From positions 1 through 64,000 of the forward strand of contig VGOW01000012.1 of NCBI GenBank assembly GCA_016875735.1: 64,000 bases of DNA. The letters run 5' to 3'. This document shows, one piece after another, positions 1-64,000 of this stretch; within the stretch, counting starts at the first letter, position 1, and each line of letters opens with the position of its first letter. The translations under genes were made by a program, and so were the position numbers. The notes below the pieces were generated by a model. It saw nothing but the letters and a program-made list of their open reading frames with translations, was not told the DNA's origin and did not search any database. The DNA comes from Chloroflexota bacterium. GTDB lineage: Bacteria; Chloroflexota; Anaerolineae; Anaerolineales; VGOW01.

Positions 1-1
1 G

Positions 2-211
2 CGGCTGATGTTCGCCGCAGGCTTGGCTTACCTGTGGGTCATTTACTTGGGCGCCATCGCGCACGCAGACGATTGGGTGCCGGTCATTCATCGGAGTCAT
101 CGCTGTGATCTGAGCCTGTTCCAATTAGGTCTGCGGCTGTTGGAGTATCTGCTCAACCATGATCAACCTATCCCAAGTTCATTCGCGCTTGAACCAGAAA
201 CTGTCCGGTAG
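2..211 (+). mobile_element. C-terminal end of a transposase, cut by the window edge
   Basis: An open frame enters from the left edge and ends at the TAG at 209-211. The peptide (about 69 residues visible) contains LAYLWVIYLG, the run HRSHRCDLSLFQLGLRLLE and a terminal PIPSSFALEP. I recognise this as the conserved tail of a transposase family common in Chloroflexota genomes (IS4/IS701-like from memory, not verified). The catalytic part is outside the window, so activity cannot be judged. The terminal inverted repeat should lie between the stop and about 260, but I could not identify it securely. Confidence 0.6.
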
Positions 212-218
212 TGAATCC

Positions 219-257
219 AAAAAAAGAAAAGCCACTTGCCTTCAGAGCAAATGGCTT
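219..257 (-). terminator. Rho-independent terminator of the suf/Rieske transcript
   Basis: On the minus strand an 11-bp stem (257-247 with 239-229, one C/A mismatch, 7-nt loop) is followed by a T-rich tract at 230-219 (TTTTCTTTTTTT). It lies about 80 bp beyond the stop of the Rieske gene and separates the minus-strand suf operon from the transposase remnant. Confidence 0.8.
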
Positions 258-286
258 CACATTACGATGTTACGGGGAACAATAGG

Positions 287-337
287 CTTTTTCGGAAATG
301 GCAATTTTACGGCGCAGGCGACGGCAATGCCGTCGCC
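287..337. repeat. Palindromic repeat copy 1 (partial), next to the Rieske stop
   Basis: This stretch shares its order and most bases with 733-785: a TTCGGAAAT start, then AATTTT, a GCGGCG-like block, GGCGACGGCA and its complement. The core GGCGACGGCA at 317-326 pairs perfectly with 328-337, one base before the Rieske stop at 339-341. The terminal inverted repeat present in the second copy is not complete here. Confidence 0.65.
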
Positions 338-338
338 C

Positions 339-695
339 TCAGCCCGCGCCCTCCGGCGGCAGGCCGACGAGGATTTCTCCGTTCTCCACTTTAACCGGGT
401 AGGCGGGAATATCAACGATAGCCGGAAACGACAGCACTCCGCCGGTGCGCACATCGAAGCGCGCGCCGTGGCGCGGACACTCGATCTCGTGCCCGTTCAC
501 CAATTCGCCCTCGGCCACCGGGCCGTCGTCGTGCGAGCACACATCGGCAATGGCGTACAGCGTTCCGGCAATGTTGAACACAGCAATCGCCGCGCCGTCA
601 ATCTCCACAATGCGCCGCTCGCCCTTGCTCAAATCGGCGGGGCCAATGGCAACATATTCGGCAGTGGCGGGGTCAATCTTTTTATACGTGATCAT
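339..695 (-). CDS. Small Rieske [2Fe-2S] ferredoxin-like protein
   Basis: The 118-residue protein is a stand-alone Rieske domain of the NirD/biphenyl-dioxygenase ferredoxin type. The cluster ligands are C53-x-H55 and C73-x2-H76, followed by a typical C-terminal beta strand ending in a short Pro/Gly tail. The start at 695 has GGAGAG 7 nt upstream; a longer upstream reading has no such signal. It is the last gene before the minus-strand terminator and follows sufU, so it may be transcribed at the end of the suf operon, although a 160-bp spacer with a palindromic repeat separates them. Its electron-transfer partner is unknown; a role beside Fe-S assembly is only inferred from position. Confidence 0.85.
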   Translation of the reverse strand: MITYKKIDPATAEYVAIGPADLSKGERRIVEIDGAAIAVFNIAGTLYAIADVCSHDDGPVAEGELVNGHEIECPRHGARFDVRTGGVLSFPAIVDIPAYPVKVENGEILVGLPPEGAG

Positions 696-739
696 TTTTC
701 GTCTCTCCGCAGCAACCACGGATTTCGCTGATTACTTCT

Positions 740-801
740 TCGGAAATAACAATTTTGCGGCGCGGGCGACGGCATTGCCGCCGCCTACTCGTTATTTCCG
801 A
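740..801. repeat. 62-bp palindromic element between sufU and the Rieske gene
   Basis: Perfect 11-bp terminal inverted repeats (TCGGAAATAAC at 740-750, GTTATTTCCGA at 791-801) enclose a GC-rich inner palindrome (GCGGCG/GCCGCCGC). A related copy lies at 287-337. Size and symmetry suit a REP- or MITE-like element. The flank 806-850 carries degenerate words of the type CCGTGAAATCTGTGG that look like an older dispersed repeat. Confidence 0.7.
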
Positions 802-856
802 TAGAGTCTATTGCAAATCATCTCCGTGTCATCCGTGAAATCTGTGGTTCCTTTGC

Positions 857-1240
857 TCAATTATCAGCGTCCGTGATTCCGTAGGCCCCGGCCTTCAACA
901 CTTTGAGCGACAACAGCGCACACTTGAGCCGCGTAGGGCCCAATTCGATGCCGAGCAGTTCGAGAATCTGCTCCTTGCCGATCTGCTTGATCTCGTCGAG
1001 CGACTTGCCGAGTATCTCTTCGGTGAGCATGGAGGCCGAGGCCTGCGAGATGGCGCAGCCCTTGCCGGAAAAGGCCGCTTCCTTCACCCGATCGTTTTCG
1101 TCGAGCCGGATGTCGATGCGGATTCGATCTCCGCACAACGGGTTGTCGTCTTCGTAGGAAATATCCGCCGGTTCCAGTTTTCCGTAATTGCGCGGGTGCT
1201 TGTAGTGATCGAGAATGACCTCTCGATACATGTCGTCCAT
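857..1240 (-). CDS. sufU: SufU-type Fe-S scaffold / zinc-dependent sulfurtransferase
   Basis: The 127-residue protein belongs to the IscU/SufU fold. The three conserved cysteines are visible at C36 (PLCGDR), C62 (GKGCAISQAS) and C107 (RLKCALL), with Asp38 in the CGD motif. In Gram-positive type Suf systems SufU accepts persulfide sulfur from SufS and passes it to the SufBCD scaffold. AGAGGA lies 7 nt before the ATG. It follows sufS by 15 bp. The cluster holds a second, more divergent SufU-like gene on the other side of sufS, so the two may have split roles, for example transfer versus storage; that is inference. Confidence 0.93.
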   Translation of the reverse strand: MDDMYREVILDHYKHPRNYGKLEPADISYEDDNPLCGDRIRIDIRLDENDRVKEAAFSGKGCAISQASASMLTEEILGKSLDEIKQIGKEQILELLGIELGPTRLKCALLSLKVLKAGAYGITDADN

Positions 1241-1255
1241 AAATTTTCCTCTGCC

Positions 1256-2488
1256 TCAAGCAAACAGTTTCTTCACTTCATACAGCCCGTCAACGAGCCG
1301 ATCCACTTCTGCCTGTGTGTTGTAAAGATAAAAACTGGCCCGCGCGGTGGCGGGCAATCCAAAGCGCTCGTGCAGAGGCATGGCGCAGTGATGACCGGCG
1401 CGCACGGCGATGCCGCGCGTGTCGAGGATTTGGGCGATGTCGTGCGGATGCACTCCGTCGAGGGTGAAGGCCGCCACCCCGCCCTTCCGTTCGGCGCGCG
1501 GGCCATACACCTTCACGCCCGGAACTTCTTCGAGCCGATCTAATGCATAAGCAATGATCTCGCGCTCGTGCCCGCTCACCGCGCCCATCCCCGCCGACAC
1601 GAGATAATCAATCGCCGCGCCAAAGCCCACCGCTTCGGCAATGGCCGGGGTGCCGGCCTCGAACTTGTGCGGCAGATCGTTGACTCGAAACTCGGTGAGC
1701 GTCACACGGCGGATCATATCGCCGCCGCCGAGAAAGGGCGGCATGGCTTCGAGCAGTTCCTTCCGCCCCCACAGCACGCCGATGCCGGTGGGGCCGCACA
1801 TCTTGTGCGCCGAGAACGCCAGAAAGTCTGCGCCGAGCGATTGCGTATCCACCGGCAAATGCGGCACCGACTGCGCGCCGTCCACGAGCACCAGCGCCCG
1901 CACCGCGTGCGCCTTCTCGGCGATCTGCGCCACCGGGTTGATTGTGCCCAGCACATTGGACATGTGCGTGAGGCAAACGATCTTCGGCCCCATCTCCAGT
2001 ATCGACTCGAAGCGGGAAAGATTCAGTTCGCCGTCGTCGGTGACGGGGATGACCACGAGGCGGGCGTTCTTTTCGGCGGCCAGCATTTGCCATGGGACGA
2101 TGTTGGAGTGATGCTCCATTTCGGTGATGACGATGACATCGCCGGCTTTGATGTTGGCCCGGCCCCAGCTGTAAGCCACGAGGTTGATCGATTCGGTGGT
2201 GTTGCGGGTGTAAACAATTTCCTGCGCCGACTTGGCGTTGATGAATTTGGCGATGCGCTCGCGCGCGCCTTCGTACAGCGCGGTGGCCTCTTCGGCCAGC
2301 GTGTGCACGCCGCGATGAATGTTGGCGTTGGAGAGGCGATAGTAGTTGTTCATCGCCTCGATGACGGCGGCGGGCTTTTGCGAGGTCGCCGTCGAATCGA
2401 GATAGACGAGCGGGACGCCCGGCTTGATTTCACGAGCCAGCACGGGGAAGTCGGCGCGAAGATTGGAGAGGTCGAGTGAGTCGGTCAT
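1256..2488 (-). CDS. sufS: Cysteine desulfurase SufS (class II)
   Basis: The 410-residue PLP enzyme releases sulfur from cysteine as a protein-bound persulfide. The Schiff-base lysine is K229 in FSAHKM, the catalytic cysteine is C368 in RAGHHCAMP, and HHSN near 126-129 is the usual cofactor-stacking region. Length matches the family. It begins one base after the TGA of the upstream SufU-like gene (ATG at 2486-2488, stop at 2490-2492), which implies translational coupling. Its neighbours sufU on both sides and sufBCD upstream make the assignment secure. Confidence 0.97.
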   Translation of the reverse strand: MTDSLDLSNLRADFPVLAREIKPGVPLVYLDSTATSQKPAAVIEAMNNYYRLSNANIHRGVHTLAEEATALYEGARERIAKFINAKSAQEIVYTRNTTESINLVAYSWGRANIKAGDVIVITEMEHHSNIVPWQMLAAEKNARLVVIPVTDDGELNLSRFESILEMGPKIVCLTHMSNVLGTINPVAQIAEKAHAVRALVLVDGAQSVPHLPVDTQSLGADFLAFSAHKMCGPTGIGVLWGRKELLEAMPPFLGGGDMIRRVTLTEFRVNDLPHKFEAGTPAIAEAVGFGAAIDYLVSAGMGAVSGHEREIIAYALDRLEEVPGVKVYGPRAERKGGVAAFTLDGVHPHDIAQILDTRGIAVRAGHHCAMPLHERFGLPATARASFYLYNTQAEVDRLVDGLYEVKKLFA

Positions 2489-2489
2489 G

Positions 2490-2912
2490 TCAAAAGTCCA
2501 TCACGGGCGCGTCGGCTTGAGATCGAATCGCGGTTCCATTCCGATATTGCGTCGCTGCAAACTTGAGCGCGTTGAGCGCGAGGGTGGCGCAACGGTGTCG
2601 GCTGCCCATCACGTCAGCGCCCATCTCGGCGGCGAGAGAGTCTCCATCCATTCGCATGAGATCAGCCAATGACTTGCCGATGATCTGCTCGACGGTGATG
2701 GACGCCGCCGATTGGCTGATGGTGCAACCCCGGCCCTCGAAGGAGGCCGTCTCGATTCGCCCGCCCGTGATTCTGAGGCACACCGTCACCACGTCGCCGC
2801 AGACGGGGTTGCGCCCGCTGGCAACCGAATCGGGATTGGGCATGGCCCCGAAGTTGCGCGGGTGATCGAAGTGATCGAGGATGAGATCGATGGCCTCTTG
2901 CCGGGTGGGCAC
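2490..2912 (-). CDS. Second SufU/IscU-like scaffold protein
   Basis: The 140-residue protein has the IscU fold signatures: DHFDHPRNFG near the N-terminus, C38 in NPVCGD, C63 in GRGCTISQS and C108 in HRCATL. All three metal/sulfur ligands are retained. It is clearly paralogous to the gene at 857-1240, though divergent. It probably starts with GTG (2910-2912), 3 bp after the sufD stop, with no strong Shine-Dalgarno sequence; translation is likely coupled to sufD. Having one SufU on each side of sufS is unusual, since most suf operons carry one. Confidence 0.88.
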   Translation of the reverse strand: MPTRQEAIDLILDHFDHPRNFGAMPNPDSVASGRNPVCGDVVTVCLRITGGRIETASFEGRGCTISQSAASITVEQIIGKSLADLMRMDGDSLAAEMGADVMGSRHRCATLALNALKFAATQYRNGTAIRSQADAPVMDF

Positions 2913-2915
2913 GGC

Positions 2916-4313
2916 TCATTCACCCGAACCGGATTCGCTCATCTTGCGCTCGATGTCTTTTTTGAGCCGGGCCACCACGCCGGGAAACGGGATGCGCTGC
3001 ATGATCGGGTCGAAGAATCCATCGACGACGAGTTTCTCGGCTTCGGGGCGGGGCATCCCGCGCGACATGAGATAGAAGATGTGCTCCTGTTCTAATTGGC
3101 CCACCGTTGCCCCGTGCGTGCAACGGACATCGTCGGCCATAATTTCGAGGCCGGGAATGGAATCGGCGCGGGCGGTTTTCGAGAGCACGAGGTTGCGGTT
3201 GGCTTGATAGCCGTCGGTCTTCTGCGCGCCGGGCGCCACGTAGATCATACCCTGCCACACCGAGCGGCTTTGATCGCGCAGTGCGCCTTTGAACAACAGA
3301 TCGCTGGTGGTGTGCGGCACGTTGTGATTCTGTTGAGTGTCGTGATCGAGGTGCTGATCCTTCTCGGCAAAGTAGAAGCCCGACATACGCGCCCACGAGT
3401 CTTCGCCGTCGAGATCGATCTCGGAGAAATTTTTGGTGACTCGCGAGCCGACGGCGTTGAACACCCAATCGAGTTTGGCGTTTTGGCCCACGCGCGCGCG
3501 CTCGTGAGTGATGTTCCACGCATTGAGACCGAGCGATTGCAGTTCGACGAATTTGAGGTTGGCGTTTTTGCCGACGATGAGTTCGACGATGCTGGCGTGC
3601 AGGGACTCTGTTTTCGAATCGGGCGAGGTGAGTTCGTGAACGTAGGTAACGGACGCGCCGTCGTCGAGCACGACGAGCAAACGGGTGAAATGACTCTTGC
3701 CGGGAACCGACACCACCGAGTGAAGCGGCAGAGTCACTTCGACTTTTTTCGGCACGTACAGAAAGACGCCGCCGTCCATCAAGGCTTCGGCCAGCGCGGC
3801 AAACCTGCCATCGGTGAGCGGCACGGCTTTGCCCATGAATCTTTTGACCAGCGACTCGTGCTTTGCGGCGGCAGTCTGAAAGTCGGTGAAGATCACCCCT
3901 TTGCGTTTGAGCGCCGGCGAGAGTGTGTTCGATTCGACGCGCCCGCCGTTGATGACGAGCTGGCCGCCCTGCGTTGTGCCCACCAGCGGTTTGAGGAGCG
4001 CGGCCGGCACGCGGCGCGATTTGGCTTTGCCGTTGAGCGCCGACAGTTCCACTTCGTTCCACTTGAACGGGCGAAGATCGGTGCGCCGCCACGCTTCATC
4101 GTTGAGCGTGGGCATGGGCGTGTTCGTGTAGAGCTGCCACGCCGCGAAACGCCGCTTCGTCAGCCACGCCGGGTCTTTCTTTGCCTTTGCCAGCGCCCTC
4201 ACATCGTCAATGCTCAATCCGATTTCGGGAGGAGCGGCAGGTTCGGGTTTGCGTTTGGTTGTGATTACCACCCGTTGGTATTTGGGTGTTTCAATTGTTG
4301 CCAAGTCAGTCAT
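2916..4313 (-). CDS. sufD: SufD, Fe-S assembly scaffold subunit
   Basis: The protein of about 465 residues is a SufB/SufD family beta-helix. It has the ESLHASIVEL segment, the LDHDTQQNHNVPHT region and a C-terminal RADSIPGLEIMADDVRCTHG block typical of SufD, where SufB has a related [13 protein letters not shown] block. SufD pairs with SufB and is needed for iron entry into the SufBC2D complex. I place the start at 4313 (MTDLATIETPK) rather than 4385, because the longer N-terminus would be translated from a palindromic repeat in the sufB-sufD spacer. GGA lies only a few bases upstream, so initiation may be weak. Confidence 0.93.
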   Translation of the reverse strand: MTDLATIETPKYQRVVITTKRKPEPAAPPEIGLSIDDVRALAKAKKDPAWLTKRRFAAWQLYTNTPMPTLNDEAWRRTDLRPFKWNEVELSALNGKAKSRRVPAALLKPLVGTTQGGQLVINGGRVESNTLSPALKRKGVIFTDFQTAAAKHESLVKRFMGKAVPLTDGRFAALAEALMDGGVFLYVPKKVEVTLPLHSVVSVPGKSHFTRLLVVLDDGASVTYVHELTSPDSKTESLHASIVELIVGKNANLKFVELQSLGLNAWNITHERARVGQNAKLDWVFNAVGSRVTKNFSEIDLDGEDSWARMSGFYFAEKDQHLDHDTQQNHNVPHTTSDLLFKGALRDQSRSVWQGMIYVAPGAQKTDGYQANRNLVLSKTARADSIPGLEIMADDVRCTHGATVGQLEQEHIFYLMSRGMPRPEAEKLVVDGFFDPIMQRIPFPGVVARLKKDIERKMSESGSGE

Positions 4314-4362
4314 ATCAATCCATTGGGCAGGGGCAAGCCCCGCCCGCACATTTCCATTGTAG

Positions 4363-4383
4363 GGGCGACCTTCACGGTCGCCC
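4363..4383. repeat. GGGCGACC palindrome between sufB and sufD
   Basis: GGGCGACC (4363-4370), a 5-base loop and GGTCGCCC (4376-4383) form a perfect 8-bp stem preceded by GTAG. Relatives with the same GTAG-GGGCGA...TCGCCC frame occur at 7322-7339 and 45709-45731. There is no T tract, so it is a dispersed palindrome rather than a terminator, but the mRNA hairpin could tune sufD expression. Confidence 0.7.
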
Positions 4384-4390
4384 AAATGCT

Positions 4391-5809
4391 TTACCCCACC
4401 GAGCCTTCCATTTGCAATTGCACCAGCCGGTTGAGTTCCACGGCGTATTCCATCGGCAGTTCTTTCACCAGCGGCTCGATGAAACCGGCCACCACCAGCC
4501 CGGCGGCCTGATCTTCGGGGATGCCGCGACTCATGAGATAGAAGAGCTGCTCCTCCCCGACTTTGGACACCGAGGCTTCGTGGCCGATGGTCACATCGTC
4601 TTCGTCAATTTCGATCACCGGATACGTGTCCGAGCGCGACTTGTCGTCAATCAACAGCGCATCGCACACCACATTCGATTTCGATCCGTGCGCGCCTTTG
4701 TACACTTTGAGCAGTCCGCGATACGATGAGCGCCCCCCGCCTTTGCTGATGGATTTAGAAGTGATGACCGACGAGGTGTTGGGAGCGCCGTGCACTACTT
4801 TGCCACCCGCGTCCAATTGCTGGCCCGCGCCAGCGAAAGCGATGGAGAGAATCTCCCCGTGCGCGCCGGGCTCCATCAAATACACCGCCGGGTACTTCAT
4901 GGTCACCTTCGAGCCGAGATTGCCATCCACCCATTCCATCGTGGCATTCTCGTATGCGGCGGCGCGCTTGGTCACGAGGTTGTAAACGTTCGTTGACCAA
5001 TTCTGAATCGTGGTGTAGCGACAGCGCCCGCCTTTTTTGATGATGATCTCGACGACGGCGCTGTGCAGAGAGTCGCTCGAATAGATCGGCGCAGTACAGC
5101 CTTCAACGTAATGGACATACGCGCCTTCATCGACAATGATGAGCGTGCGTTCGAACTGCCCCATATTCTTGGCGTTGATACGGAAGTAAGCCTGCAAAGG
5201 CATCTCCACGTGCACGCCTTTCGGCACATAGATAAACGAGCCGCCCGACCACACCGCGCTGTTGAGCGCGGCAAACTTGTTGTCGGTGGAAGGGATGATG
5301 GCGCCGAAGTATTCTTTGACCAGATCGGGGTGCTGCTTCAACCCATCGTCCATCGAGAGGAAGAGCACGCCCTTCTCTTCGAGGTCTTTGCGCACCGAGT
5401 GGTAGATCACTTCGGATTCGTACTGCGCGCCCACGCCGGAGAGGAACTTCTGCTCGGCTTCGGGAATGCCCAGTTTGTCGAACGTATTCTTGACTTCGGG
5501 CGACACATCGTCCCAAGACGTTGCGTTATCTTCCGATGGCTTGATGTAGTAGTAGATATCGTCGAAGTCAATCCCGCTGAGGTCGGCGCCCCATGCAGGC
5601 ATGGGCTTCTTATAGAAGATGTCCAGGGCCTTGAGCCGAAAGTCGGTCATCCACTGCGGCTCGCCCTTCATCCTCGAAATTTCGGCGACGATCTCGTGAT
5701 TGAGTCCCTTGCGCGCCTTGAAAACGTAGTTTTCTTCTTCGTGAAAACCGTATTGCTCGAGGTACCGGTCTTTGGTATCGAGGACTTCCTCTTGCGTCTT
5801 ATCGGCCAT
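4391..5809 (-). CDS. sufB: SufB, Fe-S cluster scaffold
   Basis: The 472-residue protein is a full-length SufB. Family landmarks include the region from [10 protein letters not shown], the stretch ending [18 protein letters not shown], the YVEGCTAP loop with the conserved cysteine, and the C-terminal [20 protein letters not shown] block. SufB assembles the nascent cluster with SufC and SufD. The start has a strong GGAGG six bases upstream and lies 11 bp inside the 3' end of sufC, indicating coupling. A palindromic spacer separates it from sufD. Confidence 0.97.
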
Positions 5810-6581
5810 TGGCGCCCTCCTCGTGTTTCTCGCGCACCCAATCGTAGCCGCGCTCTTCGAGATGCAAAGCCAGATCGGGGCCGCCGGTTTCGACGATGCG
5901 CCCGTCGAGCATGATATGAACGATCTGCGGTTTGATGTAATTCAGCAATCGCTGATAGTGGGTGATGACCAGCGTGCCCATCTTCGGGCCGGTGAGCGCG
6001 TTCACGCCTTCGGCCACGATGCGCAGGGCGTCAATGTCTAACCCGGAGTCGGTTTCATCGAGCACGGCAATTTCCGGTTCGAGAGTCGCCAACTGCAAAA
6101 TTTCTGCGCGTTTCTTTTCGCCGCCGGAGAATCCTTCGTTGAGATAGCGCCCAGCAAAATCGTTGGGCACTTTCAGCAAATCCATTTTGCTCTTGAGCAT
6201 TTTTCGGAATTCGGGGATGGAGATGCCTTTGTCGGCGGGGTTCTCGGCGCGGCGGCGGGCGTTGATGGCCGTGCGCAAAAAGTTGGCGACCGACACACCG
6301 GGGATGGCAACCGGATACTGAAAGGCAAGGAACAGTCCGAGCCGCGCGCGTTCGTCGGCTTCCAGTTCGAGCAGATCGATGCCCTTGAAAATGATCTGCC
6401 CGGCAGTCACTTCATACGATGGATGCCCCATCAGTGTGTACGCCAGCGTGCTCTTGCCGGTGCCATTCGGGCCCATCAGCGCGTGCACCTCGCCCTGCTT
6501 TACCAGCAAGCTCACGCCTTTGAGTATCGGTTTGTTTTCCACGCTCACATGGAGATTGCGAATTTCGAGAGCGGATGTCAT
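5799..6581 (-). CDS. sufC: SufC ATPase of the Fe-S assembly complex
   Basis: The protein of about 260 residues is an ABC-type ATPase. Walker A is GPNGTGKST, the signature motif is [11 protein letters not shown], Walker B ends [10 protein letters not shown] (D for P after DE, as in SufC) and the switch histidine is in [10 protein letters not shown] place the start at 6581 (MTSALEIR) because AGGAG lies 6 nt upstream; the longer frame runs through the promoter. It is the first gene of the minus-strand suf operon and faces sufR across a shared promoter region. Confidence 0.97.
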
Positions 6582-6611
6582 TGTTTCTCCTGTATTTCGA
6601 TAAGTGCCGCG

Positions 6612-6640
6612 ATTATATCGCTCCACTCGCTCTCCGTCAA
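6612..6640 (-). promoter_or_regulatory. sufC operon promoter
   Basis: On the minus strand TTGACG (6640-6635), a 17-bp spacer and a perfect TATAAT (6617-6612) sit upstream of sufC. The inferred start is near 6605, giving a leader of about 24 nt that contains the AGGAG site. The -35 box is also one arm of an inverted repeat shared with the sufR promoter. Confidence 0.85.
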
Positions 6641-6669
6641 TAAACAATATAATTATAGCAATTATTGAC
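6636..6669. promoter_or_regulatory. Candidate SufR operator between sufC and sufR
   Basis: GTCAATAA (6636-6643) and TTATTGAC (6662-6669) are perfect 8-bp inverted arms around an 18-bp AT-rich centre that holds a further imperfect symmetry (CAATA ... TATTG). Each arm contains the -35 box of one of the two back-to-back promoters. A repressor dimer bound here could shut both promoters at once. The assignment to SufR is by position. Confidence 0.6.
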
Positions 6670-6693
6670 AGTGGCGACTCTCTCTGCTATACT
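6665..6693 (+). promoter_or_regulatory. sufR promoter, close to a leaderless start
   Basis: TTGACA (6665-6670), a 17-bp spacer and TATACT (6688-6693), with TGC before the -10 box (extended -10). The -10 box ends nine bases before the sufR ATG at 6703, so the inferred transcript has only a 2-4 nt leader. Confidence 0.85.
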
Positions 6694-6702
6694 TCCCGAA
6701 CG

Positions 6703-7320
6703 ATGTCTGCAACTCGCGAAGAAATACTGGGATACATCCGACGAAAGGGGACGGCCAGCGTGAGCGAACTAGCCGAGACCACCGGCGTCACGCCCGTTTC
6801 CATTCGTCACCATCTTTCCGCGTTGCAAGCCGACGGGCTGATCTCCTCCGCCGAGTCCCACTCCGGCGTGGGCCGCCCCAAACTGCTCTACTCGCTCACA
6901 CAGGCCGCGCTCGAACGTTTCCCCACAAAATATCTGCGCCTCACCGACCGGCTGCTCGATGAAATGAAATCGGCGATGCCTGCCGAAATGATCGACCGAA
7001 TGTTTGCCGCCATCGCGCAGGACATCGCCACCGATCACGCGTCGAAATTCGAGGGCAAACCGCTCGACGACAAACTTGGCCTGCTCGTCGAAGTATTGGG
7101 CGAAGAGGGTTTCATGGCCGCGTGGAACAAAGTCGGCGATGCTTACCACCTCACCGAATACAGCTGCCCGTATTTCGTTATCGGCCAGCGCCACCCCGAA
7201 GTGTGCACCATCGATCAAACATTGATCAGCAAAGTGCTCGACCGCCCGGTGGAAAAAACCACCTGCCTGCTCAACGGCGATCAGCGTTGCGTATTCATCA
7301 TTCACCCCCAAACATCGTAG
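6703..7320 (+). CDS. sufR: SufR-type Fe-S cluster-sensing transcriptional regulator
   Basis: The 205-residue protein has an N-terminal winged helix (SVSELAETTGVTPVSIRHHLSAL is the recognition region, about residues 18-40) and a C-terminal domain with four cysteines at C155, C168, C188 and C196 (spacing C-x12-C-x19-C-x7-C). SufR proteins bind a [4Fe-4S] cluster with C-terminal cysteines and repress suf genes when iron-sulfur status is good. I start at ATG 6703, just behind a perfect extended -10 promoter; the longer frame would be translated from promoter DNA. It diverges from sufC and is followed by the sufT-like gene. Confidence 0.9.
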   Translation: MSATREEILGYIRRKGTASVSELAETTGVTPVSIRHHLSALQADGLISSAESHSGVGRPKLLYSLTQAALERFPTKYLRLTDRLLDEMKSAMPAEMIDRMFAAIAQDIATDHASKFEGKPLDDKLGLLVEVLGEEGFMAAWNKVGDAYHLTEYSCPYFVIGQRHPEVCTIDQTLISKVLDRPVEKTTCLLNGDQRCVFIIHPQTS

Positions 7321-7321
7321 C

Positions 7322-7339
7322 GGCGATTCGCGAATCGCC
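7322..7339. repeat. 18-bp perfect palindrome between sufR and sufT
   Basis: GGCGATTCGCGAATCGCC is fully self-complementary and lies right after the sufR stop. It is preceded by GTAGC and followed by CCC, matching the GTAG-GGGCGA...TCGCCC palindrome family at 4363-4383 and 45709-45731. Confidence 0.65.
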
Positions 7340-7356
7340 CCCACCACAGGAAAGCC

Positions 7357-7704
7357 ATGCCCGAAACCGAATCCCCCAACAAAGTTGTGTGGCAAGCCGA
7401 CACCGACAACCCGGAGAAGTCCAACCTCGTGCGCGATGCCCTGCGCGAAGTGGTCGATCCCGAACTCGGCCTCAACGTCATCGAACTCGGCCTCATCCGC
7501 AATTTGGACATTCAACCGGATCGCGCGCACCTCACCATGATTCTCACCACGCCCTTCTGCCCCTACGGCCCCGCCCTGCTCGAAGAGACGCGCCGAAAAA
7601 CTCAAGGCGCTGTCGGCGTCCCGGCGACGATTGAGATGGGAATGGAGTTGTGGAGCCCTGAAATGATGGAGGAAGGCGCGGGCGCGGATTGGGGACTCTT
7701 TTGA
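7357..7704 (+). CDS. sufT: SufT / MIP18-family (DUF59) Fe-S maturation protein
   Basis: The 115-residue protein is a single DUF59 domain. The core DPELGLNVIELGLIRNL and the cysteine-bearing LTTPFCPYGP segment are diagnostic of the PaaD/SufT/MIP18 group, which helps insert Fe-S clusters into client proteins. A hydrophilic N-terminus of about 24 residues precedes the domain. It follows sufR by 36 bp with a palindrome between them and is closed by a good terminator, so sufR-sufT probably form one short transcript. Confidence 0.88.
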   Translation: MPETESPNKVVWQADTDNPEKSNLVRDALREVVDPELGLNVIELGLIRNLDIQPDRAHLTMILTTPFCPYGPALLEETRRKTQGAVGVPATIEMGMELWSPEMMEEGAGADWGLF

Positions 7705-7740
7705 TTGCAGATTTGAGAATGCAGATTGCAGATTGAAAAG

Positions 7741-7768
7741 ACCTTCGGAGAGAGTCCGAAGGTTTTTT
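7741..7768 (+). terminator. Terminator after sufT
   Basis: ACCTTCGGA (7741-7749), a GAGAG loop and TCCGAAGGT (7755-7763) form a perfect 9-bp stem followed by TTTTT. AAAAG lies before the stem, so it may also stop the converging YHS gene. Confidence 0.9.
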
Positions 7769-7775
7769 GTTTGAG

Positions 7776-7976
7776 TTACATGGATGGCTTATAATCGGGG
7801 GAGAGAAACTTCTCCGGGTCTTTCTCGAAACTGCGCTTGCAGCCCGGCCCGCAAAAGTAGTACGTCGTGCCTTTGTATTCGTAACTGCCAGCAGAGTCTT
7901 CTGCGGTGACAGTCATTCCGCACACCGGATCAACATAGGTTTGTTCGCTCGACGCGGCTTTCTGTTTGTCGTCCAT
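7776..7976 (-). CDS. Small YHS-domain protein
   Basis: The 66-residue protein is a YHS domain with VDPVCGMTV (C19) and the terminal [10 protein letters not shown] block (C42, C46). YHS domains occur in metal-handling proteins such as copper ATPases and are thought to bind metal through these cysteines. The protein has no signal peptide or membrane segment. AGGAGG lies 7 nt before the ATG. An extended -10 promoter sits only about 20 bp upstream and touches the start codon of ybaK on the other strand. The metal is unknown. Confidence 0.88.
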
Positions 7977-7997
7977 AGGTTAGCCTCCTGTGCCCAA

Positions 7998-8006
7998 ATT
8001 GTAGCA
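7998..8006 (-). promoter_or_regulatory. Extended -10 promoter of the YHS gene overlapping the ybaK start
   Basis: On the minus strand TGC-TACAAT occupies 8006-7998; the TG falls on the ATG of ybaK (8006-8008). I see no convincing -35 box. The inferred leader is about 15 nt and includes the AGGAGG. Confidence 0.6.
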
Positions 8007-8476
8007 TGACTGCCAAGAACAACGTCACTCGCTTTCTCGACTCGCGCCAGATCCCCTACCAAGTCTTCGAGCTCCCTGCCGAAAAGCATTCTGCCGAAGA
8101 GACTGCCGCCCTGCTCGGCGTGCCGCCGGAGATCGTTTACAAAACAATCGTCGTCGGTCGAGAGCGCAAAGGTAAACCCATCCTATGCATGGTTCCGGCC
8201 ACTGCCGAAGTGAACTTGAAGACGCTCGCCCGATCTCTCGGCGAAAAGAAACTGCTTTTGCCCACCCAGCGCGAAGCCGAATCGCTCACCGGCTTGCAGG
8301 CCGGGGGCATCTCGCCGCTGGCTTTGCTCAACAAAGGGTTTCAGGTTTGCGTCGATCGCTCGGCAGAAGAACGCGAACGCATTCACATCAGCGGCGGGCA
8401 GAGGGGTCTGAATATCCGATTGGCGGTGAAAGATTTGGTGGCGGCGACAGGCGCAATATGGGTGGAGGCGAGGTGA
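8006..8476 (+). CDS. ybaK: YbaK/EbsC-type aminoacyl-tRNA deacylase
   Basis: The 156-residue protein matches Cys-tRNA(Pro) deacylases. The family lysine is in IVYKTIVV, followed by CMVPATAEVNLKTLA and the GGISPLALLNKG glycine-rich loop. These trans-editing enzymes clear cysteine or other small amino acids wrongly loaded on tRNA(Pro). The start is only 29 bp from the divergent YHS gene, and no Shine-Dalgarno sequence precedes it, so translation may begin on a leaderless or very short leader. The other end faces the SRPBCC gene across a large palindrome. Confidence 0.92.
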   Translation: MTAKNNVTRFLDSRQIPYQVFELPAEKHSAEETAALLGVPPEIVYKTIVVGRERKGKPILCMVPATAEVNLKTLARSLGEKKLLLPTQREAESLTGLQAGGISPLALLNKGFQVCVDRSAEERERIHISGGQRGLNIRLAVKDLVAATGAIWVEAR

Positions 8477-8485
8477 TGAAAAGCA

Positions 8486-8517
8486 GGCCGGCTCGGTCGG
8501 CGCCGACCGAGCCGGCC
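8486..8517. terminator. Perfect 32-bp palindrome between converging genes
   Basis: GGCCGGCTCGGTCGGC (8486-8501) is followed directly by its exact reverse complement (8502-8517). TTT follows on the plus strand and a TTTT run lies a few bases past it on the minus strand. It sits between the converging ybaK and SRPBCC stops and probably acts as a bidirectional terminator, though the T tracts are short. Confidence 0.75.
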
Positions 8518-8524
8518 TTTGGAA

Positions 8525-8956
8525 TCATTTCTCCAGCATCTGTTTGATTCGGTTGCACTGCTCTTCGAGCGACTTTTGCATTTGCTGTTTGATCATCGCC
8601 TCCGCCGGAGCAGGGTATGCGCCTGCGGGAACGTCCATCGAGATCGTCACCTTCGTGCCGCTCCCGGCTGGCTCGAACAGATAAACCGTTTCGACAGAAT
8701 TGGGAACGCCCACCGTTTTGACTGCCCACTTTTTGTTCTGCTCCAGCGCCGATACTTGCATCTTCGACTCGATCTTGCGCCCCATCACTTCGGTGGTGTA
8801 AACGTAGGTCGAGCCAACGGCAACGGGGCCAGCGGGCGTCACCTTCGCGTCGGCAATACCGGCCTGCCACGCCTTGTGGTTTTCGACGGAGGTGACGTAA
8901 TCGAAAATTTTATCGGCAGGTTGATTGATGGTGATGTTGAAAGAGATGGTTGGCAT
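8525..8956 (-). CDS. SRPBCC (polyketide cyclase/START-like) protein
   Basis: The 143-residue protein begins MPTISFNITINQPADKIFDYV, the usual first strand and helix of the SRPBCC lipid/ligand-binding fold, and ends in a long C-terminal helix. No catalytic residues can be assigned. The start at 8956 has AGGAGG seven bases upstream; the longer reading frame extends over the promoter and the start of the divergent amidohydrolase gene. TATACT on the minus strand at 8985-8980 is a plausible -10 box. Substrate unknown. Confidence 0.82.
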   Translation of the reverse strand: MPTISFNITINQPADKIFDYVTSVENHKAWQAGIADAKVTPAGPVAVGSTYVYTTEVMGRKIESKMQVSALEQNKKWAVKTVGVPNSVETVYLFEPAGSGTKVTISMDVPAGAYPAPAEAMIKQQMQKSLEEQCNRIKQMLEK

Positions 8957-9069
8957 GGGTGGCCTCCTGTGTGAGGGTGAGTATATCGCCTCTCGGAGCT
9001 GTGGCGGCAGAATCGGCACCAATGGCCCACTGAATGATGGCGCTTGCTGTGAAAGCATGAGCCCATGAG

Positions 9070-10107
9070 ATGAAAGTCTATTATTCTGAAGCGCATCGAG
9101 AACACAACCCGCCTTTCGAAGTCTTCGAGGGCGGCATTCAAGTGCCGGTGTTCGAATGCCCGGAGCGGATGGACCGCATTCTCGGCGCACTGCGGCACAG
9201 CGGTTGGGCCGACATCATGCCGCCCGAAGATGTCGGCCTCGATCCGATCCTCGCCGTGCACAACGCCGATTACATCGAATACCTCCGCACTGCATTCGAC
9301 GATTGGCAGCGCGACGGCGGCGAACTCGGCGCCCGATACGCCAGCCCCGTCCTCATCCCGGCCGCGTTTCCGCCGCGCCGCTCGGCAGGCAAGCCGCGTT
9401 CCATCGGCGCGCGAGCCGGGTACTACACCATGGATTTGAGCGCACCCATCGTCGCCGGGACGTATCGGGCGGCAGTCGAATCGGCTCAGTGCGCGGTGTC
9501 GGCGGCGAAGGCGGTCGCTGCCGGGGAACGGGTCGCATACGCACTCTGCCGCCCGCCCGGTCATCATGCCGGGCGCGATTACTGCGGCGGCTATTGTTAT
9601 CTCAACAACGCCAGCATCGCCGCGCGCTGGTTGTCACTCATTGGCAAAGTGGCCGTGCTCGACATCGACTATCATGCGGGCAACGGCACACAGGACATAT
9701 TTTACGAATCGGCGGATGTGCTCACGATTTCGATTCACGCCAACCCCGCGACTCACTATCCCTCATTCATGGGATACGCCGACGAGATTGGCGAAGGGAT
9801 CGGGCGGGGGCGGCACCGAAACTTCCCCCTGCCCTCTCACACCGGCGACGCCGATTACCTCCGCGCGTTCGGTGAAGCTCTTGAACTGATCCGAAACTTC
9901 TCTCCGCGCGCGCTCGTCGTCTCTGCCGGAATGGATATACACGTCGGAGACCCGCTCGGCGATTTCGACGTGACGACCGAAGGCATTGGCGAGATCGGGC
10001 GACGCATCGTCGCGCTGGGCTTGCCGACGGTTGTCGCGCAAGAAGGCGGGTACAACACCGACGCGCTCGGCGCAAACGTGGTATCGTTTCTGTCGGCTTT
10101 CGCCTAA
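9070..10107 (+). CDS. Histone-deacetylase family protein, acetylpolyamine amidohydrolase-like
   Basis: The 345-residue protein belongs to the class II HDAC/AcuC/APAH superfamily. Visible signatures are RPPGHHAG with the catalytic histidine pair, GGYCYLNNASIAA, the zinc ligands in DIDYHAGNG, and SAGMDIHVGD with the third ligand. The long insert before PGHH (VLIPAAFPPRRSAGK) and the GGYCYLNN motif resemble bacterial acetylpolyamine amidohydrolases more than AcuC, so polyamine deacetylation is the best guess. The catalytic set looks complete. It stands alone, 54 bp before an ECF sigma gene. Confidence 0.88.
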   Translation: MKVYYSEAHREHNPPFEVFEGGIQVPVFECPERMDRILGALRHSGWADIMPPEDVGLDPILAVHNADYIEYLRTAFDDWQRDGGELGARYASPVLIPAAFPPRRSAGKPRSIGARAGYYTMDLSAPIVAGTYRAAVESAQCAVSAAKAVAAGERVAYALCRPPGHHAGRDYCGGYCYLNNASIAARWLSLIGKVAVLDIDYHAGNGTQDIFYESADVLTISIHANPATHYPSFMGYADEIGEGIGRGRHRNFPLPSHTGDADYLRAFGEALELIRNFSPRALVVSAGMDIHVGDPLGDFDVTTEGIGEIGRRIVALGLPTVVAQEGGYNTDALGANVVSFLSAFA

Positions 10108-10161
10108 TCCTATGTTCGAGTCGCTGAAGAATTCTGAGCCCTACTGCATCTAATATCTCAA

Positions 10162-10752
10162 GTGGACCGAGCGGAAACACTGCAACTTCTTCAACTCTTT
10201 CACTCCGACGATGCCGCCGCCGTCGAGATGTTCGTGCGCGCCCATCAACAGGGGGTGTATCGACTCGCGCTGTCGGTTCTCGATGACTCGGCGGAGGCCG
10301 AAGAAGCGGCGCAGGATTCGCTGGTGGCGGCCATCAACGCCCTCGATACCTATCGCGGGGATTCGGCGTTCACGACTTGGCTGTATGCCATCACCTTGAA
10401 CACGTGCCGCGGGCGGTTGCGAAAACACCGGAGCCGCGAGCGGTTGATGGAGACTCTGCGGAGCATTTTCCGGTTGGGAAATGAGACGGCCCCCCACCCG
10501 GAAGAGGCCGCCATTCGCAATGAGGCCGACGCCGCTGTGGCCCGCGCCGTCGCTTCTCTCGACGAGAAGCACCGTTTGCCCGTCATCCTTCGTTATTACA
10601 ACGAACTGCCCGTGTCGGAGATCGCCAAATTGTTGGAGATCAGCGAAGGCACGGTGCATTCGCGGTTGTTCACGGCCCGCGAGCGGTTGCGGGCGATGTT
10701 GAAACCGGAGCATTTCATTCACACCCCACCGGGCAGAACAGACAACGCATGA
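10162..10752 (+). CDS. ECF RNA polymerase sigma factor
   Basis: The 196-residue protein has sigma region 2 (VYRLALSVLDDSAEAEEAAQDS through TTWLYAITLN) and region 4 (LPVILRYYNELPVSEIAKLL and the EGTVHSRLFTARERL helix-turn-helix). The only in-frame start I see is GTG at 10162, with no clear ribosome site. Its last four bases overlap the ATG of the next gene (ATGA), which encodes its likely membrane anti-sigma factor. No target promoter could be recognised within the window. Confidence 0.9.
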   Translation: MDRAETLQLLQLFHSDDAAAVEMFVRAHQQGVYRLALSVLDDSAEAEEAAQDSLVAAINALDTYRGDSAFTTWLYAITLNTCRGRLRKHRSRERLMETLRSIFRLGNETAPHPEEAAIRNEADAAVARAVASLDEKHRLPVILRYYNELPVSEIAKLLEISEGTVHSRLFTARERLRAMLKPEHFIHTPPGRTDNA

Positions 10753-11276
10753 GCAGGCTCAGTCACGAACAGGTTAAGTGGTTCTTGCACGTCTCAGCCG
10801 ACAAACGCTTGAACCCCAAAGACCGCGCCGAGTTGGAAACGCACTTGGCCGAATGCGCCTCGTGCCGGGCCTATGCCGATGAGATCCACTGGCTCAACAA
10901 AGCCATTGCCCGGGCCCTCCGCTCCCGTTGGACGCCCAAACGGTCGCGGAAGGATTTTGCCGCCCGTGTGCGCAGCCGCATTCTGTGGGACGCGGAGCGG
11001 CAGTTCTTTTTGGGCTTCGCCCGAACGGGGGTGAAACTCGGTTCGTTGGTGATGGTGGCGGTGTTGGCAGTGGGGATGCTGCAAAGCGTGATGGCGCCAT
11101 CTGCCAGAGTCAAATCATCGGCCAACGCGGCCATGGCCTCCATTCAATACTTGCCTCAGTTTGAGTATTCGCCGGAGAACGAATCATCCGTGCTGTTCAC
11201 TTCTCCATCAGCCGAAAAAGACGGCTACCCCTTCCGCTTCGTTTCACCGAGCAGAATGGTGGTGACGCTGTATTGA
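10749..11276 (+). CDS. Zinc-finger anti-sigma factor with one membrane segment
   Basis: The 175-residue protein has an N-terminal H32-x3-C36-x2-C39 motif (anti-sigma zinc-binding type), a basic region, one transmembrane helix at about 95-113 and an external tail of about 60 residues. Overlap with the sigma gene by ATGA supports a sigma/anti-sigma pair. The outer tail has no recognisable domain, so the signal it senses cannot be inferred. Confidence 0.85.
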   Translation: MSRLSHEQVKWFLHVSADKRLNPKDRAELETHLAECASCRAYADEIHWLNKAIARALRSRWTPKRSRKDFAARVRSRILWDAERQFFLGFARTGVKLGSLVMVAVLAVGMLQSVMAPSARVKSSANAAMASIQYLPQFEYSPENESSVLFTSPSAEKDGYPFRFVSPSRMVVTLY

Positions 11277-11502
11277 CGGCGATAGAGGCTCGGCGGGCGA
11301 ACCCGCGAGGCCTTAACCGCATTCCCTGAGCGGCGCGGCGGCACACACAGTTTCTCGGCTCGCGATAGGGAGCGCGAGCAACGCGAAACCACTGGCCGCT
11401 CCGTGCGCGCCAAAGCAACCGGATTGGCTATCCGGGCTCCTGTCTGTGGCGCGCGCTTCCCGCAGTGGAAACAGAAATGGGAGGCCGCTCAGGGAGGTTC
11501 TC

Positions 11503-13371
11503 TCACCGATACGATTCGGCCTGCAAAGTAAACAGCCTCGCGTACGTTCCGCCCCGCGCCAGCAGCTCGGCATGACTGCCCTGCTCGGTGATGCGCCCCT
11601 CCTCGATCACGAATATCCGATCGGCCATGCGCACGGTTGAAAAACGGTGGCTGATGAGCACCGCCGTTTTGTCTGCCGTCAGTTCGCGGAACTGCTGAAA
11701 GACTCGCAGTTCATTCTCCGCGTCCAGCGCGGCGGTCGGCTCGTCGAGCACCAGCACTTCGCAATCGCGCATGAAGGCGCGGCCCAGCGCAATCTTCTGC
11801 CACTCGCCGCCCGACAGATCGCGCCCGCGAGAGAACCAGCGCCCGAGCACGGTTTCGTACCCGTCGGCCATCGCTTCGATGATCGGATGCGCCCCGCTCT
11901 TCTGCGCCGCGCACACGATGCGCGGGCGGTCATCCAGCGCCTCGATTTGCCCGAAGCCCACGTTCTCAGCCGCCGCCAAGTGGTAGCGCACAAAATCTTG
12001 AAAGATCACTCCGATGCGGCGGCGCAAATCGTTCAAATCGTATTCGCGCAAGTCCACGCCATCCAGCAATATCTGCCCTTCGGTCGGGTCATAGAGTCGG
12101 GTGAGCAATTTGATCAGCGTCGTCTTCCCCGCGCCGTTCAAGCCCACCAGCGCAATTTTTTCGCCGGGGCCGATGATCAAATTGACATGGCGCAGCGCAA
12201 ATTCTTCGTGGCCTTCATATCGAAATGACACGTTGCGAAACTCGATGCCGCGCCGGATGCGCGTGGGCGCCGACACCGGTTGGGAGGCGGCCACCATCTT
12301 CGGCTTGAGGGCGAGAAAGGCAAACAAGTTCGACATGAACAACCCGTTCTCATACAGATCGCTCAGGCCGTAGAAGATGGCCTCGAACATGCCCTGACTC
12401 GAGCGAGCCACGCCGAGATACAGCGTCATGTCGCCGAGCGTAATCTCGCCGCCGACGGCCCGCCACACGATCCACGCATACGCCCCGTAGTACGAAAACG
12501 TCGCCAGCAACCCCCACCCCAACGAAGCCATGCTCCGCTTGCCGGCGATGGCTTGGTCTTCTTTGAGAAACTTCCAAAACAGATTGGCGTACCGTTTCAA
12601 CAATGGCTCGCCCAAATTGAAGAGTTTGATCTCTTTCACCGAATCGTAATCGGTGAGCAAGTATTCGAGATACTGCAGCTTGCGAGCTTCGGACGCGCGC
12701 CACGACAGCACGCGAAAGTGGAGCTCGGCAAATTGGCTCTGGGCGATGAATGCCGGAAGGGTGGCGGCAAAAAGGATCACGGCCAGCCATGGGTTGAATC
12801 GCACCAGCAGCGCGGCAAACGATATGAGCGTGACCGCGTTCTGCGCCAAATAGAAACCGCCGTTGACGATCTGCAAACTGCGCCAGTCGGCCTCGCGCCG
12901 CGCGTTTTGCAGTTTGTCGTAATACTCGGCATTCTCGAAATGGGAGAGGTCGAGTTCGAGCGCCTTGCGGATAATTTGCGAATTGATGCCGAGATTGATG
13001 CGCGCGTGCAAAACGTGCTCGGCGAAACGCCGCGCCTGCCCGTTGGCCGCTTGCACGATCACCAGCGCTAATTCGATCAGCAGCCACGGCAGAACTGCGG
13101 ACAACCCGGCTTGAGCGCCCGCGCCTGAACGGATTCCGTCCACCACCGCGTCGACGATCAACTTGCCCACCCATGCCTGCGCGGCGGGCAGTAACGCGCC
13201 GACGATGGAGCACACCGCCATCGCCGCCGCCGAGGCCGGGTGCGCGCCCCACACCAGCCCAAACGCCCGGCGCACATTGGCTATCGAGTCTTTTATTTTG
13301 GCCCACCGCTCGCTCATCTTCGCGGACTTTTGAGCAGGCGGCGCATCGCCGATAAACACCATTCGTTGCAT
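11503..13371 (-). CDS. ABC exporter, fused membrane and ATPase domains
   Basis: The 622-residue half-transporter has a six-helix membrane domain (about 40-330) and a C-terminal ATPase: Walker A GLNGAGKTT, signature LSGGEWQKIALGRAF, Walker B VLVLDEPTAALD and switch LISHRFSTV. It resembles lipid/peptide/multidrug exporters; no substrate is evident and it must dimerise. I start at the ATG at 13371, which has AGGA seven bases upstream, not at the TTG two codons earlier. It is a single gene, with a 226-bp spacer downstream in which I see nothing definite. Confidence 0.9.
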   Translation of the reverse strand: MQRMVFIGDAPPAQKSAKMSERWAKIKDSIANVRRAFGLVWGAHPASAAAMAVCSIVGALLPAAQAWVGKLIVDAVVDGIRSGAGAQAGLSAVLPWLLIELALVIVQAANGQARRFAEHVLHARINLGINSQIIRKALELDLSHFENAEYYDKLQNARREADWRSLQIVNGGFYLAQNAVTLISFAALLVRFNPWLAVILFAATLPAFIAQSQFAELHFRVLSWRASEARKLQYLEYLLTDYDSVKEIKLFNLGEPLLKRYANLFWKFLKEDQAIAGKRSMASLGWGLLATFSYYGAYAWIVWRAVGGEITLGDMTLYLGVARSSQGMFEAIFYGLSDLYENGLFMSNLFAFLALKPKMVAASQPVSAPTRIRRGIEFRNVSFRYEGHEEFALRHVNLIIGPGEKIALVGLNGAGKTTLIKLLTRLYDPTEGQILLDGVDLREYDLNDLRRRIGVIFQDFVRYHLAAAENVGFGQIEALDDRPRIVCAAQKSGAHPIIEAMADGYETVLGRWFSRGRDLSGGEWQKIALGRAFMRDCEVLVLDEPTAALDAENELRVFQQFRELTADKTAVLISHRFSTVRMADRIFVIEEGRITEQGSHAELLARGGTYARLFTLQAESYR

Positions 13372-13473
13372 AGTCAAGTCCTATCGTTCAGTGTCGCGGA
13401 GGGATGATAACACGTTGGCTACTCACTCGGCACTGCCCGAACGGGCGGCTGTATAACGTGTTTTATCAGCGCC

Positions 13474-13959
13474 CTATCCTTTGTAACCGATCTGCCGCAA
13501 GAAGCCTTTGCGCCAAGCGATGTCTTCGTCGCCTTCCACGCCCTTCGAGGCGAAGCCGTCCACCACGCCCATGATGCCGCGCCCCTGCTCCGTCTCGGCC
13601 ACGATGACTTCCACGGGGTTGGCGGTGGCACAGTACAGTCGGCACACTTCGGGAATCAATTTGATCGCGTTCACCACGTTGATCGGATAGAAGCCCTCTC
13701 CGAGAAACACAATGAAACTGTGCCCCGCCGAAAGCGCCAGCGCATTCTTTTTCGCCAACTCGATCATCGCCGCGTCGGTGCCCGACCAACGCACGAGGCA
13801 CTTGCCCGAGGCCTCGCAAAACGCCGCGCCAAACTTGATGCCCGGCACCGCCGACACCAACGTTTCGTGAATGTCTTCGACCGTTTTGATGAAATGCGAT
13901 TGGCCGAGAATGAAGTTGATAGGTTCCGGTTTTTCGATTTTTACGATCTTGAGTTCCAT
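13474..13959 (-). CDS. Adenosine-specific kinase family protein (PF04008-like)
   Basis: The 161-residue protein matches the small archaeal/bacterial family annotated as adenosine-specific kinase: GQSHFIKTVEDIHETL, the AFCEASG and VRWSGTD segments, and the CATANPVEVIVAETEQGRGI block near the C-terminus. The function in bacteria is little studied. AAGGAGGAATC precedes the ATG at 13959. It follows the hypothetical gene at 13983-14474 by 23 bp and probably belongs to the ileS transcript. Confidence 0.85.
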   Translation of the reverse strand: MELKIVKIEKPEPINFILGQSHFIKTVEDIHETLVSAVPGIKFGAAFCEASGKCLVRWSGTDAAMIELAKKNALALSAGHSFIVFLGEGFYPINVVNAIKLIPEVCRLYCATANPVEVIVAETEQGRGIMGVVDGFASKGVEGDEDIAWRKGFLRQIGYKG

Positions 13960-13982
13960 GATTCCTCCTTCGGGCCGCCGAC

Positions 13983-14474
13983 TCAACTCTTGCGCCGCAG
14001 CGCCAATTTGATTTCGTCCAGCACGCGCTGCTCGGCTTGAGTCACCGGCTCGCCTCCGCCCAAAAAGCCGCCTTCGCTGGAGGCCTTGGCCACCTTCTCA
14101 GCCAGAAACAGCACAAACTTTTTGTAATCCTCCAACTCTTGCGCGGTGGCCTTCGCGGCCACAATCATCACTGCGCGGCGCAGGTTGGCAATCACCACAT
14201 CGATGAATTCGCCTCGAGGCGGTTTGTGTTCCGCCTCACTCGCCTCCGACGACTCGGCGGGGCGCTTCTCACCGGAGCCGGTGTCCCGCAAAATCGATTG
14301 GATCAACTCGCTCCCGGCAAACATCTCCGCCGACTCCGACATGCCTTTGGCGACCGCCAACACCTCGCGGATCATTCCGCCCGGCGCGGCGATCATCACC
14401 GCCGCCCCCGGCTCATGAAGCGTCTTTCGGATCAGTTCCCATTCTTCGGGTGTGAAGTCGTCTTTCGTCGTCAT
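13983..14474 (-). CDS. Conserved hypothetical protein downstream of ileS
   Basis: The 163-residue protein begins FTPEEWELIRKTLHEPGAAVM, with a Gly/Pro-rich turn (APGG), a helical segment, a Ser/Glu-rich linker near 65-85 and a second helical half ending AEQRVLDEIKLALRR. I recognise the FTPEEW opening from small bacterial proteins of unknown function but cannot name a family. It starts four bases after the ileS stop, so it is very probably cotranscribed and perhaps translationally coupled. No signal peptide or membrane segment. Confidence 0.7.
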   Translation of the reverse strand: MTTKDDFTPEEWELIRKTLHEPGAAVMIAAPGGMIREVLAVAKGMSESAEMFAGSELIQSILRDTGSGEKRPAESSEASEAEHKPPRGEFIDVVIANLRRAVMIVAAKATAQELEDYKKFVLFLAEKVAKASSEGGFLGGGEPVTQAEQRVLDEIKLALRRKS

Positions 14475-14478
14475 GCCA

Positions 14479-17400
14479 TTATTTCTTCGCCAACATCACT
14501 TTCAATATCTCGCCATCGAAAGCGTCTTCGGCAGAGGCCGCGCCGGGCAGTTCGCCCGGAGCAAGATCGATGCACAGAGTCTCGCCAGTGATGTAGTCGG
14601 CGAAGGCGGTGACGGCCTCCCCCAGAGTCGGCGTGGCGGTGTAGCGAACGACGATCCGATCGGAGATGTCGAGTCCGGCAGACTTGCGCAAGTCTTGCAC
14701 GCGGCGCACGAATTCGCGCGCCAGCCCCTCGCGCACGAGTTCGGGAGTGAGATCGGTTTTGAGCGCGGCGAGGTATCCGGCCTCTTCGGCCACCACGTAG
14801 CCGCCGCGCGCGTTCTGCCGCACTTCCACTTCGCCCGGCAGCACGCTGATCGATTCGCCATCCACATTCAACAGCACCGGCTGGCCGGAAAGGAGCGCGC
14901 GCCCCAACGCCGATTGATCGCTCGCCAACAATGCGGCTTTGATCTTCGGGAACTTCGCGCCGTGTTTCTGCCCCAACTGCTTGGGCAGTGGGTTGAGTGA
15001 ATACGTCACCGCCTCTTCGGCGTGATCGAGCACACTGATCGTTTTGACGTTGAGCTCATCGGCCAGAAGTTCGGCGTAGGTTTTAATGGCGGCGGCTTCA
15101 CCGGCGAGCGGCGCAGAGAAGGCGCACTCGGAGAGCGGCTGGCGCACTTTGCGATTGGCTTTGGCGCGGGCGGCGTGGCCGAGCGACGCGGCGCGCATGA
15201 TCATGCGCATTTCATTCATTAATGTTTCGTCAATCTTCCACAACTGTGCGCCGGGCCAGTCGGCCAAATGCACGGAGGCCGGAGCATTCGCGTCCGCCGA
15301 GACGACGAGGTTACGATGCATCGCATCGGACATGAAAGGCATCGCCGGAGCAAGCAGTTTGCTCACGGTGACGAGGCACTCATGCAGGGTGGAATACGCG
15401 GCGCGATCCGACTCGGTCATCTCACCTTCCGATTTCCAGAAGCGGCGGCGGGATCGCCGGAGCCACCAATTGGACAGCGAGTCCACAAACCGTTCGATGG
15501 GCCGCGTCGCGTCGGTCACATCGTATCGCTCGTAGGCATCGGTCACATCGCGAACCAGTGTGTGAAGTTCGGAAAGGATCCACTTGTCGAGCGGAGTGAG
15601 GGCGCTCGTCGGCGGCTCGTGTCCCGGCTTCCAGTGGGCAAGGTTGGCATAGGTGACGAAGAATGAGTAGGTGTTCCACAGCGGCAGTATGAAGTTGCGC
15701 ACCACTTCGCCCACGAGGTCAACCGAGAAGCGGCGCGAGTTGCCGGGCGGCGAGGCGGTGTAGAGATACCAGCGAAAGGCGTCGGCGCCGTTGGCGTTGA
15801 GCACGCTCCACGGATCGACGATGTTGCCTTTCGACTTCGACATTTTCTGCCCTTCGCCGTCGAGGATGTGGCCGAGGCAGATCACATTCTTGAACGACAC
15901 GCTGTCGAACAGCAGTGTGGCGATGGCGTGCAGTGAGTAGAACCAGCCGCGAGTCTGATCGATGGCTTCGCAGATGTAATCGGCCGGGAATTGCTCCTCG
16001 AACATCTCTTTGTTCTCGAACGGGTAATGCCACTGGGCCACCGGCATCGCGCCCGAGTCGAACCACACGTCGATCAGTTCCGGCACACGGCTCATGGTTT
16101 TGCCGGTCTTCGGGTTGGGAAATGTGATCTCGTCCACGAAGGGGCGGTGCAAATCGAGATCAGAAAGGTCGCGCCCGGAGAGGCGGCTCAACTCGGCAAT
16201 CGATCCGACACAGTATGGATCGCCGTCTTCGTCCACCCACACCGGCAACGGCGTGCCCCAATATCGCTCGCGCCCCAACGCCCAATCGACGTTGTTCTCC
16301 AGCCAGTTGCCAAAGCGGCCGTGCTTGATGTGATCGGGCACCCAGTTAATCGTGGCGTTGAGATCGTTGAGTTGTTTTTTGTGGCGCGTGGTCTCGATGT
16401 ACCACGTGGAGCGGGCGTAATAGAGGAGCGGCGTGTGGCAGCGCCAACAGAAGGGGTAGGTGTGCAGATACGTGCCCGATTGGAAGAGCAGGCCACGATC
16501 GTTGAGATCGCGCGTGATCATCGGGTCGGCGTCTTTCACCCACATGCCGCGCCACGGTTTCACCGCGTCCACAAACTGGCCGCGCTCGTCCACCGTCATC
16601 AGCACCGGCAGGTCGTTGTCGTCCGCCATCTTCATGTCGTCCGCGCCGAAGGCTGGGGCTTGATGCACCACGCCCGTGCCGTCGCTGGTGGTGACGAAAT
16701 CGCCGAGCACAACGTAATGGGCCTTGCCCTCGAAGGGCATGAACGAGTACAGCGGGTTGTATCGCTTGCCTTTGAGTTCTTTGCCTTTGTAATCGCCGAC
16801 CACTTTGTATTGGCCTTCGCCCAACACTTTGTCGGCCAAGTCTTTGGCGAGGATCAGTTTTTCGGTCTGCCCATTCTCGCCGGTCTTGCGCTCCACTTTG
16901 AGGTACAGCACGTCGGGGTGAACGGCGAGGGCAACGTTGCCGGGCAGGGTCCACGGAGTCGTCGTCCACACGAGGAAGGATGTGCCCGGCTCATCTTTCA
17001 ACGGGAAGCGGATGTACACCGAAGGGTCTTCGGTGTCTTCTTCATATCCGAGCGACACTTCGTGATCGGAGAGCGGCGTGCCACAGCGCGCGCAGTACGG
17101 CACAACCTTGAAGCCTTGATACAACAAGCCCTTATCCCAAAACTGGCGCAGTATCCACCACACCGACTCGATGTATTCGTTGGTGTATGTGACGTAGGCG
17201 GTTCTGAGATCAACCCAGAAGCCGATACGCTCCGTCATCCGCTCCCAATCTTGAATGTAATCGAAGGCCGACTTGCGGCACTTGGCGTTGAACTCGGCGA
17301 TGCCGTATTTTTCGATCTGCTCTTTGCCGCTGAAGCCGAGCTGCTTTTCCACTTCGATTTCCACCGGCAAGCCGTGCGTGTCCCAGCCGCCGCGCCGCAA

Positions 17401-17637
17401 AACATATTTGCCGCGCATGGCTTGAAAGCGCGGGAACATATCTTTGAACGCCCGCGCCAACACATGATGCGACCCCGGCTTGCCGTTGGCTGTGGGCGGC
17501 CCTTCGTAGAACACGTAACGCTGGCCGCCTTTGCGGCTATCCATCGACTTCTGGAAAATGGCCTCGCGTTTCCAAAAGGCCAGCACATCGCCTTCGAGTT
17601 TTTGGATGTCGAGTTTTGGAGAAACTGGATTGAACAT
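14479..17637 (-). CDS. ileS: Isoleucyl-tRNA synthetase, archaeal/eukaryotic-like type
   Basis: The 1052-residue enzyme charges tRNA(Ile). The HIGH-type motif is PPTANGKPGSHHVLAR, the KMSKS loop is GEGQKMSKSKGN, and the large CP1 editing domain contains the TTPWTLPGN motif. The HIGH region resembles the second IleRS type (IleS2, often mupirocin-tolerant) rather than the standard bacterial one. CxxC pairs (VPYCARCG, CWRCH) are present in the insert. A T-box leader lies immediately upstream. AAAGG precedes the ATG by seven bases. Confidence 0.96.
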   Translation of the reverse strand: MFNPVSPKLDIQKLEGDVLAFWKREAIFQKSMDSRKGGQRYVFYEGPPTANGKPGSHHVLARAFKDMFPRFQAMRGKYVLRRGGWDTHGLPVEIEVEKQLGFSGKEQIEKYGIAEFNAKCRKSAFDYIQDWERMTERIGFWVDLRTAYVTYTNEYIESVWWILRQFWDKGLLYQGFKVVPYCARCGTPLSDHEVSLGYEEDTEDPSVYIRFPLKDEPGTSFLVWTTTPWTLPGNVALAVHPDVLYLKVERKTGENGQTEKLILAKDLADKVLGEGQYKVVGDYKGKELKGKRYNPLYSFMPFEGKAHYVVLGDFVTTSDGTGVVHQAPAFGADDMKMADDNDLPVLMTVDERGQFVDAVKPWRGMWVKDADPMITRDLNDRGLLFQSGTYLHTYPFCWRCHTPLLYYARSTWYIETTRHKKQLNDLNATINWVPDHIKHGRFGNWLENNVDWALGRERYWGTPLPVWVDEDGDPYCVGSIAELSRLSGRDLSDLDLHRPFVDEITFPNPKTGKTMSRVPELIDVWFDSGAMPVAQWHYPFENKEMFEEQFPADYICEAIDQTRGWFYSLHAIATLLFDSVSFKNVICLGHILDGEGQKMSKSKGNIVDPWSVLNANGADAFRWYLYTASPPGNSRRFSVDLVGEVVRNFILPLWNTYSFFVTYANLAHWKPGHEPPTSALTPLDKWILSELHTLVRDVTDAYERYDVTDATRPIERFVDSLSNWWLRRSRRRFWKSEGEMTESDRAAYSTLHECLVTVSKLLAPAMPFMSDAMHRNLVVSADANAPASVHLADWPGAQLWKIDETLMNEMRMIMRAASLGHAARAKANRKVRQPLSECAFSAPLAGEAAAIKTYAELLADELNVKTISVLDHAEEAVTYSLNPLPKQLGQKHGAKFPKIKAALLASDQSALGRALLSGQPVLLNVDGESISVLPGEVEVRQNARGGYVVAEEAGYLAALKTDLTPELVREGLAREFVRRVQDLRKSAGLDISDRIVVRYTATPTLGEAVTAFADYITGETLCIDLAPGELPGAASAEDAFDGEILKVMLAKK

Positions 17638-17660
17638 AGTCAGCCTTTAGCGATTAGCGT

Positions 17661-17699
17661 AAACAAAAACGCTCCCGCCCCAGATCAGGGACGAGAGCG
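17661..17699 (-). terminator. T-box-controlled terminator of ileS
   Basis: On the minus strand a 12-bp stem (17699-17688 with 17681-17670, two G-U pairs, 6-base loop) is followed by TTTTTGTTT. Its 5' arm and loop-proximal bases (17697-17686) can instead pair with the T-box segment to form the antiterminator. Confidence 0.92.
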
Positions 17700-17803
17700 C
17701 AAAACGAATCTCCCGCGGTGCCACCCTGGTTGCCGACCCCGGAAGGGACTCGGCCACTCAGATCAAGTGCATCACACTTGCGCGTTGATAACGGGGAGCG
17801 GCC
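17661..17803 (-). promoter_or_regulatory. T-box leader controlling ileS
   Basis: The minus strand carries the T-box AGGGTGGCACCGCG (17727-17714). CAGGG (17728-17724) pairs with CCCTG (17690-17686), GCGGGAG (17716-17710) pairs with CTCTCGT (17697-17691), and the seven-base bulge TGGCACC left between them is the textbook antiterminator. A short stem I has base GGCCGCTC (17803-17796) with GAGTGGCC (17759-17752), a distal hairpin with arms CAAGTG/CACTTG, and ATC (Ile) at 17763-17761 in the specifier position. Uncharged tRNA(Ile) should therefore promote readthrough into ileS. The UGGC sequence is unusual for isoleucine. Confidence 0.93.
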
Positions 17804-18050
17804 CCGGCGGCAATTACTAATTACCGATCACTAATTACGGGTTATGTAAGTAATTAGTAAATAGTAACTTTCACCTCGCGGCTTCGGAGGGATTTTCGGC
17901 GCGGCGCAGAGGTTTGGCTTCCACCTTCCCAAACTCGCTGGCTCTGCATTGGCGCGCGTACTCGTCTCCATCATTGCCGTTGTGGGCGGCATTATGCCAC
18001 AGAGAAGCGGGCGATGCAACGGGCAAGTTGGGCGTCGGGCGATCCGCACC
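17804..18050. other. Spacer upstream of the ileS T-box
   Basis: No gene could be supported here. Short ORFs on both strands lack ribosome sites and recognisable sequence. 17812-17860 contains imperfect repeats of TAATTACTAATTAC, which may include the ileS promoter, but no convincing -35/-10 pair was found. Confidence 0.5.
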
Positions 18051-18689
18051 TTACTCTGGCTCGGCGGCAACGGGCAACAACTTTCTTGCACAGCCAACGT
18101 GCCACACAATCACACTGGCCGCCGACAAACTCAGCGCGAACAGCGCGGCAAAGGTTAATTGAATGGGCGCGGAAGACGATGCGCTGATGGGATTCTTGGG
18201 ATGAAGCACGAGTGGCGCGAAGCGCAAAACGATCAGCACAGCCGCCAATGTGGCCGCCAACGCCGCCCCGCGCAGGCGTTTCGACGGCAACCATCGGTTC
18301 GCAATCTGCACGATGATGAACACGGCCAATGCGCGAATCGACAACTGCATACGCGGCTCGTCGAGAAAGATGCCGTTCCAGTTAACGAGCTGCGAAGCAA
18401 TGCTGGCCGGGACCGAAAGGATGAAGAAGCCCAACGCCACCCAGCCCACCGTGTCCATCCACTCGGCCACATCGTCGCGATTCGAGATCGCCAGCGCCAG
18501 CCCCAACGCTCCCGCCGCCAGCAAGCCGGCCATCGCCGTCCACGTCAATGCCGCGTGAACGTACACCGATTTGATCCCATCGCCCAACGCGCGCTCATCG
18601 GGCGCAAGCCACACGATGGCGGCAATGATGGCAGTGATAACAGCCAGCGCCGCGATGACCCCTCGCGTTGTCCCGAGTCCCCGCATCAT
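18051..18689 (-). CDS. Multi-spanning membrane protein, possibly CcmC-like
   Basis: The 212-residue protein has about six hydrophobic segments. Two motifs recall heme-handling CcmC/CcsA proteins: KSVYVHAALTW (compare FYFHVPSAW) and WNGIFLDEPRMQLSI (compare WGTWWVWDPRLTS), each near a membrane edge. The tryptophan-rich core of true CcmC is missing, so a heme role is only a suggestion. Its tandem ATG codons (18689, 18686) overlap the stop of the preceding gene, indicating coupling with the ParA operon, an unexpected partner. Confidence 0.6.
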   Translation of the reverse strand: MMRGLGTTRGVIAALAVITAIIAAIVWLAPDERALGDGIKSVYVHAALTWTAMAGLLAAGALGLALAISNRDDVAEWMDTVGWVALGFFILSVPASIASQLVNWNGIFLDEPRMQLSIRALAVFIIVQIANRWLPSKRLRGAALAATLAAVLIVLRFAPLVLHPKNPISASSSAPIQLTFAALFALSLSAASVIVWHVGCARKLLPVAAEPE

Positions 18690-19141
18690 GATTGCGCGTG
18701 CCCGGTCACAAAGTCGGCCACTTGTTGAAGATGATGAGCCAGCGCGTCGAGTCGGTAGCGCACAGCGAGATCGTATCGGGCCGGAGCCGCGCGCCCCGCG
18801 ATTTGCAGTGCTTCCACAGCAGCACGAGTCTTTTCGACAGCGTCGGCCATCGGCTCAACAGATTCACTCGCGTTAGTCATCGGCGGCAGGCCGGGTCCGG
18901 GCGGCGGCGCGGGCGACTCTTCGGGAACGGGACGATAGGGCACATATGGCAATGGCTCATCGTGAGGCTCGGTCATTTTTTTGATCTCCTTTTTTTGCGG
19001 GCGCGAAGCCTTCGGCGCGACATCTCCCCCTCGCTTGCGGGGGGGCGTGCCGCCGCGATTGAGCAAACGATCGGTCACGTCTTCGCTGGCGGGCGAGGGC
19101 GCCACCGGCACTTTCGCTGTCTTCAACGAAGCACGTTTCAT
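18686..19141 (-). CDS. Hypothetical linker protein coupled to ParA
   Basis: The 151-residue protein has a basic Lys/Arg-rich N-terminus (MKRASLKTAK; PPRKRGG; RPQKKEIKK), a Pro-rich middle (about 55-90) and a helical C-terminal 60 residues. No known domain is evident. A basic, disordered N-terminus directly after a ParA gene recalls small partners that stimulate ParA ATPase (ParB/TipN-like N-terminal peptides), but this is inference. ATGA overlaps join it to ParA upstream and to the membrane protein downstream. Confidence 0.6.
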   Translation of the reverse strand: MKRASLKTAKVPVAPSPASEDVTDRLLNRGGTPPRKRGGDVAPKASRPQKKEIKKMTEPHDEPLPYVPYRPVPEESPAPPPGPGLPPMTNASESVEPMADAVEKTRAAVEALQIAGRAAPARYDLAVRYRLDALAHHLQQVADFVTGHAQS

Positions 19142-19911
19142 AGTTCAATCTCCTGCGCCAGAGCGCGGTATCCCTGCGCGCCGGGGCTGTCGGTGGCATA
19201 AGCCAAAATACTCTGCCCGATCAGCGGCGCTTCTTTGAGCCGCACGTTGGCATGAATGATCGTGTCGAACACTGGCACGGTCTGCCCAAACGTTTCGCGC
19301 GCCGCTTCCACCACTTCGCGGGCGTGCAGTGTGCGCAGGTCGGCCATCGTCAACACGATGCCGCGCACTTTGAGAGTGGTGTTGGCTCGCTTCTGAATTT
19401 TCCCGATCGTTCGCAAAAGTAAATCCACGCCTTTGAGGGCGAGGTAATCGGCTTGCAGAGGAATAACGACTTCGGCGGCGGCGGCCAGCGCGTTGGCGGT
19501 GAGGATACCGAGCGAGGGCGGGCAGTCGAGCAGAATATAATCGTAGCCGTCGGCGAAGCCGTTGAGCGAATCGCGCAACGCATAAATGCCGAGCGGCTCG
19601 CGGGTGAGATCGAGCTCGGCTTGCGAGAGTTCGATGCTCGCCGGGAGCAGATCGAGTCCGGCTTCAGTGGGCTGCAGCACGTCGGCCAGCGAAGCCTCCT
19701 CGCCTTTCATCGCCGCCATCATCGCCGAATAGATCGTGCGCGGCAATGCGTCGGCGTCGTGCCCCAATGCCAATGTAAGCGATGCCTGCGGATCGAGATC
19801 GACGGCCAGCACTCGCCGCCCGCGCTCGACCAACGCCGCGCCGAGATTCACGGTGGTGGTCGTCTTGCCCACCCCGCCTTTTTGATTCGCAATGGCAATC
19901 GTTCGAGTCAT
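19138..19911 (-). CDS. ParA/Soj-family ATPase
   Basis: The 257-residue protein has the deviant Walker A KGGVGKTT (residues 11-18), Walker A' VDLDPQASLT and Walker B ILLDCPPSLG, plus the ADYLALKGVDLL and VFDTIIHANVRLKEAP blocks of Soj/ParA. These ATPases bind DNA as ATP dimers and segregate chromosomes or position cargo. No parB or parS lies nearby; instead it is coupled to a basic linker protein and a membrane protein, which suggests an orphan ParA positioning a membrane assembly. Confidence 0.9.
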   Translation of the reverse strand: MTRTIAIANQKGGVGKTTTTVNLGAALVERGRRVLAVDLDPQASLTLALGHDADALPRTIYSAMMAAMKGEEASLADVLQPTEAGLDLLPASIELSQAELDLTREPLGIYALRDSLNGFADGYDYILLDCPPSLGILTANALAAAAEVVIPLQADYLALKGVDLLLRTIGKIQKRANTTLKVRGIVLTMADLRTLHAREVVEAARETFGQTVPVFDTIIHANVRLKEAPLIGQSILAYATDSPGAQGYRALAQEIEL

Positions 19912-19926
19912 ACTGGAAGTTTACAC

Positions 19927-21966
19927 TCACAGCGCGATGATCGCAATCGCGCCAAGCTCGAATGAGTCGAAGTTGGCGCCGGTCAATCGCGTCATATCCG
20001 GCAAAGTATAAATTCCGACTTGCAATGAATAGTGGCCCGGCGGCAAATCGGTCAGGAGTGGCGCACGATGAATTTGCGCGAACGTGTCGCCGGCGTGCCA
20101 GTTCCATGCAGGCGCGTGCAGTCGGTCGCTCCCGGCGACGAAGTTCCCCTCGCTGTCGAGAACGTGAAGGAACAACTGCGCTTCGGGCGCATAATTGATC
20201 GGCGCGCGCGGGCCGAGCGCCGCCAGATCCAAAATTCGCCAGAAGGTGATCGTGGAGGCCGCCTCACCCGGCTTCGCCGCCGGAGTCAGAATCTTGAAGG
20301 CAATCAGCTCCACCGCGCCGCCGAAATTCGCGGGCGGCTCGACTCTTGTCAGCGACCCATCGGCCAGCCAATCGTTCAACGCTCTCTGCGGATTCCAAAC
20401 CACTGTGTCGAAAAATGGACCAACATCCGTCTCACGGACGATATGCCGCACGGCGTCTCCCAATGGCAAGCGCTCGGCGAACACCGGATCGGGTTGAGTG
20501 TTCGCTGGAAGCACGAGCAGACTCGAATCGGTTGGGGGGAACACCATCGCCTCTCGCGCGTCGAACCAGCGCGCATCGAGATCGCCGCGCCGCACGCGCA
20601 GATCGTAATTGAGCGGATCGTGCGGCAAACCCGGAAACGGCGATGACACCGTGATCGAGCCGGTGTATTCGGCGCCCCGCAAATAATCCATTATGCCTTT
20701 GAAGTTGGAGAAGTATGCGGCGCGAGTCTCAACAGCGTTCGCCCACACTCCAAAATAATCGCGAAAAGTCATTGCCGCTGTTGCAACCACGAGGGTTGCG
20801 AATCCTCTCCACAGATATTCACCATTGAGAGCGCGGAGCGCACTGAGGGTTCTTTCGTTTTTTTCTCTGCGCTCTCTGCGGCGAAAATACATGGCGAGGC
20901 GATCAACGATCAACGCGGGCATTACGAGCAACACCGCCTGCGCGGTGATGGCGTGCAGCATCATGGTGAACGCGCCGACGGCCATGGCCGGGGCGAAGCT
21001 CGCGCCGAACCATAGAATCGGAAAGAGGCCTTCGGGCCTGCGCCAATGCCACACGCACCACACCGCCCCGCCGACAAATAACAGCGCCGTAATTGGATCC
21101 AACACCGGGCGGCCCGGAATGTTGTATACCACAAATGGATCGCCTTTGACGAACAGCGTGCCCAATGCTTCGCCGGCATTGTGAATCAGAGGTTCGATAT
21201 TGCCGCTCATCGCCGAATCGATCGGGCCGGAGAGTGTGTCGGTGCGCCCCCATGCGGCAGGGTTGAGGAGGTGCGGCAGAGCGAGCGCCGTGCCGAATGT
21301 GAGCGCGGCGGCGAATTGCCAGAGTCGGTGGCGCGGGCCGAAGACGGCAAGGCAGAGGAGAAAGGCCGGGAGCGCGAGCCATGCGCCGCGCGAGGCTTCG
21401 TACGTCATCAGCGCACAGGCAAGCAAAATCGCAAATCCGATCCATGCCGCCGCTCGTCCCTTCAATCGATCTCGAAACAGCGCAATCCACATCAGCCACA
21501 CTGCGCCAGTGAATAGCGTCGGGGCCGGGTTGCTGTTGAGCGCGAACCGGCTGGTCATCTGCGGCCAAAAACTTGCGGCCACCAGCGCCGCCCCGCCCAG
21601 CCCGACTCGATGATTGAATGCCGCGCTCGCCCACTTGTAAGTGACCAGCACGAGCACCACGCCCCAAAAAGCCTGATGCGCCCTCAATGCCCAATCGCTC
21701 TGCCCCGCAATCCACATCATCACCGACGCGCCGTATTTCGTGAACGGCTCATTGGCGTAACCGTAGGGCGCATCAATCGTGAATCCGGTATTGTTGGCGA
21801 TCTGTTTGACGAAGAAACCGACCGAGCCTTCGTCGTGCGTCATTCCCGGCGGGACATCGTTGAGGGCGTGAAAGCGGAAGAAGAAAGCGAGGAGGAGAAT
21901 CGGGATTAATAATGTGCGCCGGGCGTTTGCAGCCGTAGATTTTTCCTGCGCCGAATCTGCGTTCAT
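19927..21966 (-). CDS. Large membrane protein of the GT-C glycosyltransferase type
   Basis: The protein of about 679 residues has some ten hydrophobic helices (about 20-450) followed by a soluble C-terminal domain of about 230 residues. The first external loop, PPGMTHDEGSVGFF, carries the acidic DE pair typical of Dol-P-mannose-type GT-C transferases. The donor and acceptor are unknown. I prefer the start at 21966, 16 bp after the tlyA stop, since the longer frame overlaps tlyA. Even this N-terminus is encoded by words like those of the local dispersed repeats (CAGATTTCGCAGATG), so the true start may be slightly downstream. Confidence 0.75.
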   Translation of the reverse strand: MNADSAQEKSTAANARRTLLIPILLLAFFFRFHALNDVPPGMTHDEGSVGFFVKQIANNTGFTIDAPYGYANEPFTKYGASVMMWIAGQSDWALRAHQAFWGVVLVLVTYKWASAAFNHRVGLGGAALVAASFWPQMTSRFALNSNPAPTLFTGAVWLMWIALFRDRLKGRAAAWIGFAILLACALMTYEASRGAWLALPAFLLCLAVFGPRHRLWQFAAALTFGTALALPHLLNPAAWGRTDTLSGPIDSAMSGNIEPLIHNAGEALGTLFVKGDPFVVYNIPGRPVLDPITALLFVGGAVWCVWHWRRPEGLFPILWFGASFAPAMAVGAFTMMLHAITAQAVLLVMPALIVDRLAMYFRRRERREKNERTLSALRALNGEYLWRGFATLVVATAAMTFRDYFGVWANAVETRAAYFSNFKGIMDYLRGAEYTGSITVSSPFPGLPHDPLNYDLRVRRGDLDARWFDAREAMVFPPTDSSLLVLPANTQPDPVFAERLPLGDAVRHIVRETDVGPFFDTVVWNPQRALNDWLADGSLTRVEPPANFGGAVELIAFKILTPAAKPGEAASTITFWRILDLAALGPRAPINYAPEAQLFLHVLDSEGNFVAGSDRLHAPAWNWHAGDTFAQIHRAPLLTDLPPGHYSLQVGIYTLPDMTRLTGANFDSFELGAIAIIAL

Positions 21967-21982
21967 CTGCGAAATCTGCGGA

Positions 21983-22744
21983 TCAACCGGCGAGCACGTT
22001 TTCAACCCACTGCCCAAACTCTTGGCCTTCGCCTCTCGCAAGCCGCGCCAAAAATTCTGCGTTGCCTGCCGGGCCGAGAAGCGGTGAGTGGATGAGTCCG
22101 AGTGTGCGCAAGTCAATGCTGGCGGCGAAGGTCAGCGTGTCTGTTAACACTTTACGGTGTGTTTCGGGATCGCGGACAACGCCGTTCCTGCCTACGCGAT
22201 CTTTGCCCGCCTCAAATTGCGGCTTGATGAGGGCGATGATTTCGCCATCGTCCGTCAGCCATTTCATGATCACTGGCAAAAGAGTTTTCAGCGAAATGAA
22301 AGAGGCATCTATCGTCGCCAAGCGCGCGCGCTCCGGCAACGACTCGATGTAGCGCGCGTTGCGGCCCTCCATCACCACCACTCGCGGATCGTTGCGCAAC
22401 TTCCAATCGAGTATCCCTTCGCCCACGTCGATGGCATACACTTTCGCCGCGCCGTGTTGAAGCAGGCAATCGGTGAAACCGCCGGTGCTCGCGCCCACAT
22501 CGGCGCAGGCCCAACCGGTCGGATCGACTCGAAAGTGATCGAGGGCCGCCAACAGTTTCTCGCCGCCCCGACTCACGAATCGGGGCCGGGCTTTGATCTC
22601 GATGGCGGCGTCCCCCGGCACCAATGTTCCGGGTTTGTCCACCAGCGCCCCGCCCACGATCACCTCGCCCGCCATGATCAATCGCCGCCCTTTCTCGCGC
22701 GAGTCGACCAGCCCGCGAGCCTCCAACAATAAATCCAATCGCAT
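21983..22744 (-). CDS. tlyA: TlyA-type rRNA 2'-O-methyltransferase
   Basis: The 253-residue protein joins an S4 RNA-binding domain (MRLDLLLEARGLVDSREKG, about 1-60) to an FtsJ-like methyltransferase with the AdoMet motif CADVGASTGGFTDCLLQ and the KPQFEAGKD block. TlyA enzymes methylate 16S/23S rRNA and influence capreomycin sensitivity; some homologues are called hemolysin A. The ATG at 22744 has AAGGA five bases upstream and is preferred over the GTG six codons earlier. Confidence 0.93.
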   Translation of the reverse strand: MRLDLLLEARGLVDSREKGRRLIMAGEVIVGGALVDKPGTLVPGDAAIEIKARPRFVSRGGEKLLAALDHFRVDPTGWACADVGASTGGFTDCLLQHGAAKVYAIDVGEGILDWKLRNDPRVVVMEGRNARYIESLPERARLATIDASFISLKTLLPVIMKWLTDDGEIIALIKPQFEAGKDRVGRNGVVRDPETHRKVLTDTLTFAASIDLRTLGLIHSPLLGPAGNAEFLARLARGEGQEFGQWVENVLAG

Positions 22745-22838
22745 CCGATCCTTCTTCCGCACATCACGATTATAACCGCCGCCAACCGTTAATGGCTGAT
22801 GGCTAATCGCTAATTGCGGATCGCTGAATGCTGAATGC

Positions 22839-22844
22839 TATAAT
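22839..22844 (+). promoter_or_regulatory. -10 box six bases before the ubiA-family start codon
   Basis: TGC-TATAAT (22836-22844) is a perfect extended -10 box. Only CGCCCC separates it from the ATG at 22851, so transcription should start at or within a base or two of the start codon, giving a leaderless mRNA. No Shine-Dalgarno sequence is present. Confidence 0.75.
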
Positions 22845-22850
22845 CGCCCC

Positions 22851-23723
22851 ATGCTTCTCGCCCTGCTAAAAACGATGCGCCCGCGCCAGTGGGCAAAGAA
22901 CGCCGCCGTGTTCGTGACGTTGGTGTTCGATAGCAAACTGTTCGACCCGCTGTATCTTTCGCGAACGGCGATTGCTTTCGTGTTGTTGTGCTTGCTCGCC
23001 AGCGCCGTGTACATCGTCAACGACATCGCCGACATCGAGAAGGATCGACTGCATCCGAAGAAACGCTTTCGCCCGCTCGCGGCAGGCTCGCTCTCCAAAA
23101 ACGTTGCCGTCGCCGCCGCCGCGCTGTTCCTTGTTGCCGCGCTCGGCGGCGGGTTTGCGCTCCACTTCAACTTTGGCATTTTGGCCGCGCTCTATCTCGT
23201 CGTCAACCTGCTTTACAGCTTTTGGCTGAAGAACGTAGTCATCGTCGATGTTCTGCTCGTCGCTTCAGGCTTCGTCATTCGCGTGGGCGCGGGCACGGTG
23301 CTGGTGGACGCCGTGCGCTTCTCGCCGTGGCTGTATGTTTGCACCACTCTGCTCTCGCTGTTCATTCTGCTCGGCAAGCGCCGTCACGAGATCAGCATTC
23401 TCAGCATCGAAGCCAACAACCATCGCCCGGTGCTGGCCAACTACAACCACGAACTGCTCGATCAAATGATCGGCATCGTCACCACGTGCGCCATCATCGC
23501 CTACTCCTTTTACACTTTCTCTGCCGAGAACCTTCCCGAGAATCATGCCATGATGCTTACCGTGCCGTTCGTGCTCTACGGCATCTTCCGCTACCTTTAT
23601 CTCATTCACGTCCAGCGCGAAGGCGGCGCCCCCGACGAACTCCTCTTTCGAGATCGCCCTCTGCTCATCGCCGTTGCGCTGTGGGTGATCTCGGTCGTTG
23701 GCATCCTTTACTTCGGGCAATGA
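22851..23723 (+). CDS. UbiA-family prenyltransferase, DPPR-synthase-like
   Basis: The 290-residue protein has nine predicted membrane helices. The first aspartate motif NDIADIEKDRLHPKKRFRPL and the overall length resemble decaprenyl-phosphate phosphoribosyltransferase (arabinogalactan/arabinose donor synthesis) more than quinone prenyltransferases. It would act on a polyprenyl phosphate in the membrane. Its stop overlaps the start of mevalonate kinase (ATGA), so prenyl-chain use and isoprenoid supply are coupled. The exact acceptor is not determined by sequence. Confidence 0.85.
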   Translation: MLLALLKTMRPRQWAKNAAVFVTLVFDSKLFDPLYLSRTAIAFVLLCLLASAVYIVNDIADIEKDRLHPKKRFRPLAAGSLSKNVAVAAAALFLVAALGGGFALHFNFGILAALYLVVNLLYSFWLKNVVIVDVLLVASGFVIRVGAGTVLVDAVRFSPWLYVCTTLLSLFILLGKRRHEISILSIEANNHRPVLANYNHELLDQMIGIVTTCAIIAYSFYTFSAENLPENHAMMLTVPFVLYGIFRYLYLIHVQREGGAPDELLFRDRPLLIAVALWVISVVGILYFGQ

Positions 23724-24649
23724 TCGCCACCGCGCCCGGCAAGATCATCCTCGTCGGCGAGCACGCCGTTGTGTACGGCAGGCCAGCCATCGCCGTGCCG
23801 GTGTCGCAAGTGTCGGCGCGAGTCGCAATTGAAGATCATGCCAACGGATTGCTGATCCGTTCCCGCGATCTAAATCGAATCGATCGTTATTCCGATCTCG
23901 ATCCGACTCACCCGCTCGCGGCCATCATCCGCCTCACCCTTTCGACTCTGGGGGAAGCCGCCGCCCCGAAGGCGATCCTCACCCTCGACTCGTCCATTCC
24001 CATTGCCTCGGGTCTGGGCAGTGGCGCGGCGGTGTCTACCGCCATCGTCCGCGCGCTGGCAAAATACTACGGACGCAATCTCGATCCGGCGGTCGTGTCA
24101 TCGCTCGTGCACGAAGTGGAAAAGATTCATCACGGCACGCCGTCGGGCATCGACAATACCGTGATCGCCTTCGAGCGCCCGGTTTTCTTCTGCCGCCAGC
24201 CGCCGATCATCGAAACGCTCTCCGTTCCCCGCCCCTTCCGACTCGCCATCGGCAACACCGGCATCGCCAGCCCCACCAAAAATACGGTGGGGGATGTGCG
24301 CCGCGCATGGGAAGCAGACCGCGAAAAACACGAGTCGCTCTTCGATGCGTGCGGCATCATTGCGCGGCACGCACGGACGCTCATCGAAAGCGGCGAGACT
24401 CACCATCTCGGCCCATTGATGATCGACAATCATCGCCTCTTGCGTGAAATGGGCGTATCGTGCGCCGAACTCGATGCGCTCGTCGAGGCCGCGCTGAACG
24501 CCGGAGCATTGGGCGCGAAACTCAGCGGCGGGGGCCGCGGCGGCAACATGATCGCGTTGATCACCGATGAAACCGAAGCGCGGGTGAAAGAAAGCTTGCT
24601 GAACGCTGGCGCACCGGGAGTCATCGTCTCAGAAGTCAGTAGCCAGTGA
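23720..24649 (+). CDS. mvk: Mevalonate kinase
   Basis: The 309-residue GHMP kinase has all three motifs: PGKIILVGEHAVVYGRPAIA at the N-terminus, the ATP loop IPIASGLGSGAAVSTA and the C-terminal KLSGGGRGGNMIAL. The EKIHHGTPSGIDN segment with the catalytic Asp is typical of mevalonate rather than phosphomevalonate kinases. It phosphorylates mevalonate in the cytosolic mevalonate pathway. It overlaps the prenyltransferase gene by ATGA and precedes isopentenyl phosphate kinase by 49 bp. Confidence 0.94.
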   Translation: MIATAPGKIILVGEHAVVYGRPAIAVPVSQVSARVAIEDHANGLLIRSRDLNRIDRYSDLDPTHPLAAIIRLTLSTLGEAAAPKAILTLDSSIPIASGLGSGAAVSTAIVRALAKYYGRNLDPAVVSSLVHEVEKIHHGTPSGIDNTVIAFERPVFFCRQPPIIETLSVPRPFRLAIGNTGIASPTKNTVGDVRRAWEADREKHESLFDACGIIARHARTLIESGETHHLGPLMIDNHRLLREMGVSCAELDALVEAALNAGALGAKLSGGGRGGNMIALITDETEARVKESLLNAGAPGVIVSEVSSQ

Positions 24650-24698
24650 TCAGTGATCACTGACCGTTATCGCATCCGCTGATAACCAATTACCCCTC

Positions 24699-25490
24699 AT
24701 GCTCATCTTCCTCAAACTCGGCGGCTCACTCATCACCGACAAGAATCAACCGCAAACCGTGCGCGCCGATGTGCTCGCCCGCCTCGCCAATGAGATCGCC
24801 GAGGCTCTCGCCGCCCGCCCCGATCTGCAACTGCTCATCGGGCACGGCTCCGGATCGTTCGGGCACAGCGAAGCGGCAAAGTATGGGACGAAGCTCGGCG
24901 TGCGCTCGCCCGAGCAGTGGCGGCAATACGCCGAAGTGGCGCACGTGGCTGCCAAACTCAATCGGCATGTGATGGACGCGCTCCGCGCGGCGGGCATCCC
25001 AGCCATCAATGCGTTGCCGTCGGCCTCGGTGGTGTGCCGCGACAGCGTTATCACTTCAATGGCCGTGACTCCGATCCGAGTCGCCATCGAAAACGGACTC
25101 GCGCCGGTGATCATGGGCGATGTGGCGGTGGATGAAATGCGCGGGGGAACGATCATCTCCACCGAAGACAGTTTCCGCTACCTCGCCGCATTTTTGCGCC
25201 CCGCCGCGATTCTGCTGGCGGGCATCGAGCGCGGCGTGCTCACCCGTTGGCCCGACGGCAAGTTGATTCCGTTGGTGGACTCGGCCAATATCGACTCGAT
25301 CCGATCTGTCCTGCGCGGATCGCACGCGGCGGATGTGACCGGCGGCATGGAAAACAAAGTGCTGGAGATGCTGGCTCAAGCGCAAGCCATGCCGGGACTC
25401 TCGATTGAAATTTTTTCGGGGGTGGAGCCGGACGCGGTGAAGAAGAGGCTGCTGGGAGAAAACGGCGAGGGAACGGTTGTGCGGGCCTGA
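24699..25490 (+). CDS. ipk: Isopentenyl phosphate kinase
   Basis: The 263-residue amino-acid-kinase-family protein begins MLIFLKLGGSLITDK, has the glycine loop GHGSGSFGH with the IPK-specific histidine, and the ADVTGGMENK segment near the C-terminus. It converts isopentenyl phosphate to isopentenyl diphosphate. Together with mevalonate kinase it points to the alternative mevalonate route known from Roseiflexus and archaea, in which phosphomevalonate is decarboxylated before this step. The decarboxylase is not in the window. Its 3' end converges on the LCP gene with a 7-bp gap. Confidence 0.93.
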   Translation: MLIFLKLGGSLITDKNQPQTVRADVLARLANEIAEALAARPDLQLLIGHGSGSFGHSEAAKYGTKLGVRSPEQWRQYAEVAHVAAKLNRHVMDALRAAGIPAINALPSASVVCRDSVITSMAVTPIRVAIENGLAPVIMGDVAVDEMRGGTIISTEDSFRYLAAFLRPAAILLAGIERGVLTRWPDGKLIPLVDSANIDSIRSVLRGSHAADVTGGMENKVLEMLAQAQAMPGLSIEIFSGVEPDAVKKRLLGENGEGTVVRA

Positions 25491-25497
25491 GCGCGGA

Positions 25498-26712
25498 TCA
25501 CTGCCCGGTGCTGAAGGCTTCGAGCGCGGGCAAGATCACATCGATCTTCGGGCGCAGAACCGCCGCGCCGCTCGGCGCGGTGAATGGCTCTACCATTGTC
25601 GAGTCGATCACCACGCGGGTGATCGCGTCGGTTGAAATCTGCGGCCCCGCACAGCCGAGCAATCCCACTTCATCCCAGCTCAAGTCGGTGCGCACCGAAT
25701 AGTAAACCAACTGAGTGAGCGCAGGCAAAACCGGAATCACTTCCGGCGAGAAGAGTTTGTCGCGCACGGCCAGCATCACTTGTTGTTGGCGGCGCATCCG
25801 CCCAAAGTCGCTATCCTGATGCCGGGTGCGCGCATACATCAGCGCGGCGCGGCCATCCATGTGCACTTGCCCCGCCGGAATTTCCAGCACCAGCGTGCCG
25901 CCGAAGTCGTCGGGGTATTTCTCGTCGCGGATGGCTTTGGGTACGTCGATGTCGATGCCGCCAATCGTATCAACGGCGTTCTCGAATGCAGTGAAGTTCA
26001 GCACCACCGAGCGATCGATGCGCAGGCCAAACGCTTGCGAAATGGCAAAGGCTTGAAACGCCGGCCCGCCGCCGGGGTAGCCGTATTGCTGTCCCAGCGC
26101 ATACGCAGTGTTGATCCGATTCTCGTGCAGTGGGTTGCCGTTGTATTCGGGAATCTGCACCCACAGATCGCGGGGGATGGAAAGGATTTGCGCGGTGCGG
26201 TCGCCAAAGTTCACGCCGGCCACCATCAGCGCGTCGGCGCGAGCGGCGCGGTCATAATTGCCGGAGCGGCCATCCATGCCGATGATCAGGATATTCATGC
26301 GCCCCGGCCCGTCGCACGATTCTGGAAAGGGCGCGGCCTCCGGCAGAATGGGGGTGGGGATCGGAGTCGGATCCACGGGGGCGGCATAGTATCCGGTGGG
26401 GCGAAGAGCGGGAGTGGGCGTATTGGTCGGCTCGCGAGGAGTCAAAGTCAGACTGAGATTGGTCAAAGCCTGACCCAACGACCACGGTGTGGGCGTTGAA
26501 GTGCCCGGCGGCGCCGTGCTGATGTCAACCGTTGCGGCAGAAGAGGGGATGCCGACGACGACGGTGGCCTGCGCGCCACCGCGCGCGGAGGCGCGAGAGA
26601 TCAGTCCGAATCCAAAAGCAACAACGATGATGCCTGCGCCGATGCCGAGCACGAGGCCAAGTATGGCAAACGGCCCCAACGAGCGAGTTCGAATGCGTTT
26701 CGAGAAGCGCAT
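25498..26712 (-). CDS. LytR-CpsA-Psr (LCP) family cell-envelope ligase
   Basis: The 404-residue protein has a basic cytoplasmic N-terminus, one membrane helix (about 13-38), a Thr/Pro-rich external linker (about 45-125) and an LCP domain: MNILIIGMDGR, the DRTAQILSIPRDLWV segment with the catalytic Arg, and MYARTRHQDSDFGRMRRQQ. LCP enzymes attach polyprenyl-linked glycopolymers to the wall or to proteins. A TACAAT box with TGA before it sits seven bases before the ATG, implying a leaderless transcript; no ribosome site is seen. The long open frame upstream (to 27129) is a shadow of nrfA. Confidence 0.9.
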   Translation of the reverse strand: MRFSKRIRTRSLGPFAILGLVLGIGAGIIVVAFGFGLISRASARGGAQATVVVGIPSSAATVDISTAPPGTSTPTPWSLGQALTNLSLTLTPREPTNTPTPALRPTGYYAAPVDPTPIPTPILPEAAPFPESCDGPGRMNILIIGMDGRSGNYDRAARADALMVAGVNFGDRTAQILSIPRDLWVQIPEYNGNPLHENRINTAYALGQQYGYPGGGPAFQAFAISQAFGLRIDRSVVLNFTAFENAVDTIGGIDIDVPKAIRDEKYPDDFGGTLVLEIPAGQVHMDGRAALMYARTRHQDSDFGRMRRQQQVMLAVRDKLFSPEVIPVLPALTQLVYYSVRTDLSWDEVGLLGCAGPQISTDAITRVVIDSTMVEPFTAPSGAAVLRPKIDVILPALEAFSTGQ

Positions 26713-26719
26713 CGGCGGG

Positions 26720-26728
26720 ATTGTATCA
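26720..26728 (-). promoter_or_regulatory. Extended -10 promoter of the LCP gene
   Basis: TGA-TACAAT on the minus strand (26728-26720) is followed by seven bases and the ATG at 26712. The expected start lies at the initiation codon. The nrfA terminator is only about 10 bp upstream. Confidence 0.65.
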
Positions 26729-26737
26729 CAGCGGTTG

Positions 26738-26771
26738 AAAACAAAACCCTCCCGAAGATCGTTCGGGAGGG
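26738..26771 (-). terminator. Terminator after nrfA
   Basis: On the minus strand CCCTCCCGAA (26771-26762) and TTCGGGAGGG (26756-26747) form a perfect 10-bp stem with a CGATC loop, followed by TTTTGTTTT (26746-26738). It lies 28 bp after the nrfA stop. Confidence 0.93.
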
Positions 26772-26798
26772 TGGAGGCGCAAACGACTCGGATGCGCG

Positions 26799-28076
26799 TT
26801 ACTTGGCTGTGGCAGTCATGGCGATGATCTGCGCTTGGCGGGCCATATCGGTGGCGGCGGCGAGAATTCGCAAGGCCTCTTCGGGGTTGTGGAAGCCCAT
26901 GCTGTTCTCGGCGGCTACGAAGTCCCAGCGCAGCTGCGCTTTGCGGTGCAGGGTGCGCGCTTCGTTGAGCAGAGTCTGATCGGCGTTGGAGTCGGCGGAG
27001 GCAGCTTTGATCGCCTCGATGGCGGCAACCAGCGCATCTTCGGTGGCGCTCATCGTGTCGGCCACTTGTTTCTGAATGATGCCCACGCGGTCGGTGACGT
27101 ATTTCACGTCGGTGTGGCACGCGCCACAAGCCGCGTCGGGGTTGATAAGCGGACTCTTCACGTCGTGCGTGGAGAACTTGGCCGAGCCATCGCGGGTGTA
27201 GGGCATGTGGCAGTCGGCGCAGGCCACCCCGGCGTTATAGTGCGTGCTCCCGGCGGTGAACATCTCGTATTCGGGATGTTGCATTTTGATCATCGGGGTG
27301 AGGGCTTCGGGGTATTCCCAATCCTTGAAACCGGTCTCGTCGTAATAGGCGTCAATCTGATCGACGTTTGTGCCTTTGCTCCACGGGAAGGTCAGATACT
27401 TGCCTTCACCGGCGAAGTAGTATTCCACGTGGCAGTTGGCGCAAACGACGGTGCGCATTTCCTGCCGGGTAAACGTTGTCCAATCTTTGCCTTGCGCCTT
27501 CAACGCTTCGTCGAGCGCGGGGTTGGTGACGACGAGGCGCATAGTTTCGGCCTCGTGGCAGTTGGCGCAGCCGATGGGGTTGCTGATATGCTGGCTCAAG
27601 TCGGAGAACAAAGTCTTGTCGAATTCGACCATGCCCATACTTGTCCACAGGGCGGGGTTGTCGGAGCTCTTGCAGGAATAGCACGTGCCGGGCGTTTTTT
27701 CGTTGATGCGTTTGGTGGCGCGCACATCGGCCAATGCGTTCATGTGGCCGCGATCTTCGTTGTAGTCTTTGCTGAAAGCCATGCCCGCGAAGAGAATCGT
27801 CAAGCGAGGATCCTCCTCTAAGTGCGAAAACTGGTTGGAGCCGCCGTACGTCGAGCGAGTGTTATTGCCCTCGGTGAGTTTGAAGGTGGAATACTGGTTG
27901 GGGAAGTTGACGCCCCATTTGGATGAATCCGGCTCCATGGCTTGAATGACCGTGAGCGCCGGGATGCCGCGAACCTGCGCCGGTTGATTTTTCACGAAGA
28001 CCAGCACTCCCGCCAGCGCCACTGCCAACACGATAATGACGGCTGTGAGTATCCACGTCGTGGTTGATTGTTTCAT
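26799..28076 (-). CDS. nrfA: Ammonia-forming cytochrome c nitrite reductase NrfA
   Basis: The 425-residue protein has an N-terminal anchor/signal helix (about 8-28) and five heme sites: the catalytic CYSCK (C132-C135-K136) and four CxxCH motifs with C170, C212, C286 and C317. The MQHPE segment near the active site is also present. It reduces nitrite to ammonium with six electrons on the outer face of the membrane, taking electrons from NrfH. GAGGAG precedes the ATG. It follows nrfH by 12 bp and ends at a strong terminator, so nrfHA is a compact operon. Confidence 0.97.
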   Translation of the reverse strand: MKQSTTTWILTAVIIVLAVALAGVLVFVKNQPAQVRGIPALTVIQAMEPDSSKWGVNFPNQYSTFKLTEGNNTRSTYGGSNQFSHLEEDPRLTILFAGMAFSKDYNEDRGHMNALADVRATKRINEKTPGTCYSCKSSDNPALWTSMGMVEFDKTLFSDLSQHISNPIGCANCHEAETMRLVVTNPALDEALKAQGKDWTTFTRQEMRTVVCANCHVEYYFAGEGKYLTFPWSKGTNVDQIDAYYDETGFKDWEYPEALTPMIKMQHPEYEMFTAGSTHYNAGVACADCHMPYTRDGSAKFSTHDVKSPLINPDAACGACHTDVKYVTDRVGIIQKQVADTMSATEDALVAAIEAIKAASADSNADQTLLNEARTLHRKAQLRWDFVAAENSMGFHNPEEALRILAAATDMARQAQIIAMTATAK

Positions 28077-28088
28077 GTTTCTCCTCGC

Positions 28089-28559
28089 TTATTTGGTTTT
28101 GTCTTGATATGGCAATACCGACACGCCTCGCTGACCGTGCGCAATATCCCGATGGCACTCGAAGCAATAGCGTTCCGAATCCATCTGCCCATCGGCAACG
28201 CTGTCAACGGTGTTGATATGGCAACGAACACAATTCTCTTGAACGATCTCGCGCGTTGACTCTTTGGCGCGAATGGCGGACGGGATATTGCCCAGCGTAA
28301 AAGCCGAAACGTGATTGAAGCCGTTCTGCGCCTTGACTATGTATTTTGGTATTAAGTCGTGAGGGGTGTGGCAATCATTACAATTGGCCCAAAGTTTGTG
28401 CGGGCTGTGGAACCATCCCTCGTAAGCCGCATCCATCACGTGACAGTTGTTGCAGGTGGTCGGATCGTTGCCGAGATACACGGTGAAATCGCTGACATAC
28501 ATCAGCGTGCCGGCCACTATCACCAACGCAAGCACTCCAACGCCTATTTGAAGTTTCAT
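28089..28559 (-). CDS. nrfH: NrfH tetraheme quinol dehydrogenase
   Basis: The 156-residue NapC/NirT-family protein has one N-terminal membrane anchor (about 4-24) and four CxxCH sites (C36, C60, C110, C132). It oxidises menaquinol and passes electrons to NrfA in a membrane-bound complex. The start at 28559 (MKLQIGVGV) is chosen because GGGAGAG lies upstream and the longer frame adds a charged stretch before the anchor. A perfect CRP/FNR-type palindrome lies 82 bp upstream. Confidence 0.95.
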   Translation of the reverse strand: MKLQIGVGVLALVIVAGTLMYVSDFTVYLGNDPTTCNNCHVMDAAYEGWFHSPHKLWANCNDCHTPHDLIPKYIVKAQNGFNHVSAFTLGNIPSAIRAKESTREIVQENCVRCHINTVDSVADGQMDSERYCFECHRDIAHGQRGVSVLPYQDKTK

Positions 28560-28640
28560 TCCACTGCTCTCTCCCAAAATCAAACTCGATTAACCATTTA
28601 TGAGACGGTGACAGTTTATCCATAATGTGGGTCTCTTGTC

Positions 28641-28656
28641 TGTGACAATTGTCACA
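28641..28656. promoter_or_regulatory. CRP/FNR-superfamily operator upstream of nrfHA
   Basis: TGTGACAATTGTCACA is a perfect 16-bp palindrome that fits TGTGA-N6-TCACA exactly. On the minus strand a weak -10-like TAAACT (28618-28613) would put the transcription start near 28606, about 42 bp from the palindrome centre, the usual class II activator distance. The regulator is not in the window; an oxygen, NO or cAMP sensor of this family is expected. Confidence 0.75.
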
Positions 28657-28726
28657 TGATCGGACACACAGACGTCACAACCTGCCCAATTTGGTCTAAT
28701 TACGATAAAGGAGGCAGATTACCGAT

Positions 28727-29377
28727 ATGGTCCGCGCGCTTGCGAAGATTCAAAAGTTCCGTCTAAAATTGCGAGCGGTCGAGGACAATGGGCTTATCGT
28801 GGTGGATGATCCCTCCACGCTTATCTATTTGGGCTACGGATTCCAAAATCCCAAACCCGGTGTTTGGAAAGTGACACTGCAGACCACCGATTTCACGCCC
28901 GACTCCGGCGCGGACTATGCGCTCAGCGCCCAATACGTGGGCGGAGCCACGCTCAAGGCAACGGCCAGCACGCTCTTGCCAGCAGTCAATGAATCGGTGT
29001 CTATCACTGTATCCCTCGATCTCGGAGGGCAACCGCTTTCTCTCGACTCGGCGCAGGCCATCGTCCATCGTCCGGACGGAACATCGGAAACCGTGGCCCT
29101 GCCGATCACGGGATCGCAGGCCTCAACGGATTGGACTCCGACCGAGGCCGGGTTGTATGGTGTGGATATTCAAGTGGCAGGGCGCGCGCCCGATGGCGCG
29201 GCCATCGAGCGAGCCGCCTTCCTCACCATCGAAGCGCAACCGGTCAATCGCCCCACTGCGAAGAATCTCGCCATGATCGGCGGCGGCGTTGCGATTGTGA
29301 TCACCATGATCGCCGGAGCGGCTATGATGATCGCCGTGCTGTTGCGGGTGGCGCTCCGGAAGAAGCGCTCGCGGTGA
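28727..29377 (+). CDS. Uncharacterised beta-rich protein with a C-terminal membrane anchor
   Basis: The 216-residue protein has two beta-sandwich-like segments (PKPGVWKVTLQTTDF and the ESVSITVSLDLGG to RAAFLTIEAQP part) and a C-terminal helix (about 183-205) ending in RKKRSR. The sequence resembles the C-terminal extension of large secreted Chloroflexota proteins, yet no signal peptide is visible and a TAA closes the frame seven codons upstream. It is therefore either an N-terminally truncated remnant or a protein inserted by its tail. GGAGG lies 12 nt before the ATG, rather far. Confidence 0.6.
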   Translation: MVRALAKIQKFRLKLRAVEDNGLIVVDDPSTLIYLGYGFQNPKPGVWKVTLQTTDFTPDSGADYALSAQYVGGATLKATASTLLPAVNESVSITVSLDLGGQPLSLDSAQAIVHRPDGTSETVALPITGSQASTDWTPTEAGLYGVDIQVAGRAPDGAAIERAAFLTIEAQPVNRPTAKNLAMIGGGVAIVITMIAGAAMMIAVLLRVALRKKRSR

Positions 29378-29390
29378 TCGCTCGGCGGCG

Positions 29391-30788
29391 TCAGCCTTCA
29401 GCCCCGTATTTCTCCACAGCCCAGCCCCCCGCCCGCATCACTTCGATTGAGATGGCTGAGTCGGAGGGCAAGAAGCGCAAACGATTCTGCCCGAGCCACG
29501 CATCCAATACATCGCCCATGAGGTCGGCGAGGAAAACGGGGCGGCCCAGCGCGCGGGCAATATCCAGCGGGGAAACATCATCGAGGCTGATGCCCTGCGG
29601 ATGATCGAACATCACACGGGGCAGGATGACGAACTTTCCGAGATCACGATTTACTAACTGATCGATCACATCGCGGCCCATCAACAAGCCGGCCACGGTG
29701 ATGCTCTCTCCCAAGCGATCATTTTTCACCGGCGACACCGCCAACTTCGTCCCGGCAATACCGTTGAACTCGTTGGCCGCCTTTTGCAAAACAGGAGCAA
29801 ACAACGCGCCCGTCACCAGAGTCGCTTTGGCTTTTGCAATTCGAAGTTTGAAGTTTCTCAGTTCTCTTTTCTCTCGCCGCCACGCATTGAGAAAATTCCT
29901 CGCCATCCCCAATCCGTTTTCTTCGAGCGAGAGGCCGTCGAGAGTCTTCTTCGGCGGCGCGGCGCGGCCCGTGGCAAGATACCACTCGTCGGTGGCGTGA
30001 ACGAAACGCACTCCGAGTTTTCGCAGAAATTTGCTCTGCCACTTTTCCACCGACTCCAACACCGCGCGCGACTCGCCGAGTGTGTTCGGGCGATGGCCGT
30101 ATTTGTGATGCTTCGTCAACCCCACCGGCACAACACTCACCGACTGCACCGACGGATACAGAGCCGCCAGATCGCGAATCGATTGCTCCATGATCGCCCC
30201 GTCGTTGAGGCCGGGAGTGATCACCAATTGCGTGTGGCACACGACGCCGCGCTCGGCCAGCCAGCGCAACTGCGCCATCACGTCGGGCGCGTGTTTGTTG
30301 GCGAGGCAGAGTCGGCGCGTTTCGAGATCGGTGGCGTGGACGGAAATGTAGAGGGGCGAGAGTCGTTGAGTCTCGATGCGCTCCCAATCATGATCGCTCA
30401 AGTTGGTGAGCGTGACGAAGTGCCCGTAGAGGAATGAATAGCGGTAGTCGTCGTCTTTGATGTACAGCGTGCGCCTCATGCGCGGCGCGGTTTGCAACAC
30501 GAAACAGAACGGGCACAGGTTGTTGCAACGGCGGATGTCGATGTCGAAGGTGGGATGGGTGAACTCGATGCCGAGAGGTTGGCCTTCGAGCCGAGCGGCG
30601 CGGGCAACGGCCTCCGCCCCGCCCCGCCGGTATTGAACCTCCACTTCATCTTCAGCGGCATAGAACTGCACATCGATCGCATCTTCGACCGGGTGGCCGT
30701 TGACGGCCAGCACTTCATCGCCGGGCCGAAAGCCAATGGCCGCGGCCAGCGAATCAGCCTCGACGCGCTGAATGATTCCGCCGCTCAT
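29391..30788 (-). CDS. PDZ plus radical-SAM-like DUF512 protein
   Basis: The 465-residue protein has an N-terminal PDZ-like domain (IIQRVEADSLAAAIGFRPGDEVLAVNG), then a radical-SAM-type cluster motif C-x3-C-x2-C (RCNNLCPFCFV), the KDDDYRYSFLYGHFVTLTNL segment and the C-terminal DUF512 domain. This family is often annotated as FeS-containing cyanobacterial-type oxidoreductase; its reaction is unknown. It starts 3 bp after the stop of a PlsC gene, in a three-gene minus-strand operon, so a membrane-lipid or ribosome-related role is possible but unproven. Confidence 0.88.
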   Translation of the reverse strand: MSGGIIQRVEADSLAAAIGFRPGDEVLAVNGHPVEDAIDVQFYAAEDEVEVQYRRGGAEAVARAARLEGQPLGIEFTHPTFDIDIRRCNNLCPFCFVLQTAPRMRRTLYIKDDDYRYSFLYGHFVTLTNLSDHDWERIETQRLSPLYISVHATDLETRRLCLANKHAPDVMAQLRWLAERGVVCHTQLVITPGLNDGAIMEQSIRDLAALYPSVQSVSVVPVGLTKHHKYGHRPNTLGESRAVLESVEKWQSKFLRKLGVRFVHATDEWYLATGRAAPPKKTLDGLSLEENGLGMARNFLNAWRREKRELRNFKLRIAKAKATLVTGALFAPVLQKAANEFNGIAGTKLAVSPVKNDRLGESITVAGLLMGRDVIDQLVNRDLGKFVILPRVMFDHPQGISLDDVSPLDIARALGRPVFLADLMGDVLDAWLGQNRLRFLPSDSAISIEVMRAGGWAVEKYGAEG

Positions 30789-30791
30789 CCT

Positions 30792-31532
30792 TCATCCTTC
30801 AACAACGTATTCGCTCGTCGCCTTCGAGAGATCGCCATAAGCGCCGCGGCGATGTTCGGGAAGGATGGAGGCGAGGCGATACATGGCTTCGTCGGTCATT
30901 TGTTTGAGGGCTTCGCGCGGCAATCGCCCGGCACTGGGCTTGAAGCGAAACGGTTTGCCAAGCCGCACGGTGACGCCCGGTTGCGACCAGCGGCGGCGAC
31001 TGATGGACGGAAAGCCCACCGTGCCCTCAATGGCGACCGGAATAATGGGCGCACCCGATTTGTGGGCCAAATAAGCAATGCCCTCTTTGGCGCTGCGCAA
31101 TGCCGGTTGGCGTGTGCCCTGCGGCGCGACCAACACAATCTCGCCCGCGTTCAGCACGGCCAGAGCGCGTGTGAGCGCTTCGCGGTCGGCTTCGCCGCGA
31201 TGCACCGGAATCACATCCCACAGCCACGGGAAGATGCCCCACACCGGATAATTGTACGCTTCAACTTTTGCCATCGGCACGATGTTGCGCGGCAAGTTGC
31301 CCAACACCACAATCGGGTCGATGAAGGCAATATGGTTGATCATGAGAATCGCCGCCCCGCGAGGGGGCAGATTCTCCAAGCCGTCAATTCGATCAATCTT
31401 CGCCAGCCATCGCCAAGCAATGTTATCGATCAGCCAACGCAGAACGCGGCGCACCGGCTCGCGCCGGGCATGATCGTAATGGCGCTTTGAAGTTTGAATT
31501 TTGGAATTTGAGATTGCGGGTTGATCGGCCAT
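30792..31532 (-). CDS. 1-acyl-glycerol-3-phosphate acyltransferase (PlsC family), copy 2
   Basis: The 246-residue protein has the acyltransferase motif NHIAFID (HX4D), the downstream PVHRGEADR block and the VAPQGTRQ motif (usually EGTR; here QGTR). It would acylate lysophosphatidic acid in membrane lipid synthesis. The first 25 residues include SNSKIQTSKRHYDH, encoded by the AATTCCAAA-type word repeat found elsewhere in the window, so the true start may be further in. It follows a paralogue by 4 bp. Confidence 0.88.
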   Translation of the reverse strand: MADQPAISNSKIQTSKRHYDHARREPVRRVLRWLIDNIAWRWLAKIDRIDGLENLPPRGAAILMINHIAFIDPIVVLGNLPRNIVPMAKVEAYNYPVWGIFPWLWDVIPVHRGEADREALTRALAVLNAGEIVLVAPQGTRQPALRSAKEGIAYLAHKSGAPIIPVAIEGTVGFPSISRRRWSQPGVTVRLGKPFRFKPSAGRLPREALKQMTDEAMYRLASILPEHRRGAYGDLSKATSEYVVEG

Positions 31533-31536
31533 CGCA

Positions 31537-32211
31537 CTAACTCAAACCCTCATCCCCATACACGCCGCGATACTCCGGCGGCAGCTGTGCGGCGATGCGT
31601 TTCATGATCATTGTTGTGTGCTCGTCGAATTTCTCGTGGCGGTTCTCGCGAGTGAGCGGCTCATCGGGCAGGCAGAAGGGTTGGCCGATGGTCATGGTGA
31701 TGTGCGGGCGGCGAAATCGTTTCCACGACGGAATCCAAGTTTCGGTGCCGGTGATGCCAACCGGCACGATGGGCGCTTTGGCTTTGAGGGCCAAAAAAGC
31801 GATGCCGGGTTTGGCGGCCTGCATTCCCGGCCTGCGCCGCCGTGTGCCTTCGGGCGCGACGATCAACGGGCTGCCGGCCCGGATCACATCCAGCCCTTTC
31901 TCCAATGCCTCGCGGTCGAACTGCCTGCGCTTGAGCGGGATCGCGCCATACATACGCATGAGGATGCCGGTGACCCCGCGGGAAAAATTCTCGGCGGCGG
32001 TGAGGCCTTCGGGACAATGAGGCCAAAAGACGACGACCAGCGGCGCGTCGAGCGTATCGACGTGATTGATGGTGATGAAATAGGGGCCGTACGGGGGAAC
32101 GTTTTTCGCGCCGCGCACTTCGATCTTGCACAGAGTCATCATCAAGAGTCTGAAGGCTGGAACGAACAGTGTGCGGCAAGCGCGGACGAACGGGGGTTGA
32201 GGGTAGGGCAT
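31537..32211 (-). CDS. 1-acyl-glycerol-3-phosphate acyltransferase (PlsC family), copy 1
   Basis: The 224-residue protein carries NHVDTLD (HX4D), the PLKRRQFDREALEKG block and VAPEGTRRR, the complete PlsC motif set. I choose ATG 32211 (MPYPQPPFVRA) because the longer frame adds an unrelated N-terminus. No good ribosome site is visible. It is one of two adjacent, divergent acyltransferases; the pair may cover different acyl chains or positions. Confidence 0.87.
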   Translation of the reverse strand: MPYPQPPFVRACRTLFVPAFRLLMMTLCKIEVRGAKNVPPYGPYFITINHVDTLDAPLVVVFWPHCPEGLTAAENFSRGVTGILMRMYGAIPLKRRQFDREALEKGLDVIRAGSPLIVAPEGTRRRRPGMQAAKPGIAFLALKAKAPIVPVGITGTETWIPSWKRFRRPHITMTIGQPFCLPDEPLTRENRHEKFDEHTTMIMKRIAAQLPPEYRGVYGDEGLS

Positions 32212-32278
32212 GGTAGTCTGTGCAGCAGGCGTGGAGCAAAGCAAAACTTGTTGAACATATGCTCTCGCTAGCCCGACG

Positions 32279-33157
32279 TTAATCCATAGGTTTTTCCCCT
32301 GCACGGTCAATAGAATATAACAGGTGGGTTACTCGTTGTTGTTGTTCAATGCTCATACTTACCAATCGCTTACCAAAAATCAATTCGTTCATCTCGTTGA
32401 GCATTTTTAGTTCAAGGGCATCCATTACTCTTTGAGGAACACCACACGCTCGATCCTTTTCGACAATGCTGCTCAATTCGTCGTCCGTGAACGCGCCTTG
32501 TAGGCTGTCCAGTAAATGGCTATCGCGCCTGCCATCTATATCCACGTCCCAAGTATAGACTTTGCCTTGTTGTCGCTCCTTAATTATTTTCCACGCTAAT
32601 CTCAAAGCAAACGCAAAGTAAATTCTATAGAGCCCCCATAATTGCTCCCCAACAAAAGGTCTCTTGTTTTGGATATCCTTTTGCAAAGATTTGACACGCT
32701 CTCCAAATTTCTCATCTGTCATATTCGGCAGAACGTTTTCGAGCTTGCTTACAGGAATGTTTTCATAGTGGTGAGGGGACAGAATGTTGTAAATAAGATG
32801 GAAGCTTGACGTGAAGTCGCGCGTCTCGACGATCGTACGCCAGAGCACTTCGATGGATTCCAAAATGCGCTCGTGTGATGATGCATAACCGCTTGAAAGT
32901 GCATTCTGCGTCGAACTCAACAAATCTCGTCTTTCGGAGATTTCTGCGCGAAGATATTCTAAATCTGCTGAATAACGGTTCTTCAAGTCCTCAATTTCCT
33001 TCTCGTATTTTGCGCTTGTATGAATATATATTTTGTCTGACCAAATCTTGCCAAGCCAAGTTGCCAAGCCAAGAATAATTACGCTCACCCCGCCAACAGA
33101 AGCAAGCAATGTTGTTACAAAGGTTATCGCAAGCCTGAGAATTTCACTGGGGGACAT
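32279..33157 (-). CDS. Accessory membrane protein with coiled coil, unknown function
   Basis: The 292-residue protein has an N-terminal membrane helix (about 10-36), a long charged coiled coil (AKYEKEIEDLKNRYSADLEYLRAEI, about 48-85) and a helical C-terminal domain without a recognised family. Base composition is visibly more AT-rich than the neighbours, and it sits between housekeeping genes (plsC and cmk), so it was probably acquired horizontally. The N-terminal architecture occurs in scattered proteins near mobile or defence genes, but I cannot name a function. Confidence 0.7.
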   Translation of the reverse strand: MSPSEILRLAITFVTTLLASVGGVSVIILGLATWLGKIWSDKIYIHTSAKYEKEIEDLKNRYSADLEYLRAEISERRDLLSSTQNALSSGYASSHERILESIEVLWRTIVETRDFTSSFHLIYNILSPHHYENIPVSKLENVLPNMTDEKFGERVKSLQKDIQNKRPFVGEQLWGLYRIYFAFALRLAWKIIKERQQGKVYTWDVDIDGRRDSHLLDSLQGAFTDDELSSIVEKDRACGVPQRVMDALELKMLNEMNELIFGKRLVSMSIEQQQRVTHLLYSIDRAGEKPMD

Positions 33158-33248
33158 GGTCTTTCTCGACAGTAGTCAGTCTGGGGATATCGCACGGGTC
33201 GTCGCAAGAACAAGGCCACGTACGTGAACGGGTCACCACAACCCACCC

Positions 33249-33944
33249 TCACCCACTCGGCTGTATTGCAACAGCCTTGACCAACAACAAGAGATGCGAC
33301 ACGACCTGCCCGACACTCAGCCCGGTGGTGTCCACGATGCGCGCGTCGGGCGCGGGTTTGAGCGGCGCGTGCTCGCGGCTGGAGTCGAATCGGTCGCGCT
33401 CGCGGATGGCGGCCAAAATTTCCTCGTAAGGCTTGTCGATTCCGCGCTCGGCCAATTCCGTGTGGCGCCGCCGCGCCCGCTCCTCCGCCGAAGCGTCGAG
33501 ATAGATTTTGAGTTCGGCGTCGGGCAGAACCACCGTGCCGATGTCGCGCCCCACCATCACCACCCGGCCCCGCTTGGCAATGGCCCGCATCTCATCGGTG
33601 AGAATCTCGCGCACGCGCCGATAGGCCGACACCTGCGACACCGAGCCGTCCACTTCGGGCGCGCGGATGTCCCACGTCACATCGCCGCCGTCGAGCAGAA
33701 CGGTGCACTGCCGCCCGTCGTTGAACAGCGGCGGCATCACGTCGATCTTCACCGTCTCGGCCAGTTCCGTCACCGCCGACTCATCGGCAGTCGGCACAGA
33801 GCGGCGAAGGGCGGCCAGCGTCACGGCGCGATACATCACGCCTGTGTCGAAAAAAAGATAGTTGAGTCTTCCGGCAAGCAGCACCCCCACAGTTGATTTT
33901 CCAGAGGAGGCGGGGCCGTCAAGGGCGATGATGGAAGCGAGCAT
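33249..33944 (-). CDS. cmk: Cytidylate kinase
   Basis: The 231-residue protein has the P-loop DGPASSGKSTVG, the YRAVTLAAL substrate segment, GRDIGTVVLPDAELKIYLDAS and the RRHTELAERG lid region of bacterial CMP kinases. It phosphorylates CMP/dCMP. I start at 33944 (MLASIIALDG), directly before the P-loop strand; the open frame upstream to 34256 has no similarity. No strong ribosome site precedes this ATG. Confidence 0.94.
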   Translation of the reverse strand: MLASIIALDGPASSGKSTVGVLLAGRLNYLFFDTGVMYRAVTLAALRRSVPTADESAVTELAETVKIDVMPPLFNDGRQCTVLLDGGDVTWDIRAPEVDGSVSQVSAYRRVREILTDEMRAIAKRGRVVMVGRDIGTVVLPDAELKIYLDASAEERARRRHTELAERGIDKPYEEILAAIRERDRFDSSREHAPLKPAPDARIVDTTGLSVGQVVSHLLLLVKAVAIQPSG

Positions 33945-34080
33945 AAAAAGGGGCTGAGTCGAGAGGAGTGTTGCGCTACACGGGCTGGCAGTTGCGAGCA
34001 TTCTACCATACGGAGTTTTTTGCTCTACCGTCCACGATTGACAATTAGCGGCGGAGTCCGATAATAGTCGGCGAGCCCCT

Positions 34081-34998
34081 ATGGAAATCAATGTTGCGTT
34101 GTTCGTGCTGCAAGCGGCCATACTCGGCATCACCGCATGGATGCTGTTCAGATTCCGGCGCATCTTCGGCAACGCCGAGCGAATCGAAGAAGAGCTGTCG
34201 CGGTCGAACGCCCGCCTGCAGCGTCTCAACCGGGTTCTGCGCGTGGCCAGCAACATCCATCAGCTCATCTTCCGCGAACAGAACCGTTCCCGATTGCTTC
34301 AACAGGCGTGCGAAACATTGACCGACGGCCAAGATTACGTGTTCGTTTGGCTGGGGCTGTTGAGCAGTGACGGCGTCACGTCGAACGCGGTGGCGGCGTC
34401 TCACCCATCCGACCTCGACCGCTTCACTTTCCGTCTCGATGATCCCGAACGCGGCCCAACCTGCGCGGCCGCCTGCATCCGCTCGCGCGCCCCGTTTCGG
34501 ATCGAGCCGGCGCCCAACGCCGATCACTGCCCCAGTTGTGTCCTGCGCGCTTCCAATTCCTCTCGCTCGGCGGTCGCCGTCCCGCTGTTGCAGAAGGGGC
34601 GCGCCATCGGCGCCGTCGTCGTTCACGCCGGCCGCCCCAACGTCTTCGACGACGAAGAGATCGCTCTGCTCCAAGACGTGGCAGACGATCTCGTGCACGC
34701 CATCTCCATGCTGTCATCCATCGAATACCTTCGGCCCGCGCTCGACATCCCCTACTATCATCATGAACGATGGAACGGCGCCGGCTACCCCTTTGGACTG
34801 AAAGGCGAAGCCATACCGATCGCCGCCCGCATCTTCGCCATTGCCGACGTGTGGGACGCCGTCACCACCGACCGGCCCTACCGATCCGGCTGGCCCAAAA
34901 ACCACGCCGCCGATTACATGCGCGGGCAAGCGGGGCAGCTCTTCGACCCGCTCATCGTGGACGTGTTTTTGCGGATGATAGAAGGGCAAGGGGCTTAA
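34081..34998 (+). CDS. GAF protein fused to a truncated HD-GYP domain
   Basis: The 305-residue protein has an N-terminal membrane helix (about 5-24), a coiled coil (31-55), a GAF domain (about 58-212, with CPSC at 150-153) and then only the second half of an HD-GYP domain: HHERWNGAGYP at 227-237, ARIFAIADVWDA and TDRPYR. The first half, with the HD metal ligands, is absent; GAF leads directly into the strand before HHE. Intact HD-GYP proteins hydrolyse c-di-GMP; this one probably cannot and may be a sensor or remnant. Confidence 0.8.
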   Translation: MEINVALFVLQAAILGITAWMLFRFRRIFGNAERIEEELSRSNARLQRLNRVLRVASNIHQLIFREQNRSRLLQQACETLTDGQDYVFVWLGLLSSDGVTSNAVAASHPSDLDRFTFRLDDPERGPTCAAACIRSRAPFRIEPAPNADHCPSCVLRASNSSRSAVAVPLLQKGRAIGAVVVHAGRPNVFDDEEIALLQDVADDLVHAISMLSSIEYLRPALDIPYYHHERWNGAGYPFGLKGEAIPIAARIFAIADVWDAVTTDRPYRSGWPKNHAADYMRGQAGQLFDPLIVDVFLRMIEGQGA

Positions 34999-35001
34999 TT
35001 G

Positions 35002-35763
35002 TCAGCGGCGGCGGGGCCGCGGGCGGGCTTGGGGCGCGGCGGCGCTCTCGAGCAACGATCGAACTTCAGCGGGAGTGATTCGCCGCCATTGGCCCGGTTT
35101 TAAATTGCCGAGCCGCAGTGTGCCCACGCGCTCGCGCGCAATCCGCAGCACCGGCAGCCCCAGCGTTTCGCCCACTCGCCGAATCTGATGCTTCTTCCCC
35201 TCGCGCATGATCACCTTTAGCCACGTGCCGTCGCCCGATCGCGACTCGACTTCCACTTTCGCCGGAGCCGTGCGCTCGGGGTTGCCCTCCTCATCTTTGA
35301 TCACCACCCCGCGCCGCCAAATGTCGATCACCTCCGGCGCGACTCCGCCCGCCACCAACACCCGGTATTCTTTTTCGTGCCCGAAGCGCGGGTGCGTGAG
35401 GTGATTGGTGAGATCGCCATCGTTGGTGAGGATGATCAGCCCTTCGCTTTGCGCATCGAGCCGGCCCACCGGGTACAGCCGCCCCGGCACGGGAACGAGA
35501 TCGCGCACGGTGTCGCGGTCGCCCTGCGCTTCGAGCGACGACACCACGCCGCGCGGTTTGTTGAGCATCACATATACCCGCTGTTCGATGGCCAGCAGTT
35601 CGCCGTCAACGGTGATCTTGTCGGCGGCCGGGTCGGCTTTGTCGCCAAGTTGAGCGCGTTGGCCGTTCACGCGCACGCGCCCGGCAGTGATGTATTCCTC
35701 GCACGCGCGGCGCGAGCCGTATCCGGCAGAGGCAAGAAGTTTTTGCAGGCGTTCAGGGGGCAT
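35002..35763 (-). CDS. rluB: RluB/RsuA-family rRNA pseudouridine synthase
   Basis: The 253-residue protein has an N-terminal S4 domain (RLQKLLASAGYGSRRACEEYI) and the catalytic GRLDAQSEGLIILTNDGDL with Asp103, followed by KEYRVLV and KKHQIRR. The Arg/Pro-rich tail (residues 243-253) is dispensable-looking. It modifies a uridine of 23S or 16S rRNA; RluB is the closer fit. A minisatellite separates it from scpB, the usual neighbour in this gene order. Confidence 0.92.
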   Translation of the reverse strand: MPPERLQKLLASAGYGSRRACEEYITAGRVRVNGQRAQLGDKADPAADKITVDGELLAIEQRVYVMLNKPRGVVSSLEAQGDRDTVRDLVPVPGRLYPVGRLDAQSEGLIILTNDGDLTNHLTHPRFGHEKEYRVLVAGGVAPEVIDIWRRGVVIKDEEGNPERTAPAKVEVESRSGDGTWLKVIMREGKKHQIRRVGETLGLPVLRIARERVGTLRLGNLKPGQWRRITPAEVRSLLESAAAPQARPRPRRR

Positions 35764-35824
35764 GGGTTGGGTGGTTAGGTGGTTAGGTGGTTGGGTGGTT
35801 AGGTGGTTGGGTGGTTGGATGGTT
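35764..35824. repeat. GGTTAGGTG/GGTTGGGTG minisatellite
   Basis: About seven imperfect copies of a 9-base word (GTGGTTAGG or GTGGTTGGG). The same words occur at 54154-54195 and, inverted, at 50475-50487. The scpB stop codon and last codons are written in this repeat. Confidence 0.85.
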
Positions 35825-36470
35825 CGGAGGAGGCGAGGGAAGTGGGGTCGGGAGGGGGAGCGGGTTGCGGCGTGGGGGCCGAGTCCGGGATCAAATCGGT
35901 TTGCCCCACGTTTGCGGCGGCGAGGAGCGCGTCAATATCCAACGGCGGCAATTCTTTGATCGACGACAGGCCGAAGTGTTGAAGGAATAACGGAGTGGTG
36001 GCATACAGCACTGGGCGGCCCGGCCCATCGGTGCGCCCCATTTCTTCGATGAGGCCTTTGGTGAGCAGTGACTTGATCACGCCGTCGCAATTGACGCCGC
36101 GAATGGATTCGATTTGCGGGCGAGTGACCGGCTGTTGATAAGCGATGATGGACAGCGTTTCGACGGCCGGGCGGCTGAGTCGCTGAGTCGATTCGAGGCC
36201 GAGAAACGTTTCGACGGCGGCGGCGGCGGCGGGGTGAGTGGTGAGTTGAACGCGGTCGCGGTCGCACTGAATGCTGAGGCCGCGATGAGCGTTGGCGTAA
36301 AGCGCGGCGAGTTCATCGAGCGCGGCTTCGACAGCGCGCGCGTTGACTTCGAGCGCGGCGGCAAATTGCGAAACGGGCGCGGGTCCATCGGCGACAAGCA
36401 AAAGGCTTTCGAGCAGCGCCGAAAGCGGCAAGGTGGGCGTGTTATAATTTTCGGGCAAGGTGATTTCCAA
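35799..36470 (-). CDS. scpB: ScpB, segregation and condensation protein B
   Basis: The 223-residue protein has the two winged-helix domains of ScpB: LPLSALLESLLLVADGPAPV at the N-terminus and ETLSIIAYQQPVTRPQIESIRGVN, followed by GRPVLYATTPLFLQHFGL. It acts with Smc and ScpA in chromosome condensation; scpA is not adjacent. The only plausible start is TTG (36468-36470), which shares one base with the ATG of the divergent lipoprotein gene. The last 30 residues are Pro/Ser-rich and end in SNHPTT, encoded by the minisatellite. Confidence 0.9.
   Translation of the reverse strand: MEITLPENYNTPTLPLSALLESLLLVADGPAPVSQFAAALEVNARAVEAALDELAALYANAHRGLSIQCDRDRVQLTTHPAAAAAVETFLGLESTQRLSRPAVETLSIIAYQQPVTRPQIESIRGVNCDGVIKSLLTKGLIEEMGRTDGPGRPVLYATTPLFLQHFGLSSIKELPPLDIDALLAAANVGQTDLIPDSAPTPQPAPPPDPTSLASSEPSNHPTT
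36440..36448 (+). promoter_or_regulatory. Extended -10 promoter inside the scpB 5' end
   Basis: TGT-TATAAT (36440-36448) gives a perfect extended -10 box for the lipoprotein gene, with a leader of about 15 nt holding AAGGTGAT. It lies within the first codons of scpB on the other strand. No -35 box is evident. Confidence 0.65.
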
Positions 36471-37042
36471 TGAAAAGATTTACAACGGTGCGCCTGATTC
36501 TATCAGGCGCGTTTGCGGTATGGGCGCTGTCAGTGTTGGCTTGCGGCGGCCCGGTGTCGTTGGGCGGCCCCACACCAACCTACGAGCCGGTGCCGGTGTC
36601 CACCGAGGCGGTTGGCTCGCTCTCCGACAAGTTCGGTTCGCTCGGCGCGGCCAGCGGCGAAGTGACGGTGTCGATCACCGAAAGCGAGCTGACCTCGTAT
36701 TTGGCCGAGCAGTTGGCCGAACAGCCCGACACCGCGCTCTCCAATCCGCAAGTGTATTTGCGCGACGGCAAGATTCAACTGTACGCCACCGTGACGACCG
36801 AGAGTTTCACCGCCAATGCGCTGGTGGTGATGAATGCCTCCATCGTAGATAACAGGCTGGTGGTAGACATCGAGAGCGCCGATTTCGGGCCGGTGCCCGC
36901 GCCGCAAGATTTGCTGGACTCGCTCACCGACACGGTGAACGAAAAACTGCTCTCGCTCTTTGCCGATTTGCCGACCGGCGCCGGCATCAAAAGCATCACC
37001 ATCGCCGACGGCAACCTCACGCTGACTATGGTGGTGAAGTGA
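36470..37042 (+). CDS. Exported lipoprotein, unknown function
   Basis: The 190-residue protein has a lipoprotein signal peptide with lipobox LSVLAC (Cys25). The mature part contains a SYLAEQLAEQPD segment and a central region of alternating strands (QVYLRDGKIQLYATVTTESF) that resembles small beta-rich domains binding lipids or envelope ligands. I cannot name a family. It is divergent from scpB with overlapping start codons and stands 48 bp before the ROK kinase gene. Confidence 0.75.
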   Translation: MKRFTTVRLILSGAFAVWALSVLACGGPVSLGGPTPTYEPVPVSTEAVGSLSDKFGSLGAASGEVTVSITESELTSYLAEQLAEQPDTALSNPQVYLRDGKIQLYATVTTESFTANALVVMNASIVDNRLVVDIESADFGPVPAPQDLLDSLTDTVNEKLLSLFADLPTGAGIKSITIADGNLTLTMVVK

Positions 37043-37090
37043 GCCAGCCCAGCAAGCCGCGCGAATTATAGCACACGGGTTTTCGAGAAC

Positions 37091-38035
37091 ATGGCTTCTT
37101 ACATTGCTGTGGATGTGGGCGGCACGAACATTCGCGCCGCGCGCTACACGCCCGACGGCCAACTGCTGGCCCGCGCCCACTACGACACGCCGACACACTC
37201 GGGCGCGGCCATGGAGCGAATCATCGCCGCTATCACCGACGTGATGCCCGACCCGCGCGAGGTGCGCGCTATCGGCATCGGCGCGCCCGGCCCGCTCGAT
37301 CCAAAGACCGGTATCGTTTTGCGCGCGCCCAACCTTCCCGGCTGGGAGGATTTTCCGCTGCGCGAAACAATGGAAAAGCGATTCGGCCTGCCCACAACCA
37401 TTGGCAACGACGCGAACATGGCGGCGATGGGCGAATGGAAATTCGGCGCGGGGCGCGGGCACGACGACGTGCTGTATCTCACCATCAGCACCGGCATTGG
37501 CGGCGGCGTGATTTCAGGAGGCCGGCTCGTGGTGGGCGCGCGCGGACTGGCCACCGAACTCGGTCATGTCACCGTTGCGCCCGACGGCCCGGTGTGCGGA
37601 TGCGGGCAACGCGGGCACCTCGAAGCGTTGGCCTCGGGCCCGGCCATCGGCCTCACCGCGCGCATCCGGCTGCACGGCGGGGCCGAGTCGAAGATCACAG
37701 AAATGGTGGGCGGCGAGATCGATTCGGTGACGGCCAAACACGTGGGCATGGCGGCGCTGGCCGGAGACGAGTTTGCCATCGGTTTGCTCAACGAGGCGGG
37801 CACTTACATTGGCCGAGCCATCGCCGACTTTTTGCACATGTTCAATCCATCCATCGTCATTCTCGGCGGCGGCGTGGCAATCAACGTGGGCGATCCATTG
37901 TTCCGCCCGGCGCGCAAGGCCATGCAGCAGCGGTGGATGGGCAGTGTGTATGATTGCGCCATTGTGCCCGCGCAACTCGGCGACGACGTTGGGTTGTTGG
38001 GCACGCTGGCGCTGGCAATGGAAACGTATCCCTGA
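37091..38035 (+). CDS. glcK: ROK-family glucokinase
   Basis: The 314-residue protein has the ATP motif VDVGGTNIRAA, the substrate motif ELGHVTV and the zinc-binding CGCGQRGHLEALASG of ROK proteins, with GNDANMAAMGEWKFGAG as the glucokinase-type catalytic block (Asp in NDAN). It phosphorylates glucose or a similar hexose with ATP. It lacks the N-terminal winged helix of ROK repressors. There is no sugar operon nearby. Confidence 0.92.
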   Translation: MASYIAVDVGGTNIRAARYTPDGQLLARAHYDTPTHSGAAMERIIAAITDVMPDPREVRAIGIGAPGPLDPKTGIVLRAPNLPGWEDFPLRETMEKRFGLPTTIGNDANMAAMGEWKFGAGRGHDDVLYLTISTGIGGGVISGGRLVVGARGLATELGHVTVAPDGPVCGCGQRGHLEALASGPAIGLTARIRLHGGAESKITEMVGGEIDSVTAKHVGMAALAGDEFAIGLLNEAGTYIGRAIADFLHMFNPSIVILGGGVAINVGDPLFRPARKAMQQRWMGSVYDCAIVPAQLGDDVGLLGTLALAMETYP

Positions 38036-38039
38036 CAGG

Positions 38040-38131
38040 GCGGCAAGATAGCAAGATGAAAGGATGAGCGGGTGAGGCAGTCTCGTCACCGTGTCATCTT
38101 GTCATCCCTTCATCTTGTCACATCACAAAAT
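38040..38131. repeat. Word-repeat palindrome upstream of the aminotransferase gene
   Basis: Forward words (GCAAGATAGCAAGATGAAAGG, without the last bases a 6-9 base unit around CAAGATGA) on the left are followed on the right by their complements (CATCTTGTCATC, TTCATCTTGTC). The arms are imperfect and could fold as a long hairpin in RNA. It belongs to the same class as 39462-39520, 46733-46800 and 51464-51558. Confidence 0.6.
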
Positions 38132-39460
38132 ATGGTAACGAAACTCAACGTACCCGGCCCCAACGCACAGGCGATCCTCAAACGGGACGCCGCCACCATT
38201 TCACCGTCGTATCCCCGCGACTATCCGTTTGTGATGTCGCACGGCAAAGGCACGCAAGTGTGGGATGTCGATGGCAATCGCTATCTCGATTTTGCGGCGG
38301 GCATCGCCGTGTGCGCCACCGGCCACAGCCACCCCGATGTGGTGCGCGCCATTCAACAGCAGGCCGAAAAATTCATTCACATTTCGTCGGACTTTTATCA
38401 TGAAAAATGGGTGGAACTCGGCGAGAAGCTCGACGAGATTGCGCCCTTCAAAGAAGACGCGCTGTGCTTCATGACCAACTCCGGCGCGGAGGCCGTCGAA
38501 GCGGCGATCAAACTCGCGCGCTTTCACACGCACCGCCCGCGCTTCATCGGCTTTCACGGCGGCTTTCACGGGCGCACGATGGGCGCGTTGGCCTTCACCT
38601 CCTCCAAAGTCGTGCAGGGCCGCGCCTTCTTCCCCACCATGCCCGGCGTCACCCATGTGCCCTTTCCCAACACCTATCGCCCGCGCCTCGCCTACGATCC
38701 CAACAAAGGCGATTACGGCGACGCGGTGATCGAATACATCGAAAACGTGATCTTCATGTACGAGTGCCCGCCCGAAGACATCGCCGCCTTTTTGGTGGAG
38801 CCGATTCAGGGCGAGGGCGGATACGTCATCCCGCCCGCCTCGTTCTTCCCGCGCCTGCGCGCGCTGTGCGACAAATACGGCATCCTGCTCATCGTGGACG
38901 AAGTACAGAGCGGCATGGGCCGCACTGGCAAGTGGTGGGCAGTTCAACATTGGGGCATCGAGCCGGATATGGTTTGCGCGGCCAAAGGCATCGCCAGCGG
39001 CATGCCGCTCGGCGCGATGATCGCCAAGAAGAGCATTATGGATTGGCCGGCCGGAGCGCACGGCAACACCTACGGCGGCAACCCCATCTCATGCGCCTCC
39101 GCTCTCGAAACGATCCGCCTCCTCGAAAACGGCTACATCGTCAACGCCGCCGAGATCGGCGAATACGCTCTCGACGCCCTGCAAGAGATCGCCGCCCGCC
39201 ACCCGAGCATCGGCGAAGTGCGCGGCAAGGGTTTGATGATCGGCGTGGAGTTCGTGAAAGACAAAGAGACAAAAGATCGCGCGCCCGACATCCGCAACGA
39301 AATGGTGCACAACGCCTTCGAGCACGGTTTGCTGTTGCTGGGCTGTGGCCGCAACACTGTGCGCCTCACCCCGCCCCTCAACGTGAGCCAAGCTGAGATG
39401 GACGAAGGGCTCAAAATCTTCGAGCATGCGGTGACGCTGGCCGAAAAGAAGTTGATGTAA
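38132..39460 (+). CDS. Class III aminotransferase (acetylornithine/GABA aminotransferase-like)
   Basis: The 442-residue PLP enzyme has TNSGAEAVEAAIKLAR, FHGGFHGRTMGALAFTSSK, VDEVQSGMGRTGK and the Schiff-base lysine K285 in CAAKGIASGMPLGA. Length and C-terminal GLLLLGCGRNTVRLTPPL are closer to 4-aminobutyrate aminotransferases and amino-acid racemases of this fold than to ArgD. The substrate cannot be fixed. The start at ATG 38132 is placed after the repeat; the 20 extra upstream residues would be repeat-encoded. Confidence 0.88.
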   Translation: MVTKLNVPGPNAQAILKRDAATISPSYPRDYPFVMSHGKGTQVWDVDGNRYLDFAAGIAVCATGHSHPDVVRAIQQQAEKFIHISSDFYHEKWVELGEKLDEIAPFKEDALCFMTNSGAEAVEAAIKLARFHTHRPRFIGFHGGFHGRTMGALAFTSSKVVQGRAFFPTMPGVTHVPFPNTYRPRLAYDPNKGDYGDAVIEYIENVIFMYECPPEDIAAFLVEPIQGEGGYVIPPASFFPRLRALCDKYGILLIVDEVQSGMGRTGKWWAVQHWGIEPDMVCAAKGIASGMPLGAMIAKKSIMDWPAGAHGNTYGGNPISCASALETIRLLENGYIVNAAEIGEYALDALQEIAARHPSIGEVRGKGLMIGVEFVKDKETKDRAPDIRNEMVHNAFEHGLLLLGCGRNTVRLTPPLNVSQAEMDEGLKIFEHAVTLAEKKLM

Positions 39461-39520
39461 AGCAAAGAGTGAAGGGCGAGGGGCTTTTCGCTCTACGCCT
39501 TTCGCTCTTCGCCCCGCCGC

Positions 39521-41068
39521 ATGTTACCCGATTACCGCGTCCGCCAGCGCGACTATCTGCTTGAGATCATTCGCGCCCTCACCCAACAGCTCGATCTCGA
39601 ATCGGTGCTGGCGCGCATCCTCGAAGCCGCCGCCGAAATGCTCTCGGCGCAGGCCGGGCTGGTGGCCCTGCGCGACGACGACGGCATCTTCCGCGTGCGC
39701 ATTCAATATCGCGTCGCGCCGGAATTCGTCCGCCACTTCGATTCGATCCTGCGCGACGTTCCCGATCGCGGCGACCCGGCGCGATTCGTCACCGGCGAGA
39801 TCGAACGGCGACTCGTCGCGGTGGGACAGCGATTCGATCTCTCCGGCACGGTGGGCTTGCCTCTGCAAGTCGGGGATGATCTCGTCGGCATCCTGCTCGT
39901 CTTCCGAACGATCAAAACACCCTTCGGCGCGAACGAACGGCAAATCCTGCAAGCCTTCACCGATCAAGCCGCCATCGCCGTGAACAACGCCCGCCTCTAC
40001 GAGCAAACGACTAACGAGCGGCGGCGGCTCGACGCCATCCTCGACGGCTCGGCGGACGGAATCGCCATCATCGATCCGGGCCATCACATTCTGAAATGGA
40101 ATCGGGCCATCGCCCGCTTGACTGGAGTCTCCGCCGCCGATGCAGTGGGCAACCGATACGACGACTTCATCCGCTGGGCCAAACGCGAACCGGGACTCGA
40201 TCTGGGGGACGCCGAAGCCGGCGGGTGGCCGTTCTCCTCCGCCTCGCCGTTGTACGTCGAAGGCGACCTCCAACGCGATGACGGCTACACCGTCGCCGTC
40301 GGAATCACTTACGCGCCCATCCTCGACCGGGCGAATCGATTGGTCAACATCGTCGCCAACGTGCGCGACATCACCAAATTCCGCGAAGCCGAGCAGCTCA
40401 AGAGCACCTTCATCTCGATCATCAGCCACGAACTGCGAACGCCGGTCTCGCTCATCAAAGGTTATGCCGGAACGCTCCGACGCGACGACGCGAAGTGGGA
40501 CTCGCGCACCGTGCAAGAAAGTCTGGCGGTGATCGAAGAAGAGGCCGACCGGCTGACCAACTTGATCGAAAACTTGCTCGATGCCTCGCGGTTGCAAGCA
40601 GGCGCGTTGAAGTTGAACGTGGCCGATGTTGCGCTCGACGAAATGGCGAAGGAACTGACCACCGACTTCCGCACACAAACCGACAAACACACTTTCGCCG
40701 TGAAGTTTCCCGGCGGCTTCCCATTGGCGCGCGGCGACGAAGAGCGATTGCGGCAAGTGTTGAGCAATCTTCTCTCGAACGCGATCAAGTATTCGCCGGA
40801 GGGCGGAACGATACAGATCGGCGGGCGGGTTGAGCCGGAGCGGGTCGTCGTATCGGTGAGCGACGAGGGGCCGGGCCTGCCACCCGAAGAACTGACCAAA
40901 GTGTTCGACCGCTTTTACCGCGCCGACACCAACGCCACGAAACGGGCCAAAGGCGCGGGGCTGGGGCTGTATTTGGTGAAAGCCGTTGTGGAAGCGCATG
41001 GCGGGCAAGTGTGGGCAACGTCGGAAGCGGGCCAAGGGACGGCATTTTATTTCAGCGTGCCGCGATGA
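39521..41068 (+). CDS. Soluble GAF-PAS sensor histidine kinase
   Basis: The 515-residue protein has a GAF domain (about 15-160), a PAS domain (170-290), the phosphoacceptor helix with His303 in SHELRTP, and an ATPase domain with N-box LSNLLSNAIKYSP, G1 VSDEGPGLP and G2 GAGLGLYLVKAV. No membrane helix is present, so it senses a cytoplasmic signal. No response regulator lies next to it, which makes it an orphan kinase here. Upstream is a word-repeat spacer (39462-39520). Confidence 0.92.
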   Translation: MLPDYRVRQRDYLLEIIRALTQQLDLESVLARILEAAAEMLSAQAGLVALRDDDGIFRVRIQYRVAPEFVRHFDSILRDVPDRGDPARFVTGEIERRLVAVGQRFDLSGTVGLPLQVGDDLVGILLVFRTIKTPFGANERQILQAFTDQAAIAVNNARLYEQTTNERRRLDAILDGSADGIAIIDPGHHILKWNRAIARLTGVSAADAVGNRYDDFIRWAKREPGLDLGDAEAGGWPFSSASPLYVEGDLQRDDGYTVAVGITYAPILDRANRLVNIVANVRDITKFREAEQLKSTFISIISHELRTPVSLIKGYAGTLRRDDAKWDSRTVQESLAVIEEEADRLTNLIENLLDASRLQAGALKLNVADVALDEMAKELTTDFRTQTDKHTFAVKFPGGFPLARGDEERLRQVLSNLLSNAIKYSPEGGTIQIGGRVEPERVVVSVSDEGPGLPPEELTKVFDRFYRADTNATKRAKGAGLGLYLVKAVVEAHGGQVWATSEAGQGTAFYFSVPR

Positions 41069-41092
41069 TTGTCACGATGTCAGCAGTCTTAA

Positions 41093-41123
41093 GGAGACAG
41101 TCACTTTCCAAGTGACTGTCTCC
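41093..41123. repeat. Perfect 14-bp stem palindrome
   Basis: GGAGACAGTCACTT (41093-41106), TCC, and AAGTGACTGTCTCC (41110-41123). No T tract follows on either strand. It lies 24 bp after the histidine kinase stop in a 281-bp spacer where I see no gene, and is likely a REP-like element. Confidence 0.75.
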
Positions 41124-41349
41124 TGGGCGGGGCGATTTGACGGGGGAATTTGCGCACTTGAGGGGCATGTCCACTTTCGAGTGAAAAATGGCCGTTGCGC
41201 TGCGGCGAAAAACATCATACATTGGCCGCAGTGAACGGGGGGTAAGCCGCGCCTGATGCTTCCGTTGGCCTGCTCATTGCGCCGAAACTTGTTAGCCATA
41301 CGATGAGCCAAATCTGTTCGGGCGGGTAAGTGAATTATTTGGAGGCAAG

Positions 41350-41586
41350 ATGGATCCACAACTAATCGCAGGCCTTGTCATATCGGTGAAGATTGACGCG
41401 GACGATGACCGGCGCGTGTATCCCAATGTCAGCTGGGCCGAGTTTTCGGCGTTATACTGGGACGCATGGGTGAACGAAAAACGGAAACGTGGAAAGGACT
41501 GGAGGCAACTGTGTTTCGCAATGAGCCCAAAGCACAACTCAGAGTGGCCTTCATCCCCGATGACGAGGCCAGCCGGGGGCACATAA
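41350..41586 (+). CDS. Small uncertain ORF
   Basis: A 78-residue frame with a good ribosome site (GGAGG, 4 nt before ATG). The first half (MDPQLIAGLVISVKID) looks protein-like, but the last 30 residues overlap the gene at 41466 in another frame and look like a shadow. It may be a short upstream peptide or the 5' part of a single frameshifted gene. Confidence 0.3.
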   Translation: MDPQLIAGLVISVKIDADDDRRVYPNVSWAEFSALYWDAWVNEKRKRGKDWRQLCFAMSPKHNSEWPSSPMTRPAGGT

Positions 41587-41834
41587 CCAAGCTTATGAAG
41601 GACTATGTGGAACCGTTGCGAGTCGTTTTGTATTGCGGTCCATATGTCATTCGCGCGACACTGATGATGACCTACAAGTGGCCGCTTGAGGCCTCCGTCA
41701 GCCAAGGCAGCGCATTTGCCTATTTAACCGATGCCGAGATTGACAACCAGTTGCCCGGCGCCCGGCTCACAGGATTCAGAGCCTCGCACGTCATCCTTCA
41801 CACCGAAGCCTTGCAAGGCTGGCACGCCGCGTAG
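41466..41834 (+). CDS. Conserved-looking hypothetical protein
   Basis: The 122-residue protein has a hydrophilic N-terminus (MGERKTETWKGLEATVF), then a strand-rich region (LRVVLYCGPYVIRATLMMTYKWPL, a DAEIDNQLPGARL turn and RASHVILHTEALQG). The pattern of a short two-strand domain with a PGA turn suggests a real fold, but I do not recognise the family. It lacks a ribosome site and overlaps the ORF at 41350, which has one; the two may be one gene split by a frameshift. Confidence 0.5.
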   Translation: MGERKTETWKGLEATVFRNEPKAQLRVAFIPDDEASRGHITKLMKDYVEPLRVVLYCGPYVIRATLMMTYKWPLEASVSQGSAFAYLTDAEIDNQLPGARLTGFRASHVILHTEALQGWHAA

Positions 41835-41859
41835 CCAAACATTGAGAAACGAGAGACCC

Positions 41860-43215
41860 ATGTTCACCACCACCGTTAACTGTCCGCAGTGCCGAACGCC
41901 CTTCAGCGCCAAGATTGAACAAATCTTCGATGTGGGCCGCGACCCGTCGGCCAAATCCCGTTTCCTTCGCGGCAGCTTCAACATCATCGCCTGTCCCCGC
42001 TGTGGCTTCCAATCCATGATGGCCGCGCCTATCCTTTACCACGATCCGGCGAAAGAACTTCTGCTCAGTTACGTTCCGATGGAGCTGGGGTTGAAAGCCG
42101 AAGATCAAGAGCGGGTGCTGGGCACGCTCACCCGGGCCATCGTCAACGGCCTGCCCCCCGAACAACGCAAAGGTTATTTGCTCAAGCCCGCGCCCACGTT
42201 CATGACTCTGCAATCGATGGTGGAGAGGGTACTGGAAGCCGACGGCGTGACCAAAGAAATGCTCGCCGCTCAACGAGCCAAAGTCGCGCTGGTCGAAAAA
42301 TTCTTGGCGACGCAGAGTGAAGATGAATTGGCGGCGCTGGTAAAAGAACATGACGCCGATCTCGATTACACTTTTTTCGAGCTGTTCACCGCCGCCGTGC
42401 AATCGGCCGCCGAGCAGGGAGACCGCGCCAACGCCGAGAAGATGCTGACGATGCGCAACAAGGTAGTGGAACTCTCGTCGCTAGGCAAGAAGTCGAATGA
42501 GCAGGCGCAGATGTTCGAGGCCCTCGCCGAAGAGTTGAATCAGCTCGGCGACAAACTTACGCCCGACAGTTTCTTCGACATGGTGGTCAAGGCCGACGTT
42601 CCCGAACGGGCCATCGCCCTCGTCACCCTCGCCCGCCCGCTGGTGGACTACAACTTCTTCATGAAGCTAACGCAGTTGATCAACAAGGCCCCTGACTCGG
42701 ATCGCAAACGCTTGCAGGAACTGCGCGAAGGCATCCTCGACGCGGTGGGCAAAGTGGATCAGGTGGCGCAGGCTCAGGTGCAGCAGGCCGCCGGGCTTCT
42801 GCAAACCCTGCTCGAAGCGCCCGACATCAAAAAGACCATCAAAGAAAACTTGCCGCTCATCGACAACTCGTTCATGGCCGTGCTCAACCAAAACTACGAG
42901 TCGGCCAAGAAGGCCGGGCGCAACGACATCGCCGACAAGATGCAGAAGATCGGCGACACCGTGCTCGAAATCATCCGCGAGGCCGCCCCGCCCGAAGTGC
43001 GGCTGATCAACGAACTGCTCAACTTCGAGACCGAAGATGAGTCGCTGGCCGAAGTGAAACGCCGCGCCGCCGAGATCACGCCGCAAGTGGTCGAGGCGAT
43101 GAAGGCTATCGAGGCGGAAGTGCAGGCTGGTGGCCGCGCCGAAGTGGCGGATCGGTTGGGCAAAATTCGCGCCGCCGCCGAGCGACAGGCCATGATGTCG
43201 AAATGGACAATGTGA
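41860..43215 (+). CDS. CpXC-domain protein with long helical C-terminus
   Basis: The 451-residue protein begins with a CpXC zinc-ribbon-like domain: CPQC at 8-11 and CPRCG near 45-49, with the usual YHDPAKELLLSYVPMEL continuation. The remaining about 340 residues are mostly amphipathic helices (for example LTPDSFFDMVVKADVP). CpXC domains occur in bacterial proteins of unknown function and may bind metal or nucleic acid. It has no signal peptide. The start with GAGAG upstream begins directly at the domain; a longer frame reaches back to 41731 but is a shadow. Confidence 0.82.
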   Translation: MFTTTVNCPQCRTPFSAKIEQIFDVGRDPSAKSRFLRGSFNIIACPRCGFQSMMAAPILYHDPAKELLLSYVPMELGLKAEDQERVLGTLTRAIVNGLPPEQRKGYLLKPAPTFMTLQSMVERVLEADGVTKEMLAAQRAKVALVEKFLATQSEDELAALVKEHDADLDYTFFELFTAAVQSAAEQGDRANAEKMLTMRNKVVELSSLGKKSNEQAQMFEALAEELNQLGDKLTPDSFFDMVVKADVPERAIALVTLARPLVDYNFFMKLTQLINKAPDSDRKRLQELREGILDAVGKVDQVAQAQVQQAAGLLQTLLEAPDIKKTIKENLPLIDNSFMAVLNQNYESAKKAGRNDIADKMQKIGDTVLEIIREAAPPEVRLINELLNFETEDESLAEVKRRAAEITPQVVEAMKAIEAEVQAGGRAEVADRLGKIRAAAERQAMMSKWTM

Positions 43216-43291
43216 CCGATTAATTGAAGATTAATGTGGCATGGCGTAATGGCCGCTGCAATTGCGATACTATTCATGCAGGAGCAACGCC

Positions 43292-44251
43292 ATGTCCACA
43301 TCCTTCCGAATCCCCTCCTCTGAAATCACGCCCGAACATCTTTATTTGACCCGGCGCGACTTCATCAAAAGCATGGGCATCGCCGCCGGATCCATGGCGC
43401 TGGCCGCCTGCGGCGCAGCGCCCTCGACCAGCACAGCCAGCACGCCCGCGCCGAACATCAACGCCAGCGCCGCCACCGACGAACTCGGCGATCCTCTCAC
43501 GCCGCACGAAGTCGTCACCGGATACAACAACTATTACGAATTCACGACCGACAAAGAAGATGTTGCGCCGATGGCGAAAGACTTCCCCACCTCGCCGTGG
43601 GAAGTGGCAGTCGGTGGGCTGGTGAAGAATCCGAAAACGTACATGATGGAAGACCTGCTCAAGTTCGAGCAGGAAGAACGCATCTATCGTTTGCGCTGTG
43701 TCGAAGCGTGGTCGATGGTCATTCCATGGGTTGGTTTCCCCATCTCAAAACTGCTCAACGAAGTGGAGCCGACATCCGACGCAAAGTTTGTCCGCTTTCA
43801 GTCCATCTACGCGCCGGAGAAAATGCCCGGCCAACTAAGCGGCTGGTATGAATGGCCCTACACCGAAGGCTTGCGCCTCGACGAAGCGATGAACGATCTC
43901 GCCATCTTCGCTACCGGGCTGTACGGCAAGCCGTTGCCTCCGCAAGACGGCGCGCCCATTCGAGTCGTCGTTCCGTGGAAGTACGGATTCAAAAGCATCA
44001 AAGCCATCGTCAAGATCGATCTCGTCGATGTCAAACCCACTTCGCTATGGATGGCCGCCGCCTCCAACGAATACGGCTTCTACGCCAACGTCAACCCCGA
44101 TGTGGATCATCCGCGCTGGTCGCAAGCCACCGAGCGCCGCATCGGCGAACTGAGCCGCCGCCCCACCCTCAAATACAACGGCTACGAAGAACAAGTTGCC
44201 GATCTCTACGTGGGCTGGGATGATCGCTTGGACACGAAAACAAGTTCTTGA
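43292..44251 (+). CDS. msrP: MsrP, molybdenum protein-methionine-sulfoxide reductase (Tat lipoprotein)
   Basis: The 319-residue protein is the catalytic subunit of the MsrPQ system, which reduces oxidised methionines in exported proteins. It has a Tat signal (R21-R22-DFIK) that runs into a lipobox-like ALAAC with Cys40 and a Thr/Pro/Ala linker, so the mature enzyme is probably lipid-anchored. The molybdopterin ligand is Cys136 in YRLRCVEAW, followed by [11 protein letters not shown] and [10 protein letters not shown] of the family. AGGAG lies 8 nt upstream. It starts a four- or five-gene operon. Confidence 0.95.
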
Positions 44252-44252
44252 G

Positions 44253-44936
44253 ATGGATCGTCCGCTCGTTCACATCCGCGCATGGGAGCGATTGCCCGAA
44301 ATAAAATTCTCCGCCGCGCAGATCATCATCCATCTCGGATCGTGGGCGCCGCTGCTCATTTTGATCTACGGTGGATTCACGAACGGGCTCACCGTCAACC
44401 CCATCCAACACCTCACCTTTTACACCGGCGACACCGCCATCCGATTGCTCATTCTCTCGCTGGCCTGCACACCGGCGAACACGCTCTTCGGATTCAGGGA
44501 AGCGATCAAACTTCGGCGACCACTCGGAGTCTATGCCGCTATTTACGCCGCCATCCATTTTGGCATCTTCCTCTTCGACTACGGCTTCGATCCTAATCTT
44601 CTCTACGAGGCGATCTTCGAGAAACGATACGCGCTCATCGGTTTTGCCGCGCTCATCATCCTCCTGCCGATGGCGCTCACCTCCACCAAAGGCTGGCAAA
44701 AACGGCTCGGCCAAAACTGGAAGCGCCTTCATCAATTCGTTTATCTCGCCGGGCTGCTGGTCGTGATTCACTATGCGTGGCTCGTCAAGTCCGACATTCG
44801 CGCCCCGCTCATTTACGGCGGGATCGTCGTTGCGCTTCTCATGGCGCGCATTCCTGCCGTGCGCCGGATTGCTGCCTCGGCGCGAGGGCGGGTTGCTCAC
44901 AAATTGTCGAACACCGGAAAGGAGGTGAGAGGATGA
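44253..44936 (+). CDS. msrQ: MsrQ, heme membrane subunit
   Basis: The 227-residue ferric-reductase-like protein has about six membrane helices with histidines placed for heme: ...YAAIYAAIHFGIF, KRLHQFVYLAGLL and VIHYAWL. MsrQ carries quinol-derived electrons to MsrP. It begins one base after the msrP stop and its own stop overlaps the ATG of the thioredoxin-like gene (ATGA at 44933-44936), so the three are translated together. The first residues are MDRPLVHIRAWERLPE; an upstream frame is only a shadow. Confidence 0.94.
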   Translation: MDRPLVHIRAWERLPEIKFSAAQIIIHLGSWAPLLILIYGGFTNGLTVNPIQHLTFYTGDTAIRLLILSLACTPANTLFGFREAIKLRRPLGVYAAIYAAIHFGIFLFDYGFDPNLLYEAIFEKRYALIGFAALIILLPMALTSTKGWQKRLGQNWKRLHQFVYLAGLLVVIHYAWLVKSDIRAPLIYGGIVVALLMARIPAVRRIAASARGRVAHKLSNTGKEVRG

Positions 44937-45469
44937 AGAAAGCGATGTTCGCGCTTGCGGCATTGGCGATGTTTGTCGCCGCATGTGGCTCTTCGGCAAC
45001 ACAACCCTCGGCGGCAACTGTTCCGCCTGCCGCCACTCAAACGCCCACGGTCGTGCAGAGCCAACCCGCCGAGTCGGCCAGCAACACGGTGGCGGCCGCC
45101 ACTCAGGCGCCCGCCCCCACCGCCGCGCCAGCCGTCACGATCAAAACGGATTTCACGCCAACGGATCCGTCAACCGTCAATCTTGCGCTGGGCAAGCCGC
45201 AGTTGATCGAGTTCTATGCCGTTTGGTGAACTACTTGCAAAGCATTGAAGCCCATCGTGCATGGGCTCGAAGCGAAGTACGGCGAGCGAATTCAGTTCAC
45301 CTATCTCGATATTGACGATCCGAACACGAGCGAACTCAAACGCGCGCTGGGCTACCGCGTCCAGCCACACCTTTTCCTGCTCGACGGAAACGGCGGCGTC
45401 ATTCAGCAGTGGCTTGGCTTTGTGGCCGAAGAGGAATTCGTGGCCGCCTTCGAAGGCGTATTGAAGTAA
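44933..45469 (+). CDS. Candidate selenoprotein: thioredoxin-like lipoprotein with UxxC active site
   Basis: The frame runs 98 codons to an in-frame TGA (45227-45229) and continues in the same frame to TAA at 45467-45469. Read through, it gives 178 residues: lipoprotein signal with Cys18 (FVAAC), an Ala/Pro/Thr linker (about 20-68) and a thioredoxin fold. The TGA replaces the first active-site cysteine: EFYAVW-U99-T-T-C102-K, followed by IQFTYLDIDD, the cis-Pro strand RVQPHLFLLDGNG and a C-terminal helix. A SECIS-like hairpin follows at 45249-45267. It is coupled to msrQ, so it may bring reducing power to exported methionine sulfoxides or partner proteins. A nonsense mutation or sequencing error is the alternative. 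Confidence 0.75.
45249..45267 (+). promoter_or_regulatory. Candidate bacterial SECIS element
   Basis: AGCCCAT (45249-45255) and ATGGGCT (45261-45267) form a perfect 7-bp stem with loop CGTGC. The loop begins 26 nt after the UGA and has G at its second position. This meets the known bacterial SECIS requirements (apical loop 16-37 nt from UGA, G in the first two loop bases). SelB binding is predicted, not shown. Confidence 0.65.
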
Positions 45470-45487
45470 AATGCGAGGGGAGATCAC

Positions 45488-45688
45488 ATGGACAATCTTG
45501 AAGACATCTGGCAAGCGCTGCTTTCGGAAGATCGAGGATTGATCCGCCGCGTGTGGGGCGACCTCACCGATGAGGAGGCCAAAGCGGTGATCACGCACTT
45601 GCGAAAGATTGTCGAGGACGAAACGTACAGCGAGGAACAGCGCCGCGCGGCGCAGGCCGCGCTGGATGCAATCCACGAAGCAGGGTAA
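45488..45688 (+). CDS. Small hypothetical acidic protein
   Basis: The 66-residue protein (MDNLEDIWQALLSED to ALDAIHEAG) is acidic and fully helical by pattern, with no cysteine and no membrane segment. GGGGAG lies 8 nt before the ATG, 18 bp after the stop of the thioredoxin-like gene, so it probably closes the MsrPQ operon. A HEAT-like repeat reading (EEAKAVITHLRKIVED, EEQRRAAQAALDAI) is possible. Function unknown. Confidence 0.75.
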   Translation: MDNLEDIWQALLSEDRGLIRRVWGDLTDEEAKAVITHLRKIVEDETYSEEQRRAAQAALDAIHEAG

Positions 45689-45708
45689 ACCACAAGGCGG
45701 GGACAGCA

Positions 45709-45731
45709 GGGGCGAGTCTGAGACTCGCCCC
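45709..45731. repeat. GGGGCGA...TCGCCCC palindrome
   Basis: GGGGCGAGTCT, one base, AGACTCGCCCC, followed by CTACG. It belongs with 4363-4383 and 7322-7339. It lies between the converging small ORF and etfA, so it may stop transcription although no T tract is present. Confidence 0.7.
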
Positions 45732-45747
45732 TACGATACCACCCGTT

Positions 45748-46731
45748 TCATTTGCCCAACCGCTTCTTGAATTCTGCCGACAACGCGGGCAGAATCTTGA
45801 ACAGGTCGCCGACGATGCCGTATCGCGCCAGTTTGAAGATCGGCGCTTCGGCATCTTTGTTGATCGCCACGATCAGTTTCGACGTTCGCATTCCGGCTTG
45901 ATGTTGAATCGCGCCGGAGATGCCGCAAGCAACGTACAGATCGGGACTCACGGTGCGCCCGGTTTGGCCGACTTGATTCGCGTACGGAATCCAACCGGCA
46001 TCCACCGCCGCGCGGCTCGCGCCCACCGCGCCGCCGAGCGTCGCGGCCAATTCGCGCACCGGCGCGAATCCATCCGGGCCGCCCACACCGCGCCCGCCCG
46101 ACACGATGATCCGCGCGTCGGCCAGATTCACTCTGCCTTCCTCAACCGAATAGCCGGTCACTTTAGTGGCGATGTCGTCTTCTTTCATCGCCGGTTCCAC
46201 TTTGGTCACCGAGCCGCTCGCGCCTGCGCCCGCTTCGGGCTTGGGAAAGGCGCGGGGGCGGAGCGTGATCATTTGCGGCCTGCGCGATTTGGCGACGACG
46301 GTGCTGAGCAGCTTGCCCGCATACGCCGGGCGCGTGACGTGCACCGCGCCGTCTTTCAACGCCAACCCGATGCCGTCGGCCACGGCCGAGGCGCCGAGAA
46401 GGGCCGCCGCCATCCCGAATAGATCGCGCCCGCGAGTCGTGTTCGGGCCGAGCACCACATCGGGCTTGCCGTCGGCGCACACTTTCGCCAGCAACGCCGC
46501 ATACGGTTGGGCGCGAAAATCGGCCAGCGTCGGATCGTCGCACAGGGTTGCCGAGTCGGCCCCATAGGCAAACGATTCTTTGGCAATGCCTTCGACGTTG
46601 TGGCCGAACACCAGCGCGGTCACATTCGCGCCCATTTCGCCAGCGAGTTTCTTCGCCGCGCCCATCGTCTCCCACGAGGCCGAAAGCGCCGCGCCCTTGA
46701 ACTGATCCACGTAAACAAAAATAGTCGGCAT
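45748..46731 (-). CDS. etfA: Electron transfer flavoprotein alpha subunit
   Basis: The 327-residue protein has the N-terminal ETF domain and the C-terminal FAD-binding domain: SGGRGVGGPDGF, GASRAAVDAGWIPYANQVGQTGRTVSP and CGISGAIQHQAGM. It pairs with EtfB and passes electrons from acyl-CoA or other dehydrogenases to a quinone-linked oxidoreductase. The start at 46731 (MPTIFVYVDQ) is chosen; the 22 upstream residues would be encoded by word-repeat DNA that separates it from etfB. Confidence 0.96.
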   Translation of the reverse strand: MPTIFVYVDQFKGAALSASWETMGAAKKLAGEMGANVTALVFGHNVEGIAKESFAYGADSATLCDDPTLADFRAQPYAALLAKVCADGKPDVVLGPNTTRGRDLFGMAAALLGASAVADGIGLALKDGAVHVTRPAYAGKLLSTVVAKSRRPQMITLRPRAFPKPEAGAGASGSVTKVEPAMKEDDIATKVTGYSVEEGRVNLADARIIVSGGRGVGGPDGFAPVRELAATLGGAVGASRAAVDAGWIPYANQVGQTGRTVSPDLYVACGISGAIQHQAGMRTSKLIVAINKDAEAPIFKLARYGIVGDLFKILPALSAEFKKRLGK

Positions 46732-46807
46732 ATGATTCTCGACGGTGGACGATGGACGGCGGACGGCGGTGCTCTGTCGTCGGTCGTCGGTCGTCAACCA
46801 TCCCCTC

Positions 46808-47599
46808 TCAAATCACTTTTTCCGCAATCAACCCGTCGGCCAACTTCGCGGCGATCTCCTCCGGCGAGCCTTCGAGAATCTCCACACTGCCTTCGCGCGC
46901 GGGCAGAGGATAGATTTCGGGCCAAGTCACTGCCGAGCCAGCCGCGCCCACCTGCGAGGCCTCCACGCCAATATCTGCCGCCGACCACACCGGCACATTG
47001 GCTTTGGCCGCTTTGCGAATACCCATGAAGGATGGGTAGCGCGGCTCGTTGATGTCTTTCACCACGCTGATCGCCGCCGGCAATTTCGAGGAACAAAGTT
47101 GCTTGCCCTCTTCGAGCGAACGCTCGACGACAATTGTCTTGCCCGCCGGATCGAGCGACTCAATTTTGGAAAGGAAGGTGAGCGCGTTCCAGCCCAGTGT
47201 GGCCGCAACAGCAACCGCCGTGAATCCGGTATCGCCGTCGATGGCTTGTTTGCCGAACACGGCAATATCCACATCGCCCATTTTCCGGATGGCGGCGGCC
47301 AACACGGTGGCGGTCGCCGTCGAATCAGATCCTTTGAGCGCCGGATCGGAAATTAAAATCGCTTCATCGCAGCCCATGGCGAGGCAGGTCTTCAATGCTT
47401 CCTTTGCGCTCTCGGGGCCCATACAAATGGCGGTGGCTTTTCCCTCATGCTTCTCTTTCAATCGAAGGGCTTCTTCAACTGCGTATTCGTCCCACGGGTT
47501 GACGACGAGAGCGGCGTCGCCCCAAGTGACGTGCCCGTCTTTCACTTCCACCTTCGCGGCGGTGTCGGGTGTTTGTTTGATGCAGGCTACTACGTGCAA
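46808..47599 (-). CDS. etfB: Electron transfer flavoprotein beta subunit
   Basis: The 263-residue protein has VACIKQTPDT, the NPWDEYAVEEALRL and GKQAIDGDTGFTAVAVAATLGW segments and the AMP-binding region of EtfB. It begins with TTG (47597-47599) behind a perfect AAGGAGG five bases upstream, so the rare start codon is credible. It is first of the etfBA pair; a hairpin and an extended -10 promoter lie upstream. Confidence 0.95.
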   Translation of the reverse strand: MHVVACIKQTPDTAAKVEVKDGHVTWGDAALVVNPWDEYAVEEALRLKEKHEGKATAICMGPESAKEALKTCLAMGCDEAILISDPALKGSDSTATATVLAAAIRKMGDVDIAVFGKQAIDGDTGFTAVAVAATLGWNALTFLSKIESLDPAGKTIVVERSLEEGKQLCSSKLPAAISVVKDINEPRYPSFMGIRKAAKANVPVWSAADIGVEASQVGAAGSAVTWPEIYPLPAREGSVEILEGSPEEIAAKLADGLIAEKVI

Positions 47600-47628
47600 G
47601 GCAACCTCCTTTTGGTAATATGAAAACG

Positions 47629-47668
47629 AATGCTGGACGCTGTTCCCGAAGGAACAACGCCCAGCATT
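47629..47668 (-). terminator. Long hairpin between the secreted-protein gene and etfB
   Basis: AATGCTGG (47668-47661 on the minus strand), wobble pairs, CGTTGTTCC, a TTCG tetraloop and the complementary arm give an 18-bp stem, followed by CGTTTTC. It can end transcription from the upstream gene, or act in the 5' leader of etfB because the -10 box overlaps its 5' edge. The UUCG loop closed by C-G makes it very stable. Confidence 0.6.
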
Positions 47669-47674
47669 ATATCA
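47666..47674 (-). promoter_or_regulatory. Extended -10 promoter for etfBA
   Basis: TGA-TATAAT on the minus strand (47674-47666). The expected start near 47659 falls within the hairpin at 47629-47668, so the leader would begin in its 5' arm. A -35 box is not clear. Confidence 0.6.
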
Positions 47675-47711
47675 TCGGAAAGTGACGAAAAGGACAAACC
47701 CGGACGATGCG

Positions 47712-48170
47712 CTATGGCCCGACCGTGATGCTCTGCTCGCCGCTCTTCCACGTGATCGTCTTGCCACTGCCAGTGGTGCATGAGCCTTCACCGCGCACAG
47801 CCATCTTGCCAGTGCCCGTCACTTCGATGTGCCCATCAGCGCCGCTGAGGGTGAATTTGAGCCCTTTCACATTGGAGGCTGATCCACTGCCCGTGCCAAC
47901 ATACAACACCAAATCGCCGGAAAAGTATTTGACGAAGGTCGTGCCAGCCTTGGCCGTGACATTGCCTTTGGTGGGTTTATTGTGCACCAATGCCCCCGCT
48001 CCGATGGAAGCCGACAGCGCAGTGAAATCGCCGGACAGCACCACCACGCCGTCGCCATCACACGTCACCGTTCCCGTGCCCGTTCCCGTTTGCGCCGAGG
48101 CCGGGCCGACGACTCCGAGAACAATCGCCGCAATCAACACGAGGCTGAGGATGCGAAACCGAGCAGTCAT
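47712..48170 (-). CDS. Small secreted protein, glycine/threonine-rich
   Basis: The 152-residue protein has a Sec signal peptide (helix about 7-22, PASAQT cleavage region) and a mature part rich in Gly, Ser, Thr and short strands, with two cysteines (VTCDGDG and GSCTTGSG) that could form a disulfide. It resembles small secreted beta-sheet proteins; no family is recognised. AAAGGAG lies 7-8 nt upstream. It stands alone. Confidence 0.75.
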   Translation of the reverse strand: MTARFRILSLVLIAAIVLGVVGPASAQTGTGTGTVTCDGDGVVVLSGDFTALSASIGAGALVHNKPTKGNVTAKAGTTFVKYFSGDLVLYVGTGSGSASNVKGLKFTLSGADGHIEVTGTGKMAVRGEGSCTTGSGKTITWKSGEQSITVGP

Positions 48171-48286
48171 TGCATATCTCCTTTTCTGAATGGGTTTCTG
48201 TTTTCCGCTATCAGCGCCGGAGTTGCGAGCAGGCTATGCGGTTGTAAAAAGATCGTTACGGTTTGAGTTTGTCGAGGAGAGAATCC

Positions 48287-49750
48287 ATGTCGAAGATTAT
48301 AATACGCCGCATGATCGCACTTGCGCGCCACCCGGCGCTCCGGCTCGGCCTCACTTTCGCCGTCATCCTTCTGCTCAGAATACAACCCAACTGGACTCCC
48401 TTGCTCGACGATCTGCGGATTGCGAGATCGCCCTCCAGCGCACCCGCCGAGTCAGTCGCCGCCATTATGGATGCGTATACCCGGCAACCGTGGCACGCCC
48501 AACGAGCCGCCGCCGCCGGAATGGCCGCATTGGCCGCTGGCAAATACGAGGCGGCAATCACAACTCTCAACACCGCCGCATCGCTCGGCAGATGGACGCC
48601 GGAACTGCGCATCGCGCTCGGCGACGCGCACAACGCAATGGGCAACATCGATCAAGCCATCGCCGAATGGCAGATCGCCCTGCCCGACCGACTCGACGAC
48701 TCATCCCTGCTCACCAAACTTGCCGTCGCCTACGAAAAGGCGGCCCGCTATCCCGAAGCCGCCGCGGCGCTCCGTTCGCTCGTCGCCGTTCAGCCGAACA
48801 ACGCCGTCGCCCAATATCGATTCGGCGTCGTCCTCGCGGTCATCGATCCGCCCGCCGCGCCCGCGCATCTCGCCCTCGCTTCGGGGCTCGATCCGTCGGT
48901 GCAGCCGTTTGCCGAGAGTCTCAACCGCGCCGTCGAAGCCGGGCTGGAAGTGGACGACGAGGCTTACACCTTTGGCATCATCGGCTACACCCTCATCGGC
49001 CTGCGCGAATACCCGCTCGCCAAAGCCGCGCTCCTCAATGCCGTAACCCAGCGCCCCGACTTCGCCGAAGCCTATGCCTATCTCGGCCTCGCCGAAGATT
49101 ATCTCGGCAACGATGGAACATACGCCTATCAACGCTCACTCGATCTCGACGGCGAACTCCCGGCGGCTCATTACCTCTTCGGACTGCACTACCGCCGCCT
49201 CCGCGACAACACCAACGCCATCGCTTCGCTCAAACGCGCCTTCGATCTCGACCCCTCCAACGCCGGTGTGGCCGCCGAACTCGGAAGCGCGTACACCGAA
49301 CTCGGCGAACTGACCACTGCCGAAACTTGGTACGTGCAGGCGGTCAACGTCGCCCCCGACAATCCATCCTTCTGGCTTTTGCTCGCCAAGTTTTATGTTG
49401 AACACGATCTCAAAGTGGATGCCGATGGATTGCTCGCCGCGCAGAAAGCCGTGGAACTCGCGCCGGACTCCGCCGAGGCCAACGACACGCTCGGCTTCGC
49501 CCAATACCTCAACGCCGATTTCGCGCGCGCCGAAGAAAACTTGCTCAAAGCGCAAAGCATTGATCCGAATCTCGCCAGCGCGTATTTTCATCTCGGGCTT
49601 CTTTATCTCGACACGGGCCGCACCGCCGAAGCAAAGCAGCCATTGGAAGCCGCCATCGCGTTGGACGCCGGAGGCCCCACAGCCGAACGCGCCATCCAGG
49701 CCCTCGCCCGACTCGGCATCACCGCCCCTCCCCCGACCTCAACGCCCTAA
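48287..49750 (+). CDS. Membrane-anchored TPR protein
   Basis: The 487-residue protein has an N-terminal membrane helix (about 16-32) and about nine TPR-like repeats, with clear copies such as PELRIALGDAHNAMGNIDQAIAEW (part), YAYLGLAEDYLGNDGTYAYQRSL and AYFHLGLLYLDTGRTAEAKQPLEAAI. It is probably a scaffold on the outer face. GGAGAG precedes ATG 48287. A TATAAT at 48298-48303 sits seven bases before a second in-frame ATG (48311) and could produce a shorter leaderless product. Confidence 0.85.
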   Translation: MSKIIIRRMIALARHPALRLGLTFAVILLLRIQPNWTPLLDDLRIARSPSSAPAESVAAIMDAYTRQPWHAQRAAAAGMAALAAGKYEAAITTLNTAASLGRWTPELRIALGDAHNAMGNIDQAIAEWQIALPDRLDDSSLLTKLAVAYEKAARYPEAAAALRSLVAVQPNNAVAQYRFGVVLAVIDPPAAPAHLALASGLDPSVQPFAESLNRAVEAGLEVDDEAYTFGIIGYTLIGLREYPLAKAALLNAVTQRPDFAEAYAYLGLAEDYLGNDGTYAYQRSLDLDGELPAAHYLFGLHYRRLRDNTNAIASLKRAFDLDPSNAGVAAELGSAYTELGELTTAETWYVQAVNVAPDNPSFWLLLAKFYVEHDLKVDADGLLAAQKAVELAPDSAEANDTLGFAQYLNADFARAEENLLKAQSIDPNLASAYFHLGLLYLDTGRTAEAKQPLEAAIALDAGGPTAERAIQALARLGITAPPPTSTP

Positions 49751-49796
49751 CTCGATCATTCACCATTTGCCACTTTCCACTTGCTGCCTGCCTCTC

Positions 49797-50408
49797 ATGA
49801 ATCGCGCCCTCCTCCTCACCCTCCTCCTCACCTCCTGCATCGCCCAACCCAAGCCTGGCGATGTTCTTTTCGTGGACGACTTCAGCAATCCCGACTCCGG
49901 TTTCAATCGCACTGCCGACGCCGACGCCGTTACCGAATACACCGACGGCGAATACCAGATTCACGTGTTCGCCGCTAACCTCAACGTGTGGGGAGTGAGC
50001 GGGCCCGAACTCACCGACACTCGCGCCGAAGTAATCGCTCGCACCGCAGGCGGCACGGAAAACAATCTCTATGGTCTGATCTGCCGGTATCAAGACGACA
50101 GCAACTTTTATTTCTTTGCCATCAGCGCCGACGGCTATTACGCCATCGGCAAACTGAAAGAAGGCGAGATCGTTTTGCTTTCCAGCGCCGTCTTCGAGTA
50201 TTCGGATAAGATTCTGATCGGCGCGGCCACGAATCATCTCGCCGTCGAGTGCGCCGGAGAATCGCTCAGTCTCGCCGTCAACGGAGCGCCGCTGGCCCAA
50301 ACTGCCGACGCCGACTTCAGCAACGGACATATCGGCCTCATCGCCGGAACTTTCAACGACTCCGAAACCGACATCCGTTTCGATAACCTCCTCGTCACCC
50401 AGCCATAG
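49797..50408 (+). CDS. Lipoprotein with concanavalin-like sugar-binding domain, copy 1
   Basis: The 203-residue protein has a short lipoprotein signal (LLLTSC, Cys14) and a beta-sandwich resembling DUF1080/LamG domains: LFVDDFSNPDSGF, ARTAGGTENNLYGLICRYQD, SNFYFFAISADGYYAI and the closing RFDNLLVT. This fold often binds carbohydrate. A paralogue with the same motif order follows at 50489, across a tandem repeat. It follows the TPR gene by 46 bp. Confidence 0.82.
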   Translation: MNRALLLTLLLTSCIAQPKPGDVLFVDDFSNPDSGFNRTADADAVTEYTDGEYQIHVFAANLNVWGVSGPELTDTRAEVIARTAGGTENNLYGLICRYQDDSNFYFFAISADGYYAIGKLKEGEIVLLSSAVFEYSDKILIGAATNHLAVECAGESLSLAVNGAPLAQTADADFSNGHIGLIAGTFNDSETDIRFDNLLVTQP

Positions 50409-50418
50409 AAGACAAAAT

Positions 50419-50488
50419 CAAACTCCAAACCTCAAACTCCAAACCTCAAACTCCAAACCTCAAACCCAAACCAACCACCTAACCACCC
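50419..50488. repeat. Tandem 14-bp repeats between two paralogous lipoproteins
   Basis: Three perfect copies of CAAACTCCAAACCT (50419-50460), a partial copy, then ACCAACCACCTAACCACCC, the inverse of the minisatellite at 35764-35824. No spacers of unique sequence occur, so it is not a CRISPR array. It ends one base before the ATG of the second lipoprotein. Confidence 0.9.
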
Positions 50489-51109
50489 ATGAGAGTCGCC
50501 TCACTGCTCGTTGCCGCCATTGCTCTCGCTGCCTGCGGCACAGCCACGCCCACACCCTATGTTGCGCCCGATCTTTTCTCCGACGATTTCAGCCAAGACT
50601 CCGGCCTGTGGGAAACATTCGCCGAGCCGGATGCCAAAGCGCAAATCGCCGAGGGCCATCTCAGCATCCTCATTGCCGAAGAGACGACGGTAGCGTTTTC
50701 GTTGGCGGCCATCAACCTCGACGATTTCGATCTCACGGTGGCGGCGTCCCTGCCAAATGACGGATCGACCAGCAGTTACGGCGTCATCTTTCGCTACATT
50801 GACGGCGGCAACTTCTATCGTTTCGACATCACCGGCGATGGATTGTGGGGTTTCAGCCGCAGGCAAGACGATCAATGGATCTCGATCATAGAACTGCAAG
50901 CCTCGTCGGCCATCCAAATCGGCGCGGGGACGAACGTTCTGCGCCTCGTCGCTCGCGAAAGCGACTTCGCCTTTTTTGCCAACGGCGCCGAGCTGGGCCG
51001 CGTGGCCGACGACAGTTTGTCGGTGGGTCGCATCGGCCTCTTCGCCAGCACCTTCGACAGCGCAAACGCGCGCGTCGACTTCGACGATCTGCGCGTTGTG
51101 AAACCATAG
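50489..51109 (+). CDS. Lipoprotein with concanavalin-like sugar-binding domain, copy 2
   Basis: The 206-residue protein has lipobox ALAAC (Cys16), a Thr/Pro linker and the same beta-sandwich order as copy 1: LFSDDFSQDSGLWE, SSYGVIFRYIDGGNFYRFDI, GDGLWGFSRRQDD and ARVDFDDLRVV. The two genes probably arose by tandem duplication and have diverged strongly. The repeat leaves no room for a normal ribosome site before the ATG, so it may depend on read-through from copy 1 or on the repeat DNA itself. Confidence 0.82.
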   Translation: MRVASLLVAAIALAACGTATPTPYVAPDLFSDDFSQDSGLWETFAEPDAKAQIAEGHLSILIAEETTVAFSLAAINLDDFDLTVAASLPNDGSTSSYGVIFRYIDGGNFYRFDITGDGLWGFSRRQDDQWISIIELQASSAIQIGAGTNVLRLVARESDFAFFANGAELGRVADDSLSVGRIGLFASTFDSANARVDFDDLRVVKP

Positions 51110-51118
51110 GAGAAACTC

Positions 51119-51463
51119 ATGTCGAATTGCATTTTCTGCAAAATTGTTCGCGACGAGATTCCAGCCAAGATTGTGCACCGCGATGATCGGGTGACGGCCT
51201 TCCACGACATCAACGCCCAAGCGCCTACGCACATTCTCATCGTGCCCAACACGCACATTCGCGGCGCAGACGAGATCAGCGCCGCGCACGCAGAAACGGT
51301 GGCCGCCATGTTCACGGTCGCCAACGCGCTGGCGGAGTCCCACGGGATTGCCGCCAGTGGCTACCGGCTCGTTTTCAATGTGGGGCCGCACGCCGGTCAG
51401 AGCGTCTTTCATCTTCATTTGCATCTTCTCGGCGGACGCCGCATGGCTTGGCCGCCAGGGTAA
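51119..51463 (+). CDS. HIT-family nucleotide hydrolase
   Basis: The 114-residue protein begins CIFCKIVRDEIPAKIVHRDD and ends with the histidine triad HLHLHLLGG, as in HinT-like purine nucleoside phosphoramidases. The catalytic set is complete. AGGAG lies 7 nt before the ATG and 5 bp after the lipoprotein stop. A word-repeat spacer follows. Confidence 0.94.
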   Translation: MSNCIFCKIVRDEIPAKIVHRDDRVTAFHDINAQAPTHILIVPNTHIRGADEISAAHAETVAAMFTVANALAESHGIAASGYRLVFNVGPHAGQSVFHLHLHLLGGRRMAWPPG

Positions 51464-51558
51464 AGGACGAAGGATGAATTCGGAATACGGAATAGTCGTT
51501 TCATCCGTCGTCCTTCAACCTTCATCCTTCTCCGTCATTCGTCATTCGCCATTCGTCA
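51464..51558. repeat. Word-repeat palindrome after the HIT gene
   Basis: Left words AAGGACGAAGGATGA and GGAATACGGAATAG face right words TCATCCGTCGTCCTT, TTCATCCTTC and three copies of ATTCGTCATTCGCC-like units. The arms are long but imperfect. The right part contains the yqeY promoter region. Confidence 0.65.
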
Positions 51559-51561
51559 TTG

Positions 51562-51567
51562 TATAAT
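51562..51567 (+). promoter_or_regulatory. -10 box six bases before the yqeY start codon
   Basis: TATAAT (51562-51567), CACCGC, then ATG at 51574. The predicted start coincides with the A of ATG, so yqeY should be leaderless. No Shine-Dalgarno sequence is present. Confidence 0.7.
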
Positions 51568-51573
51568 CACCGC

Positions 51574-52026
51574 ATGTCTCTTCAACAAACCATCGAAGCC
51601 GCGCTCAAAGAGGCCATGCGCGCCAGCGACGATACGCGCAAGACCGCCCTGCGCAGTGTGATTGCCGGAATCAAGCTCGTGCGAGTCGAAAAGCAGGCCG
51701 AGCTCACCGACGACGATGTGCAGGCCGTGATTCGCAAGGAGATCAAATCTCAGCGCGAATCGATTGCCGACGCGCAGAAGGCGTCGCGCGCCGATCTGGT
51801 GTCACAGTCCGAGTCGCTCATTGCCGTTCTCGAATCGTTTCTGCCCAAACAGATGACGCGCGATGATGTGGCGGCTGAGGCGCGAGCGGCCATTGCCGAA
51901 ACGGGCGCGGCCGGCCCGGCGGACATGGGCAAGGTCATGAAAGTTCTGCAACCAAAACTCAAAGGGCTGGCCGACGGCAAGTTGGTCAGCGACGTAGTCA
52001 AAGAACTGCTGGCTTCCGCAAAATAA
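51574..52026 (+). CDS. yqeY: YqeY/GatB-like domain protein
   Basis: The 150-residue protein is a complete YqeY family member: LKEAMRASDDTRKTALRSVIAGIK, QAVIRKEIKSQRESIADAQKA and LPKQMTRDDVAAEAR, ending LVSDVVKELLASAK. Members resemble the tail domain of GatB and may bind tRNA, but the role is unknown. It precedes pgpH by 4 bp, an order seen in several phyla. Confidence 0.93.
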   Translation: MSLQQTIEAALKEAMRASDDTRKTALRSVIAGIKLVRVEKQAELTDDDVQAVIRKEIKSQRESIADAQKASRADLVSQSESLIAVLESFLPKQMTRDDVAAEARAAIAETGAAGPADMGKVMKVLQPKLKGLADGKLVSDVVKELLASAK

Positions 52027-52030
52027 CTTA

Positions 52031-54157
52031 ATGAGCGAGTCTCCATCGCGCTCGGCGCCTCGCCCCCGAACGGGCCGCACGTGGCGAGCCATCCGGCTGT
52101 CGCTGATCGGCGGCGCGGCGGTTGTCGTCGCCATCGCCATCCTCACCGTGCCCGTCGGCTCGCCCGCCGATGGCCTCACCCTCAACGCGGGCGATGTGAC
52201 TACTGCCGACATCGTCGCCCCCCGCTCCGTCACCTACATCTCCAAAGTGCAAACCGACGCCGCGCGGGAGGCCGCCGCCGCCGCCGCGCCCGACATGTAC
52301 GACCCGCCCGACAGCCGCGTGACCCGCCAACAGATCGCGCGCGTGCAACAAGTGTTGAATTTCGTCAGCTCGGTGCGCGCCGATGCGTTCGCCTCGCGCG
52401 ATCAAAAGATATCCGATGTCGGCACAGTCAGCGATCTCACCATCGACACGGCGCTGGCGACTCAGCTGCTCGATCTCGCCGACGCCGAATGGGCCGCCGT
52501 GCAGAGTGAAACCGTCACCGTGATCGAACGAGTGATGCGCGACAAAGTGCGCGCCGACCGCGTGCAAGAGGCGCGCAATCAATTGTCCACACTGGTCAGC
52601 GTCAGCCTGTCCGAGTCGCAAGTCGATCTGGTCACCGAACTGGCCTCGCCGTTCATCGCGCCCAACTCGTTTTTCAACGAGGCGGCCACTAACGCGGCGC
52701 GGGAAGCCGCGCGCGAGGCCGTCTCGCCGATCTCGCAATCGTTCGTGCAGGGGCAAACGGTGATCAGTCGGGGCAAAGTGGTCGCCGAAGCAGACATCGA
52801 AGCAGTGGCCGCGTTGGGACTGTTGCAGCCCTCACTGCAATGGCAGGACACGGCGAGCAGTATTCTCTCGGTGCTAATCGCCTTCACCGTCTTCGTGCTC
52901 TACATGCGCCGCATCAACAGCGGCTTCTTCAAATCGACTCGGCTGATGATCTACGTCGTCGTGCTGTTCACCCTCTTTCTGCTCGGCGCGCGCATCATTG
53001 TGCCGGGGCGAACCGTGCTTCCGTTTCTGTTCCCGGCGGCGGCCTTCGCCATGTTGGTGGCGGCCACGCTCGGAGCCAATGTGGCCGTGGCGCTGGCGGC
53101 GCTGTTGGCCGCGCTGGTGAGCATTGTCGCCAATCAGCGGCTCGACGTGACGGCGCACGTGGCCGTTGGCGGGGTGGTGGCCGCGTTGGCGCTGGGCCGA
53201 GCCGAACGGGTCAATTCATTCTTTTATGCCGGACTCACTTCGGCGCTCGCCACTGCCGGAGTCGTTTTGGTCTTCCGCCTCGCCGACCCCACCTCCGACG
53301 CGTTGGGCATCGCCACCTTGTTGGCCGCCAGCCTCATCAACGGAGTATTGTCTGCCGCGCTCACGCTCGTAGGCTTTTTTGTGCTGGGCAACATCTTCGA
53401 CATTTGCACATCGATCCAACTGATCGAATTAGCGCGGCCCAACCATCCGCTCTTGCAGTTTTTGCTCAGGCAAGCGCCGGGCACGTATCAGCACAGTTTG
53501 CAGGTAGCCAATTTGGCCGAGCAGGCCGCCGAGCGCATCGGCGCCGACGCCGCGCTCATCCGTGTCGGCGCATTGTTCCACGATGTCGGCAAAGCCATTC
53601 ACCCGGAATACTATGTCGAGAATCAAATCGAGGGCCAGAATCCGCACGATGGACTCCTGCCCGAAGTGAGCGCGCAGGTGATCATCGAACACGTTCCCAA
53701 CGGCCTGCGCATGGCGGCAAAACACCGTCTGCCTTCCGTCATCCGCGATTGCATTGCCCAGCATCACGGCACCAATCTGACTTACTTTCAATATCAGCGA
53801 GCGGTCGGGGCCGTGGGCGGCGACGAATCGAAAGTGGACAAATCGAAGTTTCGCTACCCCGGCCCCAAACCACAAACGCGCGAGACGGCCCTGCTCATGC
53901 TGGCCGACGGCTGTGAGGCCAAATCGCGCTCCGACAGGCCGCGAACCAAAGAAGAGCTGGAGAAGATTGTCAAATACATCATCGACCGGAGTGTAGCCGC
54001 CACCCAACTCGACGAATGCAGTCTCACTCTTCACGACCTCAAACTCATTCGCGAGTCGTTCAATGAAACGCTCAAGGGCTTCTTCCACTCCCGCATTGTC
54101 TATCCCGAAGAAAAACTAAACATTGTGAGTGACGAAGAGGTGGTGATGAGGAGGTAG
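52031..54157 (+). CDS. pgpH: PgpH-type membrane HD phosphodiesterase (c-di-AMP)
   Basis: The 708-residue protein has an N-terminal membrane helix (about 20-42), a long external helical domain (7TMR-HDED, about 60-270), seven membrane helices (about 280-470) and a cytosolic HD domain: YQHSLQVANLAEQAAE, H517-D518 in LFHDVGKAIHPEYY and the QHHGTN segment. PgpH degrades cyclic di-AMP. All metal-binding residues appear intact. It follows yqeY closely and precedes ybeY, the conserved order with dgkA. Confidence 0.95.
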   Translation: MSESPSRSAPRPRTGRTWRAIRLSLIGGAAVVVAIAILTVPVGSPADGLTLNAGDVTTADIVAPRSVTYISKVQTDAAREAAAAAAPDMYDPPDSRVTRQQIARVQQVLNFVSSVRADAFASRDQKISDVGTVSDLTIDTALATQLLDLADAEWAAVQSETVTVIERVMRDKVRADRVQEARNQLSTLVSVSLSESQVDLVTELASPFIAPNSFFNEAATNAAREAAREAVSPISQSFVQGQTVISRGKVVAEADIEAVAALGLLQPSLQWQDTASSILSVLIAFTVFVLYMRRINSGFFKSTRLMIYVVVLFTLFLLGARIIVPGRTVLPFLFPAAAFAMLVAATLGANVAVALAALLAALVSIVANQRLDVTAHVAVGGVVAALALGRAERVNSFFYAGLTSALATAGVVLVFRLADPTSDALGIATLLAASLINGVLSAALTLVGFFVLGNIFDICTSIQLIELARPNHPLLQFLLRQAPGTYQHSLQVANLAEQAAERIGADAALIRVGALFHDVGKAIHPEYYVENQIEGQNPHDGLLPEVSAQVIIEHVPNGLRMAAKHRLPSVIRDCIAQHHGTNLTYFQYQRAVGAVGGDESKVDKSKFRYPGPKPQTRETALLMLADGCEAKSRSDRPRTKEELEKIVKYIIDRSVAATQLDECSLTLHDLKLIRESFNETLKGFFHSRIVYPEEKLNIVSDEEVVMRR

Positions 54158-54195
54158 GTGGTTAGGCGGTTAGGTGGCTGGGTGGTTGGGTGGGA
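54154..54195. repeat. Minisatellite between pgpH and ybeY
   Basis: Copies of GTGGTTAGG, GCGGTTAGG, GTGGCTGGG and GTGGTTGGG, the same family as at 35764-35824. The pgpH stop lies in its first copy. Confidence 0.85.
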
Positions 54196-54217
54196 GAGGT
54201 GAGAGGCGGACTGTGGG

Positions 54218-54721
54218 ATGAGGCAAGCGAAATCAAAAATCAAGAATCAAGAATCAAGAATTACATATCGTGTTCATTTGCAGGTGGATGAGGATTATGC
54301 GGGCGACGTGCCGGCGAAGGTTCTGCGCGATGCGGCGCGCGCCGCGCTCAAGCACCAATCGGCCGCGCCGGGCGCTCTCAGCCTCGCCGTGAGCGGAGAC
54401 GAAACCCTGCGCGCGCTCAACCGCCAACATCTCGGCCACGGCCACCCCACCGACGTTCTCTCCTTTCCTTCGGAAAACGACGACCCCGACAGCGCCGGGC
54501 GATACTTCGGCGACGTTGTCATCTCATATCCGCGCGCCCATGCGCAAGCCGAGGCGGGCCGCCACTCGGTGGAGGCCGAATTACAGTTGCTCGTGGTTCA
54601 CGGTGTGCTACACTTGCTCGGCCACGATCACGCTGCCACTGCTGATAAAACGCGCATGTGGCAAGCGCAAGCAGAAATTCTGGCAGAACTTGGATGTGAA
54701 ATCGCCGGACCGAAAGAATGA
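54218..54721 (+). CDS. ybeY: YbeY endoribonuclease
   Basis: The protein of up to 167 residues carries the UPF0054 metal site HGVLHLLGHDHA and the PTDVLSFPSEND segment. YbeY works in 16S rRNA maturation and ribosome quality control. The first 17 residues (MRQAKSKIKNQESRITY) are encoded by CAAGAAT repeats (54241-54261), so either the protein gained a repeat-derived N-terminus or the true start lies inside. Its stop overlaps the dgkA ATG. Confidence 0.92.
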   Translation: MRQAKSKIKNQESRITYRVHLQVDEDYAGDVPAKVLRDAARAALKHQSAAPGALSLAVSGDETLRALNRQHLGHGHPTDVLSFPSENDDPDSAGRYFGDVVISYPRAHAQAEAGRHSVEAELQLLVVHGVLHLLGHDHAATADKTRMWQAQAEILAELGCEIAGPKE

Positions 54722-55170
54722 AGGAAACTCCAAATCTCAAACTTCAAACTTCAAATCCTAAAACTCGTCCCTTCCTTTGGAGTTTGATTTTTGGAGTTTG
54801 GAGTTTCTTCGTCAGCCGCCTCGCCTCTTTCCGCCACGCCTCTCACGGCTGGTGGTATGTTCTGCGGCACGAGCGCAACGCGTGGATACACGCGGCAACC
54901 TCGATAGCAGTTTTCGTCGTGGGATTGTGGGTGGGCTTGGATCGGCGCGACTGGGCGATCATTCTATTGACGATGGTGGCCGTGTGGATGGGCGAATTCA
55001 TCAACACCGCGTTGGAAGCCGTCGTCGATCTGGCCAGCCCTCAGCACCACCCCTTGGCGAAAGTGGGCAAAGACGTGGGGGCGGCCGCCGTCCTCATCGC
55101 CGCCCTCGCCGCCGTCCTCATCGGCTTGCTCATCCTCGGCCCGCCGCTGTGGGCCAAATTATTCGAGTAG
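54718..55170 (+). CDS. dgkA: Diacylglycerol/undecaprenol kinase DgkA
   Basis: The protein of up to 150 residues has the DgkA core: RHERNAWIHAATSIAVF, three membrane helices and GEFINTALEAVVDLAS, followed by HPLAKVGKDVGAAAVL with the catalytic Glu and metal site. It phosphorylates undecaprenol or diacylglycerol. The first about 35 residues (MKETPNLKLQTSNPK and on) come from CAAACTTCAAA-type repeats that also form an inverted repeat with TTGGAGTTTGGAGTTT, so the native N-terminus is uncertain. Confidence 0.92.
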   Translation: MKETPNLKLQTSNPKTRPFLWSLIFGVWSFFVSRLASFRHASHGWWYVLRHERNAWIHAATSIAVFVVGLWVGLDRRDWAIILLTMVAVWMGEFINTALEAVVDLASPQHHPLAKVGKDVGAAAVLIAALAAVLIGLLILGPPLWAKLFE

Positions 55171-55345
55171 CATGAAAAAACATCCCGCGAATCGCTTCGC
55201 GCGAATGGCACGAAGATCGAGGCGGCTCATTCGAGAAATTCGTGGGCAAGAACGAGTTGAACAGCGCAAGTCCTATAACGATCAGAGATCAATTCTCGGC
55301 GATCGTGCACCGCTGAAGGCTAATCGCTAATCGCTGAAGGCTCCA

Positions 55346-57826
55346 ATGGATATCGACCTCGAACTCTACCGCCACGAAGTCCGCGTTTCCAACAGCCCGC
55401 TCATCCGCCTCTCGGCCATCGACATCTCGCCCGATCTGCCGCAGTGGACGATGATCTTCATTCACGGCTTCGGCGGGCAGGCCGGCCAATGGAAGCACCA
55501 ACTCCGCAAGTTCGGCGGCGCCAATCGCGTCATCGCCCTCGACTTGCGCGGGCACGGGCAATCGGATAAGCCGATCGACGAGTACCGCATGGCCGACATT
55601 CAAGCCGATCTGCTCATCGCCCTCGACCTGCTCGGAGTCGCAGACAAGTTCGTGCTCATCGGCCATTCGTTCGGCGGCGCCATCGCCGCCGAGTTCGCCG
55701 CCGCCAACCCCGACCGCATGGCCCGGCTGATCCTCATCGCCGCCTCCGGCCAATACAAAATCCAGCCCGGCTATCGCGCCGCACTGCGCCTGCCCACTCG
55801 CCTCCTCAACCTCGCCATGCCCTTCATCGGCGGCAAACTCTCCGCGCCGCCGCGCGTGCTCAAAGCCTTTCATCGCAACACCCTCTCGCGCTGGAACGGC
55901 TGGGAGATGTTCGAGAGATTGACCGCGCCCACGCTCGTGATTCGCGGTCATCGCGATGATGTGTTCGAGAAGAGTCAGTTCGAAGAAGTGTCGCGGCGAA
56001 TAGCCGGTTCGGAAGATGTGGACGTGGGCGCGTCGGGTCACATGGTGATGCTCGAACGGCGGGAAGCCGTCAACCGGGCCATCGAGCGTTTTCTGGAACA
56101 ACCCACCAAATCGTGGCGCGACCCGAATATCACGACTCGCACGTCCGCGCGCGCCGCGCTGATGAAAGAGCGCCCGTGGCTGCATCATTACGATGACGGC
56201 GTCCCTTTCACCGTCGGCATCCCGCGCATTCCACTGCATCACTTTTTGCGATCTGCCGCCCGCCGCTTTCCGCTCCACTTCGCCCTCAAGTTCGAGGGTG
56301 CGTGGATCACCTATCGCCGCCTCAATCAAGAATCGAATCGTTTCGCCAACGCCCTGCGCTCGATTGGCGTGAGCCAAGGCGACCGGGTGATGGTGCTCAT
56401 GCCCAACGCGCCGCAGTTGGTCATCTGTTTCTTCGGCATTCTCAAAGCGGGGGCGACCGCCGTGTTCACCCTGCCCACCACCGACCCGGATGAATTGGCG
56501 CGGCAGGCGCGCGACTCGGGCGCGAAGGCGCTGGTGACGATCACTAAGTTCGGCGACATGGCGCGGCAGATCAAAGCGCAGTCGTCACTGCAAGACATCA
56601 TCTTCACCAACGTGGGCGATTATCTTCCGCCGATCAAATATCTGCTCTTCAAGATCGCGCGCGAGAAAGAGGACGGCCACCGACTCCATTTCCCGCTGGA
56701 GGAAGGGATGCACATGCTGAGCCGGATGCTGTACACCTTCAGCAGTCGCTCGCCCGAAGTGTCAGTATCGCCGGATGATTTGGCCGTCATCATTTACACC
56801 GCCGGGACAACCGGCTCGCCGAAGGGCGTGATGCTCTCGCATCGCAATCTTGTGGCCAATATTTTGCAGGTGCGCCACTGGCTGCCCGAAGCCAAAGAGG
56901 GCCGCGAAAGATTCTTGTGCGTCCTGCCGTTCTCTCACGCCTACGGACTCACCACCGCGTTGGGAGCGGGCATCTCTCTCGGCGGGGCGCTGATTCTCAA
57001 ACCGACCTTTGAGATCGCCAGCGTGCTGGAAACGATTCAAAAAGACCGCCCCACGTTTTTTCCGGGTATCCCCAACATGTACGTTGCTATCAACAATTTT
57101 CCCGGCGTGCGCAAGTATGGCATCGATTCGATCAAGGCTTGCATATCGGGGTCGGCGCCCCTGCCGGTGGAAGTGCAGGAGACGTTCGAGCGCATGACGA
57201 AGGGCCGGCTCGTGGAAGGCTACGGCATCACCGAAGCCTCTCCGGTGACGCACGCCAATCCAATGAACGGCCACCGCAAAGTGGGAAGCATCGGCGTGCC
57301 ATTGCCCTCGACCAAAGCGAAGGTGGTTGATCTCGCGACGGGCAAAGACGTGCCCGCCGGACAGATCGGCGAGTTGGCGATTCGCGGGCCGCAAGTGATG
57401 ATGGGGTATTGGGAACAGCCGGATGAAACTCGAAAAGTGATCACGCCCGATGGCTGGCTGCTCACTGGCGATGTGGCGCGGATGGATGAGGAGGGATATT
57501 TTCAGATCGTCTCGCGCAAAGCCGACATGTGGTTTCCGGCGAAGCCGGGGCATCCGGCGTTCCCGCGCGATGTGGAGGAAGTGCTGTTCGAAGTGCCGCA
57601 AGTGAAAGAGGCGGCGGTGGTGGCGATTGCCAATCAGCCCATTGCCTTTGTGATCTCGCAAAGGGAGAGGCCGAGCAGTGAGTCGCTGATCGCCTATTGC
57701 AAACGGCGGCTTCCGCCCGAACTCGTGCCGAGGCTGGTCATCTTCGTGGACGATTTTCCAAGATCGTTTATTGGGAAGGTGTTACGGCGGGAGCTGGCGA
57801 AGAGGTATGAGGAGGGGAAGGGCTGA
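55346..57826 (+). CDS. Alpha/beta-hydrolase fused to an acyl-CoA ligase
   Basis: The 826-residue protein has two enzymes in one chain. Residues 1-255 are an alpha/beta-hydrolase with nucleophile Ser108 in GHSFGG, acid D204/D205 and His232 in ASGHMV. Residues about 295-826 are an AMP-forming acyl-CoA synthetase with YTAGTTGSPKG (484-494), GYGITEASPV, WLLTGDVARMDEEGYF and the terminal lysine in RSFIGKVLRREL. The hydrolase could free an acid from an ester or thioester that the ligase then activates. No lipid operon lies next to it. Both active sites look complete. Confidence 0.9.
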   Translation: MDIDLELYRHEVRVSNSPLIRLSAIDISPDLPQWTMIFIHGFGGQAGQWKHQLRKFGGANRVIALDLRGHGQSDKPIDEYRMADIQADLLIALDLLGVADKFVLIGHSFGGAIAAEFAAANPDRMARLILIAASGQYKIQPGYRAALRLPTRLLNLAMPFIGGKLSAPPRVLKAFHRNTLSRWNGWEMFERLTAPTLVIRGHRDDVFEKSQFEEVSRRIAGSEDVDVGASGHMVMLERREAVNRAIERFLEQPTKSWRDPNITTRTSARAALMKERPWLHHYDDGVPFTVGIPRIPLHHFLRSAARRFPLHFALKFEGAWITYRRLNQESNRFANALRSIGVSQGDRVMVLMPNAPQLVICFFGILKAGATAVFTLPTTDPDELARQARDSGAKALVTITKFGDMARQIKAQSSLQDIIFTNVGDYLPPIKYLLFKIAREKEDGHRLHFPLEEGMHMLSRMLYTFSSRSPEVSVSPDDLAVIIYTAGTTGSPKGVMLSHRNLVANILQVRHWLPEAKEGRERFLCVLPFSHAYGLTTALGAGISLGGALILKPTFEIASVLETIQKDRPTFFPGIPNMYVAINNFPGVRKYGIDSIKACISGSAPLPVEVQETFERMTKGRLVEGYGITEASPVTHANPMNGHRKVGSIGVPLPSTKAKVVDLATGKDVPAGQIGELAIRGPQVMMGYWEQPDETRKVITPDGWLLTGDVARMDEEGYFQIVSRKADMWFPAKPGHPAFPRDVEEVLFEVPQVKEAAVVAIANQPIAFVISQRERPSSESLIAYCKRRLPPELVPRLVIFVDDFPRSFIGKVLRRELAKRYEEGKG

Positions 57827-57881
57827 GAGAGCGGTTTTTGCTTTCGGCTATGCTTGCGCCAGCAGAAGCGGGACATCGATC

Positions 57882-58170
57882 ATGGCGCTCAACAAACAGA
57901 TTACACAAGATGACATCGCACAGATGGCTCGCCGAATCGCTGAGGTTGCGCATCCGGTGAAGATTATTCTGTTCGGGTCGCGGGCGCGCGGCAATGCCCG
58001 CCCCGACAGCGATATTGATCTATGGGTCATCGAACGCGATCCCGTTTCTCATCGCCGAGAATCGACGAATGTACGAAAACGCTGAATCATTTGAGCGTGA
58101 GTTAGGCGTTGTCGTTGCGGAAGCCCACGTCACGTGGGCGCGCACGATTGTGGAAACAGAAACGAAATGA
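57882..58170 (+). pseudogene. Frameshifted minimal nucleotidyltransferase (MNT)
   Basis: The first frame (57882-58085, 67 residues) has the nucleotidyltransferase motif FGSRARGNARPDSDIDLWV with both aspartates. It then leaves homology in a basic tail. The second frame (58069-58170) continues with a plausible family ending (MYENAESFERELGVVVAEAH). One frameshift near 58065-58075 explains both. MNT proteins are usually partners of HEPN toxins; no HEPN gene lies beside it, so this may be a toxin-antitoxin remnant. Confidence 0.6.
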
Positions 58171-58176
58171 TCCCCC

Positions 58177-59103
58177 ATGCCCGACTCGACAACCCCAGCC
58201 GCTCATCAAACTACCGATCGCGCCAAACTCATTGCCATTGTCGAAGTGACCTTCGCCGTCATCGCCTGGGGCGCGTCGTTCGTCGCCACCAAAGTTGCCC
58301 TGCGCGAGGTTTCGTCGGTCACCGTTGTTTGGTTGAGGTTCGGCATGGGCATCCCCATCCTCGCCGCCATCGTGGCCGCGCGCAAACAGTTCGCGCCCGC
58401 GCCCCGAAGCGAGATCGGCTACTTCGCCCTGCTCGGCTTCCTCGGCATCGCCTTTCACCAATGGCTGCAATCCACCGGCCTGCAAACATCGCAGGCCACC
58501 ACCTCGGCGTGGATTGTTTCGACCATTCCCGCGATTCAAGCGTGGATGGGTTGGGCGTTTCTGAAAGAGCGGATGGGATGGGCCAAAGTGATCGGCATTG
58601 CGGCGGCGGCCTTCGGCGTGCTGTTAGTGGTCACCAAAGGCGATCTCGGCGTGCTGGCCGTGCCGGTGGGCGACTACCTCATTTTGTTGAGCGCTCCGAA
58701 CTGGGCGGTGTTCTCCATCCTTTCGCGGCGCGGGCTTCAGCGGCGCTCGGCCACGCTGATGCTGTTGTACGTGATGGGCATCGGCTGGCTGTTCACTTCG
58801 ATTCTCTTCTTTGCCGGGCCGGGGCTGGCCGACATCGCCAAACTCACCGCCAACGGCTGGCTGGCGGTGGGGTTCCTCGGCGTGTTCTGCACCGGGCTGG
58901 CTTACATTTTTTATTACGACGCACTGCAGATCATCCCCGCTTCGCAAGTGGGCGTGTTCATCTACATCGAGCCGCTGGTCACTGTGGCGCTGGCGGCGAT
59001 CATCCTGAGCGAATCGCTCAACGCGCCGACTCTGATCGGCGGCGGGATCATTTTGCTGGGGGTGTGGCTGGTGAACCGGCGGCCTTCAACTCGGCCTCGA
59101 TAG
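58177..59103 (+). CDS. EamA-family drug/metabolite transporter
   Basis: The 308-residue protein has ten membrane helices in two EamA repeats: AWGASFVATKVALREV with WLRFGMGIPILAA, and LGVFCTGLAYIFYYDAL with SQVGVFIYIEPLVTVALA near the end. Substrates of this family are amino acids, nucleosides or other metabolites and cannot be told from sequence. Its last 56 bases overlap the 3' end of the KAP gene on the other strand, an unusually long convergent overlap. Confidence 0.92.
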   Translation: MPDSTTPAAHQTTDRAKLIAIVEVTFAVIAWGASFVATKVALREVSSVTVVWLRFGMGIPILAAIVAARKQFAPAPRSEIGYFALLGFLGIAFHQWLQSTGLQTSQATTSAWIVSTIPAIQAWMGWAFLKERMGWAKVIGIAAAAFGVLLVVTKGDLGVLAVPVGDYLILLSAPNWAVFSILSRRGLQRRSATLMLLYVMGIGWLFTSILFFAGPGLADIAKLTANGWLAVGFLGVFCTGLAYIFYYDALQIIPASQVGVFIYIEPLVTVALAAIILSESLNAPTLIGGGIILLGVWLVNRRPSTRPR

Positions 59104-61795
59104 CCGGGTTGAAGTTGATGGTGTATTTGCGGATGGTGTCGAGGCGCTTCCAGTCGATGCGGTTCTTGGTGAGATTGAGCAGTTGGCGCAGGAGATCAAT
59201 ATCGTGATCGAGAATCTCTTGCCGTTCGCGAGAGAAGTGGCGGCCCCCCGGCGCTTTCTCGAAAAGATAGAGCAACGGGTCGCCCTCCGGCAGGGCGGGT
59301 AGTTTCTTCTCTTCGATGTCCTCCAACATTTGATCGTAATACTCAAGCATGGCGTGAACGGTGTACGGCCACTGGCCGCAGATCACCAGCCAGCGAATGG
59401 TGGTGACCGGGTCAACGGTGATGGCCTGCTCGCCTTTGCGCTCGGCCAGCGTGCGCACCAGCCGATAGACGTTGATGAGTCGTTTGAGGTGGCGCGGGTT
59501 CGGGCGAAGGAATCGAGCGATTTCCTTGAAGGCCGCCGCTTCGGGGTCGGCGAAGACGACCAGCGGAACTGCCTTCGGGGTCTCGACGGGTTCCGTCTTC
59601 GGCGGCGCGATGTTCGCTATGGCGGGGGATGGAGTCGCGCCGGGCGTGGTTAGCGACGCTCCCTCCGCCCCCTGCGTCACGGGCGGAAGTTGAGTCGGAG
59701 TCGCGCCCGCTGGCCGCTGCACTGCGCGGAACCGAGTCGGCTGGCGGATGGCCTCTCTCGCCGCCTCAACGCCCTTCTTTGTCTCAGCCAGTTGTTTGTC
59801 CAAAAATTCTTTGATCTCGTCGGAAGTCGGCTCCGGAATGCGAAAGGGAATCTGCACAATTCTGTCGAGGTATTCGTAGCCGGAGGTGCCCGCCGGGCCG
59901 AGCAAATCTTTGTAATGCTTTTCGACGGCGCGGGTGATGACGCGCGCATCGATGCCTATGCACACGATGAAGCGCTCGAAGTTGAGCAGGAGCTTGATGG
60001 CCTGCAAAACTTCGACGGCCTTCTCCGGCTCGCACCGATCGAGATCGTCGATGATGACGAGGATGCGGCTGTTCTCTTTGGCTAGTTTGGCGTTGATGAG
60101 ATCGATGTCGGCGCGTATCTCGGCCATGGCGCCGATCTGTTTGCCGTAGTCGGCGAACTGAAAGAGGTCGGTGATCCACTTGCTCCACGGGGTGGACAGG
60201 GCGTCGAGGATGAGTTTGAGCAAACCGCCCGCGCCGAGGGCGATGAAGATTTTCGAGACGAGAGCCCAATCCAAATTGAACTGCCAAACGGCGATGACAA
60301 CGATAGCCAACAGTATCGCAGTGGCGACGATCAACTTGCCCTGCGCCTGTTTCAATTGGCGGCCCACGTTGCGCGCCAGCCGCACCGAGAACATGCCGAA
60401 CGCGCCCCAGTTGATCTCGCGCTCGACCTGATCGATGATCTTGCGCACCAGCCCCGGCCACACCACTTCGGCGGCGTTGTATTCCCAGGCGTTGAAATCG
60501 ACGATGTGCACGCGAGGGATGGGCGGGTCGTCGGGCGGCTTGCCGTTGCGTTCGGCGCGGCGGTCGTCGAGAGCGGCTTTGAGATGATCGAGCAAAAACG
60601 ATTTGCCCATGCCCCACGAGCCAAAGATGCCGATGGTGAGCGGCGGCTGTGTGTACGGCGACTCGATGAGATCGGCGAAGGCTTCGACGTAATGCTTGAA
60701 GCCGAGTTTGTCTTCGACGGCTTGGGTTTGATCGTTGCCCGCGCCGCGCACCGTGCCGACGGTCGGCGCGGGCGGCTCGGTCGTTTTCTGTTCGGCGGCT
60801 TGAGCGGCGGGAGGCGTTTCCTGTTTTTGAGCCGGGCCAGCGCGGAAGTATTCGGCGAGATGCTCGACGACTTTCGTCGCGGCGATGTCGTATTGCTCCC
60901 AGCCGGTTGAGGAGCGCCCGCCCAAAATGAAGATGCACGCGCCGATCACAAATGGGTCACGCTGAAGTTCGCCGTCGTACCATTCCAGCTGTTCGGCGTA
61001 ATATCGTTCGGGACTGCGCTCATCGCCGCGCCAATAGTCTATCGGATCGCTCGACCCATCCCATGAGCGCCACCACTCAAGATGATTGCGCCACGGGCCG
61101 TTGGTCACACCCTTCTGCGCCGCGCCCGTCTCGCCCAGCCCGCATTCGGTGATCAGCAGTGGCACATCGCCGAAGCCCATCGGCTGCAACGTTTCGCGAT
61201 AGGCGCGGCGGTAGCGCAGAGTCGTCCAGCCTTCGCCGCTCGTGTCCACCCCACCCCACATCCACGGCGACGAGTATTCGTGCACGCCCAGCACGCCGTT
61301 GTATTTTCGGCAGGCATCGAGCGCGGAGGCAAACTCTTTCCAGAAATGGATCTCAGGTGTGCCGCTGGCAAAGTTGCCCACCACGCCGCGCAAGCCGAGA
61401 TCGGAAAGCAAACGGAGTCGTTCGGCTTCGAAGTCGGCATACCATCGCATCTCGCCCGATTCGCGGATCAGCGGCTCGTTCGGGCCTTCCCACAGTTTGA
61501 TCATCGAGGCGCTTCGGTAGCGTTCGCGCTGGCTCTCGATGAACTTGCGCGCCGTTTCAATCGGGCGCTGGCCCGAGCGAAAGAGCGAGTCGGGCGCATC
61601 GAATGTGTAATCGGGGCTGTGCACGCGCCCGATCAGAATCACGTTCGGGTTCACGCTGGCGACTTCCACCGCCAATTCGAAACTCTCCACCAACTTCACG
61701 GCGCGGCATCCGGCCTCCACGAGTCGGCGCAGATCCGGAGTCGGCTGGGGGCACACGAAACCAAGTTTGCTGGGAATGCGGGGGGCGTCGGACAT
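59048..61795 (-). CDS. Glycosidase-like barrel fused to a KAP P-loop NTPase
   Basis: The 915-residue protein has two unlike halves. Residues 1-315 resemble a clan-A glycoside hydrolase barrel: LWEGPNEP with acid/base candidate Glu107, GVHEYSSPW and ITECG with nucleophile candidate Glu217, then FILGGRSSTGWEQYD. A Pro/Gln linker (320-355) follows. Residues 360-915 are a KAP NTPase: Walker A GSWGMGKS (392-399), FNAWEYN, two membrane helices (about 488-505, 513-531) and Walker B ILVIIDDLDRCEPEK (578-592). KAP proteins include phage-exclusion PifA. A sugar- or wall-sensing membrane NTPase is possible. The start at 61795 is chosen because the upstream frame is antisense to the next gene. Confidence 0.85.
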   Translation of the reverse strand: MSDAPRIPSKLGFVCPQPTPDLRRLVEAGCRAVKLVESFELAVEVASVNPNVILIGRVHSPDYTFDAPDSLFRSGQRPIETARKFIESQRERYRSASMIKLWEGPNEPLIRESGEMRWYADFEAERLRLLSDLGLRGVVGNFASGTPEIHFWKEFASALDACRKYNGVLGVHEYSSPWMWGGVDTSGEGWTTLRYRRAYRETLQPMGFGDVPLLITECGLGETGAAQKGVTNGPWRNHLEWWRSWDGSSDPIDYWRGDERSPERYYAEQLEWYDGELQRDPFVIGACIFILGGRSSTGWEQYDIAATKVVEHLAEYFRAGPAQKQETPPAAQAAEQKTTEPPAPTVGTVRGAGNDQTQAVEDKLGFKHYVEAFADLIESPYTQPPLTIGIFGSWGMGKSFLLDHLKAALDDRRAERNGKPPDDPPIPRVHIVDFNAWEYNAAEVVWPGLVRKIIDQVEREINWGAFGMFSVRLARNVGRQLKQAQGKLIVATAILLAIVVIAVWQFNLDWALVSKIFIALGAGGLLKLILDALSTPWSKWITDLFQFADYGKQIGAMAEIRADIDLINAKLAKENSRILVIIDDLDRCEPEKAVEVLQAIKLLLNFERFIVCIGIDARVITRAVEKHYKDLLGPAGTSGYEYLDRIVQIPFRIPEPTSDEIKEFLDKQLAETKKGVEAAREAIRQPTRFRAVQRPAGATPTQLPPVTQGAEGASLTTPGATPSPAIANIAPPKTEPVETPKAVPLVVFADPEAAAFKEIARFLRPNPRHLKRLINVYRLVRTLAERKGEQAITVDPVTTIRWLVICGQWPYTVHAMLEYYDQMLEDIEEKKLPALPEGDPLLYLFEKAPGGRHFSRERQEILDHDIDLLRQLLNLTKNRIDWKRLDTIRKYTINFNPAIEAELKAAGSPATPPAK

Positions 61796-61847
61796 GCAGC
61801 AAATGTAATCCCGTTCCGAGTTTCGGGCAAACCGACTCCCTTCCCCT

Positions 61848-62936
61848 GTGGCACAACGAATGGAAGAACTGGGCCGCAACAGCACCCTCAGCGAACAGAT
61901 CGGCAAACTGTTTTCCGATTCGTTCACCGTCATTCAAGAGCCGGGCGATCCCGTCGTCGCCGCCAATGCCGAAGACGCCAGCGCCCTCGCCGGATTCACG
62001 GTGCGCTTGCCCGCCAATCGAGCCGACGCCCCCACCCTCACCGTGCAGGGCAGCGCGGCTTTCGAGTTCACCGTCGATCGCGATCGGGCGCAAGCCATTC
62101 TCAACGATGCCGGTCTCGGCGAAACGCAGCTCCCCGCTTCGCTCGACGGAGCGCCGATTGCCGTGAGCGTCCCGGCCAGCGTATCGGCGGCTTACGGCGG
62201 CTGCCCCGATCCCAACGCCGCGCCGGATGAAGAAGGGGACACGCCGATAGACAATCTCACCCGCAACCAAATCTACAACTTCCTCACCATGGCCGGGCTG
62301 TACGCCATCAACTTTCTCACCATTGTGATGAGCGCGTTGATCTCGGCGGACACGCTGGCGGGCGAGATCGGATCGGGCACGATGCAATCGTTGGTCACCA
62401 AACCCATTCGCCGCGTGGACGTGGTGTTGGGCAAGTGGCTGGGCTTCGCCGGATTGCTGGCGTTGTATTTGCTGTTGATGATCGGGGGGGTGCTGACGAT
62501 TGTGTTCGCGCTGTCGAGTTACTCGCCGCCCAACATTGCGCGGGGCGCGCCCATCGTCTATCTCGAAAGCCTGCTGGTGATGACGATCACGCTTGCGTGC
62601 AGCAGCGCCTTCTCAACGCTGGCGACCGGCGGCATCGTGTTCGGGCTGTACGGCCTGGCTTTCATCGGCGGCTTCGTGGAGCAGATCGGCGCGGTGCTCA
62701 AGAATCAAGTGGCGGTCAACATCGGCATCATCTCCAGCCTCATACTGCCCAGCGAATCGCTTCTGCGCCGCGCCTCGTATGAGATGACCTCGCCGCTCGC
62801 TCAGTCATTCGGCTTCAACGCCGGGCCGCTCATCGTCGTTTCCATTCCCAGCCCGGCCATGATCGTGTACGCCGCGCTGTATCTTCTCACCGCGCTGGCC
62901 TTCGCCATTCGGCAATTCTCGCGCCGCGATTTGTAA
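61848..62936 (+). CDS. Chimeric ABC-2 permease
   Basis: Residues about 1-130 look like the C-terminal part of a DUF4367-type protein (FTVRLPANRADAPTLTVQ; PASLDGAPIAVSVPASVSAAYG). From about 135 on it is an ABC-2 permease: NFLTMAGLYAINFLTIVMS, AGEIGSGTMQSLVTKPIRR and five membrane helices, but the usual first helix and external loop are missing. An in-frame deletion between two neighbouring genes would produce this. Starts are GTG 61848 or ATG 61860; a TAA lies 14 codons upstream of the GTG. Function as a transporter is doubtful. Confidence 0.7.
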   Translation: MAQRMEELGRNSTLSEQIGKLFSDSFTVIQEPGDPVVAANAEDASALAGFTVRLPANRADAPTLTVQGSAAFEFTVDRDRAQAILNDAGLGETQLPASLDGAPIAVSVPASVSAAYGGCPDPNAAPDEEGDTPIDNLTRNQIYNFLTMAGLYAINFLTIVMSALISADTLAGEIGSGTMQSLVTKPIRRVDVVLGKWLGFAGLLALYLLLMIGGVLTIVFALSSYSPPNIARGAPIVYLESLLVMTITLACSSAFSTLATGGIVFGLYGLAFIGGFVEQIGAVLKNQVAVNIGIISSLILPSESLLRRASYEMTSPLAQSFGFNAGPLIVVSIPSPAMIVYAALYLLTALAFAIRQFSRRDL

Positions 62937-62939
62937 ACG

Positions 62940-64000
62940 TCACATCTGTTTTGCCGGTGTCGCCATTGGAATCCGCCACAGCGCCAGCGCCACTCCGGCG
63001 CTCAAAATGCCCACCACCGCCGCAAACGCCAGCGGCGCGCCCGGGCTCACTCGCTCGAACAGCAAACCGGCGATGAGAGGGGCGCTGATGCGCCCCAACC
63101 CCTGCACCGATTCGGAGAGCCCGATGGCGTACCCGCGTTCGTCCGGCGGAACAATGTAGGTGAGCAGGGCCATGAGTCCCGGCATGATGAGTCCGTTCCC
63201 CATCGAGATCAGCGGGGCGGCGAGGCCGATGAGCAGAAGGTATGGCGCGGCAGTCATCAGCACCCACGGAACGCTCCGCACCAACAAGCCTCCGGCCACC
63301 ATCGCCCGTTCGCCGAATCGGCGCACGATGGGCTTCACCAAAAACGCTTGAGTGAGCACGCCAGTGAATCCCACAATCGAGAGAATGCCGCCGATGGCCT
63401 GTTGCCCAACTTTGGGATCGAACCCGGCGAACATCACCTTTTCGGCCCACAGCACCCAGATGGATTGAAAGGCGAAGAAAGCCAGCTGGCCGCTGAAGGC
63501 GATGAACATCAGCAATGAAACGCCGGGCAGAGCGAACATTGCCAGCGGGCTTTTCTTTTTTGCGCCGAGTCGCATTTTGAGCGCCGCTCGCCGTTCGGGG
63601 GTGAGCGACTCGGGCAGCATGAAATAGGTGAGCGAGATGGTGAGAATCGAAATGCAGGCGGCGATGAAATAAGGGACGCGCGGCCCGAACTGCGAGGCCA
63701 TCAACGCGCCAAAGGCCGGGCCGAACAAAAAGCCCGTTCCGAATGCGGCGTTGACGATGCCGATGCCCTGAGCCCGATTCTTCTCTTCGGTCACATCGCT
63801 GAGATAGGCCTGCGCCACCGAAATGTTGCCGCCGGTCAGTCCGTCGATGATGCGTGCGAAATAGAGCATGGGCAGCCCAATGGCCGAGCCGCTGATGAGG
63901 AAAGCCGCCAGCGTTCCCGTTTGGCTCAGCAGCAACACCGGCCTGCGCCCGTGCTTGTCGGAGAGGCGGCCCAACTGCGGCGAGGCAAAAAACTGCGCCA
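62940..64000 (-). CDS. Major facilitator superfamily transporter (5' end outside window)
   Basis: The visible about 353 residues hold ten membrane helices and the MFS loop motif GRLSDKHGRRPVLLLS near the cut end, preceded by AQFFASPQL, so only helix 1 and part of 2 are missing. The pattern fits TetA/multidrug-like drug:proton antiporters (for example GGNISVAQAYLSDVTEEKNRA). The substrate is unknown. Its stop lies 3 bp from the stop of the converging ABC-2 permease. Confidence 0.9.
   Translation of the reverse strand, partial: AQFFASPQLGRLSDKHGRRPVLLLSQTGTLAAFLISGSAIGLPMLYFARIIDGLTGGNISVAQAYLSDVTEEKNRAQGIGIVNAAFGTGFLFGPAFGALMASQFGPRVPYFIAACISILTISLTYFMLPESLTPERRAALKMRLGAKKKSPLAMFALPGVSLLMFIAFSGQLAFFAFQSIWVLWAEKVMFAGFDPKVGQQAIGGILSIVGFTGVLTQAFLVKPIVRRFGERAMVAGGLLVRSVPWVLMTAAPYLLLIGLAAPLISMGNGLIMPGLMALLTYIVPPDERGYAIGLSESVQGLGRISAPLIAGLLFERVSPGAPLAFAAVVGILSAGVALALWRIPMATPAKQM

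Follow-up and report, generated by a model that had tools for sequence, protein, structure and literature searches.

This locus raises the question of whether a TGA codon inside a lipoprotein gene is read as selenocysteine (Sec) and, if so, in what process the product takes part. The gene lies on the forward strand at positions 44933-45469 of the window, a 64,000-nucleotide stretch of contig VGOW01000012.1 from an Anaerolineales bacterium of the Chloroflexota. As the initial annotation had described, its sole in-frame TGA (45227-45229) stands at an active-site Cys position, and the frame continues for 79 sense codons to a TAA stop (45467-45469). Decoding of the TGA as Sec would give a product of 178 residues containing Sec99 and Cys102. 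The sequence preceding the ATG at 44933 contains an AGGAGG ribosome-binding site (44920-44925, forward strand) at a spacing of 7 nt. Ordinary gene calling breaks genes of this family in two at the UGA, yielding a short lipoprotein and a domain without its head.

The predicted product runs MKK...VAAC...EFYAVW-U-TTC-K, such that the UGA occupies the place of the first Cys of a WCxxC motif, and the active-site peptide around Sec99 reads LALGKPQLIEFYAVW-U-TTCK. Translation and homologues together mark the TGC codon at 45236-45238 (forward strand) as encoding Cys102, the resolving cysteine of the resulting UxxC motif. Residues 1-18 (MKKAMFALAALAMFVAAC) have the character of a lipoprotein signal, judged by eye, and end in a VAAC lipobox whose Cys18 codon (44984-44986, forward strand) is the predicted lipid attachment site. 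This by-eye assignment agrees with the lipid anchor proposed earlier, and among relatives with an N-terminus present, most show a lipobox-like Cys. Residues 19 to approximately 68 form an Ala/Pro/Thr-rich linker that is modeled with low confidence. Overall, we consider it very probable from the sequence evidence that the TGA is read as Sec and that the product is a lipid-anchored, thioredoxin-like protein.

The source genome (4.15 Mb, 97.8% complete) encodes the machinery that Sec insertion requires: a tRNA-Sec with anticodon UCA, SelB, SelA (552 bits), and SelD (383 bits), whose gene also contains an in-frame TGA, were all found. TGA is an ordinary stop codon for 7 of the 11 window genes checked, including msrP and msrQ, which implies that any recoding at 45227-45229 is site-specific. 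The selD gene (L115, G000:C2:124118-125059) itself encodes a selenoprotein; past its UGA lies a possible hairpin, CCCCAA-GUU-UUGGGG, which was read by eye and differs from the minimum-energy fold. The same genome contains a second thioredoxin-superfamily selenoprotein gene (L140, G000:C55:17621-18217). Its product is DsbG/Rcas_1661-like and has a U-P-F-C motif with the TGA present, a strong hairpin follows the UGA, and it reaches 166 bits with the NF041057 model, whose cut-off is 190.

A candidate bacterial SECIS hairpin, AGCCCAU-CGUGC-AUGGGCU, follows the UGA of the selenolipoprotein gene (45249-45267, forward strand), within codons for the conserved residues PIVHGL. Its 7-bp stem is formed by arms at 45249-45255 and 45261-45267, and the CGUGC loop occupies 45256-45260. 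The hairpin starts 19 nt and its loop 26 nt past the UGA, G is at loop position 2, and the element folded alone has an energy of -9.2 kcal/mol. Published limits for bacterial SECIS elements are a stem of 4-16 bp, a loop of 3-9 nt with G among its first two positions, a distance of 16-37 nt from the UGA, and an energy of -7.5 kcal/mol or lower (PMC13188914). The hairpin (5-nt loop, 7-bp stem, 26 nt, -9.2 kcal/mol) falls within all of these limits, which upholds its earlier assignment by bacterial SECIS rules. No Rfam family matches it, and a scan of the window with a SECIS model of the family detected no second convincing site (next best E 0.13).

Comparison of homologues indicated that this hairpin is maintained together with the UGA. 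The stem lies at a constant distance from the UGA across UGA genes, and 43 of these 45 genes can form five or more of the six pairs, compared with 2 of the 15 Cys genes (p 2e-9; p values serve as guides, because related sequences are not independent). All six pairs form in 34 genes, compared to 1.3 expected from synonymous codons (maximum of 6 in 500 trials). The covariation score was 0.306 for 40 distinct rows vs 0.177 in shuffles, four of the six pairs vary on both sides, and the signal was abolished when the partner was slid by one to three columns. The clearest sign of a SECIS is a coupling between codons: an AUN codon (Ile or Met) is joined two codons on by CAU or GAU (24/24), and the counterpart of a GUN codon (Val) at that spacing is CAC or AAC (21/21), a coupling that protein constraint cannot account for. 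The invariant GU of the loop was left out as evidence, because it overlaps the conserved Val codon. When the 51 nt that follow the site were scored by raw folding energy, Sec genes were poorly separated from synonymous shuffles (median fraction of 0.27); discrimination worked by counting pairs at the fixed stem. A further sample comprised 20 loci, 18 of them outside the order; its 18 UxxC members and one UxxU member all have at least five of the six pairs.

Exactly one TGA is present at the site in most top matches among 120 relatives, nearly all from the same order. The 62 loci that were detailed divide into 40 UxxC, 5 UxxU, 15 CxxC, one SxxS, and one AxxS forms. Alignment thus placed a UGA at the site in 45 of the 62 order-level loci and Cys in 15. 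Frames past the UGA are intact in relatives, at 57-68% amino-acid identity and with an excess of third-position changes, which answers the concern that homologues might end at this codon. Among 298 genomes searched at class level, 46 reach E 1e-22 or better, most of them showing a single TGA, and every match at this threshold in a phylum sample of 301 genomes falls in the same class.

The form of the gene follows the Sec machinery. SelB and/or SelD was found in all 38 genomes with the UGA form, whereas all 8 genomes lacking both proteins carry CxxC (Fisher p 7e-6). The five UGA genomes without SelB contain SelD and are drafts estimated to be 76-90% complete. Nevertheless, seven genomes with Sec machinery use Cys, implying that Sec is not essential. 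Parsimony gives approximately four Sec-to-Cys changes, only one of which is forced by well-supported branches; this count is not firm, because the order-level tree, built from 115 columns, is poorly resolved. The stem has been lost in Cys genes of the f14 group. By contrast, the stem is still there in the Cys gene of G116, whose genome has Sec machinery, as expected for a recent Sec-to-Cys change. Repeated exchange of Sec and Cys, with decay of the hairpin in Cys forms, makes this family a clean natural experiment on Sec loss.

These comparisons make selenoprotein status near certain and bear directly on other explanations of the TGA. A nonsense mutation, leaving a pseudogene, or a wrong base called in a true Cys codon would fit the occurrence of Cys homologues at the same site. 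However, the same TGA codon recurs in dozens of independently assembled genomes with intact downstream frames and a covarying hairpin, and we rejected mutation, pseudogene formation, and sequencing error on the basis of this conservation as scarcely credible. Equally hard to credit is the decoding of UGA as some other amino acid, whether through an altered genetic code or plain readthrough. The open frame past the UGA is what such decoding would produce, but TGA terminates neighboring genes, the residue that replaces it in homologues is Cys rather than Trp, Gly, or Arg, and the hairpin, selA, selB, and selD genes, and tRNA-Sec accord with Sec insertion; this explanation was also dismissed.

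Another view takes the short lipoprotein without its domain as the main product and the UGA as a selenium-sensing switch. A 98-residue lipoprotein plus linker would indeed be expected whenever Sec is scarce. Nonetheless, UGA-free Cys forms are retained in genomes that lack Sec machinery, which implies that the full domain is the selected product, and we regard regulated truncation as improbable. The preferred reading is that the product is a thioredoxin-like selenoprotein, lipid-anchored and located outside the cytoplasm, whose mRNA has the SECIS hairpin inside its coding region; conservation, hairpin, and machinery all suggest that SelB and Sec-tRNA(UCA) decode the UGA as Sec99.

We next consider the family to which this selenoprotein belongs. 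The thioredoxin fold proposed initially was borne out by a PF00085 match above the gathering score (42.1 bits vs a cut-off of 23.5) and, in agreement, by PDB fold comparison, in which nearly all top matches are thioredoxins or thioredoxin fusions, with TM-scores by target mostly of 0.7-0.86. The structure model, calculated with Cys in place of Sec from an alignment of only three sequences (mean pLDDT of 57; 63-83 in the domain), has a thioredoxin fold with residue 99 directly ahead of a helix formed by residues 100-116. More specific models place the protein outside named families. The selenolipoprotein falls below the cut-offs of the thioredoxin equivalog TIGR01068 (44.9 bits vs 96.8), of NF041057 (19.5 vs 190), and of the TlpA (26.2 vs 230), ResA (19.2 vs 170), and DsbE (29.0 vs 123) models. 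No NCBIfam selenoprotein model attains its cut-off with this protein, and no A3 member matches NF041057 at E 1e-5 or better.

The protein nonetheless resembles known systems. Like Sec-containing thioredoxins (PF00085, UxxC; PMC13188914), it combines a thioredoxin fold with Sec in the first redox position and a resolving Cys. Unlike them, it has a lipid anchor, a long linker, and its own conserved P-x-VHGLE segment, and it lies outside the cytosolic thioredoxin equivalog. NF041057, the DsbG-like Rcas_1661 family, is likewise named for a thioredoxin-like (seleno)lipoprotein with UxxC and is already on record from Chloroflexota (PMC13188914); however, its model is longer (247 positions), in addition to the far sub-cut-off score. 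TlpA, ResA, and DsbE are also membrane-anchored, thioredoxin-like thiol-disulfide oxidoreductases of the outer face, but they have Cys where the selenolipoprotein has Sec. UxxC thioredoxins have been recorded before, as has a thioredoxin-like selenolipoprotein, and this family therefore belongs to a known kind. The initial claim of a new selenoprotein thus holds for the family, which is unnamed, well supported, and spread through the sampled class, but not for the kind of protein. We found no published description of the family or of a selenoprotein in a CsoR-CopA operon, a weak result given that the search covered few subscription journals.

Neighboring genes point to possible functions of the selenolipoprotein. 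Directly upstream in the window are msrP (43262-44251, forward strand; NF003767, 448.5 bits, cut-off of 207) and msrQ (44253-44936, forward strand; NF003831, 153.2 bits, cut-off of 130), and the TGA stop of msrQ overlaps the start codon at 44933 (ATGA). The gene is thus in a translationally coupled unit with msrPQ, and co-expression with methionine repair is probable in the source genome. This tight coupling is also what would be expected of a dedicated MsrPQ partner that delivers electrons to MsrPQ, or works only with it, in methionine repair outside the membrane. However, tblastn detected neither msrP nor msrQ near the other 61 order-level loci (flanks of approximately 6 kb per side where the contig allows), such that the adjacency occurs at 1 of 62 loci. 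In a genome of the same genus (G001), the order is histidine kinase, zinc-ribbon protein, selenolipoprotein gene, etfA, and etfB, with msrPQ missing; the window has the same flanking order, with flank genes named by eye, but includes msrPQ. MsrP is a molybdenum enzyme supplied by MsrQ haem, and it requires no thioredoxin. Hence, the initial description of the protein as MsrPQ-linked is right for this locus, where msrP and msrQ are real neighbors, and wrong as a family trait: the two systems share gene adjacency in the window, with no homology and no conserved link, and a partnership with MsrPQ is unlikely to be the function of the family. Immediately 3' of the selenolipoprotein gene is a 66-residue ORF (45488-45688) with no Pfam or NCBIfam match.

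A different context recurs elsewhere in the order. Families f6, f7, f8, and f14 carry, downstream of the gene and on the same strand, genes for a CsoR-like repressor and a CopA-like copper P-type ATPase (21 loci in 20 genomes). TlpA-like and Lgt-like genes are often upstream of these loci, and genes for L,D-transpeptidase-like (by eye), CcdA-like, and TlpA-like proteins are found further downstream. This association is limited to the four families, where it largely reflects inherited gene order, and it is missing from the locus of the source genome and from most class-level loci. A CcdA-like gene adjoins a TlpA-like gene in the source genome. Because the CsoR-like and copper ATPase genes follow the gene in four families, thiol reduction on the outer face near copper handling is likelier than dedicated partnership with MsrPQ. 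A copper-related function is favored because TlpA acts on the copper chaperone ScoI and on CoxB, reducing both before metallation (PMC6696091). Even so, a copper-related role read from gene order is only a tentative proposal.

In the mechanism that we envision, Sec99 and Cys102 would act as the redox pair of the UxxC motif, where helix 1 begins. Sec99 would attack a disulfide in a client protein, Cys102 would resolve the intermediate, and electrons would be restored from the membrane side, most likely via a CcdA/DsbD-like carrier. Gene order at the family level suggests that the client reaction may be a thiol reduction that serves copper handling or the assembly of copper sites, in parallel to the action of TlpA on ScoI and CoxB. 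Through this family, a connection of selenium with thiol and copper chemistry on the outer face becomes testable.

Some members of the family contain two UGAs in a UxxU motif: L107, L108, L109, L110, and L111, all from family f9, and L134 (G317). These members have a single hairpin, which lies 26 nt from one UGA and 17 nt from the other. Both distances fall within the known limits of 16-37 nt, so a single SECIS might be enough for the two codons. It is conceivable, though doubtful at this stage, that the family supplies selenium-dependent thiol reduction on the outer face to a copper-handling system composed of the selenolipoprotein, CsoR, CopA, TlpA, and CcdA, in which some members have a double-Sec UxxU center served by one SECIS. 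If so, selenium use in Anaerolineae would be tied to copper homeostasis or to the assembly of copper oxidases.

Irregular copies were also observed. At L095 (G018), the frame seems to shift across the active-site region and return, with the UGA dropped, reflecting sequencing error or decay. L064 and L086 are degenerate copies in which both redox residues are gone (AxxS and SxxS). The AxxS copy is in tandem, directly ahead of a UxxC copy in G054, and the SxxS copy is in a CsoR-CopA context in G120.
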